Assembly: GCF_024053505.1 (NCBI RefSeq)
Contig: NZ_JAMXQS010000003.1
Coordinates: 372,001-436,000 of the forward strand
Length of the DNA stretch: 64,000 nucleotides
Origin: Mesorhizobium liriopis
GTDB lineage: Bacteria > Pseudomonadota > Alphaproteobacteria > Rhizobiales > Rhizobiaceae
Direction of reading: 5' to 3'
Within the stretch, counting starts at the first letter, position 1; each line of letters opens with the position of its first letter. Under the pieces are notes generated by a model. It was given only the letters and a program-made list of their open reading frames with translations. It ran no database searches and was not told the DNA's origin. Below are positions 1 through 64,000 of this stretch, in pieces. The translations under genes were made by a program, and so were the position numbers.

Positions 1-205
1 GCAGGCTGACCGACAGCACATCCGCATTGAGCAACAGCCGTGGCTCGAGCGGATCGAAAAGGAGGCGCTCACGGTTGTGGCGCTTGGCTGCCGCAGAGTG
101 CAACAGCCGCGCCAGCCAGTTCTGACGCAGTGAAAGGCGCGAGGCCGCGACCTTGCGCCCCCGTGGACGGCCGGTGATGCCCTCGGACTTGAATGGGAAA
201 GCCAT
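1..205 (-). CDS. N-terminus of an LEPR-XLL protein, probably a giant surface protein (cut by window edge)
   Basis: Reading leftwards from an ATG at 205, the frame stays open to base 1 and gives 68 residues. It begins MAFPFKSEGITGRPRGRK, is strongly basic, and near residues 54-63 has LFDPLEPRLLLNAD. This matches the LEPR-XLL signature (L-E-P-R-x-L-L-x-A-D), known from the N-terminus of very large repeat-rich secreted or surface proteins in proteobacteria. There is no classical signal peptide, which is typical of this group and implies a dedicated exporter. The SapC-family gene ends 54 bases upstream on the same strand, so the two are probably cotranscribed. An AAGG lies about 12 bases before the start. 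The size and repeats cannot be seen because the gene leaves the window. Confidence 0.75.
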   Translation of the reverse strand, partial: MAFPFKSEGITGRPRGRKVAASRLSLRQNWLARLLHSAAAKRHNRERLLFDPLEPRLLLNADVLSVSL

Positions 206-259
206 TGCCGTGCCGCCTTCGCTGATGCGCCGCTGGTATGGTTTGGTCTGGTGGAAAAA

Positions 260-1069
260 TCAGTTCAGTGACGACGCGCTCGGCGCGGTGTCTTCTTCAG
301 CCTGAGCGGAAGCCTCACCCACCGAAGCTTCGATCGCATTGCCGCCTTCCGGCAGTTGCAAGCGCTCCGCCGTGGCGGTGAAGTTCCGTAGGGAATGAAG
401 GTGGGCGTAGATTAGGTCTAGCTCATCGGACCGCGCCAGGGTTTCGAGCTTGTCACCCGACAAAGCCTTCAGGCGATCTGCATTGACGGCCTGAAAGCCT
501 GTCAGCGTCATGCGCTGATTGCCGGGAAGGGTGAACTGGGCCTGCATCGGCTCGAGCAGATCGAGTTCGGCGAGCCGCCTGGTGAAAGCCTGCGTGCGAA
601 TGAATTGCTGCTGGTAGGCCTGCAGAAAGCCCAACACACTCTGAAGATATTGCGTACGCTCACCGGCACTGTCGAACAGACGTTCGCCAATGCCATCCGT
701 GTTGGCGCCCGAGAAATCCTCATCGATGCAAAGGGTGAAATTATCTCCCGCATCCGTGCTTGCGAACACGAACGGATAGCGGCGCAGGAACGCCGGCACA
801 TACTTGCCGCTCCAAGCGCCATCCTCTTTCACGAACAGGTTTTCGTTGTCGCGCACGCCGAGCAGCACCACCGGAATGATTTCCTGCCCCTCGCCTGCGA
901 AGACGATGGCATATTCCGGCGACACGGCGCCGAACTCCGCCGTCATCAGCGGCACAGAGTTCACATGGCGCGCAAAGCCGAAATCGTTTCCGGCCTTGAC
1001 CGAGATCGCGCCATGGTTCTGGCGCGACACCGGAACGGCGCGCTCATAGATCAGAAGCTGCTTGGACAC
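260..1069 (-). CDS. SapC family protein
   Basis: The 269-residue product has the SapC-family pattern: KAGNDFGFARHVNSVPL near residue 25, a block EYAIVFAGEG, then VLLGVRDNENLFV, KYVPAFLRRYPFVFA and FTLCIDEDF. The family (PF07277) is named after a Campylobacter fetus S-layer locus protein; its biochemical role is not settled. I place the start at the GTG at 1069 (VSKQLLIYERAVPVS) because GGGGGA lies five to nine bases upstream. An upstream ATG at 1120 would only add a non-conserved tail. The last 25 residues are an acidic, low-complexity extension. It sits directly before the LEPR-XLL gene, which fits a role in making or anchoring that surface protein. The family call is firm, the function inferred. 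Confidence 0.85.
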   Translation of the reverse strand: MSKQLLIYERAVPVSRQNHGAISVKAGNDFGFARHVNSVPLMTAEFGAVSPEYAIVFAGEGQEIIPVVLLGVRDNENLFVKEDGAWSGKYVPAFLRRYPFVFASTDAGDNFTLCIDEDFSGANTDGIGERLFDSAGERTQYLQSVLGFLQAYQQQFIRTQAFTRRLAELDLLEPMQAQFTLPGNQRMTLTGFQAVNADRLKALSGDKLETLARSDELDLIYAHLHSLRNFTATAERLQLPEGGNAIEASVGEASAQAEEDTAPSASSLN

Positions 1070-1381
1070 CTTATCCCCCAGGTATGCACTGCGCCAAGCA
1101 TTCAGCCATGCGACCCGCATAGCCCGTCAAATCTAGCCCTTGGCGCTGAAACCGGTATCAGGTCCGTTACCTAACGGCAACTCCGGGAGCAGGTGAAACC
1201 CTAGGCTATGCGAAAATGTGATCAACCTCGTTTTTGATGGTAAATGTAACCCGCAACGTCACTGCGTGTTTGCAACCTATCCAACCATAGCTCAACAGAC
1301 GGCGGAAAACAGGAAGCGAGGCAAAACCTGCTTTCGCCGATGGGTTAAGCAAGATCCGTGCAGGGTGCCCCAATCGCAGGG
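1070..1381. other. Intergenic stretch, no gene seen
   Basis: These 312 bases lie between the SapC-family start and the stop of the unrecognised minus-strand gene. Short open frames on the plus strand here have no ribosome site and no family resemblance. A weak minus-strand promoter-like pair (TTGATC around 1218-1223) could serve the SapC-LEPR pair, but its -10 is poor. I see no convincing hairpin terminator. Confidence 0.5.
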
Positions 1382-2233
1382 TCACGCACGACCGCGATGG
1401 GGTCTCATTCCATAGTAGATCGTCGTAAAGTCGACACCACGGCGGCCGAGTCCGCCGGACACGTGGCCGAATGCATGCGCACGCGACGCGGCAAGCAAGG
1501 CTTCCGATGCTGGCACCGGCACATGATAGGCAGCGAGCAATGCCCGGATCGCCCCTTCGAAATCGGCGACAGCGAGCTCGGCAGGATATATATTGAGATC
1601 GAAGGAGAGCCGAGGGGCGCCCTCGTCCTCGACTTCCATGAAGAAGAAGCAGTCCTGCGCACCAGTTCGCACAAGCTTCATAAGGATCGCCCGCGCCAGT
1701 GCGACGGACGGCATTCCCGCGCCATTTGCGAAAAGTGTGCCGAGCCGATGCTCGGCGCCTGAAACGGTTCGCGCCATGGCGGGGTTGAAGTAGCGAGAAA
1801 CGGCGGGCGCCTCATCGCTGTTCGGCCGCCATTTGGCGGCAAGGTGGATGAGCGTCCGTGCCTCCGCCCCGTCCTTCGGATGAGCGCGACCAAGCTCGAG
1901 ATAGATCTTTACGCGATCAGGGCCTTCGAAACCGAAATGGACGAATTCCGCCTGATCGAGCAAAGCAAGGAATCGATCGCGCAAATCCGCAGGCATCGCC
2001 AGGGCATGCATCAAACTTGCTATCCGCAAAGCCGCATCGGGACCGAACGCGCCTTTATGAAGAAGCGCGGCGAAGCGATCGTGATTGACGCCATCGGCTG
2101 AAATTTTGAACGACCGCTCCAACCCGAACTCGCAGCCCAGCCCTTCCAAAGCCTGGAGCAAGCGCTGACCGACCGGCGAGAAATCGGATGCGGAAACTTT
2201 CAAGCATGACCTCATGATAGCTCGAGCAAACAC
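1382..2233 (-). CDS. Unrecognised protein, 283 aa, start or frame uncertain
   Basis: I do not recognise the family. The product is soluble-looking, without signal peptide or membrane segment. It has an RVKIYLELG strand near residue 109, a later LSFDLNIYPAEL, and near the C-terminus HVSGGLGRRGVDFTTIYYG, spaced like strands of an alpha/beta barrel or sheet enzyme. The displayed start is a GTG at 2233 with no ribosome site; an ATG at 2215 is no better. The neighbouring frame is open upstream from an ATG at 2360 and carries plausible protein (SLGDRTVSRMAQDGEGPSGF). It would join this frame at about base 2206 by a single-base shift in CTTGAAAG. The true gene may therefore be 2360-1382 with a frameshift. 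It lies upstream of the SapC gene on the same strand. Confidence 0.5.
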   Translation of the reverse strand: MFARAIMRSCLKVSASDFSPVGQRLLQALEGLGCEFGLERSFKISADGVNHDRFAALLHKGAFGPDAALRIASLMHALAMPADLRDRFLALLDQAEFVHFGFEGPDRVKIYLELGRAHPKDGAEARTLIHLAAKWRPNSDEAPAVSRYFNPAMARTVSGAEHRLGTLFANGAGMPSVALARAILMKLVRTGAQDCFFFMEVEDEGAPRLSFDLNIYPAELAVADFEGAIRALLAAYHVPVPASEALLAASRAHAFGHVSGGLGRRGVDFTTIYYGMRPHRGRA

Positions 2234-2394
2234 CGGTCAACCACGCATCGAAGCCAGATGGCCCTTCTCCGTCCTGTGCCATTCGAGACACAGTTCTGTC
2301 GCCAAGACTGAAAGCACTCTCACCTTGGGTCATAGCTTCTTTGATGGATGCCGTCTCCATGATAGCGAGCATAAGCATCACGCAGGGGAAATTC

Positions 2395-3699
2395 ATGCGC
2401 CGGACCAAGCTTGTCCTTCTGACCGCCACTGCATTGGTGCTGGCTGCAAGCGCAACCGGCGCTTCGGCTGCGGATGCAGTCACAGAAGCTCCCATCGTCG
2501 CGACCGGTCCCTCCTGGACGGGCTTCTACATCGGTATCCATGGCGGCGCGGCGAGTACGACGCTGGATTATGACCTGCTTCCGGTTTTCGCCGGCGACGA
2601 CACGACAAGCTACCGCTTCGCTGAGCAGGAATTCGCCTATGGCGTGCATGGCGGCTTTGACTACCAGTTCGCGCCGCGCTGGGTGGCCGGCGTGGAACTC
2701 GACTACACGCATATCTCGGCCGACTATGAGCCCTTCAGCGCCGGTGGCCTGGGTACGCTGGCGAGCATCGAGCACGCCTTCTCGGCATCGGGCCGGCTTG
2801 GCTATCTCGTGACGCCGCAAACACTCGCTTACGGCAAAGTCGGCTATGCCGGCATTCGCGTCGAAGCTGAAGAGGGCTTCGATGGCACGGCAAGCGACAC
2901 GCTCGGCGCTCTTGCGGTGGGCGGCGGCATAGAAACCTTTCTATGGGGCAATCTCACGGGGCGTGTGGATGCGACCTACTTTTCCGCGCAGGATGAGTTG
3001 GAAACCACGGACCTCGAAGCATTCGAGCCCAAGACGCTTCTGGTGACCGCCGGCCTGTCCTACCGCTTCGGCGCGCAGGCCAATGCGCGTGAGGTAACGC
3101 CGGCCGCAGAAACCTCCTTCAACGGCTTTTACCTCGGCGTCGCTGGCGGGATCGGCAGCGCTCAGCTGGACCGTGACATCGACGTCCCGGGCGCGACCGT
3201 GGACAGCTTCGGCGACGAAAGCGGCATCGCCAATGGCTTCATCGGCTACGATCTGCGCTTCGGCAATGTGGTGGCGGGCGTCGAAGGCGAGTATTCGTAT
3301 CTCAAGGCGACCTTCGACGATCCGGATCTGAATTCCTTCTTTACCGGAGCCACTGACGAATTCGCGAAGCTCGATGGAATCTGGGCCGTATCGGGTCGGC
3401 TGGGTTATGTCGTGACCCCCTCGACCTTGGTCTATGCCAAGGCCGGTTATGCTGGCTTCATGATCGAATCCAACGGCGACTTCTTCGCCGCCGATGGAGA
3501 CGATGATAAGGACCTTTTGAACGGCTATCAGGTAGGAGCCGGTGTCGAGACCGCTCTATCCGAGCACGTCTCGCTCCGCGTCGAGGGCTTGTATGCCGAA
3601 GCGGTGGATCAGATCACCATCGACAACAGCCAGTTCGATCAGGTGACGATCGAACCGCGCGTGGTGTCCGGTAAAGTCGGCCTGGCAATCCGCTTCTGA
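2395..3699 (+). CDS. Outer-membrane beta-barrel protein with two tandem Omp25/31-like barrels
   Basis: The start is the ATG at 2395, with AGGGGAA five bases before it. It opens a classic signal peptide cut after ASA near residue 24. The mature chain repeats the same unit: WTGFYIGIHGG to GLSYRFG (about residues 37-226), then FNGFYLGVAGG to GLAIRF (about 242-434). Both units contain the GRLGY(L/V)VTP-TL-YAK(V/A)GYAG segment typical of rhizobial Omp25/Omp31 proteins. The protein ends in phenylalanine, the usual barrel-assembly signal. Single-barrel members are about 200-250 residues, so this is roughly double length. It could be a structural porin or part of the neighbouring surface system; nothing ties it directly to export. 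Confidence 0.85.
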   Translation: MRRTKLVLLTATALVLAASATGASAADAVTEAPIVATGPSWTGFYIGIHGGAASTTLDYDLLPVFAGDDTTSYRFAEQEFAYGVHGGFDYQFAPRWVAGVELDYTHISADYEPFSAGGLGTLASIEHAFSASGRLGYLVTPQTLAYGKVGYAGIRVEAEEGFDGTASDTLGALAVGGGIETFLWGNLTGRVDATYFSAQDELETTDLEAFEPKTLLVTAGLSYRFGAQANAREVTPAAETSFNGFYLGVAGGIGSAQLDRDIDVPGATVDSFGDESGIANGFIGYDLRFGNVVAGVEGEYSYLKATFDDPDLNSFFTGATDEFAKLDGIWAVSGRLGYVVTPSTLVYAKAGYAGFMIESNGDFFAADGDDDKDLLNGYQVGAGVETALSEHVSLRVEGLYAEAVDQITIDNSQFDQVTIEPRVVSGKVGLAIRF

Positions 3700-3779
3700 C
3701 ATCAGGAGCCTGCCGACAACACTCGCAGAGAATTTACCAGCGAACTGCCGCAGAGGAAGGCATAGGGCGTCAAGTCTTC

Positions 3780-3808
3780 TTGACAAGGATGCTGGCAATC
3801 CTGTTTGA
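3780..3808 (+). promoter_or_regulatory. Possible promoter of the secretion operon
   Basis: A perfect -35 hexamer TTGACA (3780-3785) is followed after 17 bases by a poor -10 (GTTTGA, 3803-3808). It lies about 60 bases before the DUF3467 gene, in the only sizeable gap upstream of the five-gene run. Position and -35 support it; the -10 does not. Confidence 0.3.
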
Positions 3809-3868
3809 GCAGGAAACCGGTTTCAGCAGGGACTGAGCCGCCAGTATCTTGTCTTCGGGGGAATGGGG

Positions 3869-4168
3869 ATGGCCAAGGCGCCGAATGCCGGTGAGGCAAA
3901 TGGGGAAGCCGCGCCTGCGGTTGAGTGGCTCGAAGAGCGCATGGCGACCCACTTCGCCAATGTCGTGAACGTGCAGGGCACGCGCGAGCAGGTCGATCTG
4001 TTCTTCGGCACCAACCGCACCTGGAACGTCGAGGAAAGCAAGACGCTTTCGGTCGAGCTTTCCAATCGCATCATCCTGACGCCGCTCGCCGCCAAGCGAC
4101 TGGCGGGCGTGCTCAACGGCGTGCTGCGGGAACATGAAGCGCGCTACGGCGCCCTCGATCTCGAATAG
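3869..4168 (+). CDS. DUF3467 family small protein
   Basis: This 99-residue protein carries the DUF3467 pattern: an N-terminal region with ANVVNVQGTREQVDLFFGT, a central beta hairpin (VELSNRIILTP), and a helical end AAKRLAGVLNGVLREHEARYG. DUF3467 proteins are small cytosolic proteins of unknown function. I chose the ATG at 3869 rather than 3863 because GGGGGA (3857-3862) then sits at proper spacing, while it would abut the earlier ATG. The next gene begins 14 bases after the stop, so this is the first gene of the export operon. It may be a chaperone or regulator for the downstream apparatus; that is inference from position only. Confidence 0.8.
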   Translation: MAKAPNAGEANGEAAPAVEWLEERMATHFANVVNVQGTREQVDLFFGTNRTWNVEESKTLSVELSNRIILTPLAAKRLAGVLNGVLREHEARYGALDLE

Positions 4169-4182
4169 GGCAGGCATTTCCC

Positions 4183-6069
4183 ATGCGAACCCCGGCGGCG
4201 AATGACGGTGCAAGCAGTCCAGCCGCCGAGGCCCTGGACGCCCGCTCCCTGACCCTGCTCGAGCCCGCACTGTGGCAGCGGCTCAATGCGGCACAGGATT
4301 CCGACGAACTCGCGACCGCCTGGCTCGCGCTCCAATGCGGGATGATCCCCGGCGTGGTCGGGGCAGTCGTGCGGGTGGCGGAAGAAAAGAGCCCGGCCGA
4401 GCTGCCGCTCAAACTCCTTGCCGCGTGGCCCGAGAACAGCGCCGACAACGCAGCTTTGCGCGAAACGGCGACCATGGCGCGGCGCGAGGCGCGGCCGATC
4501 GCGCGAACGCCCAAGCCGGATGCGCCACGTCCTACCGTCGCCTATCCCATCATGTTCGGCGACGACGTCGTGGCTGTCGTGGCGCTTGAACTTCAGGCCG
4601 CCGGCAAGGACGAGTTGCGCGGCGCGATCCGCCAGTTGCAATGGGGTTCGGCGTGGCTGCGCGATCACTTGCGCGAACGCCGTGCCAGTTCCGGCGCATC
4701 CCAGCTCGCGCGCTCGCGCGCCACGCTGGAACTGATCGCGGCCGTTCTCGATCACGAGACGTTCGAAGCATCAGCCATGGCTGCCGCGACCGAGATGGCG
4801 ATCCGCTTCGACTGCGCTCGTGTGTCACTGGGCTTCGTCCGCCGCGGGTCGTCGCGGCTTGCGGCCATTTCGCATACCGCGCAATTCGGTCGCCAGATGG
4901 CGCTGGTGCGCGCGATCGGTTCAGCCATGGACGAGGCCATCGACCAGCGCGCGGCGATCCTCTTTCCCATCGGCCACGACGAGGCGCTCGCCACGCGGGC
5001 CCATGCAGCGCTCGCCCGCATGCAGCACGATGGCCAGGTACTCACCGTGCCGCTCTTCGTGGTGGACCGCTTCATCGGCGCCTTCACTTTCGAGCGCTCG
5101 CGCGGCCATGCTTTCTCGGGCGAAACGATCCGCCTGCTCGATCTTGCGGCGACCGCGCTCGGACCGATCCTCGAAGAGAAACGCCGCAACGATTGCTGGC
5201 TGATCACCAAGATCGGACTTTCGTTGTTCGAACAGGTGAAGCGTCTCGTCGGACCCGGCCATGTGGCGCGCAAGCTCGTGGTCGCGGCCTTGATAGCTGC
5301 GGGTCTGTTCTTCTCGTTCGCCACCACCATGGACCGCGTGAACGCCGACGCCGAACTCGAAGGTTCCGTGCGCCGTGCGGTTGTTTCCGCCTATGACGGC
5401 TATATCCAGGAAGCCTCGGTGCGTGCAGGCGAGATGGTCGAGGCCGGCCAGGTGCTCGCCACGCTCGAAGACCGCGAGCTTTCGCTCGAACGTCTCAAAT
5501 GGGCGACCGAGCGTCAGCAGCATGCTTTCGAGTATGACAAGGCGCTCGCCTCGCGCCAGCCGGCGACGATCAATGTCATCCGTGCCCAGATCGATCAGGC
5601 CGATGCCCAGCTTGCCATGATCGACGAGCAGATCGCCCGCACGCGGCTGACGGCTCCCTTCGACGGCCTCGTTGTCTCGGGCGACCTCTCACAGCGCGTG
5701 GGCGGTTCGGTCAGCCGGGGCGAGACATTGTTCGAGATCGCACCGCTCACCGACTATCGCGTGATCATGCAGGTGGACGAGCGCCGCATCGCGAGCCTCA
5801 AGGAAGGCCAGTCGGGCGAGGTGGTGTTCACCGCCCTCCCCGAGGAAAGCTTTCCGGTTGCGGTCGACAAGATCACGCCCGTCGCCGAGACCCATGACGG
5901 CAAGAACATGTTCAAGGTCGAGGGCAGTCTGGCCGGCGCCACGGAGCGTCTGCGCCCCGGCATGATCGGCATCGCCAAGGTCGATGTCCAGGAGGAACTG
6001 CTGATCTGGACATGGTTGCGCCCGGCAGCCGACTGGATGCGCCTCGCTTTCTGGCGCTGGATGCCCTGA
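4183..6069 (+). CDS. GAF-domain / HlyD-family periplasmic adaptor fusion
   Basis: The 628-residue protein joins a cytoplasmic sensory half to an export adaptor. Residues about 35-160 and 185-335 look like two GAF-type domains; the second runs from LIAAVLDHETFEASA to LFVVDRFIGAFTFE. A single membrane helix follows at about 365-385 (VVAALIAAGLFFSFATTM). Beyond it is an HlyD adaptor: a biotinyl-lipoyl half-motif (VSAYDGYIQEASVRAGEMV), a short coiled hairpin at about 430-480, the second lipoyl half (TRLTAPFDGLVVSGDLSQ), and a beta-barrel end. HlyD adaptors bridge inner-membrane exporters to outer-membrane channels; fused GAF domains are uncommon and could sense a cytoplasmic signal. It lies 14 bases after the DUF3467 gene and 3 bases before the M50 gene. 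Confidence 0.85.
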   Translation: MRTPAANDGASSPAAEALDARSLTLLEPALWQRLNAAQDSDELATAWLALQCGMIPGVVGAVVRVAEEKSPAELPLKLLAAWPENSADNAALRETATMARREARPIARTPKPDAPRPTVAYPIMFGDDVVAVVALELQAAGKDELRGAIRQLQWGSAWLRDHLRERRASSGASQLARSRATLELIAAVLDHETFEASAMAAATEMAIRFDCARVSLGFVRRGSSRLAAISHTAQFGRQMALVRAIGSAMDEAIDQRAAILFPIGHDEALATRAHAALARMQHDGQVLTVPLFVVDRFIGAFTFERSRGHAFSGETIRLLDLAATALGPILEEKRRNDCWLITKIGLSLFEQVKRLVGPGHVARKLVVAALIAAGLFFSFATTMDRVNADAELEGSVRRAVVSAYDGYIQEASVRAGEMVEAGQVLATLEDRELSLERLKWATERQQHAFEYDKALASRQPATINVIRAQIDQADAQLAMIDEQIARTRLTAPFDGLVVSGDLSQRVGGSVSRGETLFEIAPLTDYRVIMQVDERRIASLKEGQSGEVVFTALPEESFPVAVDKITPVAETHDGKNMFKVEGSLAGATERLRPGMIGIAKVDVQEELLIWTWLRPAADWMRLAFWRWMP

Positions 6070-6072
6070 TCC

Positions 6073-8217
6073 ATGGCCAAGTCGCTCTTCAGCGCATCCT
6101 GGTATCGCGTGGCCGGCCTCAAGCTGCGCCTGCGGGGACATGCCGAGATCCATCGGCAGCGCTTTCGCGGCCAAGTCTGGCACGTGCTGCAGGACCACCA
6201 GACCGGTCGCTTCCACCGCCTGTCGCCGGCCGCGAACCTCATGGTTTCGCTCATGGACGGGCGTCGGACGCTGCACGAGATCTGGGAAATGGTCGGCCGT
6301 CGCGCGGGCGACGATCCGCCTACACAGGACGAGGCGATCCAGCTTCTCGCCCAGCTTCACGGCTCCGACCTGTTGCAGGGTGAATTACCGCCTGATTTTT
6401 CCGAGCTCTCCGAGCGCTCCTCCAAGCAGGCCCGATCGAATCTCCTGTCGCGCATCCGCAACCCGATGGCGCTGCGCCTCCCGCTGTTCGACCCCGACCG
6501 GTTCCTCGACCTCACTCTACCGCTGGTGCGGCCGGTCTTTACGGTCTGGGGCTTTCTCTCTTGGGCCGGTCTCGCCCTTTCGGCCGTCGTGCTCGGCGCG
6601 CTACATTGGCGGGAACTGACGGCGGACGGCACCGATGCACTCCTGAGCACATCGAACCTGCTGCTGATCGCGGCGATCTATCCTCTCATCAAGGCGATCC
6701 ACGAGGCGGGCCACGCCTATGCCACCAAGGTCTGGGGCGGCGCGGTGCACGAGGTGGGCGTGATGCTGCTCATCCTCATTCCCGCTCCTTATGTGGATGC
6801 GACATCCTCTATCGCCTTCCGGCAACGCTGGCGGCGCGTGCTGGTGTCGGGTGCGGGCATCATGGTCGAGTTCGCGCTGGCCAGCATCGCGATGATCGTA
6901 TGGGTCAATGCCGAGCCGGGCCTCGTGCGCGCGGCAGCCTTCAACGTCATGCTGATCGGCGGCGTCTCGACGCTCTTCTTCAACGGCAATCCGCTGCTGC
7001 GCTTCGATGGTTACTACATCCTCGCCGACCTGCTCGAGATCCCCAATTTCGGCACCCGCGCGAACAAATATTTCTGGTATGTGGTCCAGCACTACCTGTT
7101 GGGCATCGAGAATGCCGAGAGCCCGGCGGAACTGCCCGGCGAGCGCAAGTGGCTGTTCGGCTATGCGATCCTGTCTTTCATCTATCGCACGGTTCTCAGT
7201 CTCACCATCGCGCTGCTCGTCGCCGGCAAGCTGTTCTTTGTCGGCGTGATGCTGGCGCTGATCTCGCTCTACGGCACCTTCGTCTCACCTGTATGGAAGG
7301 GCGCCAAGTACCTGTTCGCCGCGCCCAAGCTCGAAGGCCACCGCAAGCGGGCGCTTTGGACATCTGGGGGGCTTGTCGCCGCGTGCCTCGCCCTGTTCTT
7401 TGTGGTTCCCCTGCCCTTTGCCACGATGGCGCAAGGTGTCGTCTGGGTGCCCGACCATGCAGAACTGCGCGCCAAAGCCGCCGGCACGGTCAGCGACGTG
7501 CTCGCGATGCCCGACACGATCGTGGCTGCCGGCGCGCCTCTCGTGCGTCTGGAAGACCCGTCCACCAGCGGGCGGGTCCGGCTTCTCGAAGCGCAGAAGC
7601 GCGAGCTGCAATTACGCTACGAGGCCGTGCGCTTCGCCGACCGCACGCAAGCCGACATGCTGCGCGAGCAGATCCGCAACGTCGATGGCGTCTTGGCGTC
7701 GGTCAAGCAGCGCAGCGAGGATCTCGTGGTACGCGCGGAGCAGAGCGGGCGCTTCGTGCTGCCCGATGCTGCGAACCTCAGAGGCCGCTTCGTCAAGCAG
7801 GGCGATCTGGTCGGCTACGTGATGGCGAAAGCGACGCCAGCATTGCGCGTGATCGTGCCGCAGGATGAGGTCGATCTGGTGCGCGCCCGCACCAAGGACG
7901 TCGCCGTGCGCTACGCGAGCGCGCTTGACCATGTGGTGCCGGCAAGGATCGCGCGCGAGGTGCCGTCCGCCCAAGTCGACCTGCCGAGCCTGGCGCTTTC
8001 AGTGGAAGGCGGCGGCAGCATCGCCACACGCGCCTCGCGCGATGGTGCGAAAGCCGTGCAGGGCCTTTTCGTTTTCGATCTCCTGCCGGATGCAGCAACC
8101 GCCGGCACCATGATGGGCAGCCGTGTCTATGTGCGCTTCGATCATGGCACGGAGCCGATCGCGTGGCGCGTGGCGCGCACCCTCCGCCAAGTCTTCCTGA
8201 GCCATTTCGATGTCTGA
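6073..8217 (+). CDS. M50-type zinc metalloprotease / HlyD fusion membrane protein
   Basis: The 714-residue protein has three parts. Residues 1-110 form a PqqD-like winged-helix domain (GRFHRLSPAANLMVSLMDGR). Residues about 150-465 are polytopic membrane with the site-2-protease zinc motif HEAGH at 210-214 and the partner motif NPLLRFDG at 306-313, so the metal ligands are intact. Residues about 465-714 are periplasmic and HlyD-like (lipoyl half-motif, coiled segment at 510-560, second lipoyl half, barrel). This is the layout of the 'putative peptide zinc metalloprotease' proteins found with peptide and bacteriocin exporters. It may clip or handle the exported protein at the membrane. Its last 8 bases overlap the SecA-like gene, implying coupled translation. 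Confidence 0.85.
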   Translation: MAKSLFSASWYRVAGLKLRLRGHAEIHRQRFRGQVWHVLQDHQTGRFHRLSPAANLMVSLMDGRRTLHEIWEMVGRRAGDDPPTQDEAIQLLAQLHGSDLLQGELPPDFSELSERSSKQARSNLLSRIRNPMALRLPLFDPDRFLDLTLPLVRPVFTVWGFLSWAGLALSAVVLGALHWRELTADGTDALLSTSNLLLIAAIYPLIKAIHEAGHAYATKVWGGAVHEVGVMLLILIPAPYVDATSSIAFRQRWRRVLVSGAGIMVEFALASIAMIVWVNAEPGLVRAAAFNVMLIGGVSTLFFNGNPLLRFDGYYILADLLEIPNFGTRANKYFWYVVQHYLLGIENAESPAELPGERKWLFGYAILSFIYRTVLSLTIALLVAGKLFFVGVMLALISLYGTFVSPVWKGAKYLFAAPKLEGHRKRALWTSGGLVAACLALFFVVPLPFATMAQGVVWVPDHAELRAKAAGTVSDVLAMPDTIVAAGAPLVRLEDPSTSGRVRLLEAQKRELQLRYEAVRFADRTQADMLREQIRNVDGVLASVKQRSEDLVVRAEQSGRFVLPDAANLRGRFVKQGDLVGYVMAKATPALRVIVPQDEVDLVRARTKDVAVRYASALDHVVPARIAREVPSAQVDLPSLALSVEGGGSIATRASRDGAKAVQGLFVFDLLPDAATAGTMMGSRVYVRFDHGTEPIAWRVARTLRQVFLSHFDV

Positions 8218-10195
8218 CTTCGCTCTGCGCGCGCCCGTTCCGGTGCTCTACGGCGAGCGGCCGCAGAAACCCAAAAAGCCGCTCGACGAGCAGGCCGCGC
8301 GGCTCTTCTCGCCGCTCAAGCTCTTGGGCGCCGAGCTTCGCGCCAAGCGGCTTGCCCGGATCGTGCCCAGGGTCGAGGCGCTGAATGAGGAGATGCGGAC
8401 GCTTTCCGACGAGGCGTTGCGGGCACGGGCACGCAAGATCGGCCAGACGCTCAGGCGCGACGGCGACTTCTCGATGGATACGGTGGCACCCGCCTTCGCG
8501 GTCACTCGCGAGATTTCGGGCCGATTGAGCGGGCGGCGGCACTACGGCGTCCAGATGATCGGCGCCTATGCCATGCTGCGTGGCAACCTTGCCCAGATGG
8601 CGACGGGTGAAGGCAAGACTTTGACAGCCGCGCTTGCGGCGGCCACCGCGGCGCTCGCCGGAGTGCCCATCCATGTGGTCACGGTGAACGACTACCTCGC
8701 CAAGCGCGACGCCGAACTGACCGAGCCGATCTATCGCTTCCTCGGCTTTTCCGTGGGCGTGGTCGTCAGCGGCCAGAAGACCGAGGAGCGGCAGGCGGCC
8801 TATGCCTGCGACATCACCTATTGCACCAACAAGGAACTGACCTTCGACTACCTGCGCGACCGCATCGTGCTCGGCCAGCGCGGCAGCAATCTTCAGCTCA
8901 AGCTGGAAGCGACTGAGAGGGAGAAGGCGCGGACGAGCGAATTGCGCCTGCGCGGGCTGCATTTCGCCATCGTGGACGAGGCCGACAGCGTGCTCGTGGA
9001 TGAAGCGCGTACGCCACTGGTGATCTCACGCGAGGAAAAAGGTCAGGTTTCGGCCGAAACCGCGACACAGGCCCTGATGCTCGCCGCCGATCTTGTGGAG
9101 GGAACAGATTACCATCTCAATGCCGAGCAGCGCCGCGTGCAGCTGACAGCACAAGGCCGCGACCGCGTGGAGGAATTCGCGCGCGATCGGGGCGCGGAAT
9201 GGCGCGGCGTGGTGGTGCGCGAGGAACTGGCGAGACAAGCCCTTTCCGCATTGCTTCTCTTCCACAAGGGCGAGCAATATCTGGTCCGCGAGAACAAGGT
9301 GCAGATCGTGGACGAGCATACCGGCCGCGTGATGCCCGATCGCGCCTGGAGCGACGGGCTGCACCAGATCATCGAAGTCAAGGAAGGCTGCAAGCCTTCG
9401 GCGCGGCGCGAGACCATCGCGCGGATGACCTATCAGCGCTTCTTCCGCCGTTACCGGCGGCTTGCCGGCATGACGGGGACGGGGCGGCATGTGGCGGCCG
9501 AGTTCTGGTCGGTCTATCGCCTGCCCGTGGTGCAGGTACCGACGCACCGGCCACGCCAGCGCATCGATTTGGTCGATCGCGTCCTGCTGAACGACGAAAC
9601 CAAGTGGCGGCTGGTGATCGAGCGGGTCGCCGCACTGAATGCGAAAGGTGTTCCGATCCTGCTTGGCACACGCTCGGTCGCTTCCGCGCTCACCGCAAGC
9701 GAGCGGCTCACTGCAGTCGGCCTCGACCACGAGATCGTCAGTGCCGCGCAAGACAGCACGGAAGCGGCAGTCGTGGCCCGTGCGGGAGAGCGTGGCGCGA
9801 TCACGGTCGCGACCAACATGGCCGGACGCGGCACGGATATTCATGTCGCCGACGAGATCGAGGTTTTAGGCGGCCTCCATGTGATCATGGTGGAGCGACA
9901 CGAGGCGCGCCGGATCGATGACCAGCTCGCAGGCCGCTCGGGACGTCAGGGGCAGAAGGGATGTTTCCAGGCGATCCTGTCACTGGACGACCCGATCCTC
10001 GACTTCGCACTCTCGCAAAGCATGCGAAAACTTTGCCGGCTCGCACCTGCGCGGCTCGGCGAAATGCCTGCGCGGCTCCTGCTCCGCCACGCTCAGAAGC
10101 GCGCCGAGCGCATCCATGCCCGGATGCGGCGCGACCTTCTCAAATCCGACGAAAACCAGATCAAGACGCTGGCCTTTACCGGCCGGGCGGAGTGA
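8210..10195 (+). CDS. Shortened SecA-like preprotein translocase ATPase
   Basis: The SecA motor motifs are present in order: Walker A MATGEGKT (GEGKT at 133-137), VTVNDYLAKRDAE, a DEAD box at 256-259 followed by VLVDEARTPLVIS, the preprotein-crosslinking region, MTGTGRHVAAEFW, TNMAGRGTD (535-543), and RHEARRIDDQLAGRSGRQG. E. coli SecA has about 390 residues after TNMAGRGTD; this protein has 118. It stops just after AQKRAERIHARMRRDLL, the counterpart of the start of the long scaffold helix. Most of the helical scaffold, the helical wing, two-helix finger and C-terminal zinc tail are missing. It is therefore a SecA paralogue, not the housekeeping enzyme. It overlaps the M50 gene and is followed 8 bases later by an adaptor gene. 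Confidence 0.9.
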   Translation: MSDFALRAPVPVLYGERPQKPKKPLDEQAARLFSPLKLLGAELRAKRLARIVPRVEALNEEMRTLSDEALRARARKIGQTLRRDGDFSMDTVAPAFAVTREISGRLSGRRHYGVQMIGAYAMLRGNLAQMATGEGKTLTAALAAATAALAGVPIHVVTVNDYLAKRDAELTEPIYRFLGFSVGVVVSGQKTEERQAAYACDITYCTNKELTFDYLRDRIVLGQRGSNLQLKLEATEREKARTSELRLRGLHFAIVDEADSVLVDEARTPLVISREEKGQVSAETATQALMLAADLVEGTDYHLNAEQRRVQLTAQGRDRVEEFARDRGAEWRGVVVREELARQALSALLLFHKGEQYLVRENKVQIVDEHTGRVMPDRAWSDGLHQIIEVKEGCKPSARRETIARMTYQRFFRRYRRLAGMTGTGRHVAAEFWSVYRLPVVQVPTHRPRQRIDLVDRVLLNDETKWRLVIERVAALNAKGVPILLGTRSVASALTASERLTAVGLDHEIVSAAQDSTEAAVVARAGERGAITVATNMAGRGTDIHVADEIEVLGGLHVIMVERHEARRIDDQLAGRSGRQGQKGCFQAILSLDDPILDFALSQSMRKLCRLAPARLGEMPARLLLRHAQKRAERIHARMRRDLLKSDENQIKTLAFTGRAE

Positions 10196-10203
10196 CCCAT
10201 TCC

Positions 10204-11037
10204 ATGACGCGCATCGCTCTCCTCCCCGTTTTCGCTTCGCTTCTCGCGAGTTCCACTGCCGCCTGGGCGGAGGAGACGGTGTTCGACTGCCTCGCCGAGC
10301 CGGCGCAAAGGGTGCAGGTGGGAAGCCCGGTGGTCGGGCTCCTGTCCTCCGTCGAGGTCGGGCGCGGTGCCTTGGTCGAGAAGGGTGCCGTGCTGGCGCG
10401 GCTCGATTCCAAGGTCGAGGAAGCCAATCTTGCCATGGCCCGCGCACAGGCCGAGGCTACCGAAGCGCGCGACGCGCAGCAGACGCGCCTGACGCTGGCG
10501 CAGGCCTCGCTCGACCGCTCCAAGAAGCTCGAAGGATCGGGTAACGTCACGCGCTCCAAGCTCGAAGAGCTTCAGGCGACGGTGGACATCGCCAAGCGCG
10601 ATCTCGACACCGAGGAGCGCAAGCTACGCCTCGCCGCAATCGAGGTCGAGCGCCAGCAGGCGCTTCTGGCGCGCCAAAGCATCGTCAGCCCTTTAAGGGG
10701 CTTCGTCGCCGAGCAGAACCTGCGCGCGGGCGAGTTCGTCCGCCAGGACAGCGCGATCCTGACGCTCGTCCAGACCGACCCGCTCTTCATCGAGGCCTAT
10801 ATGCCGGTCTCGCTCTGGGGCAAGATCACAGCGGGCGCGCAAGGCCGCGTCGCGGTGGAGCAGCCGGCCGGCACGGTGCGTGAGGCCTCCGTCACCGTGG
10901 TCGACCGTGTGTTCGATGCGGCGAGCGGCACTTTCGGCATCCGTCTCGAACTGCCTAATCCCGACAATGCGATCCCCGCCGGCCAGCGCTGCCGCCTCTC
11001 CTTCGACCTCGCGGCAGAAGTTGCGCAGACGCGCTGA
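10204..11037 (+). CDS. Periplasmic adaptor subunit (HlyD/RND membrane-fusion family)
   Basis: I start this 277-residue protein at the ATG at 10204, because GGAGTGA lies upstream and it opens a clean signal peptide (MTRIALLPVFASLLASSTAA, cut near AWA). The mature part shows the adaptor fold: VQVGSPVVGLLSSVEVGRGALVEKGAVLA (first lipoyl half), an alpha hairpin at about 70-150 rich in Ala, Glu and Arg, SIVSPLRGFVAEQNLRAGEF (second half), and a beta-barrel end. Members form the periplasmic bridge of tripartite exporters. It is last in the export operon; no inner-membrane pump or TolC-like channel follows, and the next gene converges after 7 bases. An earlier in-frame start overlapping the SecA-like gene would destroy the signal peptide. 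Confidence 0.85.
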   Translation: MTRIALLPVFASLLASSTAAWAEETVFDCLAEPAQRVQVGSPVVGLLSSVEVGRGALVEKGAVLARLDSKVEEANLAMARAQAEATEARDAQQTRLTLAQASLDRSKKLEGSGNVTRSKLEELQATVDIAKRDLDTEERKLRLAAIEVERQQALLARQSIVSPLRGFVAEQNLRAGEFVRQDSAILTLVQTDPLFIEAYMPVSLWGKITAGAQGRVAVEQPAGTVREASVTVVDRVFDAASGTFGIRLELPNPDNAIPAGQRCRLSFDLAAEVAQTR

Positions 11038-11044
11038 TCGTCTT

Positions 11045-12121
<1,077 letters not shown>

Positions 12122-12125
12122 GCGT

Positions 12126-12956
12126 TCAGCCTTTGACCGCGCCGGCCGTGAGGCCCTGGACGAGATAGCGCTGGATGAGAAGGAAGAAGAGACAGGCCGG
12201 GATGAGCGCGAGCACGCCCGCCGCCATCATCTGCCCAAAATCGACGGAGAACTTCGAGACGAAGCTCAAAAGCCCCACGGGGAAGGTCGCCGCCGCGTTG
12301 CCCGAGATCAGCATCAGCGCGAAGAGCAACTCGCTCCAGGCGGCCGTGAAGACGAAGCCAAGCGTCGCCGCGATGCCGGGCAGGGTGAGCGGCAGGATGA
12401 TCTGGCGGAAGGCCATGAACTGCGTGGCGCCATCGATCTTGGCCGCTTCCTCCAGCTCCTTCGGAATGCCGTCGAAAAAGGACTGCATCAGGAAGGTCGC
12501 GAAGGGCACGTTGAAGGCCGTGTAGACGATGACGAGGCCGGTGAGGCTGTTGGTCAGCCCGAGCGGGGTCAGCATCTTGAAGATGGGGGCCACCAGCATC
12601 ACCAGCGGAAACATCTGCGTCAGCAGCATGAGCGCAACCAGCCACGCACGCCCCCGGAACGCGAAGCGCGAGAAGGCATAGCCGGCGAGGCTCGCGAGCA
12701 CCGTGACGATCACGGCCGTGCTCGTCGCCACGATCAGGCTGTTGCGGAAGAAAAGCGGGAAGGCGCTGTTTTCGAGCACGAAGCGGAAATGCTCGAAGCT
12801 CGTGCGCGAGGGCCAGAGCCGGATGCCCTCGGAGTAGAGCAGGTCGTTGGGCGTGACCGAGACCTTCACCAGCCAGAACAGCGGAAAGAGCGCGAAGAGG
12901 AGGTAGGCGAGAATCGCGAGGCGGTGGAAGACCGTGCCGAGAAAGCTTACGCGCAT
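12126..12956 (-). CDS. Sugar ABC transporter permease (MalG type)
   Basis: A 276-residue inner-membrane permease with about six membrane helices, beginning with a helix at residues 12-33 ([20 protein letters not shown]). The cytoplasmic coupling loop is the CUT1 EAA type ([23 protein letters not shown]). It ends in GLTAGAVKG, the standard tail of MalG-type permeases. Four bases separate it from the partner permease upstream and from the ATPase downstream, so it is translated as part of the same operon. Confidence 0.92.
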
Positions 12957-12960
12957 GGGT

Positions 12961-13896
12961 TCAGCCCCTTTCCAGCAAGGTCTGGCGCAAAAGCACGATC
13001 AGCATGGAATAGATCATCAGAAGCACCAGGAGCACCACCGCGATGGCCGAGGCATAGCCGAAGTCGAGCGCCTTGAAGGCTTGGGTGAAGATGTAGCTCG
13101 CCACGATCTGCGTGCGGTCGGCGGGACCGCCATTGGTCATCACCACGATCAGGTCGGCGAAATTCGCGATCCAGACCGTGCGCAGGAGGATGGTGATGGC
13201 GATGGTGGGTGCCAAGAAAGGAAGCGTGATAGTCGAGAAACGGCGGAACGCCCCTGCCCCGTCAATGGCAGCTGCCTCGTAAAGGTCGCGCGGAATTGCC
13301 TGCAACGCAGCCAGAAGCGTGATCGCAAAGAAGGGCACGCCCCACCAGACATTGGCGGCGATCGGTCCCCACATGGCGAGCGAGGGATCGGACAGGATGT
13401 TGTTGGGCGCGTCCAGAATACCCAGCGCGTAAAGCCAGTGCGGCAGCGGGCCGATCACCGGATTGAACATCCAGGCCCAGTTGAGGCCCGTCAGGAAGGT
13501 CGGCACGGCCCAAGGCAGGAAGACCAGCGCCTGGACCAAGCCGCGCCCGGCAAAGGGACGGTCGAGCAGAAGCGCCAGGATCAGGCCCAGCGCGAATTGC
13601 AGAAAGACGGAAGCGCCCGTCCACCACAGCGTGTTGCGCAACGCGCGGAAGAAGTTGGCGTCGCCCCACAGCGTACGAAAGTGCTCCAGCCCGACGAAAC
13701 CGCCCGAAAACGGGTTGAGAAGCTGAATGTCGCGGAAGGCGTAAGAGAGGCCGAGCACCAGCGGCACCAGCATCACGGCCGCGATCAGGATCAGCGCGGG
13801 GGCGGTGTAGAGATAGGGTTCGAGCCGCAGCGCCACACGGTCGCGCAGCGACCGGCGCGTACCGGGCATCGTGGAAAGGGCGTCAGCGATCGCCAT
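12961..13896 (-). CDS. Sugar ABC transporter permease (MalF type)
   Basis: A 311-residue permease with six predicted helices and the EAA loop DLYEAAAIDGAGAFRRFSTI. I prefer the ATG at 13896, with AAGG eight bases before it, over the GTG at 13944. The GTG lies inside a strong hairpin and would add a basic tail of little merit. It follows the binding-protein gene after a 76-base gap and precedes the MalG-type gene by four bases. Confidence 0.88.
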   Translation of the reverse strand: MAIADALSTMPGTRRSLRDRVALRLEPYLYTAPALILIAAVMLVPLVLGLSYAFRDIQLLNPFSGGFVGLEHFRTLWGDANFFRALRNTLWWTGASVFLQFALGLILALLLDRPFAGRGLVQALVFLPWAVPTFLTGLNWAWMFNPVIGPLPHWLYALGILDAPNNILSDPSLAMWGPIAANVWWGVPFFAITLLAALQAIPRDLYEAAAIDGAGAFRRFSTITLPFLAPTIAITILLRTVWIANFADLIVVMTNGGPADRTQIVASYIFTQAFKALDFGYASAIAVVLLVLLMIYSMLIVLLRQTLLERG

Positions 13897-13932
13897 CCAA
13901 AGCCTTCGAAGTTTTCGAGAGAATGCGCGAGG

Positions 13933-13962
13933 GGCCCGCCACACGCAAAAGCGCAGCGGGCC
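13933..13962 (-). other. Intercistronic stem-loop after the binding-protein gene
   Basis: GGCCCGC (13933-13939) pairs with GCGGGCC (13956-13962), and the stem extends inward through GCG pairs around a short A/T loop. There is no T-run, so it is not a full terminator. Its place between the solute-binding gene and its permease fits an RNA-stabilising hairpin that lets the binding protein be made in excess. Confidence 0.5.
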
Positions 13963-13972
13963 GTCTCGGAAC

Positions 13973-15235
13973 TTATTTCTGGTTGGCCAGATGCTTCTGC
14001 TGGGCCTTGGTCAGGTAGTCGGCCCACTGGTTGCCGAGTTCCTCGGGCGAGATGTCGCCGAGCAGCGCCTGTTGGCTGGTCTTGATGGCGAGCGAGTCCT
14101 TGAAGAAGGCGAATTCCTCAAGATAGGTCGGCATCACGGTCGGCACGGCGTCCTTGTCCTCGAGCTCCGCGAACCAGCCCTTGAACTGTTCCGTCGCGTA
14201 GAACGGGTCTTTCTCGGCCGACTTGTGGACGGGCAGTGCGCCGGTACGCTTGTTCCAGGCGATGTTGCCCTCGGGCCCTTCCAGCGTCTCGATCAGCTTC
14301 CAGGAAAGGTCCTTGTTCTCGCTCGCCGCCATCATCGACCAGCCGGCGAAGCCGATGGTCGGGAAGGTCTTGCCATCCGGCCCCTTGGGCATGGTGGTGA
14401 TGCCGTAATCCTCGGATTTCATGCGCTCGGCCACCGCGATCAGTGCGTCCGGGTCCTGGTCGAGCATGGCGCAGGTGCCGGTGTAGAAGCCGGCGACGAC
14501 CTCGTTGAAGCCCCAGTTCACGCTGTCCTTGGGCGCATAGCCCTTCTTGTAGAGATCGACCGTCCAGGAAAGACCCTTCACCCAGCCCTCGCTGTTCAGC
14601 GTCGAGGTGCCGTCCTCATTGAAGAACTTGTTGGAGCCGGCCATGGAAGCGCCGAACATCATCCAGCCATTCAGGCCGCCGGGGCCGCCGCGCAGGCAGT
14701 AGCCGTATTTGCCGGGCAGCTTGGAGATCTTCTCGGACGCCGCCATGAACTCGTCCATGGTCTTCGGCGGTTCGGAGACACCCGCCTCCTGGAAGAGCTT
14801 CTTGTTGTAGAACATGGCCCGCAGGTAGAAGCCGTAGGGCAGCATATAGGCGGTCTTGTTGACGTCGCGGCCAAGCTCCAGCGCCCGGTCGGTCAGGCCG
14901 GCCGTGTGTTCCCACTTGGCGAGATAGGGTTCGAGGCTCTCGAGCAGGCCGTTATTGGCGTAGAGCGAAAGCCAGGTGTCGGGCATCTCCATGACGTCGG
15001 GCAGCTCGCCGGCGGACACCATGGTCGCGAATTTCTGGAACGCCTCGCCCCAGGGCAGCGAGATGATCTCGACCTTGGTGCCGGGATTCGCTTCCTCGAA
15101 CTTGGCGACGATGCCTTTCAGTGTTTCCGTGCGCTCGGGGCTGGTGATGACCTCGACCAGCTTGAGCGTGGTGTCCGCCATGGCCGTGCCCGTCATGAGC
15201 GTCAGCGCCAAGGCTGCGGTGATCAGTTTCTTCAT
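13973..15235 (-). CDS. Sugar ABC transporter substrate-binding protein
   Basis: A 420-residue periplasmic binding protein of the CUT1 (MalE/UgpB) class. The ATG at 15235 opens a clear signal peptide (MKKLITAALALTLMTGTAMA), then VVEVITSPERTE-like start and KVEIISLPWGEAFQKFATMV, typical of the family. Upstream in-frame codons before 15235 do not encode a plausible leader and run into the lyase gene. It is the third gene of the operon, 26 bases after the lyase, and is followed by an RNA hairpin before the permease. The ligand is unknown; the neighbouring lyase hints at a sulfur- or amino-substituted compound. Confidence 0.92.
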   Translation of the reverse strand: MKKLITAALALTLMTGTAMADTTLKLVEVITSPERTETLKGIVAKFEEANPGTKVEIISLPWGEAFQKFATMVSAGELPDVMEMPDTWLSLYANNGLLESLEPYLAKWEHTAGLTDRALELGRDVNKTAYMLPYGFYLRAMFYNKKLFQEAGVSEPPKTMDEFMAASEKISKLPGKYGYCLRGGPGGLNGWMMFGASMAGSNKFFNEDGTSTLNSEGWVKGLSWTVDLYKKGYAPKDSVNWGFNEVVAGFYTGTCAMLDQDPDALIAVAERMKSEDYGITTMPKGPDGKTFPTIGFAGWSMMAASENKDLSWKLIETLEGPEGNIAWNKRTGALPVHKSAEKDPFYATEQFKGWFAELEDKDAVPTVMPTYLEEFAFFKDSLAIKTSQQALLGDISPEELGNQWADYLTKAQQKHLANQK

Positions 15236-15261
15236 GTTTCGTTCCCCTTGGTTTTCGTTGG

Positions 15262-16428
15262 TTAGTTCGTTGAAGCGGCAGTGAACGCCGCTTCGAGGTC
15301 GCTCCACAGGGCCTCGGTGCCTTCGAGGCCGACATGGAGACGGACCGACCGCGGATGGATGCCGAACGCTTCCGCGGAATTGGGTTGTGCCTTCTGCGCG
15401 AGCACGACCGCGCCCGGCACGATCAGGCTCTCGTGCCCGCCCCAGGATACGCCGAGCTTGCAGAGCCGGAGCGTGTCGGCGAAGCGGCGCGGATCGACAC
15501 CATCGCGCAGGATGAAGGAGAAAAGACCGGAGGTGCCAAGCAGGCCGGGCGGCAGGCGGTTTGCGAGGCCCGGATGGCAGACCTCCTCCACCAGCGGATG
15601 ATCCTGCAGGCGCTTGGCGATGGAAAGTGCGGCGTCCTGATGCGCCTTCATGCGAACGGGCAGCGTGCGCAGCCCGCGCACGAGAAGCCAGGCATCGAAG
15701 GGCGAGAGCTTGCCGCCGAGGTAAGGGTAGGCCTCGCCCCGGATACGCGCGATGAGCTCGCGCGAGCCCGCCACCACGCCCGCCACCACATCGCTGTGGC
15801 CGCCGAGATATTTCGAGGCCGAATGCAGCACGAGATCGACGCCGAGGCTCAAGGGCCGCTGGAAGACCGGGCTCGCCCAACTGTTGTCGATGACGCTGAT
15901 GGCACCATGGGCGCGCGCGAGGTTGGCTAACGCTCCGACATCATGGGCTTCCATGACCCAGCTGGTCGGGCTTTCCATGTAGAAGAGCTTCGCACCCGGC
16001 AGCGCTTTCGCCACCGCTTCCTCGTCGCGGCCATCGACATAATCGACCGCCACATTCATGCGCTTGAGCAGTGTGCCGAACAGGCGGAAAGCGTCGGGAT
16101 AGACGTGGCGGACGGCGACGATACGGTCGCCGGGCTGGACGAAGCTCAGGACGGTCGAAGAGATCGCCGACATGCCGCTGGCGAAGCCGATCGCGTCATC
16201 CGCACCTTCGAGGGCTGCCAGCATGGTCTCGAAGTGCCGCACGGTCGGGTTGAGGCCGCGCGTGTAGATCGGCCGGACGATCTCGCCGCGATAGGCGGAC
16301 AGCATCTCGTCATAGGAGCCGAAAGTAAAAAGCGAGGTCTGCACGATGGGCGGCACCACGGCCTCGTAACCGTTCGCCTCATCATGCGCCGCGATCAGCG
16401 CGGCTTCCTCGAAGAATGCTTCACTCAA
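15262..16428 (-). CDS. PLP-dependent Cys/Met-metabolism lyase (cystathionine gamma-synthase / beta-lyase family)
   Basis: The 388-residue protein is a full-length member of the MetB/MetC fold. It shows YTRGLNPTVRHFETMLAALEGAD, SGMSAISSTVLSFVQPGD, ESPTSWVMEAHD, the aspartate in VIDNSWASP, and the PLP lysine in SASKYLGGHSD. Family members cleave or form C-S bonds at beta or gamma carbons of amino acids; the exact reaction cannot be told apart by eye. The start is a TTG at 16428 that overlaps the stop of the GntR regulator by four bases, so the two are translationally coupled. Its place inside a sugar-uptake operon is unusual and suggests it acts on the imported compound. Confidence 0.85.
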   Translation of the reverse strand: MSEAFFEEAALIAAHDEANGYEAVVPPIVQTSLFTFGSYDEMLSAYRGEIVRPIYTRGLNPTVRHFETMLAALEGADDAIGFASGMSAISSTVLSFVQPGDRIVAVRHVYPDAFRLFGTLLKRMNVAVDYVDGRDEEAVAKALPGAKLFYMESPTSWVMEAHDVGALANLARAHGAISVIDNSWASPVFQRPLSLGVDLVLHSASKYLGGHSDVVAGVVAGSRELIARIRGEAYPYLGGKLSPFDAWLLVRGLRTLPVRMKAHQDAALSIAKRLQDHPLVEEVCHPGLANRLPPGLLGTSGLFSFILRDGVDPRRFADTLRLCKLGVSWGGHESLIVPGAVVLAQKAQPNSAEAFGIHPRSVRLHVGLEGTEALWSDLEAAFTAASTN

Positions 16429-17153
16429 CGCGCCATCTCCACGATGTCCTCTTCGACGACTTGAAGGATTTCCAACGTCTGGTGCGCGGCATCGTCCGGG
16501 TCGCCCGCGCGAATGGCGTCGAACAGCTTGCGGTGAAACGGAAAGGAGCGCCGCGCGAAATCGTGCCGGTCGAACGGATTCGTCCAGAACCGCTCGAAGG
16601 CATCGCGCATCTGTTCGAGCAGCTGGCGGAAGAGCGGGTTGTGGGTGGCGTCATAGACGGCGAGATGGAAGGCCAGATCCTCGGGGCCGGAGCTGCCCTT
16701 CTCAAGGTGCACACCTTCCATGATGTCGAGCTTTTCCTCGATATGGGACAAGTCCGCCTCGGTGCGACGCCGGCTCGCCACGCGGCTGGCCTCGACCTCG
16801 ATCCCGCGCCGCACTTCCAGCGTCTGCAGAAGCGCGTCGCGCTGGCTGGCGGCGTCCAGCGTCAGCGGCACATGGATGGTCGCGGTGGAAATCGGGCGCA
16901 GGAGATAGGTGCCGCTGCCTTTCCGGGTCTGCGTGACACCCAGCGCTTCGAGCCGGCCCATCGCCTCACGGATGGTGGAGCGCCCGACGCCGAGCGAGGC
17001 CATCAGTTCGCGCTCGGCCGGCAAGCGGTCACCGCTTTTGAGCGCCGCGCGCTCGATGAAGCCCGTCAACGCCTCCATCACCTGCTTGCCGCGATCGGCG
17101 GCGGGCAGTGACGGAAGCAAGTTCGACGTGTAGCCTGCAAATTGGTCTGACAT
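16425..17153 (-). CDS. GntR/FadR-family transcriptional regulator
   Basis: The 242-residue protein has an N-terminal winged helix at about 25-95 (SGDRLPAERELMASLGVGRSTIREAMGRLEALGV) and a helical FCD ligand-binding domain after residue 110 (EVRRGIEVEASRVA; FHLAVYDATHNPLF), with histidines in positions that bind metal or acid ligands in the family. It is the first gene of the lyase and sugar ABC operon, and diverges from the peptide-type transporter at 17346. It probably represses one or both from the 190-base spacer. Confidence 0.9.
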   Translation of the reverse strand: MSDQFAGYTSNLLPSLPAADRGKQVMEALTGFIERAALKSGDRLPAERELMASLGVGRSTIREAMGRLEALGVTQTRKGSGTYLLRPISTATIHVPLTLDAASQRDALLQTLEVRRGIEVEASRVASRRRTEADLSHIEEKLDIMEGVHLEKGSSGPEDLAFHLAVYDATHNPLFRQLLEQMRDAFERFWTNPFDRHDFARRSFPFHRKLFDAIRAGDPDDAAHQTLEILQVVEEDIVEMAR

Positions 17154-17174
17154 CAGAGCGATTTGTCGCGAAGG

Positions 17175-17219
17175 TTTTGGTGCACGTCAAGTTGCTTGTT
17201 GATCGAGCCACAACCAAAA
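17175..17219. promoter_or_regulatory. Inverted repeat in the divergent promoter region
   Basis: TTTTGGT (17175-17181) is matched by ACCAAAA (17213-17219), with 31 bases between. It lies just upstream of the FadR-family gene and could hold paired half-sites for it. Seven-base arms at this spacing can occur by chance, so this is only a candidate. Confidence 0.25.
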
Positions 17220-17270
17220 TTTGCAGCCGACGGTGATTGGACGGTCTTCTGATGCCCGTCATTTTTCCGG

Positions 17271-17300
17271 TTGACCGAACGCGAAATTCACCCCTAAATT
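17271..17300 (+). promoter_or_regulatory. Probable promoter of the peptide-type ABC operon
   Basis: TTGACC (17271-17276) and TAAATT (17295-17300) are 18 bases apart, followed by an AT-rich leader and a strong ribosome site (AGGGGAAG) before the ATG at 17346. CGGTTGACCG over the -35 is a short palindrome and may be a regulator contact. Confidence 0.4.
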
Positions 17301-17345
17301 CAAATAAAGGAAGTTATTTCATAATAATGATATAGGGGAAGTTCG

Positions 17346-18878
17346 ATGAAGCACTGGCACAAGGCGATCACTCTGGCTGCGGCAGCGGCACTCTCCACCG
17401 CGGCCGCTTACGCGCAGGAGCCGCAACGCGGTGGCGTGATCGATGTGGCAACGATCGGCGAGCCGCCGACGCTCGACCCGATGGCCTCCACGGCCGATCT
17501 CGTCGGCATCGTGTCCCAGAACATCTTCGAAACGCTATTCACCTTCGGGACCGACTGGAAAGTCGTGCCGCTTCTGGCCGAAGCCATGCCCGAGATTTCG
17601 GATGAGGGCCGCGTCTACACGATCAAGCTCCGCCAGGGCGTGACCTTCCATGACGGCTCGGCGATGGATTCGGCAGACGTGCTCGCTTCGCTGCAGCGCT
17701 GGCAGAAGGTCGCCTCGCGCGGCCAGCAGGCGGCGGCGAACATCGCCTCGATCGAGGCGCCCGACGCGCAGACGATCCGCATCACGCTGAAGGAACCCTA
17801 CGCGCCGCTCCTGTCGCTGCTCGCCTTCAACAACTCCGCAGCCGTTGTCCTGCCGTCGGAAAACATGGCCGTGCCCATGGAAAAGCCGGTCGGCACCGGT
17901 CCCTATATGCTGAAGGAGCGCAAGCCCGACCAGTATATCCAGCTCGCCCGCTTCGACGCCTACAAGGGGCGCGAGGATGCCTCCGATTTCTATGGCGGCG
18001 CGCGCCACCAGTATCTCGACGAGATCCGCTTCGTGCCGGTGCCGGACCCCAACACCCGCGTCGAGGGTGCCGTCGCGGGCCAGTTCGCCTACGCGGATTC
18101 GATCCCCGTGGAGTCGGTCGGCCGCCTGACGGGCGACAAGACGGAAGCCGTGACGCTCAAGCCCTTCGGCTGGCCGGTCTTCGTGATGAACACCAAGGAA
18201 GGCCTGCTGTCGGACGTCGCCAAGCGCCGTGCGGTGCTGACCGCTCTCAACCCGGAAGACCTTCTGATCGCGGGCTTCGGCACCAGCGACTTCTACGCGG
18301 TCGATGGCTCCCTTTACCCGGAAGGCTATGCCTGGAACAACAAGGAAGGCGTCGAGGCATACGGCCAGGGCGACCCGGAAAAGGCTGCGACGGCCCTTTC
18401 CGAAGCCGGCTATGACGGCACCACGCCCTTGCGCATCCTGACGAGCCGCCAATACGAGTTCCACTACAAGATGGCGGAGGTCGCCGCCGAATATCTCAAG
18501 CTCGCGGGCTTCCAGGTGAAGCTCGACGTGGTGGACTGGGCGACACTCACCCAGCGACGCCAGGACCCGAAGGCCTGGGACATCTTCATCAGCCACTCGC
18601 CCTTCCTGCCCGAGCCGTCATTGATCGGCGTGATGCAGGACACCTCGCCCGGCTGGTGGGTGAGCGAAGCCAAGACCGCGGCGCTCAAGGCGTTCAACGC
18701 CGAGTCCGATCCGGCCAAGCGCGCCGAACTCTTCGGCGCGGTGCAGAAGGTGTTCTATGACGAAGTGCCCGCCTTCAAGGTCGGCGACTTCAACGCGGTC
18801 GCCGCCAAGTCGCCCAAGCTGCAGGGCGTGACGCCGGCCCCCTGGCCCTATTTCTGGAACGCGTATCTCGCGAAGTAA
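17346..18878 (+). CDS. Peptide/opine-type ABC transporter substrate-binding protein
   Basis: This 510-residue family-5 (DppA/OppA-like) binding protein has a signal peptide cut near AYAQE (residue 23). It carries the family opening GGVIDVATIGEPPTLDPM and the core YTIKLRQGVTFHDGSAMDSADV. The class binds di- and oligopeptides, opines, glycosides or other amides, so the ligand is open. It is the first gene of a plus-strand operon with two permeases, a deacetylase-like hydrolase, two ATPases and a RidA protein. A perfect hairpin separates it from the first permease. Confidence 0.92.
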   Translation: MKHWHKAITLAAAAALSTAAAYAQEPQRGGVIDVATIGEPPTLDPMASTADLVGIVSQNIFETLFTFGTDWKVVPLLAEAMPEISDEGRVYTIKLRQGVTFHDGSAMDSADVLASLQRWQKVASRGQQAAANIASIEAPDAQTIRITLKEPYAPLLSLLAFNNSAAVVLPSENMAVPMEKPVGTGPYMLKERKPDQYIQLARFDAYKGREDASDFYGGARHQYLDEIRFVPVPDPNTRVEGAVAGQFAYADSIPVESVGRLTGDKTEAVTLKPFGWPVFVMNTKEGLLSDVAKRRAVLTALNPEDLLIAGFGTSDFYAVDGSLYPEGYAWNNKEGVEAYGQGDPEKAATALSEAGYDGTTPLRILTSRQYEFHYKMAEVAAEYLKLAGFQVKLDVVDWATLTQRRQDPKAWDIFISHSPFLPEPSLIGVMQDTSPGWWVSEAKTAALKAFNAESDPAKRAELFGAVQKVFYDEVPAFKVGDFNAVAAKSPKLQGVTPAPWPYFWNAYLAK

Positions 18879-18903
18879 GCGCGACGCTCACCCAGCCAGA
18901 GAG

Positions 18904-18928
18904 GATGCCGCAACACCCTTGCGGCATC
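18904..18928 (+). other. Intercistronic stem-loop after the binding-protein gene
   Basis: GATGCCGCAA (18904-18913) and TTGCGGCATC (18919-18928) form a perfect 10-base stem with a 5-base loop. No T-run follows, and the operon continues 22 bases later. It is best read as an mRNA-protecting or partial termination hairpin that raises binding-protein yield. Confidence 0.6.
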
Positions 18929-18950
18929 GCTCCCCGAGCCCGGCCAAGCC

Positions 18951-19892
18951 ATGATCAGAACCATATCCCATCGCCTTCTCGGCATGCTCGTCGTCATGCT
19001 GCTCGTGGTCACGATCGTATTCGTGATCGTGCGCATCACGCCCGGCGATCCGGCGGCTGTCATGCTCGGTCCCGACGCGACATCGGCCGATATCGCAGCG
19101 CTGCGCACCCAGCTCGGCCTCGACCGGCCGCTTCTCGTCCAGTATTTTCAGTACTTGGCCGACGTTGTGCGCGGTGATTTCGGGCAATCAATTTTCCTGG
19201 GCCAGCCGGTCCTGCGCGCGCTGGCCGACCGCGCCGAACCGACCTTCTTCCTGACCCTCTTCTCGCTCGGCATCGCGGTCGCCATCGCGCTGCCCATCGG
19301 CATCTATTCGGCCTATAGGCGCGGCTCGGCCTTCGACCAGTCGGCGACCACGGTGGCGATGCTCGCCGCCAGCATTCCGAGCTTCTGGCTGGGCCTGTTG
19401 ATGATCCAGTTCTTCGCGGTGAAGCTCGGCTGGTTTCCGACATCCGGCTATGGCGGCCCCGGCGCCAGCTTCGCCACGCGGCTCGGCCATCTGGTGCTGC
19501 CGGCCTTTGCGCTCGGCATCGTGTCGTCCGCCCTCATCATCCGCTTCACCCGCGCTTCCATGCTCGACGTGCTCAACGACGATTACGTGCGCACCGCCCG
19601 CTCCAAGGGCATGGGCGAGGCGCGCGTGATCCTGCGCCATGCGCTCAAGAACGCGATGATCCCGATCCTCACCATTATCGGCTTGACCGCAGCCCTCCTG
19701 ATCTCGGGCGCGGTGGTGACAGAAACCGTGTTCTCGCTGCCCGGCGTCGGCAATCTGGTGGTGAATGCCGTTCTGCGCCGCGACTATCCGGTCATCCAAG
19801 GCGCGCTTCTGGTGGTCGCCGGCCTTTACGTTCTTATCAATTTCCTGATCGACATGCTCTACATCCTCGTCGATCCGCGGGTGCGCTACTGA
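18951..19892 (+). CDS. ABC transporter permease (DppB type)
   Basis: A 313-residue permease with an N-terminal helix at about 9-30 (LLGMLVVMLLVVTIVFVIVR), the DppB-type RITPGDPAAVMLGPDA block, five further helices, and the coupling loop YVRTARSKGMGEARVILRHALKNA. It ends with YILVDPRVRY, as is usual for DppB. One base overlaps the partner permease (TGATG), showing coupled translation. Confidence 0.93.
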   Translation: MIRTISHRLLGMLVVMLLVVTIVFVIVRITPGDPAAVMLGPDATSADIAALRTQLGLDRPLLVQYFQYLADVVRGDFGQSIFLGQPVLRALADRAEPTFFLTLFSLGIAVAIALPIGIYSAYRRGSAFDQSATTVAMLAASIPSFWLGLLMIQFFAVKLGWFPTSGYGGPGASFATRLGHLVLPAFALGIVSSALIIRFTRASMLDVLNDDYVRTARSKGMGEARVILRHALKNAMIPILTIIGLTAALLISGAVVTETVFSLPGVGNLVVNAVLRRDYPVIQGALLVVAGLYVLINFLIDMLYILVDPRVRY

Positions 19893-20764
19893 TGGCGGCG
19901 ACCATGACAGCGGCAATGCCCGCCAGCGGCCGAAGCCAGTTCCTGCGCAGCCTGCTGCGGCGCAAGCCCGTGGTGATCGGACTGGCCGTGCTCCTGCTGA
20001 TCCTTCTGCTCGCGCTTTTCGGGCCGATGCTTTCGCCCTATGCGGCGTCCAAGCTCTCGCTCGCGAGCCGCCTCAAACCGCCCTCGCCCGAACACTGGCT
20101 CGGCACGGACGATTTTGGGCGCGACGTCCTGACCCGCCTTGCGGTCGCCGGCCGGTTGTCGCTGCTGGTCGGCTTCTCGGTCGTGGTCGTATCCTGCGTG
20201 ATCGGCGTGACGCTCGGCCTCCTCGCCGGCTTCTTTCGCCGCCTCGACACACCGGTCGCTCGCCTGATCGACGCGATGATGGCCTTCCCCGATATCCTGC
20301 TCGCGATCGCGCTCGTTGCCGCCCTTGGGCCCTCGGTCGTCAACGTCATCGCAGCCCTCGGCATCGTCTATGCCCCGCGCCTTGCCCGCATCGTGCGCGC
20401 CTCGACGCTCGTGATCCGCGAGCTGCCTTATGTGGAAGCGGCGCGTGCGCTCGGTGTCTCGACGCCGCGCATCATGGTGCGCCACGTGCTGCGCAACCTG
20501 CTCTCGCCCATCCTCGTGCAGAGCACCTTCATCTTCGCTTCCGCCATGCTGGCCGAAGCCGGACTGTCATTCCTCGGCGTCGGCGTTTCGCCCAGCGTGC
20601 CGACCTGGGGCACCATGATCGCGCAAGGCCGCCAATATCTCGATCAGGCGAGCTGGATCATGTTCTTTCCCGGCCTCGCCATCGTCTGCGCCGTTCTTTC
20701 GCTGCAACTCGTGGGCGACGGCTTGCGTGACCTCCTCGACCCCCGCCTAAGCAAGGATATCTGA
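19892..20764 (+). CDS. ABC transporter permease (DppC type)
   Basis: A 290-residue DppC-type permease: the N-terminal cytosolic stretch and first helix (VIGLAVLLLILLLALFG), the periplasmic HWLGTDDFGRDVLTRL motif found in nearly all DppC proteins, and the coupling loop YVEAARALGVSTPRIMVRHVL. It ends LLDPRLSKDI. It overlaps the previous gene by one base, and the hydrolase follows four bases on. Confidence 0.93.
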   Translation: MAATMTAAMPASGRSQFLRSLLRRKPVVIGLAVLLLILLLALFGPMLSPYAASKLSLASRLKPPSPEHWLGTDDFGRDVLTRLAVAGRLSLLVGFSVVVVSCVIGVTLGLLAGFFRRLDTPVARLIDAMMAFPDILLAIALVAALGPSVVNVIAALGIVYAPRLARIVRASTLVIRELPYVEAARALGVSTPRIMVRHVLRNLLSPILVQSTFIFASAMLAEAGLSFLGVGVSPSVPTWGTMIAQGRQYLDQASWIMFFPGLAIVCAVLSLQLVGDGLRDLLDPRLSKDI

Positions 20765-20767
20765 GCC

Positions 20768-21963
20768 TTGGCCCCATCCCCCATACTCATCCGCAATGTG
20801 CGCCCTGTCGGCTTCACTCCGAACACCGCGCCACAGGCCGCCACCGACATCCTCGTCGGCACTGATGGTCTCATCAAGCAGGTCGGCCCCTCGCTGATTG
20901 CGAGCCCTGGCGCGCAAGTCATCGACGGCGGGGGCGGCTATGTCTCGCCCGGCTGGACCGACCTTCACGCCCATGTCTGGCATGGCGGCACGGATATCTC
21001 GATCAAGCCGCGCCATGCCGGCCTCGAGCGCGGCGTGACCACCATCGTCGATGCGGGCTCGGCCGGCGAGGCCACCTTCCACGGCTTTCGCGAATACATC
21101 ATAGAGCCCGCGCCCGAGCGCATCCTGGCCTTTCTCAATATCGGCTCCATCGGCCTCGTCGCCTGCAACCGCGTGAGCGAACTGATCGACATCCGCTCGA
21201 TCGACATCGACCGCACGCTCGCCGTGGCGGAAGCCAATCGCGACCTGATCGTCGGCATCAAGTGCCGCGCGAGCCATGTGATCCTCGGCTCCTGGGGCAT
21301 CACGCCGGTGAAGGTCGCCAAGAAGGTCGCCAAGATCCTCAAGCTGCCGATGATGATCCATGTCGGCGAGCCGCCACCCACCTACGACGAGATCCTCGAA
21401 CTGCTCCGCCCCGGCGACATCATCACCCACTGCTTCAACGGCAAGGCGGGCGGCTCGATCATCGAGGATGAGGATCTGTGGGATCTCGTCAGCAAATGCG
21501 CCGATCAGGGCATCCGCCTCGATGTCGGCCATGGCGGCGCGTCGTTCTCGTTCAAGGTGGCGGAAGTGGCCATCGAGCGCGGGCTGATGCCGTTCTCGAT
21601 CTCGACCGACCTGCACGGCCATTCGCTGAACGGCCCGGTCTGGGACATGGCGACTACCATGTCCAAGCTCCTCTCGGTCGGCATGCCGTTCGAGGCGGTG
21701 GTGACCGCTTCCACGACAGCGCCCATGTCGGCGGTCGGCCTCAAGACCGAGAACCTGCTCGGCATCGGCACTAAGGCCGAACTCACCGTGTTCGACCTCG
21801 TGGGCAGCGACCTCAAGGTGCGTGACTCGCAAGGGGCGACCGCGACGCTCAAAGAGATGTTCGAGCCGCGTTGGGCCGTGATGGGAAGCAACGCCGTTCG
21901 TGCCGCGCGCCACATGCCGAAGGAAGGCACGGCAGTGGTCTGCACCTGCGGAGCGCATAACTG

Positions 21964-21964
<1 letters not shown>
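20768..21964 (+). CDS. Amidohydrolase/deacetylase family metallohydrolase (EF_0837-like)
   Basis: The 398-residue product belongs to the amidohydrolase superfamily. It has the metal motif TDLHAHVWHGG near residue 60, a lysine in GIKCRASHV that could be the bridging carboxylated lysine, metal histidines in MMIHVGEPPPTYDE and ITHCFNGKAGG, and an acidic site in FSISTDLHGHS. The overall sequence matches the EF_0837/AHA_3915 group, whose members often sit beside a SelA-like PLP enzyme, as here. The group removes acyl groups or opens cyclic amides of amino-acid-like compounds. The gene is inserted between permeases and ATPases, so it probably processes the imported substrate. Confidence 0.85.
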
Positions 21965-22979
<1,015 letters not shown>

Positions 22980-22983
<4 letters not shown>

Positions 22984-23975
22984 GCACCCTCGCACACACC
23001 AGTTCCGAGGCTCCGCTGCTCTCAGTGAAGAACCTCGAAACCTACTTCCCGCTGTCGCACGGCACGGTGCGCGCGGTGGACGGCGTTTCGTTCGAAGTGC
23101 GGCGCGGCACCATCGTCGGCCTCGTGGGCGAGTCGGGCTCGGGCAAGACCACGCTCGGCCGCTCGATCCTGCGGCTGGTGGAACCCACGGGCGGCGAGGC
23201 GCGCTTCGAGGACAAAGATTTGCTGACCCTTTCGCCCCGCGAGATGCGGGCCTATCGTCGGCGATTGCAGATCATCTTCCAGGATCCCTATTCGAGCCTC
23301 AACCCGCGCATGCGGGTCGGGGCGATCCTGGCGGAAGCGCTCGACACGCATGGGCTCGCCAAGGGGTCCGCCCGCGCGCCCCGCATCGCCGAACTCCTGA
23401 CCCGCGTCGGCCTTTCGCCCGAGCACGCGAAACGCTTTCCGCATGAATTCTCCGGCGGCCAGCGCCAACGCATCGGCATCGCGCGCGCCTTGGCCGTCGA
23501 GCCCGAGCTGATCGTGGCCGACGAGCCGGTCTCCGCGCTCGATGTTTCCGTGCAAGCGCAGATCCTCAACCTGATGCAGGAACTGCAAAAGGAATTCGGG
23601 CTAACCATGCTTTTCGTCGCCCACGACCTGTCGGTGGTGGAATATCTCTGCGACGAGGTGGTGGTCATGTATCTCGGCCGCATCATGGAGCGCGGCCCGA
23701 GCGCGCAGGTGTACAGCCGCCCGCGCCATCCCTACACCAAGGCGCTCCTGGCGACCGCGCCCATTCCCGACCCGACCGTCAAGCGCGAGCGCATCATTCT
23801 CAAGGGCGACATTCCGAGCCCGCTCGACCCGCCCTCGGGTTGCGTCTTCCGCACGCGCTGCCCCTACGCCGCGCCGATCTGCGCCGAGAACCGCCCGCCC
23901 GACGAGGCGGTCGGTCTCGATCATTTCGTGGCCTGCGTCCGCAAGGACGAGCTAGCCACTTCGGGCGAGCTTTGA
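22980..23975 (+). CDS. ABC transporter ATP-binding protein (OppF/DppF type)
   Basis: The start is the ATG at 22980 within the ATGA overlap with the previous stop; earlier in-frame codons would lie inside the preceding gene. The 331-residue product has Walker [25 protein letters not shown], the signature [10 protein letters not shown], Walker [13 protein letters not shown], and the C-terminal [14 protein letters not shown] cysteine motif. It is the second NBD of the heterodimer that drives this importer. Confidence 0.93.
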
Positions 23976-24014
23976 GAGTGCCAGCCCTTCTACACGCCTA
24001 CCAGGAGTTATTCA

Positions 24015-24512
24015 TTGTCCGTGTCCGAACTTTCATCCGATGTTCTCGAAGCCGAAACGCCCGCCGATCGTTTGGCCTCGCTCGGCATCACGCTTCCCGC
24101 CTCGCCCCCGCCGGTGGCGAATTTCGTGACGCACGTCTTCGAGGACAGATTGCTATACCTCTCCGGACAAGGCCCGCGCGAGGCGGATGGGCGGATGCAT
24201 CGGGGCAAGGTCGGCGCGGACGTTTCCGTGGAAGAGGCCTACGCCCATGCAAGGCTGACGGGCATCAACCTCCTGGCCGTGATGCAGGAGGCGCTGGGCG
24301 ATCTTACCCGCGTGCGGCGCGTGGTGAAGCTGCTCGGCATGGTCAACGCTGAGCCCGATTTCGCCGACCACCCCGCCGTCATCAATGGCTGCTCCGACCT
24401 CCTGGTCGAAGTGTTCGGCGACAAGGGCCGCCATGCCCGCTCGGCCGTCGGCTTCGGGTCGCTTCCCGGCCGCATCACGGTCGAGATCGAAGCCATCGTG
24501 GCAATTGATTGA
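24015..24512 (+). CDS. RidA/YjgF-family protein
   Basis: A 165-residue RidA-superfamily member of the YjgH/Rid-like type: LASLGITLPASPPPVANFV, LYLSGQGPREADG, NLLAVMQEALGDLTRVRRVVKLLGMVN, and a C-terminal RSAVGFGSLPGRITVEIEAIVAI. The arginine of the RidA active site is retained near RSAVG. RidA proteins hydrolyse reactive enamine/imine intermediates made by PLP lyases, which fits the SelA-like lyase nearby. The start is a TTG at 24015, with AGGAG seven bases before it; a GTG at 24021 is the alternative. It is the last gene of the operon, convergent with the IclR gene after 6 bases. Confidence 0.9.
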   Translation: MSVSELSSDVLEAETPADRLASLGITLPASPPPVANFVTHVFEDRLLYLSGQGPREADGRMHRGKVGADVSVEEAYAHARLTGINLLAVMQEALGDLTRVRRVVKLLGMVNAEPDFADHPAVINGCSDLLVEVFGDKGRHARSAVGFGSLPGRITVEIEAIVAID

Positions 24513-24518
24513 ATGAGA

Positions 24519-25346
24519 CTACTTCCAGCCGAGCCTTGCTTCGATGCGCCGTGCGGAAGAGCGCACGGCATCCGCATAGCGCTCGCGCGCCTCGGCGACT
24601 TTAAACTCCGGCAGCACCACGGAGACGGTGGCGGCACAAGCCTGCGCCCGATCGAGGATGGGAGCGGCCACGCAGGCCACCGAATAGGCGGACTCGCCCG
24701 CCTGGATCGAAAGCCGCTCGTGAAGCGCCTGCGCCGACTGCGCGGCGAGCGTTTCCGCATTAAGTTCCGCGCGGCCCGTGGGCGAGGCCTTCGCGCAACG
24801 GCGGAACAGCTCGATCCGCTCCGCCTCGTTCAGGTGCCCGACCAGAAGCCGGCCCGAGGCCACCCAGTTGAGCGGAATGCGCGAGCCGACGCGCGAGGTG
24901 ACCTGGAAATGGTCGCGCCCCTCGGCCATCGCGAGCACCACCATCATGTCCCCGTCGCGCCCGCAGATCTGGATGGTCTCGCCGAGTTCGCGGTTGAGGT
25001 CGATCATCTCCTCCTTGGCGATGGAAAGCAGGTCGAGGCTCTGCTCATAGGCAAGCCCATAATGGTAGAGGCGAGGCCCCAGCCAGACCGCCCCGTTCCC
25101 GGCGCGCACCAGCAACTGCTTTTCGACCAGATCCTCCACGATCGTGTAGATCGTCGAAAGCGGCGCGCCGACGGTCTGCGCCAGCTCGTAAGCCGTCGCG
25201 GGGCGGCCGGTGTCGCGCAGCTGATCCATGATCTGCAGCATCCGGTCGATGCCGCTCACGCGCGAGCGCCGTGCGGGCGCGTCTTCCGCTGCAACCGGGT
25301 CGCTCGCCAAGTTGCTCGCCTGTCGGGCGAGATGGGCTCCGCTCAT
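24519..25346 (-). CDS. IclR-family transcriptional regulator
   Basis: A 275-residue regulator with an N-terminal helix-turn-helix (TAYELAQTVGAPLSTIYTIVEDLVEKQLL) and a C-terminal IclR effector domain. I chose the ATG at 25346, preceded by AAGGAAACGAG. The longer frame from 25439 would begin three bases from the divergent PLP-enzyme gene and leave no promoter. It lies between the RidA gene (convergent) and the SelA-like gene (divergent), so it probably controls both the transporter operon and the lyase. Confidence 0.9.
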   Translation of the reverse strand: MSGAHLARQASNLASDPVAAEDAPARRSRVSGIDRMLQIMDQLRDTGRPATAYELAQTVGAPLSTIYTIVEDLVEKQLLVRAGNGAVWLGPRLYHYGLAYEQSLDLLSIAKEEMIDLNRELGETIQICGRDGDMMVVLAMAEGRDHFQVTSRVGSRIPLNWVASGRLLVGHLNEAERIELFRRCAKASPTGRAELNAETLAAQSAQALHERLSIQAGESAYSVACVAAPILDRAQACAATVSVVLPEFKVAEARERYADAVRSSARRIEARLGWK

Positions 25347-25441
25347 GATCCGCTCGTTTCCTTGAAGACTTCTCTTGGCAGAGAACCATACCCATCCGCG
25401 CGCGGTGAAGAAACCGCTGCGGCCAAAAAGGATTTCCACTC

Positions 25442-26638
25442 ATGACCGACGACATCCGCCTGAAGATGGGCCTGCGCCCGGTGATCAACGTGTCGGGCAC
25501 GATGACCTCGCTGGGCGCCTCGATTGTGGTGCCCGAAGCGGTCGCGGCGGTGACGGCGGCCCTGCCGCAATTCATCGAGATCAACGACCTGCAGAAGCAT
25601 GCGAGCCGCACCATCGCACGGCTCACGGGGGGCGAAGCGGGTTTCGTGACTGCATCCTGCGCCGCCGCCATCACGTTGTCGGTCGCCGGCACCATGACGG
25701 GCGACGACCGCGCGGCCATCGAGCGCCTGCCCGACACCTCACGGCTTCCGCGCGATGAGGTGGTGATCCAGTCCGGCCATATGGTCGGCTATGGCGCGCC
25801 GGTCGAGCAGGGCATCAGGCTGGCGGGTGCGAAGGTCGTGCCCGTAGGCCAGGCGACGAGTGCCGAGGCCTACCAGCTCGCAGGCGCGATCAACGAGCGC
25901 ACGGCGGCCGCCGTCTATGTCGTCTCGCATCACACGGTGCAGTACGGCCAGATGCCGCTCGCCGAATTCGCCGAGGTCGCGCATTCCAAGGGCGTACCGG
26001 TGATCGTGGATGCTGCCTCCGAATACGACCTGCGCGGGTTTCTGGCAGCAGGCGGGGACCTCGCGCTCTACTCCTCGCATAAGTTCTTGGGCGGTCCCAC
26101 TGGCGGCATCGTGGCGGGCCGAAAGGATCTCGTGCGCGCGGCCTACCTGCAGAACAGCGGCATCGGCCGCGGCATGAAGGTCGGCAAGGAAGGCATCGTT
26201 GGCACGATCGCAGCGCTCGAGGCTTGGGAACGCCGCGACCATGCCGGCATCCGCACTCGCGAGCAAGCAGCGCTCGACCTCTGGCAGGAAACGCTCGAGC
26301 CCTTCGAGGGCGTCAATCCGGTCATCGATCCCGATCCGACCAACAACCCGCTCGACCGTCTCAAGGTCTGGGTCGCGGCCGACGCCGCCCATATCACCGC
26401 CTGGGACCTAGCTGACCAGCTCGCGCGCCACGACACCCAGCCAATCATCGTCCGCGACCACGAGGTCGAGCACGGCTACTTCTATCTCGATCCCTGCAAC
26501 CTGCATCCCGGACAGGCCGAGATCGTCGCGGGCCGGCTGCGGGAAGAACTCGAAACCGCCCGCCGCTCGAACACGGTAATTGCGTCCGACTTCGCCGCGC
26601 GCCGCAAGCGCCGCGCCGTCAACACCTGGCCGGACTGA
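25442..26638 (+). CDS. SelA-like PLP-dependent lyase/transferase (DgaE-like family)
   Basis: The 398-residue protein is of the SelA-like fold-type-I PLP group. It opens [19 protein letters not shown]-style (here [19 protein letters not shown]), has [19 protein letters not shown], the cofactor aspartate in [14 protein letters not shown], and the Schiff-base lysine K214 in [12 protein letters not shown]. Characterised relatives include D-glucosaminate-6-phosphate ammonia-lyase. Selenocysteine synthase itself is longer and is not meant. With the deacetylase and RidA genes it suggests import, deacylation and then alpha,beta-elimination of an amino-acid or amino-sugar acid. AAGGAT precedes the ATG by nine bases. 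Confidence 0.85.
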
Positions 26639-26649
26639 GAGGCGCGAAA

Positions 26650-26686
26650 CGCCAGCCCTTCGCCCCTCGAAGGGTCTGGCGCCGTT

Positions 26687-26688
<2 letters not shown>
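26650..26688. terminator. Bidirectional intrinsic terminator
   Basis: CGCCAGCCCTTCG (from 26650) pairs with CGAAGGGTCTGGCG (26668-26681) with one bulged base, and CCGTTTT follows. It sits between the convergent SelA-like gene and fused ABC ATPase gene and can serve the plus-strand transcript. The minus-strand side lacks a comparable T-run. Confidence 0.75.
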
Positions 26689-28425
<1,737 letters not shown>

Positions 28426-28426
<1 letters not shown>

Positions 28427-29370
28427 CACTCGAACACGCAGCGCGGGAAGTAGAAGGACACCACCCAATTGGGCATGTCGACGATCTCGGAAATGCGAAG
28501 ATCGCCGCAGGTGGAGACCAGCATATAGGCGTCGACCGGATTGAGATTGTAGCGGGACGCCAGAAGCTCGACCATGTCGGTCACGGCCGCCCGCGCGCCT
28601 TCCATCAGGTCCGTGCCGATGCCGGTCGTGACCTCGTAACCCTTGATGTCGAGATGGCGCGTGACGGGGCCGGGCGTCGTGAAGCGCGGCATCTTCAGAC
28701 GCGCATCCTTCACGAGGTCGAGCTTGAGCACCACGTTCATCGGGCTTTCGATGGCCGTGCCGCAAACCTCGCCATCGCCTTGGGCGGCATGCGTGTCGCC
28801 CACGGAGAACAACGCGCCCGCCACCTCGACCGGCAGATAAAGCGTGGTGCCCGCCGCCAGATCGCGGATGTCGAGATTGCCGCCGACCCGGCGCGGCGGC
28901 ACCACCGAATGGTGCCCCATTTCCGCCGGTGCCACGCCGATCGTGCCGGCGAAGGGTTTCAGCGGCACGCGGCCATGGGTGCCGAAGGCGGAGGGCTCGA
29001 GCGTTTCGGGATCGTATTTCCAGAGCGTGAGTGCCGGGTCCTTGAACTGGTCGGCGAGGAGGCCGAAGCCCGGAATGTTCGCCGTCCAGCCGAAGCCCGA
29101 GGGCTTGAACTCCTCGATTGTCACCTTCAGCGCATCGCCCGGCTCCGCGCCCTCGACATAGATCGGCCCGGTGACCGGATTGATCTTGCCGAAATCGAGC
29201 GTGGAAACGTCTTCCACGGTGGAGCCGGCGGTCAATTGACCGCCGGAGGAATCATGGCACTCGAAGAAGATCGTCGAGCCCGGCGCCACCCGCTCGGCAG
29301 GGACATTGGTGTTGTCCCAGCCATAATGGAAGTGGCGTCCGTGAATGGTGTAGTCGCAATTACTGCACAT
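28426..29370 (-). CDS. Acetamidase/formamidase family protein
   Basis: A 314-residue FmdA/AmdA-family amidase. It has HFHYGWDNTNVPAERVAPGS at the start, DALKVTIEEFKPSGFGWTA, the family block GTIGVAPAEMGHHSVVPP, and GALFSVGDTHAAQGDGEVCGTAIE, with the metal-binding D-x-H-A-x-Q-G-D-G-E pattern. Family enzymes hydrolyse formamide, acetamide and related short amides. The start ATG at 29370 overlaps the end of the binding-protein gene by 11 bases. Association with an AmiC/AmiR-like pair supports amide catabolism as the job of the whole operon. Confidence 0.9.
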
Positions 29371-30994
29371 CGTTGACCGACACGAAATCGTAGTTGATCG
29401 GGATATGGACGGGATCGACGAAGAGGTTGTCGGCACCCACCATGCGGGCGCTCTTCATGGTGAAGCGCTGCTCGTTGAAGACCGGCACCCAGGGGGCGTC
29501 CTTCATGATGTCGGAATAGATCGCGCCCCAGGCCGCGAAGCGCTCCTCGGCCTTGGCCGGATCGACGATGGCGTCGGCTTCCGCCGCGCGCTTATCGAGC
29601 GCCTCGTTGCAGTACCACGACCAGTTCCAGCCGCCCTGCACCGCACCGGCACAGCCCAGGATCGGACCGTAGAAGTTGGAGGGATCGGGGAAGTCGGCGA
29701 TCCAGCCCATGCCGCCCGACCAGATCATGGCCGCACCGTTTTCCATGCCGCCGGCCTCGATGACGTTGGCCTGAGCGAGCGAACGGATCGACGCCTTGAT
29801 GCCGATGGCCGCCAGATCCTGCTGGATCGCCTGGGCGATACGCGGCTGCGGATCGGTGTTCATCACGAAGAGCTCGGTCTCGAACCCGTCCGCATGGCCC
29901 GCCTCGGCGAGAAGCTTCTTCGCCGCCTCGGGATCATACTTGTAGCCCTCCAGGTTCTTCACATAGCCGGGCATGGATGGCGGCAAAGGCTGGTTGGCGG
30001 GCACGGCGCGGCCGTTGATGATCTGGACGATGCGATCCTTGTTGATCGCCATGTTGACGGCTTGGCGCACCTTCACATCGTCGAAGGGCGCCATCTTCAC
30101 GTTCATGGTGATGTAGCCGGTGTGGAGTTGTCCACCCTCGACCACGCGCGCCTTCTGCTCGGGGTCCTTCATCACTTCCTGGAACTTCGCCGGCGGAATG
30201 CCGTCGCCCGGAATATCGACCTCGCCCTTCTGCAGGCGCAGGAGTGCCACGATCGGTTCCTGCCCGATCTCGAAGGTGATCTGGTCGAGGAACGGCACAC
30301 CCTTGTTCCAGTAGTCCGCATTCTTCTCGAAAACGAGACGCTGGCCGAGCGTCCATTCGGCGAGCTTGAAGGCGCCGGTGCCGACGGGATGCTTGCCGAA
30401 GTCGGCGCCGTACTTCTCGACCTCTTCCTTGGGCACGATATGGGCGAAGTTGAGCGCCATCACGTGAAGGAAGGTCGCGTCGGGCCGGGACAGTTCGATG
30501 CGCACGGTCTTGGGATCGGGTACCGTCACGCCCGAGAGGCTCTTCACCTTGCCCGAGGCCATGTCCTCATAGCCTGCGATGGAGCCGAAGAAGCCCGCTC
30601 CCGGCGACTGGGTTTCGGGGTTGGTCACACGGTCGAGCGTGTATTTCACGTCTTCCGCCGTCATGGCGCGGCCATTGTGGAATTTCACGCCGTCGCGCAG
30701 CTTGAAGGTGAAGACCTTGCCATCGGGCGAGATTTCATAGGATTCGGCCAAGTCGGGCTTCAGGTTCGTCGTGCCGGGCTCGTAGTCCATGAGCGCGTCG
30801 AACAGGCTCTTGATCATCGACCAGTTCTGCCAGTCATAGCCGATGGCCGGGTCGAGCGTCGCCACGTCGTCCTTGTAGGTGATGGTGATGGCACCGCCCG
30901 CTTTCGGCGCGTCCTGCGCGAAGGCAGGGAGGCCGAGCCCCAGGCCGAGCGCGAGCGCCGCACCGGCGACGGTAGTTCGAAGAAATTGGTTCAT
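29360..30994 (-). CDS. ABC transporter substrate-binding protein, family 5 (DppA-like)
   Basis: A 544-residue periplasmic binding protein with a signal peptide cut near AFAQD (about residue 27). It shows GGAITITYKDDVATLDPAIG and the family core FTFKLRDGVKFHNGRAMTAEDV. It is the fifth gene of the minus-strand operon, after both permeases, unlike the other binding proteins here that precede their permeases. The ligand is probably an amide, carbamate or small peptide, judged from the co-operonic amidase and AmiC-like sensor. Confidence 0.92.
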   Translation of the reverse strand: MNQFLRTTVAGAALALGLGLGLPAFAQDAPKAGGAITITYKDDVATLDPAIGYDWQNWSMIKSLFDALMDYEPGTTNLKPDLAESYEISPDGKVFTFKLRDGVKFHNGRAMTAEDVKYTLDRVTNPETQSPGAGFFGSIAGYEDMASGKVKSLSGVTVPDPKTVRIELSRPDATFLHVMALNFAHIVPKEEVEKYGADFGKHPVGTGAFKLAEWTLGQRLVFEKNADYWNKGVPFLDQITFEIGQEPIVALLRLQKGEVDIPGDGIPPAKFQEVMKDPEQKARVVEGGQLHTGYITMNVKMAPFDDVKVRQAVNMAINKDRIVQIINGRAVPANQPLPPSMPGYVKNLEGYKYDPEAAKKLLAEAGHADGFETELFVMNTDPQPRIAQAIQQDLAAIGIKASIRSLAQANVIEAGGMENGAAMIWSGGMGWIADFPDPSNFYGPILGCAGAVQGGWNWSWYCNEALDKRAAEADAIVDPAKAEERFAAWGAIYSDIMKDAPWVPVFNEQRFTMKSARMVGADNLFVDPVHIPINYDFVSVNDVQ

Positions 30995-31028
30995 TCCGAT
31001 GTTCCTCTCTTTTCTTGTTTGGTGGTTC

Positions 31029-31949
31029 TCACCGCAGCTTGATGCGCGGGTCGATGAAGGGGGCGATCAGGTCGGCCAAAAGGTTGCCGAGAACGATCGC
31101 AAGGGCGGAAACGAGCGTGACGCCCATGATGATGGGGATATCGACGCGCTGGATGGCCTGCCAGGCGAGCTGGCCGATGCCGGGCCAGCCGAACACGCTT
31201 TCGACCACAACCACGCCACTCATGAAGATGCCGATATCGATGCCGATCATGGCGACGATCGGCAGGATCGCGTTGGGCAGCGCGTGGCGGAACAGCACCG
31301 TCGAGCCCTTCAAGCCCTTGGCGCGGGCGGTGCGGATATAATCCTGGCGCAGCACGTCGATCATCGACGAGCGCACCATGCGGGCATACCAGCCGGCACC
31401 GAGCAGGCCGAGGGTCAGCGCGGGCAGCACCAGATGTGCCGCCGTGCCGTAACCCGAGATCGGAAGCCAGCCGAGGCGCACGCCGAACACGTAGAGGAGA
31501 AGCAGGCCGACCACGAATTGCGGCGCGGAGACGCCGACAAAGGACGAGACCATCAGCGCGCGGTCGGTCGGCGTACCGCGCCGCACGGCTGCCCACAGAC
31601 CCATTGCGATGCCGATCACGAGTTCGCACAGAATGCCTGCCGCCATCAGCAGAAGCGTGGCCGGCAGGCGCGCCACGATCAGTTCCGCGACCTCCGAGCG
31701 CTGAAGGTAGGAGCGGCCGAGATCGCCCTGGAGAAGGTTGAGGAGGTAGCGCCCGTACTGGACGAGAAAGGGCTGGTCGAGACCGAGCTGGCGGCGGATG
31801 TTTTCCACCGTCTGCACGGTCGCCGAGCGGCCCGCGATCTGACGCACCGGATCGGCGGGCAGAAGGTAGAGCAGCGCGAAGGTGATGACGGACACGCCGA
31901 GCAGGATGAGGGCTGCCTGGACGAGACGGCGAAGAAGATAAAGCGCCAT
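31029..31949 (-). CDS. ABC transporter permease (DppB type)
   Basis: A 306-residue DppB-type permease starting at the ATG at 31949 (MALYLLRRLVQAALILLGVS), which overlaps the DppC-type stop by one base. It has the LLPADPVRQIAGR block, six helices, and the coupling loop YIRTARAKGLKGSTVLFRHALPNA. Residues upstream of 31949 in the same frame lie inside the preceding gene and are not protein-like. Confidence 0.92.
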   Translation of the reverse strand: MALYLLRRLVQAALILLGVSVITFALLYLLPADPVRQIAGRSATVQTVENIRRQLGLDQPFLVQYGRYLLNLLQGDLGRSYLQRSEVAELIVARLPATLLLMAAGILCELVIGIAMGLWAAVRRGTPTDRALMVSSFVGVSAPQFVVGLLLLYVFGVRLGWLPISGYGTAAHLVLPALTLGLLGAGWYARMVRSSMIDVLRQDYIRTARAKGLKGSTVLFRHALPNAILPIVAMIGIDIGIFMSGVVVVESVFGWPGIGQLAWQAIQRVDIPIIMGVTLVSALAIVLGNLLADLIAPFIDPRIKLR

Positions 31950-32854
31950 CAGTCGCGTCCCCGCTCGGTCGGATCGAGCACATCGCGCAGCGCGTCGCCC
32001 ACGAGATTGAAGGCGAGCGCCAGAAGCAGGATGGCGATGCCGGGAAAGAAGACCAGCCAGGGGGCCGCCTGAAAATAGGTCTGGTTCTCGAAGATGATGT
32101 TGCCCCAGGACGCCATGGGCGGCTGAACGCCGACGCCGAGATAGGACAAAGTGGCCTCGAGCAGCACCGTGGTCGAGATGCCGAGCGTGCCCCACACGAT
32201 CACGGTGGACAGAAGGTGCGGCAGGATATGGCGGAACAGGATGCGCGGGCCCGAGGCGCCAAGCGTCCTTTCGGCCGCGATGAATTCGCGCTCGGACAGC
32301 GCGCTGGTTTCGGTGTAGATCACGCGCGCCACCTGCACCCAGTTCACGAGTGCGATCACGAGCGCCACGATCCAGAGACTGGGCGACAGGATTGCCGCCA
32401 GACAGATGGCGAGCAGGAGCGCGGGAAACGCCATCATCAGATCGGTGAAGCGCATCAGGACGCCGCCAATGAAACCCTTGAAGTAGCCGGCCGTGACGCC
32501 GACCAGCGTGCCGATCAGAAGAGCGGCGCCGTTCGCCACGATGCCGATGACGAGCGAGGTGCGCGCGCCGTAAAGGATACGCGAGAGAAGATCGCGGCCG
32601 AGCAGATCGGTGCCGAGCCAGTAGGTGGCGTTGGGTGGCAGCGGCGCGCCTTCGAGCGACAACCCGTCGAAGAACTGCTCGTTGGGGTCGAAGGGCGCGA
32701 TCCATGGCGCCAGGGCCGCGCCCAGCACGGCGACGACAATGATCGTAAGGCCGATCACCGCAAGGGGCCGCTTGAAGAGCCGACGCCATGCGCCGGGCGG
32801 AACAGGCGGCGCGGCGACGGCCGTCGTCATGTCGAAGGCGATGGGCTCGCTCAT
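31949..32854 (-). CDS. ABC transporter permease (DppC type)
   Basis: A 301-residue DppC-type permease: first helix near 28-50 (AVIGLTIIVVAVLGAALAPW), the YWLGTDLLGRDLLSRILYG motif, and the coupling loop EFIAAERTLGASGPRILFRHILP. It ends with LRDVLDPTERGRD. The order is inverted relative to the usual DppB-then-DppC arrangement. It overlaps the ANTAR regulator gene by four bases. Confidence 0.92.
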   Translation of the reverse strand: MSEPIAFDMTTAVAAPPVPPGAWRRLFKRPLAVIGLTIIVVAVLGAALAPWIAPFDPNEQFFDGLSLEGAPLPPNATYWLGTDLLGRDLLSRILYGARTSLVIGIVANGAALLIGTLVGVTAGYFKGFIGGVLMRFTDLMMAFPALLLAICLAAILSPSLWIVALVIALVNWVQVARVIYTETSALSEREFIAAERTLGASGPRILFRHILPHLLSTVIVWGTLGISTTVLLEATLSYLGVGVQPPMASWGNIIFENQTYFQAAPWLVFFPGIAILLLALAFNLVGDALRDVLDPTERGRD

Positions 32855-33447
32855 GCGCGCTTGTTCTGTGCTTTGAGTGCAGGTGCGGCGAGGAGTGCTG
32901 CGGCGGCTTCCTCGACGGTGATGCGCTTATCCATGGCGAGGCGGCGCAGGTGGTCGAAGGCCTCGGCTTCGGATTTGCCGGCCTCGGTCAGCCGCAGCAT
33001 GGCCTGGATCACGGTGCGGCGCTCGGACACCTGCGCGCGCAGGCTGGCGATCTCGCGGATCATCGCTTGGCGCTCGTCGAAACGCTGGCGCGCGATCAGA
33101 AGGGCGGCGTAGATGCCGGCATTGCCGAGCGGCTTCACGAGATGCGCGTCGGCGCGTTGCCTCAGCGCCCATTCCACGCGGCCCGGCGCTTCGGTGCCGA
33201 TCAGCGCGATCAGCGGCATCGGCGCTTCGCCGGTCGCCCAAGGCATCTGACCGTCGAAGCCGCTATCGGCGTCGAAGAAGACATAGTCGGCCAGCACAGC
33301 ATCCGCCGACAGTTCGGGCCAGACCGCTTGCGCGTCGAGGCCGATCGCCGCAAGCTGACGCAAAAGCGCAGACGCATCGGCGTGAGTGCGATGCAGCACC
33401 AGCGCCTTCGCGCCGCCGAGTTGGGGAATGCCGACGCCGCGCCTCAT
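32851..33447 (-). CDS. AmiR/NasR-type ANTAR antitermination regulator
   Basis: The 198-residue protein resembles AmiR: a degenerate receiver-like domain (residues 10-115, lacking the normal phosphorylation layout), a long coiled linker (RQRFDERQAMIREIASLRAQVSE split over 120-145), and a C-terminal three-helix ANTAR domain (AMLRLTEAGKSEAEAFDHLRRLAMDK, about 147-175). ANTAR proteins bind leader RNA and prevent termination. Its gene overlaps the AmiC-like gene by four bases, as in the Pseudomonas amide operon where AmiC sequesters AmiR until ligand binds. The strong terminator in the operon leader is the probable target. Confidence 0.85.
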   Translation of the reverse strand: MRRGVGIPQLGGAKALVLHRTHADASALLRQLAAIGLDAQAVWPELSADAVLADYVFFDADSGFDGQMPWATGEAPMPLIALIGTEAPGRVEWALRQRADAHLVKPLGNAGIYAALLIARQRFDERQAMIREIASLRAQVSERRTVIQAMLRLTEAGKSEAEAFDHLRRLAMDKRITVEEAAAALLAAPALKAQNKRA

Positions 33448-34538
33448 GACACGATTCTCAAGGCCGGCGCGCTGCGCATGAGGCGCGGGTCGTAGCGCGA
33501 GAGATAGGGATCGGGGCGAAGGGCCGTTTCGCTCTGCCAGACAGGCCTGAACCGCGCGCCCTCGATCCGGCCGACCAGCACGGGCAGATGCGTATGCTGG
33601 GTCTGGGGATCGATCGTGAGCGCGCCCAAGGGCGTGGGGAAGGAACGGCTTTCGAGAAGCGGGCGGAGCATCGTGGGATCGTCCGTGCCGGCCGCCTCGA
33701 TCAGATCGGCGAGGATCAGCACGGAAGCATGGGCCGCGGCCTCCATGGAGGAGGCCGCCCCCTCGCCACTGGCGAAATAGGGTCCGACCACCAGATGCCC
33801 CTCGCCCGCGCCATCGAGGGCTGCAAGTTCGGGTTCCATCAGGTCGCAGCTGAGCACCGGACAGTTCGCAGAGAGAAACGCGTCATCTTCCAGCCCCAGC
33901 GCCTGGAAGGCCTTGAGAAAGGCGTAGGAGGATTCGCCGATCAGATTGTTGAGGATGAAGGCGGGCCGGGTCGCGCGGATCTCGCCGATCAGGCGTGCGA
34001 CATCGGTATCACCCAACGCCAGGTAGCGTTCGCCGAGCACGCGCCCGCCGGCATCGCCCACCAGCTCACGCGCCGCGCGGTTGAGTTCCCAGCCCCAGAC
34101 ATAATTCGAGCCCAGAAGAAAAACATCCGCGCCCCAACGCGGCAGCACGTAAGCCAGAAGCGGCACGAGATGCTGGTTGGGGCAGGCATGGGTATAGACC
34201 ACATGCTCATTGGCTTCGAAGCCCTCATAGGGTGCCGCATACCAGAGCATGGCGCCCTGCCGCTCGAGCACGGGGATCACTTCCTTGCGTGAGGAGGAGG
34301 TGACGCAGCCCACGATATGGCGAAGTTCGCCATGACGCAGCATCGCGGCGGCACCCGCGCCATAGGCTTCCGCCTTGCCGCCGGGATCTTGGGAAACAGC
34401 CGCGAATTCGAGCCCACGCCGACCATCCGCATTGACCGCCGCGATGCCCGCCAACGCGCCGGTTTCCGCGGCGCGCGACAGGATGTGGTAATCGCAGTCG
34501 CGCGAATAAAGGACGCCGATGGGAATGCGCTGACGCAA
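33444..34538 (-). CDS. AmiC-like amide-sensing periplasmic-binding-fold protein
   Basis: The protein is a type-I binding-fold member close to AmiC/UrtA: RIPIGVLYSRDCDYHILSR at the start, VGCVTSSSRKEVIPVLERQ, YTHACPNQHLVPLLAYVLP, LGSNYVWGWELNR, and HTHLPVLVGRIE near the end. No signal peptide is seen, which suits a cytoplasmic sensor like AmiC. I propose the TTG at 34538 as start (364 residues). Longer readings pass through the terminator hairpin and the promoter. There is no ideal ribosome site, so the start is uncertain. It is the first gene of the operon. Confidence 0.8.
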   Translation of the reverse strand: MRQRIPIGVLYSRDCDYHILSRAAETGALAGIAAVNADGRRGLEFAAVSQDPGGKAEAYGAGAAAMLRHGELRHIVGCVTSSSRKEVIPVLERQGAMLWYAAPYEGFEANEHVVYTHACPNQHLVPLLAYVLPRWGADVFLLGSNYVWGWELNRAARELVGDAGGRVLGERYLALGDTDVARLIGEIRATRPAFILNNLIGESSYAFLKAFQALGLEDDAFLSANCPVLSCDLMEPELAALDGAGEGHLVVGPYFASGEGAASSMEAAAHASVLILADLIEAAGTDDPTMLRPLLESRSFPTPLGALTIDPQTQHTHLPVLVGRIEGARFRPVWQSETALRPDPYLSRYDPRLMRSAPALRIVS

Positions 34539-34550
34539 ATGCCGATCCCG

Positions 34551-34599
34551 AAACGAAAACGCCCTGCATTCCGCAGAGCGAGATGCGGAATGCAGGGCG
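34551..34599 (-). terminator. Intrinsic terminator / attenuator in the AmiC-AmiR operon leader
   Basis: On the minus strand a perfect 16-base stem (CGCCCTGCATTCCGCA pairing with its complement; arms 34560-34575 and 34584-34599) with an 8-base loop is followed at once by TTTTCGTTT. It lies between the promoter and the first gene, so transcription would stop here unless relieved. Directly downstream are AmiC- and AmiR-like genes, so the obvious reading is ANTAR-mediated antitermination. I could not find the paired hexaloop hairpins of a classical ANTAR target. Confidence 0.85.
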
Positions 34600-34633
34600 C
34601 GAATGCCTGTGGCCGTGGGCCTATTTGCCGACG

Positions 34634-34661
34634 ATGATAGTGATCGGGGCTTGAGCGTCAA
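34634..34661 (-). promoter_or_regulatory. Promoter of the AmiC-AmiR transporter operon
   Basis: On the minus strand TTGACG (34661-34656) and TATCAT (34639-34634) are 16 bases apart, a good sigma-70-like pair. Transcription should start near 34627, giving a leader of about 90 bases that contains the terminator hairpin before the proposed TTG start. Confidence 0.65.
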
Positions 34662-34739
34662 GCCAGAAATTAGGCGAATTTTTCAACTGCTCATTTGTTA
34701 GGCTACTCGCACCACAAACGGGCCGCATATCCCGACAAT

Positions 34740-34766
34740 GAATAAATCAGACTCAATGATTTATTC
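34740..34766. repeat. AT-rich perfect inverted repeat downstream of the DUF993 gene
   Basis: GAATAAATCA (34740-34749) and TGATTTATTC (34757-34766) are perfect 10-base arms with a 7-base centre. It lies 38 bases past the DUF993 stop and about 80 bases upstream of the AmiC operon promoter. It could be a regulator-binding palindrome or a weak terminator; no long T-run follows. Confidence 0.5.
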
Positions 34767-34803
34767 TAATCGACTCGTCGCCATTATGCTCCCGTTCGAG
34801 AGC

Positions 34804-35967
34804 TCAGCCCAGCCCGTTCATTGCCAGCAAAGTTCGCATACGCATGACAGCGAGATCGGGATCGTCCAGTACATCGGCTTGGTCCGCGAAGCGGAACACG
34901 TCGACATAGTGCAGAATGCCCCGCGCCGATTGCAGGCCGGCAGGCATGGAAAAGTGGTTCTGGTGGCCGTTGAGCCACGCGAGGAAGACGACGCCAGCCT
35001 TGTAGTACTGGGTCGGCGCCTCGAAGATCTTGCGCGAAAGCGGCACGGTCGGTTCGATCGCGGCACGGAATCCCTCCCCGTCACCTTCCGCGAGACACGA
35101 AAGCCCGAGCGAGGCGGCGGGCGCCACGGCATCGAAGATACCCAGCAGCGCATGGCTGTGGCGCGCGCCGTCGCCCTCTATCAGCGGCGCATAGTTGAAG
35201 TCGTCGCCGGTGAAGCAGAGCACACCTTCGGGCAGGCGGTCGCGCAGCGCGATCTCGAGGCGGTCATCCAGGAGCGAGATCTTGATGCCTTCGACCTTGT
35301 CGCGATTATCCTCGATGATGCCGAGCACGGTTTCGAGCGCAGGCTCGAACTCGCTCGACCCCCAATAGCCGGCGAGCTGGCGGTCGAAGGCCTCGCCCAG
35401 CCAGTGAAGCACCACCTTTTCCTTGGCCTGTGACAGGATACGGCCATAGACGGTGCGATAATCGTTGCCCGAGCGGGCAACCCGGGCAAGCGCGCGGCTA
35501 GCCATCATCACGGCACGGCCGCCCTCGCCTTCCACGAAACCCACCTGCTCCTCATAGGCGCGGATGACATCGTCGAGCGAGCGCGCATCGGCGGGGGCCA
35601 GCTGGTCGGTGCCGGCTCCGCAGGCGAGATCGGCACCTTCCACCGCGCGGGCCTCGGCAAGCGAGCGGCGGATCAGCTCCTGCGCGCCCGCCCAATCGAG
35701 CCCCATGCCACGCTGCGCGGTATCCATCGCCTCGGCGATCTTGAAACCGAGACCCCAAAGATGGTGACGAAAGCGCAGGGTCGCGTCCCAGTCGATGGCG
35801 GGGCGATCCCAAGGCGCCACGTCGCGCAGAGGATCGGACACCACATGAGCCGCAGCATAGGCGATGCGGTTGAAACGCGGCGGGGTCGCGGGCCGAACGA
35901 GCGGTTGCCCCACGAGCGTATAGGGTTGCATCGAGCCATCGGCGCCCGGCAGGACCAAGGTCGTCAT
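34804..35967 (-). CDS. DUF993 family protein (dihydrodipicolinate-synthase-like)
   Basis: The 387-residue product matches DUF993: FNRIAYAAAHVVSDPLRD, RHHLWGLGFKIAEAMDTAQRG, a lysine strand DKVEGIKISLLDD, and PTQYYKAGVVFLAWLNGHQ near the end. The family is viewed as a distant relative of class-I aldolases of the DHDPS/NAL type, with the GIKISLLDD lysine a candidate Schiff base. That assignment is inferred, not proven. I use the ATG at 35967; GGAGGAG lies eight to ten bases upstream. The gene is divergent from the LacI operon, and a LacI-type operator sits 35 bases before its start, so it belongs to that regulon. Confidence 0.8.
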   Translation of the reverse strand: MTTLVLPGADGSMQPYTLVGQPLVRPATPPRFNRIAYAAAHVVSDPLRDVAPWDRPAIDWDATLRFRHHLWGLGFKIAEAMDTAQRGMGLDWAGAQELIRRSLAEARAVEGADLACGAGTDQLAPADARSLDDVIRAYEEQVGFVEGEGGRAVMMASRALARVARSGNDYRTVYGRILSQAKEKVVLHWLGEAFDRQLAGYWGSSEFEPALETVLGIIEDNRDKVEGIKISLLDDRLEIALRDRLPEGVLCFTGDDFNYAPLIEGDGARHSHALLGIFDAVAPAASLGLSCLAEGDGEGFRAAIEPTVPLSRKIFEAPTQYYKAGVVFLAWLNGHQNHFSMPAGLQSARGILHYVDVFRFADQADVLDDPDLAVMRMRTLLAMNGLG

Positions 35968-36001
35968 CAGCCACACTCCTCCAGATTCTGCGCCTCATAA
36001 T

Positions 36002-36015
36002 TTGGATCGTTCCAA
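36002..36015. promoter_or_regulatory. LacI-type operator 1
   Basis: TTGGATCGTTCCAA differs by one base from the perfect palindrome TTGGAACGTTCCAA, with a central CG as in typical LacI-family operators. Flanking bases extend the symmetry to ATTTGG/CCAAAT. It lies just upstream of the DUF993 gene. Confidence 0.7.
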
Positions 36016-36155
36016 ATATCAAGAGTGTTTTATAGCGTTACGATCGTGCGTTAGGAGGGCTATCGCACCATCAAAGACTATCGATCAGTCCACCGCATGA
36101 GCGCGTCAGAGCAATTCCGCTGGCTTCCTGCCGTCCCATGCAGACGAAACTTGGC

Positions 36156-36184
36156 TTGACGGATTTAGAACGTTCCAATAAGAC
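36156..36184 (+). promoter_or_regulatory. Promoter of the LacI-led operon
   Basis: TTGACG (36156-36161) and TAAGAC (36179-36184) are 17 bases apart, 36 bases before the LacI-family start. Operator 2 fills the spacer exactly, so a bound repressor would block RNA polymerase and make the gene autoregulated. Confidence 0.55.
36165..36178. promoter_or_regulatory. LacI-type operator 2
   Basis: TTAGAACGTTCCAA differs by one base from TTGGAACGTTCCAA, and from operator 1 by two. It sits between the -35 and -10 of the LacI-led operon. The two sites lie 163 bases apart centre to centre, a distance that would allow a repression loop. Confidence 0.7.
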
Positions 36185-36219
36185 GGGCGAGCGCTCTTGA
36201 TGGCGCGGGAGGAAATCGG

Positions 36220-39885
<3,666 letters not shown>

Positions 39886-39886
<1 letters not shown>

Positions 39887-40665
39887 TGAGCGAGGCGCGC
39901 ATCACGGTCGAAAAACAGGACGCCATTGCCGTGATCCGGCTCGCGCGGCCCGAGCGTCTGAACGCGCTCGACCTCGAAATGCTGCGCGCGCTCGATGAAA
40001 CCTGCGCAGCCATCGAGACGGACAGCGCCATTCGTGCGGCTGTCATCACCGGCGAGGGCAAGGCGTTTTCGGCCGGCGGCGACATCAAGGCCTGGGCCGG
40101 CATGGGCGCGGGCGAGTTCGGCCATCAATGGGTGCGCTTCGGCCATCGCGTCTTCGAAAGGCTGGCGGGTCTGCGTGTGCCTTTGATCGCGGCGCTCAAC
40201 GGCCATGCGCTGGGCGGCGGGCTGGAGATCGCGGCCTGCGCCGATCTGCGCATCGCGGAAACGCAGGCAAAGATCGGATTGCCGGAAACCAGCCTCGGCA
40301 TGGTGCCGGGCTGGAGCGGCACGCAACGGCTCGTGCGGCGCTTCGGCATCCAGCCCGTGCGGCGCATGGCGCTGTGCGGCGAGATGCTTTCGGCCAACGA
40401 AGCCGTGCAGCTCGGCATCGTGGACCGCGTGGTCGGCACGGGCGAGGCGTTCGCGGCAGCCATCGCGCAGGCGCAGGCCATCGCGGCGCGCGGACCCACG
40501 GCGACCGAAACGGTGAAGCTGATGCTGGCGGCCGCCGAAGGCGAAGGCGCGCCGGCTGCGGTGGAAGCCCTGGGCTCGATCCTGGCCGCCAAGACGGCCG
40601 ACCTTCGCGAAGGGGTTTCAGCCTTCGGCGAAAAGCGTGCCGCACAGTTTCAGGGAGGATGGTGA
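39886..40665 (+). CDS. Enoyl-CoA hydratase/isomerase family protein
   Basis: A 259-residue crotonase-fold protein with FSAGGDIKAWAG, the oxyanion loop HALGGGLEIAACADLR and the second site IGLPETSLGMVPGWSGTQ. Both hydratase glutamates are present, E114 and E134, spaced 20 apart as in rat crotonase, so true hydratase activity is plausible. It begins at the ATG overlapping the CoA-transferase stop and ends overlapping the aldehyde dehydrogenase start. The substrate is likely a short or hydroxylated acyl-CoA from the imported compound. Confidence 0.9.
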
Positions 40666-42176
40666 TGACGGTTCTGGTACGCCCGGAAGCGCTCGACGCG
40701 CTGAAGCGTCGCGACTTTCGGATGCTGATCGGCAAGGAATGGGTCGCGGCCGAAAGCGGCAAGACCATGGAGCGCACGGCGCCCGGCCATGGCGTGGTCG
40801 TTTCAGGCATTCCGGCCGGTTCGCGCGCGGATGCGGAACGTGCCATCGGAGCCGCGCGACATGCCTTCGACCACGGGCCGTGGCCGCGCATGACGGTGTC
40901 CGAACGCTCGCTGCTTCTCTTGAAGGTGGCTGACGCGATCGCCGCGCGCGCGGACGAACTCGCCTTTCTCGACGCGGTGGAGGCGGGCAAGCCGATCAGC
41001 CAAGTCAAGGCCGAGATCGCGGGCGCAGTCGATATCTGGCGCTATGCGGCGGCGCTCGCGCGCGACCTGCATGGCGAGAGCTACAACACGCTGGGTGACG
41101 GCACGCTGGGCGTCGTATTGCGCGAGGCCATTGGCGTGGTCGGCATCGTCACGCCGTGGAACTTCCCGTTCCTGATCGTTTCCCAGAAGCTGCCTTTCGC
41201 GCTCGCCGCCGGCTGCACGACCGTGGTGAAGCCCTCGGAGCTGACATCGGGCTCGACCTTGGTGCTGGGTGAGATCCTGCTGGAAGCCGGGCTGCCGGAA
41301 GGCGTGGTCAACATCGTCACCGGCACCGGGCCGGAAGTGGGCGCGGTTTTCGCGACGCACCAGCAAGTGGACATGGTGTCCTTCACCGGCTCCACGGCGG
41401 TCGGGCGGATCACCATGGAGAACGCGGGCAAGACGCTCAAGAAGGTCTCGCTGGAGCTAGGCGGCAAGAACCCGCAGATCGTGTTTCCCGATGCCGACAT
41501 CGACGCTTTCATCGATGCCGCCGTGTTCGGCGCGTGGTTCAATGCGGGCGAATGCTGCAATGCCGGCTCGCGGCTGATCCTGCACAGGAGCATCGCCGAC
41601 GAGGTGACGGCCCGCATCGCAGAACTCTCCGCCAAGGTGAAGGTGGGTGATCCGCTCAACCCGCATACACAGGTGGGTGCCATCATCACGCCCGAGCATC
41701 TTCACAAGGTTTCGGCCTATGTGAAGGGGGCGGGCGAGGCGGGCGCGCAACTCGCGCATGGCGGCGAAGCGCTCGAACTGGGCCCCGGCCAGTTCATGGC
41801 ACCCACCATCCTGGCCGGCGTGACGCCCGACATGGCGGTGGCGCGCGAGGAGGTCTTCGGCCCGGTGCTTTCGGTGCTGAGCTTCGAGACCATCGATGAA
41901 GCGATCCGCATTGCCAACGCGGTCGATTATGGCCTTTCCGCCGGCGTCTGGAGCCGCGATTTCGACACCTGCCTCACGGTCGGCCGGAAGGTCCGGGCGG
42001 GCACGGTCTGGATGAACACCTTCATGGATGGGGCGGCCGAACTGCCCTTCGGCGGCTATCGCCAGTCGGGCCTGGGCCGCGAGCTCGGGCGCCACGCCGT
42101 GGAGGACTATACGGAAACCAAGACTCTGAATATGCATATCGGAGCGCGCACGTCGTGGTGGATGCCACGCCAATAA
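40665..42176 (+). CDS. Aldehyde dehydrogenase (NAD(P)+)
   Basis: A 503-residue ALDH-superfamily enzyme. Conserved parts include [29 protein letters not shown], the base glutamate in [11 protein letters not shown], the catalytic cysteine C298 (second C in GECCNAGSR), [11 protein letters not shown], and [17 protein letters not shown] start at the ATG at 40665, six bases after GGGAGG; an ATG two codons earlier is possible. It probably oxidises an aldehyde made by the GMC or SDR enzymes of the locus. The exact substrate is not readable. Confidence 0.92.
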
Positions 42177-42310
42177 AGCGCGCTGGTCCGTGGAGGCGGA
42201 TCGTCATGGAGGAGTTTCCCGAAAGCCAGGAACAGCTTTCCGGGGAAATGACCGCTTCGGCAATCATGCCGGGGCATGCGGGTTTTTTGGACCCCAATGG
42301 GAGGATGGGA

Positions 42311-43573
42311 ATGCGTAGAACGATCTTGAAGGCGGCAGCGGCCGCTCTTCTGCTGGCACCGATGATCGGGGCGGCGCAGGCGCAGGAAGTTAAGGAAGTG
42401 CAGATGCTGCACTGGTGGACGTCCGGCGGCGAGGCTGCCGCGCTGAACGTGCTGAAAGAAGACCTTTCCAAGGAAGGCTATGCTTGGAAGGACGTGCCGG
42501 TGGCCGGCGGCGGCGGCGACGCCGCGATGACCGCGCTGAAGGCGATGGTTTCGGCCGGCAACTATCCGACCGCCTCGCAGATGCTGGGCTACTCGGTGCT
42601 CGACTACGCCCAGGAAGGCGTGATGGGCGATCTGACCGAAGCCGCCAAGAAGGAAGGCTGGGACAAGGCCGTTCCCGCCGCTCTCCAGAAATTCGCGGTC
42701 TATGACGGCAAGTGGGTCGCCGCCCCCGTCAACGTGCACTCCGTCAACTGGCTGTGGATCAGCAAGCCGGTGCTCGACAAGATCGGCGGCACCGAGCCCA
42801 AGACCATGGACGAACTCTTCGCGCTGCTCGACAAGGCCAAGACCGCAGGCGTGATCCCGTTGGCGCTGGGTGGCCAGAACTGGCAGGAAGCGACCATGTT
42901 CGATTCCGTGGTGCTGTCCACCGGCGGGCCCGAATTCTACAAGAAGGCGATGAACGACCTCGACATGGAGTCGCTCAAGTCGGACACGATGAAGAAGTCG
43001 TTCGACAACCTCGCCAAGCTCGTCACCTATGTGGATCCGAACTTCTCGGGCCGCGACTGGAACCTCGCCACCGCGATGGTGATCAAGGGCGACGCGCTCA
43101 TGCAGGTGATGGGCGACTGGGCCAAGGGCGAGTTCGTCGCGGCCAAGAAGACGGCCGGCACCGATTTCGTGTGCCCGCGCTTCCCCGGCACGGATGGCTC
43201 GGTGATCTACAACTCCGACATGTTCGGCATGTTCAACGTGCCCGAAGACCGCAAGGCGGCGCAGGTCGCGCTTGCGACGGCAACGCTGTCCAAGAGCTTC
43301 CAGTCGGCCTTCAACGTGGTCAAGGGCTCGGTGCCGGCGCGCACCGACGTGCCGGACACCGACTTCGACGCCTGCGGCAAGAAGGGCATCGCGGACTTGA
43401 AGAGCGCCGACAGCGGCGGCACGCTGTTCGGGTCGCTCGCGCAGGGCTACGGCGCCCCGCCAGCCATCGCCAATGCCTACAAGGACGTGGTGTCCAAATT
43501 CGTGCACGGCCAGATCACCAGCTCGGAGGATGCGGTGACGCAGCTGGTCCAGGCGATCGAGGACGCGCAGTAA
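42311..43573 (+). CDS. Sugar ABC transporter substrate-binding protein (glucose/mannose-type CUT1)
   Basis: The 420-residue protein has a signal peptide ending AAQAQE (about residue 25) and the opening [20 protein letters not shown], shared with GtsA-like glucose/mannose binding proteins. I place the start at the ATG at 42311, after GGGAGGATGGGA; earlier in-frame codons back to 42155 encode no plausible leader. A gap of 134 bases separates it from the aldehyde dehydrogenase, and a strong hairpin follows it. It may be transcribed both from the LacI promoter and locally. Confidence 0.92.
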
Positions 43574-43593
43574 GAACGCCGCACTGACGAGAG

Positions 43594-43627
43594 GGGAGCC
43601 GGGCGCGAATGATATAGCCCGGTTCCC
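43594..43627 (+). other. Intercistronic stem-loop after the binding-protein gene
   Basis: GGGAGCCGGGC (43594-43604) pairs with GCCCGGTTCCC (43617-43627) in an 11-base stem with one G-U pair and a 12-base loop. No T-run follows. It is the third hairpin in this window placed right after a binding-protein gene and before its permease. Confidence 0.55.
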
Positions 43628-43687
43628 ACACCCCGGCTGCCGTCGCAGCCCGGTCGCGCCAGGGAGAGGCGCGCGAGGGAGAGAGCC

Positions 43688-44647
43688 ATGAGTTCAGTTG
43701 CAACCACGCGGCCCGTTCTGACGGCCGAACGCGACGAGGGCATCCGGCCCACCGTCCGCTCGCGCCTGCAGGAGGCCTTGCCCAAGATCGTGCTGGCGCC
43801 GAGCTTCGCGGCCATCGTGGTCTTCGTTTACGGCTTCATCCTCTGGACGGCCTATCTGTCCTTCACCACGTCCAAGGCCTTCCCCTCGACCAATTGGGAC
43901 GGCTTGCGTTCCTATGAGAAGCTGTGGCGCTGGACCTTCGAAAGCAGCCCGCCCTCCTCCTGGTACACCTCGATCACCAATATGGGGATTTTCGGTTTCC
44001 TCTACGTTTTCTTCTGCCTCGCCATCGGGCTGGGGCTGGCCATCCTGCTCGACCAGAAGATCCGCGGCGAAGGCGTGCTTCGCCCGATCTATCTCTATCC
44101 CATGGCGCTGTCCTTCATCGTCACGGGCGTCGCATGGAAGTGGTTCCTCGACCCGGGACTCGGGCTCGAGCAGACCCTGCACAATCTCGGCTGGACGTCC
44201 TTCCATTTCGACTGGATCAAGAACAAGGACTTCGTGATCTACACGGTCGTCATCGCCGGCGTGTGGCAGGCGTCGGGCTTCGTGATGGCGATGTTCCTGG
44301 CAGGCCTGCGCGGCATCGACGGCGAGATCATGAAGGCGGCGCAGATCGATGGTGCCTCGCCGCTCCAACTTTACCGCCGGATCATCATTCCGCTCCTGCG
44401 CCCCGTCTTCCTCTCGGCCTTCATCGTGCTCGCCCATATGGCGATCAAGTCCTACGACCTCGTGGTGGCGCTGACCTCCGGCGGGCCTGGCGGCTCGGCC
44501 TGGCTGCCGTCCAACTTCATGTACGAATACACCTTCAAGCGGAACCAGATGGCCGTCGGTTCGGCCTCGGCCATCATCATGCTGATGGGCATCTCCGCGA
44601 TCATCGTGCCTTACCTCTATTCTGAACTCAGGGAGAAGAGCCGGTGA
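43688..44647 (+). CDS. Sugar ABC transporter permease (MalF/UgpA type)
   Basis: A 319-residue permease with a long N-terminal segment, a first helix near 37-58 (SFAAIVVFVYGFILWTAYLS), five more helices, and the EAA loop GEIMKAAQIDGASPLQLYRRIIIP. GGGAGAG precedes the start. It overlaps the partner permease by four bases (GTGA). It matches GtsB-like permeases of glucose/mannose importers. Confidence 0.92.
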   Translation: MSSVATTRPVLTAERDEGIRPTVRSRLQEALPKIVLAPSFAAIVVFVYGFILWTAYLSFTTSKAFPSTNWDGLRSYEKLWRWTFESSPPSSWYTSITNMGIFGFLYVFFCLAIGLGLAILLDQKIRGEGVLRPIYLYPMALSFIVTGVAWKWFLDPGLGLEQTLHNLGWTSFHFDWIKNKDFVIYTVVIAGVWQASGFVMAMFLAGLRGIDGEIMKAAQIDGASPLQLYRRIIIPLLRPVFLSAFIVLAHMAIKSYDLVVALTSGGPGGSAWLPSNFMYEYTFKRNQMAVGSASAIIMLMGISAIIVPYLYSELREKSR

Positions 44648-45612
44648 CCGCCCTCCCCTTCGATTCACCCGAAACCCCGCACGCCCACGACATGGGGCAA
44701 GACACGGGACGCGGCTGGCGCATCACCAACCGCATCGTGATCTACGGTCTGCTCGTGCTTTTCGCCGTGCTCTACCTGATGCCGCTTTTCGTGATGCTGG
44801 TGACCTCGTTCAAGACGATGGACGAGATTCAGGGCGGCAACATGCTGGCCCTGCCGCAATCGCCCACCTTGGAACCCTGGGCCAAGGCATGGGGCGAGAC
44901 CTGTGTCGGCCTGACCTGCGCAGGGATCAAGGGCTATTTCTGGAACTCGCTCAAGATGGTGGTTCCGGCCGTCCTGATCTCGACGCTGCTGGGTGCCCTG
45001 AACGGCTATGTGCTCACCAAGTGGCGGTTTCGCGGGCACAATCTCGTTTTCGGGCTGATGCTGTTCGCCTGCTTCATCCCGTTCCAATCGGTGCTCCTGC
45101 CGATGGCGACGATCCTGGGCTCGATCGGCCGCTTCGGTGTGACCCTCCAGAACGCGTTCGGCACCTCCCTGGGCCTGGGCAACCCGACGGTGAACCTCGT
45201 CTTCGTGCATGTGGTCTATGGCCTAGGCTTCACCACGCTGTTCTTCCGCAACTATTACGAGGCGTTCCCGTCCGAGCTCGTGAAAGCCGCTCAGATCGAC
45301 GGCGCATCCTTCTTCCAGATCTTCCGGCGCATCATGCTGCCGAACTCACTGCCAATCTTCGTGGTGACCGTGATCTACCAGTTCACCAATATCTGGAACG
45401 ACTTCCTGTTCGCCTCGGCCTATGCCGGCACCGGCGAGTCCATGCCGATGACCGTGGCGCTCAACAACGTCGTCAACACCTCGACCGGCGTGGTCGAATA
45501 CAATGTCAACATGGCGGCGGCGATGATCGCCGCGCTTCCCACCCTCCTCGTCTATGTCGTCGCCGGCCGCTACTTCGTGCGCGGCCTGATGGCCGGCGCC
45601 GTCAAGGGATAG
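44644..45612 (+). CDS. Sugar ABC transporter permease (MalG/UgpE type)
   Basis: A 322-residue permease beginning at a GTG (44644) that overlaps the previous stop. It has a first helix near 31-55 (IVIYGLLVLFAVLYLMPLFV), the EAA loop ELVKAAQIDGASFFQIFRRI, and the standard tail VRGLMAGAVKG. A periplasmic insert with two cysteines (GETCVGLTCAGIKG) is typical of the glucose-type subgroup. The ATPase follows five bases on. Confidence 0.92.
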   Translation: MTALPFDSPETPHAHDMGQDTGRGWRITNRIVIYGLLVLFAVLYLMPLFVMLVTSFKTMDEIQGGNMLALPQSPTLEPWAKAWGETCVGLTCAGIKGYFWNSLKMVVPAVLISTLLGALNGYVLTKWRFRGHNLVFGLMLFACFIPFQSVLLPMATILGSIGRFGVTLQNAFGTSLGLGNPTVNLVFVHVVYGLGFTTLFFRNYYEAFPSELVKAAQIDGASFFQIFRRIMLPNSLPIFVVTVIYQFTNIWNDFLFASAYAGTGESMPMTVALNNVVNTSTGVVEYNVNMAAAMIAALPTLLVYVVAGRYFVRGLMAGAVKG

Positions 45613-45617
45613 ATCCG

Positions 45618-46736
45618 ATGGCCTTTCTCGAAATCGACCGCCTCAGCAAGACATTCGGCAATGTCCGCATTCTCAAGGAAATCAACCTCGAGATCGAGAA
45701 GGGCGGATTTCTGGTGCTGGTGGGCCCATCGGGCTGCGGCAAGAGCACGCTGCTCAACTGCATCGCGGGACTGGAGCCGATCACGTCGGGCGAGATCCGC
45801 ATCAACGGGCGCAATGTGGCAGGCCTGCACCCGTCCAAGCGCGACATCGCGATGGTGTTCCAGTCCTATGCGCTCTACCCGAACATGACGGTGGCCGGAA
45901 ACATCGCGTTTGGCATGGAGATCCGCGGCGTGCCCAAGCTCGAACGCGACAAGGCTATCGCCCGCGTCGCCGAAACGCTGCAGATCGGCCACCTGCTCGA
46001 CCGCAAGCCCTCTCAGCTTTCGGGCGGCCAGCGCCAGCGCGTGGCGATGGGCCGGGCGCTGGTGCGCGACCCGCAGGTGTTCCTCTTCGACGAACCGCTG
46101 TCCAATCTCGACGCCAAGCTGCGCGTGGACATGCGCACCGAGATCAAGCGGCTACACCACCGCGTGAAGACCACCATCGTCTATGTCACCCATGACCAGA
46201 TCGAGGCGATGACGCTCGCGACCAAGATCGCGGTTCTGCGCGACGGCGTGCTCCAGCAGTTCGGCACGCCGGCTGAGATCTACAACAACCCCGCCAACAT
46301 GTTCGTGGCCGACTTCATGGGCTCGCCCGCGATGAACCTGCTCGCGGCATCCGTGGAAGGCGGTTCGGAGGGGGACGTCCGCGTTTCCATCGACCGCCCC
46401 AATGCTCCCCCCTTGAGCCTGCCCGTCAATGGCGTGGGCGAGGCGCTCCGCCCCTTTGCCGGCCGCAACGTGGTGTTCGGCATCCGTCCCGAAGCGCTGA
46501 CCGACCCGGATGGCGCGGACCGCAACGCCCATTCGGTGGTGGAAGGCGATTGCCTGATCGACGTGGTGGAGCCGGCCGGCTCCGACACCTTCGCGGTGAC
46601 GCGGCTCGGCGGCAAGGAAGTGGTCGCGCGCCTGCGCGCGGACGCCCGCCTCCAGCCGGGCCAGACGGCGCGGCTTGCCTTCAATCTCGACAAGGCGGTG
46701 TTCTTCGATCCGTCCGACCAGAGCCGGATCGCGTGA
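45618..46736 (+). CDS. Sugar ABC transporter ATP-binding protein (UgpC type)
   Basis: The 372-residue ATPase has Walker [10 protein letters not shown] at 36-44, [10 protein letters not shown], the signature LSGGQRQ from 134 and Walker [12 protein letters not shown], then a C-terminal regulatory OB-like domain (GIRPEALTDPDGAD). The start is the ATG at 45618, five bases after the permease stop. A much longer open frame upstream only reads across the permease gene. It completes the transporter of this locus. Confidence 0.93.
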   Translation: MAFLEIDRLSKTFGNVRILKEINLEIEKGGFLVLVGPSGCGKSTLLNCIAGLEPITSGEIRINGRNVAGLHPSKRDIAMVFQSYALYPNMTVAGNIAFGMEIRGVPKLERDKAIARVAETLQIGHLLDRKPSQLSGGQRQRVAMGRALVRDPQVFLFDEPLSNLDAKLRVDMRTEIKRLHHRVKTTIVYVTHDQIEAMTLATKIAVLRDGVLQQFGTPAEIYNNPANMFVADFMGSPAMNLLAASVEGGSEGDVRVSIDRPNAPPLSLPVNGVGEALRPFAGRNVVFGIRPEALTDPDGADRNAHSVVEGDCLIDVVEPAGSDTFAVTRLGGKEVVARLRADARLQPGQTARLAFNLDKAVFFDPSDQSRIA

Positions 46737-46761
46737 GATCGACGTTTCAGCTGACAGTGCG

Positions 46762-48255
46762 ATGACCCAGCCCGACATCGTCATCATCGGTTCCGGCATT
46801 GGCGGGGCGACGATCGCCTCGGGCCTGGCCCCCACCGGTGCGAATATCCTCATCCTCGAAGCCGGTGAGCGCCTCGCTGACAGGCCGGAGAACCGCGACC
46901 AGCGCGCGATCTTCCAGCGCGGGCATTTCCGGCCCAAGGAGAACTGGTTCGAGGCCGATGGCAGGCCGTTCAATCCCGGCAATTACATCAATGTCGGCGG
47001 CAACTCGAAATTCTATGGCGCCGTGCTGACGCGCTACCGCGCGGAGGATTTCGAAGAGCTGCGCCACGGAGAAGGCGTCTCGCCCGCCTGGCCGTTTCCC
47101 TATGGCGAACTTGAGTCCTGGTACGGCAAGGCCGAACAGCTGTTTCAGGTGCGGGGAAGCCTCGGCGAGGACCCGACCGAACCGCCGCATTCGACGCCAT
47201 ACGCGCATCCGCCCGTGCCCGACGAGCGGCCCATCGCCGACCTGCGCGTAAGGCTCAAGCGGCAGGGCCTGCATCCCTATTCGCTGCCGCTCGGCGTCGA
47301 TATCGAGCGCTGGCTCGCCAAGGGCCAGACGCCGTGGGACGCGCATCCCAACAGCGACGACGGCAAGATGGATGCGGAAACGACGGCCCTTGCCGAGGCG
47401 CTGAGATATCCGAATGTTCGTTTGCGCACCGGTGCGCGCGTCTCGAAACTGGAAGCCTCGGCGGACGGCGCGCGCATCGAGGCCGTCCACATCGGCAACG
47501 AGGTTCTGAAGCCCGGGCTGGTCGTGCTTTCGGCGGGTGCCGTGCAATCGGCCGTCCTGCTGCTTCGCTCAAAGGATGAGAAGCATCCGAACGGCTTGGC
47601 GAACGCGTCCGATCAGGTCGGGCGCAATTTCATGAACCACAACCTGACGGCGGTGATCGGCTGGAGCCCGCGCTTCCGGAACGACTCCGTTTACCAGAAG
47701 ACCTTCGGCCTCAACGACTTCTACCTGACGGATGGCGCAGGCGGTGCCCCGCTCGGCAATGTGCAACTGCTCGGGCGCGTGTCCGGCCGGATCATGAAGG
47801 GCGATCTCAAGCGCCTGCCCGAATGGCTGCTCGACCGCGTGTCGCGCAACAGCGTCGATTTCCTTGCGATGAGCGAGGACGTGCCGACGCCAGACAGTCG
47901 CGTGACGGTGGATGGCGAGCGCATCGTCCTGCACTGGAAGCGTACCAATTGGGCGGCGCATCAGCGACTCGTCGGCACGCTGAAGGGCGTGTTGAAGGGT
48001 GCGGGCTTTCCGCTTGTGGTGTCGCATGTGTTCGACAAGCGCACGCCTTCGCACCAGTGCGGCACGGTGCGGATGGGGCTCGACCCTCGTCACGCACCGC
48101 TCGATCCGTTCTGCCGGACATGGCAGCATCGCAATCTCTTCGTGGTCGATGCCGGGTTCCTACCCTCGTCGGCTGCCGTCAATCCGGCGCTGACGGTGGC
48201 GGCCCAAGCGCTACGCGTGGCCGATCAAATCGCCACGCAGGATCTGCGCGCATGA
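46762..48255 (+). CDS. GMC-family FAD oxidoreductase
   Basis: A 497-residue flavoprotein with the FAD-binding GSGIGGATIA (from residue 10), a second GMC block (NYINVGGNSKFYGAVLTRYR), a catalytic histidine region SHQCGTVRMG, and the C-terminal SAAVNPALTVAAQALR. Members oxidise alcohol groups of sugars, polyols or choline. Relatives of this compact type include 3-keto-forming sugar dehydrogenases, so with the Gfo/Idh enzyme it may start substrate oxidation. I use the ATG at 46762; the longer frame overlaps the ATPase gene. The SDR gene overlaps its stop by four bases. Confidence 0.85.
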   Translation: MTQPDIVIIGSGIGGATIASGLAPTGANILILEAGERLADRPENRDQRAIFQRGHFRPKENWFEADGRPFNPGNYINVGGNSKFYGAVLTRYRAEDFEELRHGEGVSPAWPFPYGELESWYGKAEQLFQVRGSLGEDPTEPPHSTPYAHPPVPDERPIADLRVRLKRQGLHPYSLPLGVDIERWLAKGQTPWDAHPNSDDGKMDAETTALAEALRYPNVRLRTGARVSKLEASADGARIEAVHIGNEVLKPGLVVLSAGAVQSAVLLLRSKDEKHPNGLANASDQVGRNFMNHNLTAVIGWSPRFRNDSVYQKTFGLNDFYLTDGAGGAPLGNVQLLGRVSGRIMKGDLKRLPEWLLDRVSRNSVDFLAMSEDVPTPDSRVTVDGERIVLHWKRTNWAAHQRLVGTLKGVLKGAGFPLVVSHVFDKRTPSHQCGTVRMGLDPRHAPLDPFCRTWQHRNLFVVDAGFLPSSAAVNPALTVAAQALRVADQIATQDLRA

Positions 48256-49016
48256 GTTCGCGGCCCGTCGCCATCGTGTCCGGCGCGCGGCGCGGCATCG
48301 GTTTGGGCATTGCCAAGGCGCTGGCCGCTGAAGGCTTCGATCTGGCGATCGTGGACCGGGAGCCGGAAGCGGATGACGCTGTTCTGGCGATCGAGACGCA
48401 TGGTGCCTCAGCTTTTTATGTCCCCTTCGACCTCGCCGCGATTTCCAGCCATTTGGCCGCTGTCGATGCCGTGGCGGCTCGCTTCGGCCGCATCGATTGC
48501 CTCGTGAACAATGCGGGCATCGGTGCCGTGGTGCGCGGCGACTTCCTCGCGCTGACCCCTTTGAACTTCGACCACGTGCTCGGCGTGAACCTGCGCGGCA
48601 CGGTGTTCTTCACGCAGGCCGTGCTGACGAGGATGCTTTCGAGCACCGGATCGGAGCATCCTCGCTCCGTCATCAACATCACCTCCGTTTCCGCCGCGAT
48701 GGCCTCGCCCGACCGGCTCGACTACTGCATGTCGAAAGCCGCCCTTTCCGCCTTCGGCCAGGGCCTCGCGCTGCGGCTCGCGCCGGAGAAGATCGGCGTG
48801 TTCGAAGTGCGTCCCGGCATCATCCGAACCGACATGACCGCAGGCGTCTCCGAGAAATACGACCGCCTGATCGGCGGCGGGCTCGTGCCGGCGGGGCGCT
48901 GGGGCGAGGCGAGCGATATCGGTGCGGTGGTGGCAAGCCTTGCGCGCGGCGGCTTTTCATTCGCGACCGGCAGCGTGATCCAGGCTGACGGCGGCCTTTC
49001 CATCGCCCGACTTTGA
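48252..49016 (+). CDS. Short-chain dehydrogenase/reductase
   Basis: A 254-residue classical SDR: cofactor motif SGARRGIGLGIA, an aspartate after strand 2 (VDREPEADD) that favours NAD(H), NNAGIG, catalytic S in NITSVSAAMAS, and Y-x-x-x-K in YCMSK, followed by VRPGIIRTDM. It ends with the usual GSVIQADGG. It starts at the ATG inside the overlap with the GMC gene. Its role is probably reversible oxidation of an alcohol intermediate in the locus. Confidence 0.9.
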   Translation: MSSRPVAIVSGARRGIGLGIAKALAAEGFDLAIVDREPEADDAVLAIETHGASAFYVPFDLAAISSHLAAVDAVAARFGRIDCLVNNAGIGAVVRGDFLALTPLNFDHVLGVNLRGTVFFTQAVLTRMLSSTGSEHPRSVINITSVSAAMASPDRLDYCMSKAALSAFGQGLALRLAPEKIGVFEVRPGIIRTDMTAGVSEKYDRLIGGGLVPAGRWGEASDIGAVVASLARGGFSFATGSVIQADGGLSIARL

Positions 49017-49024
49017 GACGACCC

Positions 49025-50689
49025 ATGACGACCAAAGCCTACGACTATATCATCACGGGGGCCGGCCCCGCGGGCTGCGTTCTGGCCAACCGCTTGAGCG
49101 AAGACCCGAGCACCACTGTGCTGCTTCTGGAAGCCGGCGGGTCGGACTGGAACCCGCTCTTCCACATGCCGGCCGGCTTCGCCAAGATGACCAAGGGCGT
49201 GGCAAGCTGGGGCTGGGAAACCGTGCCGCAGCAGCACCTCAAGAACCGCGTCCTGCGCTACACCCAGGCCAAGGTCGTCGGCGGCGGCTCGTCGATCAAC
49301 GCGCAGCTCTATACGCGCGGCAACAAGGCCGATTACGATATCTGGGCGTCAGAGGACGGCTGCACCGGTTGGAGCTATCGCGAGGTCCTGCCCTACTTCA
49401 AGCGTGCCGAAGACAACCAGCGCTTTGCCGACGACTATCATGCCTATGGCGGGCCGCTCGGTGTTTCGATGCCGGTCTCGGCGCTGCCGATCTGCGACGC
49501 CTATATCCAGGCCGGCGAGGAACTGGGCATTCCCTATAACCCGGACTTCAACGGGCGCCAGCAGGCGGGCTTGGGCTTCTACCAGCTGACGCAACGCGAC
49601 CGCCGCCGCTCCTCGGCTTCCATGGCCTATCTGAAACCCATCCGCGACCGAAAGAACCTGACGGTGCGGCTCGGCGCGCGGGTGGCGCGGGTGGTGCTGG
49701 AAGGGCGCCGCGCGGTGGGCGTGGAGCTCGCCACGCAGTCAGGCGTCGAGACGGTGCGGGCGGGCCGAGAGGTGATCGTTTCGTCGGGCGCCATCGGATC
49801 GCCCAAGCTGCTGATGCAGTCGGGCATCGGCCCGGCCGATCACTTGCGCAGCGTCGGCATCGACGTGCGCCACGACCTTTCCGGCGTCGGCAGCAACCTG
49901 CAGGACCATCTCGATCTCTTCGTGATCTCGGAATGCAAGGGCGATTTCACCTATGACGGCGTCGCCAAGCCGCATCGCACGGTCTGGGCGGGCCTCCAAT
50001 ATCTGCTGTTTCGTTCGGGCCCCGTCGCTTCCTCGCTCTTCGAGACGGGCGGCTTCTGGTATGCCGATCCGGACGCGCGCTCGCCCGACATCCAGTTCCA
50101 TCTGGGCTTGGGTTCGGGCATCGAGGCGGGCGTCGAAAAGCTAAAGAATGCAGGTGTCACGCTGAACTCGGCCTATCTCCATCCGCGCTCGCGCGGGACG
50201 GTGCGGCTCTCGTCGGGCGATCCCGCGGCCGCACCGCTAATCGACCCGAATTATTTCGCAGACAGCCACGATCGGGCCATGTCGCTCGAAGGCTTGCGTC
50301 TCGCGCGCGAGATCATGCGCCAGCCTGCGCTCGAACGCTTCGTGCTGGCCGAGCGGCTGCCGGGGCCCAGCGTGCAGAGCGAAAGCGAATTGTTCGACTA
50401 TGCCTGCGCCAACGCCAAGACCGATCACCATCCGGTCGGAACGTGCAAGATGGGAACCGGCGAAGACGCGGTGGTCGATCTGGAACTCAAGGTGCGCGGG
50501 CTCGAGGGCTTGCGCGTTTGCGATTCCTCGATCCTGCCGCGCGTGCCATCCTGCAACACCAACGCGCCGACGATCATGGCGGGCGAAAAGGGAGCAGACA
50601 TCATTCGCGGTCTGCCGCCTTTGCCGCCTGCGATCTTCGCGCATGAACGCAACGATACGCGCCCTCGCGCGCGTGCCCATTTGAGCTGA
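49025..50689 (+). CDS. GMC-family oxidoreductase (choline-dehydrogenase-like)
   Basis: This 554-residue flavoprotein has the full GMC layout: YIITGAGPAGCVLANRLSED, the first GMC signature (KVVGGGSSINAQLYTRG), the second (SSGAIGSPKLLMQSGIG), and the catalytic end HHPVGTCKMG with CNTNAPTIMAGEKGADII. Closest general type is BetA/alcohol dehydrogenases, which oxidise primary alcohols to aldehydes. The flanking aldehyde dehydrogenases suit that. I chose the ATG at 49025 over a TTG at 49013 overlapping the SDR stop. Confidence 0.9.
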   Translation: MTTKAYDYIITGAGPAGCVLANRLSEDPSTTVLLLEAGGSDWNPLFHMPAGFAKMTKGVASWGWETVPQQHLKNRVLRYTQAKVVGGGSSINAQLYTRGNKADYDIWASEDGCTGWSYREVLPYFKRAEDNQRFADDYHAYGGPLGVSMPVSALPICDAYIQAGEELGIPYNPDFNGRQQAGLGFYQLTQRDRRRSSASMAYLKPIRDRKNLTVRLGARVARVVLEGRRAVGVELATQSGVETVRAGREVIVSSGAIGSPKLLMQSGIGPADHLRSVGIDVRHDLSGVGSNLQDHLDLFVISECKGDFTYDGVAKPHRTVWAGLQYLLFRSGPVASSLFETGGFWYADPDARSPDIQFHLGLGSGIEAGVEKLKNAGVTLNSAYLHPRSRGTVRLSSGDPAAAPLIDPNYFADSHDRAMSLEGLRLAREIMRQPALERFVLAERLPGPSVQSESELFDYACANAKTDHHPVGTCKMGTGEDAVVDLELKVRGLEGLRVCDSSILPRVPSCNTNAPTIMAGEKGADIIRGLPPLPPAIFAHERNDTRPRARAHLS

Positions 50690-50692
50690 CCC

Positions 50693-51016
50693 ATGATCCG
50701 CCATTGCGTCTTCATCCGCTTCAATGCGCAAACCACCAAACCCGAGCGCGAGGCAATCTTTGCCGCCGTGCATGCGCTGAAAGGGATCATTCCCGGGATC
50801 GTCGAGATCCGCACTGGCACGAACAACAGTCCCGAAGGCCTCGACAAGGGGTTCAGCGACGGCTTCATCGTGGATTTCGAGAATGCCGCAACACGCGACC
50901 GCTATTTGTCCGACCCCGACCATGCCAAGGTGGGCGCACGCATCGTGGCGGCGGCAGAAGGCGGGCTGGAGGGACTCCTGGTGTTCGATCTCGATTGGCG
51001 CGGCACGTCGGCGTGA
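50693..51016 (+). CDS. Dabb-family (stress-responsive A/B barrel) protein
   Basis: The 107-residue product is a Dabb ferredoxin-like fold: MIRHCVFIRFNAQTT, ALKGIIPGIVEIRTGTNNSPEG, FSDGFIVDFENAATRDRYL, then PDHAKVGARIV. Such dimers appear as small helper enzymes or binding proteins in catabolic operons, with no fixed reaction. It starts 3 bases after the GMC gene and overlaps the kinase start (GTGA), so it is part of the operon. Confidence 0.88.
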   Translation: MIRHCVFIRFNAQTTKPEREAIFAAVHALKGIIPGIVEIRTGTNNSPEGLDKGFSDGFIVDFENAATRDRYLSDPDHAKVGARIVAAAEGGLEGLLVFDLDWRGTSA

Positions 51017-52278
51017 GTTTGGACCCAAGAGCGTTTCTCTGTTCGCTTTTCGAAACGGCGGTCGCAGCGGCCGATCCGCATACGGTGATCGCCCGGCATC
51101 TGCCTGGACGGCCAAAGGGACGCACGGTCGTGGTGGGCGCGGGCAAGGGCGTGGCGCAACTGGCGCAGGCGTTCGAGCAAGCCTGGGATGGGCCGCTGGA
51201 GGGCGTGGTGGTGACCCGATACGGCTACGGCGCGCCTTGCGAGCGAATCGAGGTGCTCGAAGCCGCCCATCCGGTGCCGGACCAAGCAGGCCTGCGCGCC
51301 TCCGAACGGCTGCTCACGGCAGTGTCCGGTTTGACCGCGGACGATCTAGTGGTGGCGCTTGTTTGCGGCGGCGGCTCTGCACTTTTGCCGGCCCCGGCGG
51401 GAACGTTGACGCTCGAAGACGAGATCGCGCTCAACACGGCATTGCTCGCTTCCGGCGCGCCGATCCGGGCGATGAACGTGATCCGCAAGCATGTGTCGCG
51501 CATCAAGGGCGGGCGGCTGGCGGCAGCGGCCCACCCCGCGCGCGTGGTGAGCCTCGTGGTGTCGGACATTCCGGGCGACGAGGCTGCCCTAGTCGCGTCC
51601 GGCCCGACGATCGCGGATGCCGGCACGCGAGAGGATGTGCTCGATGCGGTTCGCCGCTACAGGATCGTGCTGCCCGAAAAGATCATGGCGCATCTGGCCG
51701 ATCCGGCCTGTGCCGCACCTCTGCCCAGTGATCCACGCTTTGCCAACCACAGCCACGCCGTGATCGCCTCCGCACGCGTGTCGCTCGAAGCCGCCGCACG
51801 GCAGGCAGAGGCTCAGGGCATTGCGGCCGTGATCCTGTCGGACGCGATCGAGGGCGAGGCGCGCGAGGTGGCGCGCGTGCATGCGGCACTCGCACGCGAG
51901 GTGGCGACGCGCAACAGCCCGTTCTCCAAACCCGTCGTCATCCTGTCGGGCGGAGAAACCACGGTGACCCTGCGCAACGCCCACGGTCGCGGCGGGCGCA
52001 ACAGCGAGTTCCTGCTTTCGCTGGCGCTCGATATCGATGGCATATCAGGCATTACGGCCATGGCGGCCGATACGGACGGCATCGACGGCTCGGAAGACAA
52101 TGCCGGGGCGTTCTGCGACGGCAACACTGCCTCGCGCATCCGCGCGGCAGGTATCGACCCGGCGGCATGCCTGGCCGACAACGATGCCTGGAGTGCCTTC
52201 GATGCCGCCGATGAGCTGTTCGTGCCAGGGCCCACCAGCACCAATGTCAACGATTTCAGGGGGATCCTGATCGCCTGA
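51013..52278 (+). CDS. Glycerate 2-kinase type (DUF4147/MOFRL family, TtuD-like)
   Basis: A 421-residue protein from the GTG at 51013. The N-terminal domain carries VVGAGKGVAQLAQAFE, VVTRYGYGAP, EAAHPVPDQAGL, LVCGGGSALLPAP and NVIRKHVSRIKGGRLA. The C-terminal MOFRL domain carries VILSGGETTVTLR, GRGGRNSEFLLSLAL and AADTDGIDGSEDNAGAF. Family members phosphorylate glycerate at C2 (or act as hydroxypyruvate/glycerate enzymes of tartrate breakdown). It suggests the sugar pathway ends in glycerate. It is the last gene of the plus-strand run. Confidence 0.9.
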   Translation: MSLDPRAFLCSLFETAVAAADPHTVIARHLPGRPKGRTVVVGAGKGVAQLAQAFEQAWDGPLEGVVVTRYGYGAPCERIEVLEAAHPVPDQAGLRASERLLTAVSGLTADDLVVALVCGGGSALLPAPAGTLTLEDEIALNTALLASGAPIRAMNVIRKHVSRIKGGRLAAAAHPARVVSLVVSDIPGDEAALVASGPTIADAGTREDVLDAVRRYRIVLPEKIMAHLADPACAAPLPSDPRFANHSHAVIASARVSLEAAARQAEAQGIAAVILSDAIEGEAREVARVHAALAREVATRNSPFSKPVVILSGGETTVTLRNAHGRGGRNSEFLLSLALDIDGISGITAMAADTDGIDGSEDNAGAFCDGNTASRIRAAGIDPAACLADNDAWSAFDAADELFVPGPTSTNVNDFRGILIA

Positions 52279-52307
52279 CGGGCGGCCGGCAGGTTGGCTG
52301 TTTTCTG

Positions 52308-53831
52308 TTATGCCAGGTCTTCGGGCAGCACGTCCGTCGGGATGTTCTGGAAGGAGACGGGGCGCAGGAAGCGGCGGATGGACAGTGTTCCGACGCTTGT
52401 CGCGCCGAAATTGGTGGAAGCGGGGTAAGGTCCGCCATGGACCATCGCATCCACCACCTCGACACCCGTAGGGAAGCCGTTGGCGAGCACGCGGCCGGCC
52501 TTGCGTTCGAGAACCGGCAAGAGCTTGCGAGCCAATGGCGCGTCGCCCGCATCCATATGGATCGTCGCGGTCAGTTGGCCCTGCAGGTTCTTGGCCAGCT
52601 CGATCATGCGCTCATCGGATTTGGTGCGCACGACGAGGCCGAGCGGCCCGAAGACTTCTTCGCCGAGCGTATGGTCTTCCATGAAGGCGTCCGCCTCGAC
52701 CTCGTAGAGATTGGGCGATGCGGTGCGACCGTCGCTTTTGGTCTGCAGAAGCGGCTTGACCGAGTTGCGGCTGTTGAAGCGGTCCGAGCCCTCCGCATAG
52801 GCCTTGGCGATGCCATCGGTCAGCATGGTCTGTGGCTGGACTGCTTCGAGTGCGGTCTTGGTGGCAGCGATGAAGGCGTCGCCGTCGGACCCTTCCGGCA
52901 CCACCGCGATGCCGGGATTGGTGCAGAACTGGCCTGCGCCCATGGCGAGCGAGCCGGCCCAGCCCTGGCCGAGCGTGTCAGCGCGAGCCTTGAGCGCTTC
53001 TGGCAGCACGAACATCGGGTTGACCGAGCCGAGTTCGCCGAAGAAGGGGATCGGCTCGGGCCGCGCGGCACACAGGTTGAAAAGCGCGCGGCCGCCCGTG
53101 AGCGAGCCGGTGAAGCCGACAGCCTTGATCAGCGGGTGCTGGACGAGCGCTTCGCCCACGGCGCGGCTGCCGCCCTGAACCAGCGAAAACACACCTCGGG
53201 GCATGCCGGTCTTCTCGATGGCAGCCAGAATGGCTTCCGCCACGATCTCACCCGTGCCGGGATGCGCGGAGTGACCCTTGACCACGACGGGGCAGCCTGC
53301 CGCTAGGGCAGCGGCCGTGTCGCCACCGGCCGTCGAGAACGCCAGCGGAAAGTTGGAGGCGCCGAACACGGCAACCGGCCCGATGGGACGCTGGATCAGC
53401 CTGATCTCGGGACGCGGCTGCGGCTTGCGCTCGGGCAGGGCCTGGTCGATGCGGCGGTCGAGATAGTCGCCCTTGCGGATGTGATCGGCAAAGAGGCGCA
53501 ACTGGCCCACGGTGCGCCCACGCTCGCCTTCAAGACGGGCGGCCGGCAAGCCGCTTTCCTGTGTGCCGATTTCGGTGATGGCAGCACCACGCGCCTCGAT
53601 CTCGTCGGCGATCGTCTCGAGAAAGACGGCACGCGTCTCGCGCGAGGCATAGGCAAAGGTCCAGAAGGCCTCTTCCGCCGCTTCCGCCGCACGGTTCACA
53701 TCCTCGACCGTGCCGGCCGAAAACGGGTGAGACGGCCCATGCGCGGGCGACGAGGCAAAGGTCTCACCCCCGCCGACCCACTCGCCGGCAATGAGGTGCT
53801 TTCCGCGTGGGATGAAAGTGGACTGGCTCAT
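52308..53831 (-). CDS. Aldehyde dehydrogenase (2-ketoglutarate-semialdehyde type)
   Basis: The 507-residue enzyme is of the NADP+-type ketoglutarate-semialdehyde dehydrogenase group: HLIAGEWVGGGETF, PIGPVAVFGASNFPLAFSTA, VKGHSAHPGTGE, the base glutamate in PFFGELGSVNP, and the catalytic cysteine in GAGQFCTNPG. Such enzymes end pentose, hexarate or hydroxyproline pathways by making 2-oxoglutarate. I start at the ATG at 53831, with AAGGA seven or eight bases upstream; a second ATG precedes it directly. It converges on the kinase gene after 29 bases. Confidence 0.9.
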   Translation of the reverse strand: MSQSTFIPRGKHLIAGEWVGGGETFASSPAHGPSHPFSAGTVEDVNRAAEAAEEAFWTFAYASRETRAVFLETIADEIEARGAAITEIGTQESGLPAARLEGERGRTVGQLRLFADHIRKGDYLDRRIDQALPERKPQPRPEIRLIQRPIGPVAVFGASNFPLAFSTAGGDTAAALAAGCPVVVKGHSAHPGTGEIVAEAILAAIEKTGMPRGVFSLVQGGSRAVGEALVQHPLIKAVGFTGSLTGGRALFNLCAARPEPIPFFGELGSVNPMFVLPEALKARADTLGQGWAGSLAMGAGQFCTNPGIAVVPEGSDGDAFIAATKTALEAVQPQTMLTDGIAKAYAEGSDRFNSRNSVKPLLQTKSDGRTASPNLYEVEADAFMEDHTLGEEVFGPLGLVVRTKSDERMIELAKNLQGQLTATIHMDAGDAPLARKLLPVLERKAGRVLANGFPTGVEVVDAMVHGGPYPASTNFGATSVGTLSIRRFLRPVSFQNIPTDVLPEDLA

Positions 53832-53960
53832 CATATGTTCCTTATGCTTGGCCGCAGAGCGGTCCGGCGCACATGCCGCACGGTCTGGAGAAGACTTGCT
53901 CTCATGTGGCATGGCGCGATGGCCTCGGCCACCATGCCCGGGCAATTAGTGCCGATTGGT

Positions 53961-54150
53961 TCAGAGAAAACTCGCGTCGAACAGCGTGCGCGAATAATCC
54001 GCATGGGCGCGGCTCACCTGCAGGTCGTCTCGCGTCAACTCGTCCGCGAACACGCCATCCTTCATCACGAGCACGCGGTCTCACATATGGCCGATCACCC
54101 ACAGGTCCTGGCTGACCAGCACACAAGTCAGTTCGCGCAGGTTGCTTAGG
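53961..54150 (-). pseudogene. C-terminal remnant of an ABC transporter ATPase with an in-frame stop
   Basis: Read on the minus strand the segment encodes LRELTCVLVSQDLWVIGHM, a stop (TGA near 54079-54081), then DRVLVMKDGVFADELTRDD and ends HADYSRTLFDASFL before a TGA at 53961. This is the end of an importer ATPase: H-loop region VSHDL (here VSQDL, histidine lost), CDRV (cysteine now TGA), and the typical RxLFDASFL tail. No Walker motifs or start exist upstream, so the gene has lost its 5' part and is not functional. It is probably left from a deletion between the neighbouring operons. Confidence 0.8.
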
Positions 54151-54317
54151 AGGGCCGACGGCAATTTCGAATAGGCCGACGGCTTAGCCCGAATTCGGCC
54201 TTGTCGGCATGAAGCCGAGACGCTCGACCGTATCCCGAAGGACAGCTACTGCGCCTTCCAGGCAATGTTGCAAAGATAGGCGCCGTCCAGCCTCCGGTCT
54301 TTTTCGAAGGCCCGGCC
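54151..54317. other. Non-coding or decayed stretch
   Basis: No intact gene is visible. A minus-strand frame here reads LEGAVAVLRDTVERLGFMP and then stops near 54187, which looks like the tail of a lost protein that I cannot identify. Together with the ATPase remnant it marks a deletion scar between the ALDH gene and the dehydrogenase gene at 54318. Confidence 0.4.
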
Positions 54318-55310
54318 TCACGCATTCTCGTCATCCGGAGCCAAAAGGGCCAGCACCGAGGAGTCTATGTCGATCACGTCGCTTTCCGCGAACGGTTCGG
54401 GGGGAGACCCGCTTCCCGGCAGGTGAACAGCGAGGCTCTGCAAACGCGAATATTGCTTCGCTGCTCGCGCGCTGAAATCCCCAGTGTCGATCGGCTTCAT
54501 GGCCATGACCCAAAGGCCGGCGTTCAGAAAGCGATCGCTCGTCTGGAAGTTGCCCATATCGAACGACCAGTCGGCGCCCGTCATTCCAGCGGCAAGCATT
54601 TCGACCATCAGCGCGAGGTTGGCGCCCTTATAACCGCCGAAGGGCAGGAGTGCTCCGCGCATCGCTTCCCGCGCATCGTTGGTGGGCGCGCCTTTCGCAT
54701 CGGTGGCCCACCCTTCGGGGATCGGCCGGTTTTCAGCGGCAGCGCGCGCCAGATTGACGAATGCGGTGGCGCTCGAGGACTGGTCGATCACCAGCGGTCC
54801 GTGGGGCGGCAGTCGCGGGGCCGCGAATGCCAGCGGGTTCGTGGAGAAAACGGGCGCGCCGCCGGCCTTCGACGCCATCATCGCGTGGGCATTGGTGGCT
54901 GCGATGGCGACGAGACCCTTCTGGGCCAGGCGGCGGACATAGTAGCCGAGTTCACCGGTGGTGTAGCTGTTGCGCTGGGTGAAGGTCGCCAGCCCGAATG
55001 TCTCGGCGCGCGAAACAAGATCGGCGAAGGCCATGTCGAAGCCGAGTTGCGCGATGCCGCCTTGCGCATCGCTGGCGATGACGGCCGGCATCGGGCTCGC
55101 AAGCACGGGCACTGCCGCACCGTTGATCCGCCCATCGCGCAGGCTGACAAGATAGGCCGGCAGATGGCCTGCACCCACTTCCCTACGCCCGGCGCGTTCG
55201 GCCGAAAGGGTCGCCTCAAGGAGAGAGGCGGCCAAGGCTGCGCTCGCGCCTGCTTTCAGCAAGGCCTGCTCGGAGAGCGTGCGAAAGCGCTTGACGCTGA
55301 TTTCTGTCAT
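54318..55310 (-). CDS. Ldh-family malate/L-lactate-type dehydrogenase
   Basis: A 330-residue member of the YlbC/YiaK/ComC NAD(P)-dependent oxidoreductase family: LLEATLSAERAGRREVGAGHLPAYL, the VAIAATNAHAMMASKAGG site with its histidine, FSTNPLAFAAP, and GGYKGANLALMVEMLAAGM. The family includes malate, ureidoglycolate, 2,3-diketo-L-gulonate and delta-piperideine-carboxylate reductases, so the substrate is open. Next to methylamine-type flavoproteins it could reduce a cyclic imine or 2-oxo acid. It begins about 100 bases downstream of the flavin oxidoreductase gene on the same strand. Confidence 0.88.
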   Translation of the reverse strand: MTEISVKRFRTLSEQALLKAGASAALAASLLEATLSAERAGRREVGAGHLPAYLVSLRDGRINGAAVPVLASPMPAVIASDAQGGIAQLGFDMAFADLVSRAETFGLATFTQRNSYTTGELGYYVRRLAQKGLVAIAATNAHAMMASKAGGAPVFSTNPLAFAAPRLPPHGPLVIDQSSSATAFVNLARAAAENRPIPEGWATDAKGAPTNDAREAMRGALLPFGGYKGANLALMVEMLAAGMTGADWSFDMGNFQTSDRFLNAGLWVMAMKPIDTGDFSARAAKQYSRLQSLAVHLPGSGSPPEPFAESDVIDIDSSVLALLAPDDENA

Positions 55311-55409
55311 TCGTCCTTCCTCGACCGCAGGCTCGGAGCGTCCGCAACTATTTATGCAGCTGATTTCGAGCCCATCGCGATTTCAAGCCTGGCTGGCACC
55401 CTCTCGAAT

Positions 55410-57392
55410 TCAAAGCGCCAGTGCGGCCTTCCGCCCATCATGGATCGCAAAGGCTGCCTGACGGGGCGCGGAACAGTCTCCGATCGCGCGATGGGCGATG
55501 CCGCGCATGTTCAATTCCGACGAGAGCTCGCTCGAAGCCATGCCGGTGGAGGCGAAGACGAGCGTGTCGGCCTCGACCTTCTGCTCCATTCCGCCGAGCA
55601 ACGAAGTGACCGTGGCCGTCTTGCCGTCCCAATGGGTCACGGCGCTCTCGGTGATGAAACGGGTGCCGAGCCGAATGAGTGCACGGCGCAGCGGGAGGTC
55701 TACCGCCATGCGCTGCAACTCCTTTCCGACGAGCGGGTCGGGCGTGACGAGCACCACATCGTGGCCATCCTCGGCGAGCTTCCAAGCCGTGCCGCAGCCT
55801 TTCCAGTTGCCGCCATCGTCGAGCACGACCACCCGCTTGCCCGACCTTGCCTCACGCGCCATCACCGCTTCGGCAGATACGACCGGACCGCCGCCCGGAA
55901 TGGTGCTCCATTGCGGCAGGGCGCGCTGGAAGGCGCCATCGGGCGGCAGGGAGCCCGTGGCGATGATCACATGGTCTGCGCCCTCGCGCGCCACATCCTC
56001 CGCTTCGACATAGGCGCCGAAACGCACCTCCACCTGCAGCTGGTTGAGCTGGCGCTCGTACCATTCGATCAGATCGATGATCTGCGTGCGTCGGGGCTGC
56101 ATTCCGGCGAGCCGGAACTGGCCGCCCAGGCGATCGGAGGCTTCGGCCAGCACCACGCGATGGCCGCGCTCGGCTGCAACGCGCGCGGCTTCGAGCCCGG
56201 CCGGCCCGCCCCCTACCACCATCACGCGGCCGGGTTTCGATGTCGGCGTGAATCGGTCGCCGCCCCATTCCCATTCGCGGCCCGCCGACGGGTTGACGAC
56301 GCAAGAGATCCAGTAGTCGCGAGAGCGGCGGCCCCAGCACATCTGGTTGCAGGACAAGCAGCCGCGAATATCCTCGGAACGCCCGGCCTGCGCCTTGGCC
56401 GCCAGATGCGGATCCGCGATCTGCCCGCGCACGATGGAAACGAGATCGGCACGGCCCTCGCTCAACACGCTTTCGGCGTTTTCAGGCGTCCTGATATGAC
56501 TTTCGGCCGTGACCAGTGCATGTCGCACAGCGGATTTCAGCACTGCGGCCAGATCAGCGCCGAGCTTTTCGGGATAGGTGAAGGTCGGCATGATCGCGGT
56601 GAAGTCGAAGTAGCTGCCCGTTCCACAGGTCACGTAATCCATCAGCCTGTCGCGGTCGTGGAGTGCCACGATCTCGGCCAAGGCCTCGCGCCCCAGCGCC
56701 ACTTCGACATTCGGATCGTCGTTGACGGCGAGGCCGATGATGAAATCCTCGCCGCATGTCTCGCGGATGCGGCGCATCACCTCGCGGCCCATACGGGTGC
56801 GATTCTCGAGGATTCCGCCCCAGCGGTCGTCTCGGCGGTTCGACCACGGCGTCCAGAACTGGTCGAGCATGGAATGATAGGCGGCCCAGACCTCGACACC
56901 GTCGAAGCCTGCGTCCCGGCACCGCCGCGCCGCCTGCACGAAGCCGTCGATCGTTTCCTCGATCTCACTCTCCGTCATCGCATGGGAGCCGTCGGAATCG
57001 TGGTAGCTTGGCAAGCCCGACGGCGACCAGCCAGGATGGAAGGAGTTGTCGGCGTCGGCATGCTGGCCGACATGGTAGAGCTGCTGGATCGCCACCGCTC
57101 CGTGGCCCTTGATCGCCTCCGCGACTTTGCGGAAATGCGGAACGACGCTGTCGTCGGATGGGCGGAAATTGCCGCGTGTCAGAACGGCCGCCGGGTGTAC
57201 CGGCATCGGCTCGACCACGATCATGGCGGCACCCCCGATGGCGCGCTCGGCATAGTAGGCGATGTGCTGCTCGGTCGGCAGCCCGTTCACCGCCATGTTG
57301 GCCGTGTGCGCGCCGAAGACGATCCTGTTGCGAAGCGTCTTGTTGCGCAAGGCGACTGGCGCGAAGAGCCGTTTGAACACCCGTTCCTGCAT
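55410..57392 (-). CDS. NADH:flavin oxidoreductase of the TMADH / 2,4-dienoyl-CoA reductase class
   Basis: A 660-residue three-domain flavoprotein. Residues 1-330 form an OYE-like FMN barrel (LFAPVALRNKTLRNRIVFGAH; DGVEVWAAYHSMLDQFWTP). Next come four cysteines for a 4Fe-4S cluster, spaced CX2CX3CX11C from CLSCNQMCWG. The C-terminal half binds a dinucleotide ([17 protein letters not shown]). This is the build of trimethylamine and dimethylamine dehydrogenases and dienoyl-CoA reductase. The ATG at 57392 follows GAGGGAGAAACG and is preferred over one at 57434. It is divergent from the LysR gene. Confidence 0.9.
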   Translation of the reverse strand: MQERVFKRLFAPVALRNKTLRNRIVFGAHTANMAVNGLPTEQHIAYYAERAIGGAAMIVVEPMPVHPAAVLTRGNFRPSDDSVVPHFRKVAEAIKGHGAVAIQQLYHVGQHADADNSFHPGWSPSGLPSYHDSDGSHAMTESEIEETIDGFVQAARRCRDAGFDGVEVWAAYHSMLDQFWTPWSNRRDDRWGGILENRTRMGREVMRRIRETCGEDFIIGLAVNDDPNVEVALGREALAEIVALHDRDRLMDYVTCGTGSYFDFTAIMPTFTYPEKLGADLAAVLKSAVRHALVTAESHIRTPENAESVLSEGRADLVSIVRGQIADPHLAAKAQAGRSEDIRGCLSCNQMCWGRRSRDYWISCVVNPSAGREWEWGGDRFTPTSKPGRVMVVGGGPAGLEAARVAAERGHRVVLAEASDRLGGQFRLAGMQPRRTQIIDLIEWYERQLNQLQVEVRFGAYVEAEDVAREGADHVIIATGSLPPDGAFQRALPQWSTIPGGGPVVSAEAVMAREARSGKRVVVLDDGGNWKGCGTAWKLAEDGHDVVLVTPDPLVGKELQRMAVDLPLRRALIRLGTRFITESAVTHWDGKTATVTSLLGGMEQKVEADTLVFASTGMASSELSSELNMRGIAHRAIGDCSAPRQAAFAIHDGRKAALAL

Positions 57393-57463
57393 CGTTTCTC
57401 CCTCGAGCGACAATGCCGGCAAGTATTTCGACATCCGCTGCTGGTACCCGCGACTGAAACTTT

Positions 57464-57509
57464 CTCAAGGCTGGCACGGTCTGCGAAAGAGGGCGAGTGT
57501 TGCCTTGAG
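57464..57509. promoter_or_regulatory. Inverted repeat between the divergent flavoprotein and LysR genes
   Basis: CTCAAGGC (57464-57471) and GCCTTGAG (57502-57509) are perfect 8-base arms with a 30-base spacer. The position between divergently transcribed genes, one a LysR regulator, makes it a candidate regulator site. LysR sites usually have shorter spacing, so confidence is low. Confidence 0.3.
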
Positions 57510-57624
57510 GGAAACTATCTGGGCGTAATGCCCGCGATCAGGCAATGCCTATGACCGACAGAAGCTTTTCCCGCGACGAAATCCACAGCGCCCGAGATAC
57601 GATGTTCGCCCAGCAGCAGACGGG

Positions 57625-58530
57625 ATGGCGGCCGTGATCCGGCGCTTCTACGGGCTTCCCTCGCTCAACGCGCTCGCCGCCTTCGAGGCCGCCGCGCGTC
57701 ACAACAGTCTGACCAAGGCGGCGGAGGAGCTGAACGTCACGACCGGCGCGGTTTCCAAGCAGGTCCGGATGCTCGAAGAAGAACTCGGCAACCCGCTCTT
57801 CCTGCGCCGGCATCGGGCTCTCGAACTGACCCGCGAGGGCGAAACCATGGCGGCCGCGCTTCACGAAAGCTTCGAAAAGATTTCGTCCACGTTCCGGCAG
57901 GTGGCGGCATCGGGCGGCCATACGAGCGTCACGATTGGCTCCACCATGGCCATGGCCAATCTCTGGCTGATGCCGCGCATGGGGGCCTTCTGGAACGCGC
58001 ATCAGGACATCGTGGTCGATCACGTGATCTCGGACCATCCGCGCGGTCTCGACCGGCCCGACGTGGACTTACGCATTCGCTATGGCGACGGCGACTGGCC
58101 CGACGAGCATTCGGCGCTGCTTTACGAGGACCGTATCTTCGCGGTCGCGAGCCCTGCTTTCATCCGCGAGCATCCCGTGCGGGCGCCGAACGATCTCGCC
58201 CGGCTCCAGCTTCTGTCCGTCGAGGGCATGGACTGGACATGGACGACCTGGGCCGATTTCCTGCGTGAAGCCGGCCAACCGGAGCGACGGCTCAATGTGC
58301 GGCGCTTCAACAGCTATGTGATCGCACTTCAGGCCGCACTCAGCGGACAGGGAATCGCGCTCGGCTGGGCGAGCCTCGTCTCCCCGCTGATCGAAACGGG
58401 CGCGCTGGTTCAGGTGACGGAAAGCGAAATTCCCGCGCCCCAAGCCTGCTTCGTCACCTGGAGTGCGCGCCGCCCGCTCAGCCGTCCCGCGCTTGTCCTG
58501 AAAAGCTGGCTGCTCTCGCTTCACCCTTGA
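57625..58530 (+). CDS. LysR-family regulator (GcvA-like)
   Basis: The 301-residue protein begins RRFYGLPSLNALAAFEAAARHNS, has the helix-turn-helix SLTKAAEELNVTTGAVSKQVRMLEEELG (split over residues 29-57) followed by LFLRRHRALELTREG, and then a GcvA-type effector domain (VDLRIRYGDGDWPDEHSALLYEDRIF; GIALGWASLVSPLIETGALV). GcvA-like regulators often govern amino-acid and betaine genes. It diverges from the flavoprotein gene and precedes the MttB gene, so it probably controls both. Confidence 0.92.
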   Translation: MAAVIRRFYGLPSLNALAAFEAAARHNSLTKAAEELNVTTGAVSKQVRMLEEELGNPLFLRRHRALELTREGETMAAALHESFEKISSTFRQVAASGGHTSVTIGSTMAMANLWLMPRMGAFWNAHQDIVVDHVISDHPRGLDRPDVDLRIRYGDGDWPDEHSALLYEDRIFAVASPAFIREHPVRAPNDLARLQLLSVEGMDWTWTTWADFLREAGQPERRLNVRRFNSYVIALQAALSGQGIALGWASLVSPLIETGALVQVTESEIPAPQACFVTWSARRPLSRPALVLKSWLLSLHP

Positions 58531-58537
58531 GTTGAGC

Positions 58538-58567
58538 TCAAGCGAAATGCGCCGCGTATTCGCTTGA
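58538..58567. promoter_or_regulatory. Inverted repeat upstream of the MttB-family gene
   Basis: TCAAGCGAA (58538-58546) and TTCGCTTGA (58559-58567) are perfect 9-base arms around a 12-base centre. It lies just after the LysR stop and about 50 bases before the MttB gene. It could be an operator or the hairpin ending the LysR transcript; the lack of a T-run favours an operator. Confidence 0.45.
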
Positions 58568-58615
58568 ACGGTCGCGAACCTGACGCTCTGTTGAGTGTTG
58601 AGGGAGTGCCAGACC

Positions 58616-60166
58616 ATGAACACCACCGACATGATCGCGGAAGCGCCGGCTCAACGCCGTGGCGGTGGGCGGATGGGGCGCAAAGTGTTGCGCAGTGCGG
58701 CCGTGCCCTCCTTGCCGACGCTGGTGCGCAAGATACCCGCTTACGAGATCGTGCCCGACGAGGCGGTGGAACTGATCCACGACGCCTCGCTCCGGATCCT
58801 CGAAGAGATCGGCTGCGAATTCCGAGACGATGAGGCGATCGCGCTCTGGAAAGCGGCCGGCGCGGATGTCGCTGAAACGCGCGTGCACATCGACCGCGCG
58901 CTTCTCCTGGAACTCGTCGGAAAGATTCCATCCGAATTCACGCTCAACGCGCGAAACCCCGAGCGCTCGGTGAGGGTCGGCGGCAAGAACTCGATCTTCG
59001 TGCCGATGTATGGCGCGCCCTACGTGCGCGATCTCGACAATAACCGTCGCTACGGCACGCTGGAAGACCTCAACAACTTTCACAAGCTCGCCTATATGGC
59101 GCCGGCGCTGCATTCCTCGTCCTCGATCATCTGCGAGCCGATGGAGATTCCGGTGCCCAAGCGGCACCTCCACATCGTCCATTCGGCACTCAAGCACTCC
59201 GACAAGCCGTTCATGGGCATCGTCACCTCGAAGGACCGCGCCGAGGACACGATGGCGATGGCGGGCCTCGTCTTCGGCGAAGACTTCGTGCGCGACAATC
59301 CGGTGCTCGTTTCCATCACCAACTGCAATTCGCCCTTGGTGTGGGACGCGACCATGCTGGATGCGATGAAGGTCTATGCGCGGCACAACCAGCCGCTGAT
59401 CCTCGCCCCCTTCGCCCTTTGTGGGGCGTCCACGGCCGCCTCGTCCGTGGGGGCTGTGGCGCAGGTGAATGCGGAAGCGCTGGCGGGGCTCGCCTTCACC
59501 CAGTTGCTGCGTCCCGGCTCGCCCCAGATCTACGGTCAGTTCATGGTGACGGTCGACATGAAGACCGGCGCGCCCATGGGCGGCACGCCGGAAGCAGCCC
59601 AGATGATGTATCTGATGGGGGCACTCGCGCGGAAATATCGCCTGCCCTGGCGCACCTCGGGCTTTCATGTGGGCTCCAAGCTCAACGACGCGCAGGCGGG
59701 CTACGAATCCAACATGCTCATGCATGCCGCGATCCTGGCGGGCGCAAACTATATCTGGCATTCCGCTGGCTGGCTCGAGGCGGGCCTCACCTGCGGCTAT
59801 TCGAAGTTCGCCACCGACTGCGAACAGCTGGTCGGCTGGTACAAATATGCCGGCGGCGTTTCCTTCGACGATTTCAACGAGGCGATGGCGGCGATCCGCG
59901 AAGTGGGGCCGCAGGGCCATTTTCTCGGCACGCAGCACACGCTCGATCATTTCGAGACGGCATTCTTCATGCCGACCCTGATGGACTTCAACTCCTTCGA
60001 GCAGTGGAACGCGGAAGGTGCCAAAGACCACGACACGCGGGGCCGCGAGAAGGCGCGCGCGATGCTCAACGACTACCAGGAGCCGAAGCTGGATGAGGGT
60101 GTGGCGGAAGCCTTGCAGGATTTTATTGCGAAGCGCGAGAAAACCCTGCCAGATACGGTGAACTGA
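58616..60166 (+). CDS. MttB-family (trimethylamine/betaine:corrinoid) methyltransferase, non-pyrrolysine type
   Basis: The 516-residue product aligns with the MttB family: EAVELIHDASLRILEEIGCEF near the start, IFVPMYGAPYVRDLDN, SDKPFMGIVTSKDRAED, LILAPFALCGASTAASSVG, TSGFHVGSKLNDAQAGYESN, and WHSAGWLEAGLTCGYSKF. Archaeal MttB has an in-frame amber codon for pyrrolysine; here the frame is uninterrupted. It therefore belongs to the widespread non-Pyl group, of which MtgB demethylates glycine betaine. The enzyme hands a methyl group to a corrinoid protein, but no such gene is in the window. The ATG at 58616 follows GAGGGAG. Confidence 0.88.
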   Translation: MNTTDMIAEAPAQRRGGGRMGRKVLRSAAVPSLPTLVRKIPAYEIVPDEAVELIHDASLRILEEIGCEFRDDEAIALWKAAGADVAETRVHIDRALLLELVGKIPSEFTLNARNPERSVRVGGKNSIFVPMYGAPYVRDLDNNRRYGTLEDLNNFHKLAYMAPALHSSSSIICEPMEIPVPKRHLHIVHSALKHSDKPFMGIVTSKDRAEDTMAMAGLVFGEDFVRDNPVLVSITNCNSPLVWDATMLDAMKVYARHNQPLILAPFALCGASTAASSVGAVAQVNAEALAGLAFTQLLRPGSPQIYGQFMVTVDMKTGAPMGGTPEAAQMMYLMGALARKYRLPWRTSGFHVGSKLNDAQAGYESNMLMHAAILAGANYIWHSAGWLEAGLTCGYSKFATDCEQLVGWYKYAGGVSFDDFNEAMAAIREVGPQGHFLGTQHTLDHFETAFFMPTLMDFNSFEQWNAEGAKDHDTRGREKARAMLNDYQEPKLDEGVAEALQDFIAKREKTLPDTVN

Positions 60167-60251
60167 GAGCAATCGACCCAGTGATGACAACAGTCACGCG
60201 AGGCAGACGACCAGCAAAAAGGGCCCAGCCCTCTCTTTGGCGGGCGCTCGC

Positions 60252-62306
60252 ATGAACGCGCCTTTGCTTCGCGACCCGCTTCTTCAGCCTTTTCGGCTCA
60301 AGCATCTGGTGCTGAAGAACCGGCTGATGTCGACCGCGCACGAGCCGGCCTATTCCGAGGACGGGCTGCCCAAGGAGCGCTACCGCCTTTATCACGCGGA
60401 GAAAGCCAAGGGCGGCATCGCGCTGACCATGACGGCGGGCTCGGCCATCGTTTCCCGCGACAGCCCGGCCGCGTTCGGCAACCTTCAGGCCTATCGCGAC
60501 GCAATCGTGCCGTGGCTTCGTGAGCTTGCCAACAGCTGCCATGAGCACGACTGCAAGGTGATGATCCAGCTCACCCATCTGGGCCGCCGCACCGGCTGGA
60601 ACAAGGCGGACTGGCTGCCCGTGCTGGCGCCCTCTTCCGTGCGCGAGCCGGCGCACCGTGCCTTTCCGAAGGTGATGGAAGCTTGGGACATCGAGCGCAT
60701 TGTCGCCGACTATGCGAGTGCGGCCGAGCGCATGAAAGCGGCCGGGCTCGACGGCATCGAGTTCGAAGCCTACGGCCATCTGATGGACGGCTTCTGGTCG
60801 CCCATGACCAACACGCGCGACGACGAATGGGGTGGCGCGCTCGACAACCGGCTGCGCTTCACGTGGGCCGTGATCGACGCGGTGCGCGCGGCGGTCGGTT
60901 CAGACTTCATCGTCGGCATCCGCATGGTGGCCGATGAAGACGCCGAGAAAGGCCTGAGCCGCGCGGAAGGCGTCGCAATCGCGCAGCGGCTGGCGGCTTC
61001 CGGCAAGTTCGACTTCCTCAACATCATTCGCGGCACCATCGAGACCGATGCGGCGCTGACCGAGGTGATCCCGATCACCGGCATGCGCTCCGCGCCCTCC
61101 CTCGACTTTGCCGGCGAGGTGCGCGAGGCAACGCAGTTCCCCACCTTCCATGCCGCGCGCATCGCCGATGTCGCGACCGCGCGCCATGCGATTGCTTCCG
61201 GCAAGCTCGACATGGTCGGCATGACGCGCCCGCACATTGCGGACCCCTATATCATGCGCAAGGTGCTGGAAGGCGAAGAGCACCGCATCCGCCCCTGCGT
61301 GGGCGCCACCTACTGCCTCGACCGCATCTATGAAGGCGGCGAGGCACTCTGCATCCACAATGCCGCGACTGGCCGCGAGGCGACGATCCCGCATGTGATC
61401 ACGCGCACGAGCGGGCGTCTGAAGACAGTCGTCGTGGTCGGTGCGGGACCGGCCGGGCTCGAAGCGGCACGTGTGCTCGCCGAGCGCGGGCACCGGGTGA
61501 CCGTTCTCGAAGCCTCAAGCCAAGCCGGCGGGCAGCTCAGGCTGGCTGTGCAGAACCCGCGCCGGCGCGAGCTGATCGGCATCGTGGACTGGCGGCTGGC
61601 TGAACTCGAACGCCTCGGCGTCGCGGTCCGATACGATGTCTGGGCGGAACCCGAGGACGTGCTGGCTCTCAAGCCGGACGTGGTGGTGATCGCCACCGGC
61701 GGCCTGCCACAGAACCCGCCGCTGGAAGCGGGCGACGATCTCGTGACCTCGAGCTGGGACATCCTGTCGGGCGCGGCGAAGCCGGCCGAAACCGTGCTGC
61801 TTTTCGACGACAATGGCGGACATCAGGGCATGTCGGCGGCAGAACTGATCGGCCGCGCCGGGTCTGTGCTCGAACTCGTCTCGCCCGAGCGCATGTTCGC
61901 GCCCGAAATGGGGGGCATGAACCATGTGCCCTATATGCGCGCGTTCCAGGAGCATGGCGTGCGCGTTACCATCAACACGCGGCTCCAAGCCGTGCGCCGC
62001 GACGGCAACAAGCTGGTGGCGACGCTTTCCTCCGACTTCGCCAAAGGCTGGCGCGAGGAGCGCCGGGTCGACCAAGTGGTGGTCGAGCACGGCACCGTGC
62101 CGCTCGACGAGCTCTACCACGCGCTCAAAACCCTTTCGGCCAATGCCGGGGCCGTCGATTACGAGGCGCTTGTTTCGGGCAACAATCCCTTTCCCACAAC
62201 AGAGCCGGACAACGGCTTCATCCTGTTCCGCATCGGCGACGCCGTCGCCTCCCGGAACATCCACGCCGCAATCTATGACGGAGTTCGGTTCACGTTGAGT
62301 CTCTGA
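60252..62306 (+). CDS. NADH:flavin oxidoreductase of the TMADH class, altered Fe-S motif
   Basis: A 684-residue flavoprotein with an OYE-like FMN barrel ([39 protein letters not shown]) and a C-terminal dinucleotide-binding half ([19 protein letters not shown]). The usual CX2CX3C of the cluster is replaced by CVGATYC, with a further C twelve residues on (EALCIHN). So one ligand is missing and the spacing is shorter than in the sister gene at 55410. It probably oxidatively demethylates a methylated amine or betaine product of the MttB step. I use the ATG at 60252; an upstream TTG at 60237 is less likely. Confidence 0.88.
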
Positions 62307-62331
62307 GGCAACCATAAAAAGGGGAAGGCAA

Positions 62332-63984
62332 ATGCGTTTTTTCAAAAGCAATGGAAGCCGCGTTCCGGCGGCAGTGGAAAAGATGGGCGCGGAGGTGCGC
62401 GCAGGCCGCATGGACCGTCGCGAGTTCCTGGCGCTCGCCAGCGCACTCGGCGCTTCGACGGCTGCGGCCTACGCCATGGCGGGTCTCAGCGCCCCGCAGC
62501 GGGCCTTCGGGCAGGAAGGCACCAAGGGCGGCACGCTGCATGTGGCGATGGCAGTGAAGGGCCAGAAGGACCCGCGCACCTATGACTGGGTGGAACTCGG
62601 CAACATCGCCCGCACCTGGCTCGAACCGCTCGTGACCTACACGCGCGACTTCACTTTCGAACCGGTTCTGCTCGAAAGCTGGGAAGTCAGCGACGACGCC
62701 AGGGAATACATCCTGCATGTCCGCCAAGGTGTGACCTGGAACAATGGCGACCCGTTCACCGCCGACGACGTGGTTTATAACCTCAACCGCTGGTGCGAAA
62801 AGGGCGTGTCCGGCAACTCCATGGCGGCCCGCGTCGGCGGGCTGATCGACGCGGCTTCGGGCAAGGCGCGCGAGGGAGCCATCACCAAGGTGGACGACAA
62901 GACGGTCAAGCTGTCGCTGAGCGATCCCGACATCTCCTTGATCCCGAACTTCACCGACTATCCGGCGCTCATCGTGCACCGCAATTTCGACCAAGATGGT
63001 GCGGACCCGGTTTCCAAGCCGATCGGCACGGGCGCGTTCGAGCTCGTGTCCTACGATGTGGGCCAGAAGGCCGTGGTCAAGCGGCGCGAGAACGGCAAGT
63101 GGTGGGGCGGCGAAGCCCTGCTCGACGGCATCGAATTCATCGATTACGGCACCGACTTCTCGGCGACCGTGAACGCGTTCGAGTCCGGCGAGATCGACAT
63201 CAACATGGAAACGCCGGCCGATTTCATCGACATTCTCGACGGCCTGAACCTCACCAAATCCGAGGTCGCGACCGCGACCACGCTGGTGGCGCGCACGAAT
63301 GTCACGCAGAAGCCCTATGACGACAAGCGCGTGCGTAACGCGTTGCAGATGGCGGTGGACAATGCGACGGTGCTCAAGCTCGGCTATAACGGGCGCGGCG
63401 ATGTGGGCGAGAACCACCATGTGGCGCCGATCCACCCCGAATATGCCGAACTGCCAAAGAAGACGCGCGACGCGGCAGGGGCCAAGGCCTTGATGGCGGA
63501 AGCCGGCCAGGCGGATTTCGAGCACGAGCTGATCACGGTCGAGGACGACTGGCAGAAGAACACGGGCGACGCGATTGCCGCGCAGTTGCGCGAGGCCGGC
63601 ATCAAGGTGAAGCGCACGGTGCTGCCCGGCTCCACCTTCTGGAACGACTGGACGAAATATCCGTACTCGATGACCATCTGGTACATGCGCCCGCTCGGTG
63701 TGCAGGTACTGGCACTCGGCTATCGGACGGGTGAAGCCTGGAACGAGAGCGGCTATTCCAATCCCGAATTCGATGCCAAGCTCAAGGAAGCACTGTCGGT
63801 CAACGACCCAGAAAAGCGCCGCGTGGTGATGAAGGACGTGGAAACGATCCTGCAGGACTCGGGCGTGATCATCCAGCCGTTCTGGCAGAGGCTCTACAGC
63901 CATATGAGCCCCAAGGTGAAAGGCTACGGCGTTCACCAGACATTCCAGATGGACCTGCAGAAGGTGTCGCTGGAACAAAGCTGA
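62332..63984 (+). CDS. Family-5 ABC transporter substrate-binding protein with Tat-type signal
   Basis: The 550-residue binding protein has an unusually long N-terminal region with a twin-arginine motif ([11 protein letters not shown], arginines 29-30) and a hydrophobic stretch to about residue 58, so it is probably exported folded by Tat. The mature chain shows [21 protein letters not shown] and the family core [21 protein letters not shown]. It lies 25 bases after the flavoprotein gene and is the last complete gene. Permease and ATPase genes are expected beyond the right edge. The neighbouring enzymes suggest a methylated amine or betaine as ligand. Confidence 0.9.
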
Positions 63985-64000
63985 ACGCATTCGGCGAGAG

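Follow-up and report, generated by a model that had tools for sequence, protein, structure and literature searches.

The DNA analyzed here, referred to below as the window, is a stretch of 64,000 nucleotides from the 4.48-Mb genome of Mesorhizobium liriopis (G000:C16:372001-436000). At its left edge, the minus strand codes for a SapC family protein and, from an ATG 54 bp downstream of the SapC stop codon, for the N terminus of a LEPR-XLL protein; the initial annotation had placed a SapC-family gene directly before a LEPR-XLL gene, and this order is borne out. About 2.8 kb beyond SapC begins an operon-like set of genes on the plus strand (3863-11037), which codes for a DUF3467 protein, HlyD-type adaptors, an M50 fusion protein (M50-HlyD) and an accessory SecA-like ATPase (Table 1).

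Table 1. Features at the left end of the window, in window positions
Feature	Positions	Strand	Evidence or remark
LEPR-XLL giant, first 68 residues	1-205 (ATG at 205)	-	Rest of the gene left of the window
LEPR-XLL motif (FDPLEPRLLLNAD)	5-64	-	NF012209, 24.6 bits (cut-off 17)
Basic leader segment, residues 1-47, upstream of the LEPR motif	65-205	-	Sequence
SapC family protein, 269 aa, GTG start	260-1069	-	PF07277, 241.4 bits, E = 1.1e-71
283-aa frame upstream of SapC	1382-2233	-	No Pfam or NCBIfam match
Outer membrane beta-barrel protein upstream of the apparatus operon	2395-3699	+	OMP_b-brl, OmpA_membrane
DUF3467 protein, 101 aa, apparatus operon gene 1	3863-4168	+	PF11950, 58.5 bits
GAF-HlyD (GAF part, adaptor part)	4183-6069	+	PF13185, PF13437, PF16576
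PqqD-like/M50/HlyD fusion (M50-HlyD)	6073-8217	+	PF05402, 24.5 bits (cut-off 23.4)
Accessory SecA-like ATPase, 661 aa	8210-10195	+	PF07517, 338.7 bits
Periplasmic adaptor (HlyD/RND_mfp)	10204-11037	+	TIGR01730, 115 bits (cut-off 94.9)
ABC ATPase, 358 aa	11045-12121	-	No membrane part

Followed leftward along the contig, the LEPR-XLL gene is a single open frame of 29.6 kb (C16:342635-372205) coding for 9,856 aa. It contains both the basic N terminus GRPRGRKVAASR and the LEPRLLLNAD that the initial annotation had quoted, with the NF012209 match, above the curated cut-off, falling at residues 48 to 66; in a genome scan the motif scored 30.1 bits at G000:C16:372005-372064. The body of the protein carries an LktA-type tandem repeat (87.4 bits, cut-off 50; above the cut-off in one of the two matching stretches), and RTX nonapeptides (PF00353, 281.6 bits) lie near the C terminus, in the C-terminal third. 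The repeat-bearing gene of several kilobases that had been predicted to the left is therefore there, and not the short protein without repeats that had been named as the contrary outcome.

The SapC protein matches positions 2 to 218 of the 220 of PF07277, far above the gathering cut-off of 28.9 bits, and the genome holds no other SapC match. A hydropathy scan found no N-terminal hydrophobic segment and a single internal one (residues 54 to 73) barely above the threshold of 1.6. The N terminus aligns with those of relatives, among which a YxPAxxRRYPF core is conserved. An AlphaFold2 model from 3 sequences reached a pLDDT of 39.9, and comparison by sequence with solved structures retrieved no convincing relative of either SapC or M50-HlyD. 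The 283-aa frame upstream of SapC has a 116-bit match in another genome, G174, between SapC and GAF-HlyD (within frame L040 12621-15440); on the basis of this position, the frame may be part of the locus.

In the plus strand operon, DUF3467 has a recurrent place in the gene order: in five named plasmids it stands before an adaptor or HlyD gene of the apparatus. Hydropathy analysis predicts one likely membrane segment in GAF-HlyD (about residues 361 to 385, with 45 to 67 flagged as well), several transmembrane-like segments in M50-HlyD, and a signal peptide-like N terminus in the terminal adaptor. The M50 part of M50-HlyD scored only 21.8 bits in Pfam, below the cut-off of 27.2, and NF041824 matched residues 21 to 404 with 150 bits, below its cut-off of 300; its HEAGH and NPLLRFDGYY motifs are both intact. 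Across 32 aligned M50-HlyD proteins, a distant class included, H210, E211, H214, N304, P307, D312 and Y314 are invariant in all 32; the Pfam M50 model matches 30 of the 32 at E up to 0.01, and the PqqD model only 16. Given the invariance of the protease motif residues, M50-HlyD is more likely to be a working protease than a mere pore.

Aligned with the 894-residue housekeeping SecA frame that the same genome encodes elsewhere (C21), the accessory SecA-like ATPase retains the motor motifs and the preprotein-binding domain. It ends at the long scaffold helix of canonical SecA and lacks the remainder of the housekeeping frame, with the wing, the two-helix finger and the tail. All 33 SecA-like frames scoring above 800 bits, that of the window among them, end at most 3 residues from the end of the family-model match. 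No ABC exporter was found in the apparatus operon of the window; the ABC gene next to it on the other strand appears, judged by eye, to be of the sugar-import type. A scan for promoters and terminators gave matches not above about the chance level.

To place these genes in context, we surveyed 199 genomes from the order of the window (order sample) and 398 genomes from its phylum (phylum sample), reading loci as stop-to-stop frames scored with home-made HMMs. M50-HlyD is present in 8 of the 8 genomes of the order sample with a strong LEPR gene, as against 18 of 199 overall (p = 8e-10), where the strong class (E up to 0.0015 and an open frame of at least 1,000 aa) was set after the match list had been seen and leaves out G046 (E = 0.0012, frame of 169 aa, 5.9-kb contig, no M50-HlyD), with which the count becomes 8 of 9. 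M50-HlyD was found in 90 of the 398 phylum genomes, in a survey that scored 2 candidates per genome, so that the cluster counts are lower bounds. Among 38 phylum genomes picked for M50-HlyD, 36 have a LEPR match above the cut-off. The order sample has 32 such genomes out of 199, many of them with weak matches in frames some hundreds of residues long. A LEPR gene lies within 60 kb on the same contig for 23 of the 45 M50-HlyD genes above 300 bits, the contigs of some of the others ending sooner. In 53 stretches with an M50-HlyD above 500 bits, some of which show one cluster twice, some of which are cut by contig ends, and a few of which are of the distant class, GAF-HlyD occurs in 47, the SecA-like gene in 45, HlyD in 28, DUF3467 in 20 and SapC in 14.

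The same association can be followed on plasmids. A Pseudosulfitobacter plasmid has a LEPR-XLL gene of 38.8 kb with genes for HlyD, a site-2 protease, SapC, a SecA-like protein and an adaptor; a Pontibrevibacter plasmid has LEPR-XLL, DUF3467, adaptor, PqqD/M50, SecA-like and adaptor genes; and a Thalassospira plasmid has LEPR-XLL, DUF3467, HlyD, M50-HlyD, adaptor and TolC genes, without SecA. Two of the SecA-like proteins on plasmids (L222 20809-22833 and L227 22222-24138) bear the RefSeq label "prepilin peptidase," and Pfam recognizes only SecA and helicase domains in them. The SecA-like gene was also not found in the fetched stretches of Thalassospira, G365 and G507, nor beside the distant M50 class in three plasmids. 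Since variants without a SecA-like neighbor exist, SecA cannot be required everywhere. The loci of the distant class (L233, L234 and L235) have TolC, adaptor and HlyD genes and no SecA-like gene; their neighbors are large genes for repeat proteins on two plasmids of Azospirillum and, in Magnetospirillum, a repeat gene of 1.5 kb. In G254 and G466 the SecA-like gene is broken into two or three frames (L140 11357-13349; L136 4083-6504), by decay or assembly error. On the basis of these surveys, LEPR genes are accompanied more constantly by the M50-HlyD apparatus, encoded on the opposite strand, than by SapC.

SapC itself follows a patchier distribution. We used 81 of 95 SapC matches (34 from the order sample and 61 from the phylum sample; 13 were not fetched and one is a fragment below 100 bits), and 17 of the 81 loci show a link with either the apparatus or a LEPR gene, 16 by a LEPR gene or M50-HlyD within 60 kb and 1 more, on a short contig, by standing beside SecA-like and M50-HlyD genes. 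The remaining 64 are without a visible link, some of them on short contigs. The linked SapCs sit in three parts of the SapC tree, where the fewest changes that account for the link are 7, as against 15.0 when shuffled, at least 5 of them forced by well-supported branches. The clade of the window is linked in 7 of 7 cases; its sister, one of four SapCs in G365, is unlinked. The co-occurrence of SapC and LEPR genes is upheld in the order sample (SapC in 6 of 8 strong-LEPR genomes versus 29 of 199, p = 1.3e-4), and the two genes, whose adjacency the initial annotation proposed to count, adjoin in many genomes, so that the contrary outcome, no co-occurrence elsewhere, did not materialize; the tie of SapC to LEPR genes holds for the clade of the window and does not extend to the family as a whole.

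Measured from the side of the apparatus, SapC occurs in 5 of 5 genomes of the order sample with the close M50 class versus 1 of 13 with the distant class only. Of the 45 M50-HlyD genes above 300 bits, 11 (12 with a fragment) have SapC at a distance of at most 15 kb, many contigs being short, and at least seven genomes with an M50-HlyD above 300 bits have no SapC. In the phylum sample, SapC must be dispensable, since only 29 of 38 M50-HlyD genomes carry it. In four operons (G143, Pseudosulfitobacter, Sinorhizobium chiapasense and Ensifer adhaerens), at least two of which belong to close relatives, SapC stands between the M50 and SecA-like genes. SapC was found in 51 plasmid records, seven of them at 47% identity or more. 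In five of these seven (Pseudosulfitobacter, Sinorhizobium, Ensifer, Alisedimentitalea and Rhodobacteraceae M382), a giant stands beside SapC or the operon, with the apparatus on the plasmid; the giant is a LEPR protein in three of the five, two by annotation and that of Alisedimentitalea by a motif upstream of the annotated start, the giant's N terminus lying outside the stretch in Sinorhizobium and Ensifer. Within 20 kb of the SapC gene on a Thiodictyon plasmid, neither a LEPR gene nor the apparatus was found; beside that on a Gemmobacter plasmid, there are only VCBS-domain genes and no LEPR or apparatus link was found; and no giant was found next to the gene in three further plasmid cases. 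A search of named genome contigs with a single SapC gave 2 loci: a gammaproteobacterial metagenome-assembled genome (MAG), in which SapC is followed by a LEPR gene, and a Chitinivibrionales MAG, in which an RTX-rich frame is followed by SapC 1.2 kb on. Both encode a SecA frame of accessory length (683 and 666 aa, respectively). A scan of viral sequences with 16 SapCs found no match; an unannotated fecal "Bacteriophage sp." record has a SapC-like frame of 27.5% identity (MT835646.1 14544-15218).

Several unlinked SapCs lie near unrelated housekeeping genes and others near TonB receptors. SapC stands directly after FHA-type giants in Thalassospira marina (L237 4944-5711) and Azospirillum argentinense (L238 4980-5705) and, in Sphingobium sp. 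TKS (L239 4932-5738), some 0.7 kb ahead of an autotransporter gene of 21.5 kb; in G085 and G077 it stands beside PATR-repeat frames. We counted large neighbors around 44 unlinked and 10 linked SapCs, each flanked on either side by 4.6 kb or more, and in 40 control regions. Within 2.5 kb, open frames of at least 1,200 aa occur at 6 of 44 unlinked SapCs versus 1 of 40 controls (p = 0.07) and at 5 of the 10 LEPR-linked ones; frames of at least 1,500 aa occur at 3 of 44 versus 0 of 40 (p = 0.14); and frames of at least 1,000 aa occur at 12 of 44 versus 1 of 40 (p = 0.0014), these last including TonB receptors, a mechanosensitive channel and an Amt-GGDEF-EAL protein. A wider pattern of SapC beside giants is, measured against these 40 controls, suggestive only. 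Two simple descriptions of the family were discarded: that of an apparatus member everywhere, given that it lies within 15 kb of so few M50-HlyD genes, and that of a LEPR-only family, given the number of linked loci. SapC is, instead, a part-time member of apparatus and LEPR loci.

The initial annotation had suggested that the basic N terminus followed by the LEPR motif could be an export signal read by the neighboring apparatus. We tried 41 loci for leaders and read 35, the other 6 having no motif by the search pattern. The 40 residues before the motif, which may include some upstream of the true start, have a mean net charge of +5.5 (range, 0 to 11), and only 1 of the 35 leaders reaches, over 15 residues, the hydrophobicity that a usual signal requires. 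Since the search pattern demands both the E and the R of LEPR, their invariance is no finding; of the positions that the pattern leaves free, the second after XLL is A or G in 34 of 35 leaders, and the second before the first residue of the motif is E or D in 28 of 35. XLL is followed directly by D in 5 of 5 genomes with the distant M50 class only versus 0 of 12 with the close class only (Fisher p = 1.6e-4, kinship not removed), in a table made by hand from which genomes with both classes are excluded and in which G188 and G466 (both S) stand outside the 12. In G446, with both classes, D occurs in the leader beside the close-class cluster. Were M50-HlyD to read the leader, the position after XLL would be expected to follow the M50 class in this way, and the view of the LEPR leader as an export signal read by the apparatus agrees both with the sequence and with the way in which it varies between apparatus classes. 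In Alisedimentitalea, the motif of the giant (L283 9226-9351, minus strand) lies just upstream of the annotated start, and the annotated protein therefore lacks the leader.

Taken together, these gene associations make it probable, at roughly 0.6, that LEPR giants are the cargo of the apparatus, that the basic LEPR leader is their export signal, and that SapC is a cytosolic accessory. The SapC-LEPR pair would then be one half of an export locus and the plus strand operon the other, with the 9,856-aa RTX giant as the cargo and its positively charged N terminus plus the LEPR-XLL motif as the targeting signal. PqqD/RRE domains capture peptide leaders, and the PqqD-like domain of M50-HlyD may grip this one in the cytoplasm. 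The SecA-like ATPase, whose motor motifs are intact, would give the driving force, a role proposed for such a module in PMC4452313. The M50 part, with its protease motifs, may cut the leader and perhaps line the passage through the inner membrane, from where the two HlyD adaptors, with a TolC encoded elsewhere, would take the chain across the periplasm. Calcium-driven folding outside the cell is established for RTX proteins, and calcium would likewise fold the RTX part of the giant there. In the weakest step, soluble SapC may, on the cytoplasmic side and in a subset of loci, hold or target the giant. The lack of an N-terminal signal, the conserved core and the distribution across loci favor a cytosolic accessory; its mechanism of action is a guess. 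Because SapC also directly adjoins FHA-type and autotransporter giants, it may assist giant surface proteins that leave the cell by several different routes. A stronger version is put forward tentatively, and we hold it to be rather doubtful as a whole. In it, the largest bacterial proteins would have a distinct route that dispenses with an ABC exporter: the basic LEPR leader would be gripped by a PqqD-type domain, the push would come from a SecA that lacks the finger, both leader cleavage and the bridge across the envelope would fall to an active M50 protease-adaptor, and SapC would serve as a cytosolic chaperone.

Much of the same evidence can be read differently as regards SapC. LEPR giants might use the M50-HlyD apparatus with SapC as just a frequent passenger or as a factor acting after export or in regulation, as the 64 of 81 loci without a visible link (some on short contigs), the housekeeping and TonB neighbors of several SapCs, the scatter of linked SapCs over three parts of the tree, and the 9 of 38 M50-HlyD genomes without SapC would all allow. 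Against a mere passenger speak the 7-of-7 linkage of the window's clade, the recurrence of the same place between M50 and SecA-like genes in the four operons (at least two from close relatives), and the skew of SapC toward the close M50 class in the order sample; we regard this reading as unlikely on balance, though a serious contender.

The cargo assignment has rivals of its own. The genome has two PrtD-type ABC exporters above the cut-off, which count against the assignment, and a TolC-type gene elsewhere; the giant could therefore leave by the ordinary type I route, with an unlinked PrtD/HlyB exporter reading a C-terminal signal, as the RTX repeats at its C-terminal end would befit, and with the SecA/M50 operon having some other job. 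The PrtD gene at C11:388425, however, adjoins a 524-aa RTX frame of its own, LEPR genes track M50-HlyD (in 8 of 8 cases in the order sample), and the incomplete gene table of the named plasmids annotates no exporter-type ABC gene within their apparatus operons; we consider this route improbable. Least probable of all appears to be that the N-terminal 60 residues act as a Sec signal of unusual form and that the giant passes SecYEG helped by the accessory SecA, in the manner of Gram-positive SecA2 substrates. The preprotein-binding domain of the SecA-like ATPase would suit such a role, but a hydrophobic core is absent from 34 of the 35 leaders and the ATPase is without the C-terminal part, with wing and two-helix finger, that meets SecYEG in canonical SecA. 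The finger is one of the places where canonical SecA makes this contact. For the wing, the contact is described in PMC4452313.

Returning to the reading of LEPR giants as cargo of the apparatus, the position of SapC beside a giant and near a likely dedicated exporter suggests a possible function for both the orphan machine and SapC. If it is true, three orphans (a machine, a leader motif and the SapC family) would explain one another, and the export of bacterial proteins of 5,000 to 15,000 residues would become directly testable in tractable strains.

The apparatus corresponds to a module with a secondary SecA_DEAD protein, M50, HlyD and GAF described by Kamneva, Poudel and Ward in 2015 (PMC4452313), who reported the loss of all or part of the wing-scaffold of its SecA, suggested that M50 might form a pore and that SecA is the energy-giving ATPase, and called the biological role of the module completely unknown. 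According to the same paper, the GAF, M50, SecA_DEAD and HlyD genes of Methylobacterium extorquens AM1 are META1p2402-2399. The window agrees with it in bringing GAF-HlyD, M50-HlyD, SecA_DEAD and HlyD together at 4183-11037 and in a SecA likewise without all or part of the wing-scaffold, on alignment with the genome's own SecA. It adds a candidate cargo, SapC and DUF3467 as members, intact protease motifs, the PqqD-like domain and the leader motif; the main text of PMC4452313 has 0 occurrences of LEPR, SapC, giant or RTX. In the accessible portion of the open-license PMC literature, preprints aside, we found no link of LEPR-XLL proteins to the SecA_DEAD module or SapC and, since 2015, no substrate or role for a second-SecA module. 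For this conserved Gram-negative module, described without substrate or role, LEPR-XLL giants are candidate cargo. The window giant resembles the known LEPR-XLL proteins (NF012209) in its motif above the curated cut-off near the N terminus and in its size; the passages available on those proteins do not mention an exporter.

The exporter of Campylobacter fetus encoded by sapCDEF is a type I ABC system, whereas the window locus has SecA-like and M50-HlyD genes and no ABC exporter. The likeness, drawn from description, is that in both cases a gene of the SapC family accompanies what would be the secretion genes of a surface protein. According to PMC4943207, the sapCDEF genes are essential for the S-layer of C. 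fetus. The PqqD-plus-M50 part of M50-HlyD resembles the intramembrane metalloproteases of daptide and other RiPP systems (NF041824), from which it differs in scoring below their curated cut-off and in being fused to HlyD. With type I secretion (HlyB/HlyD/TolC), finally, the locus shares HlyD adaptors and a candidate RTX cargo, and TolC lies next to relatives; it differs in an operon without an ABC exporter and in an N-terminal leader that would replace, or add to, the C-terminal signal.
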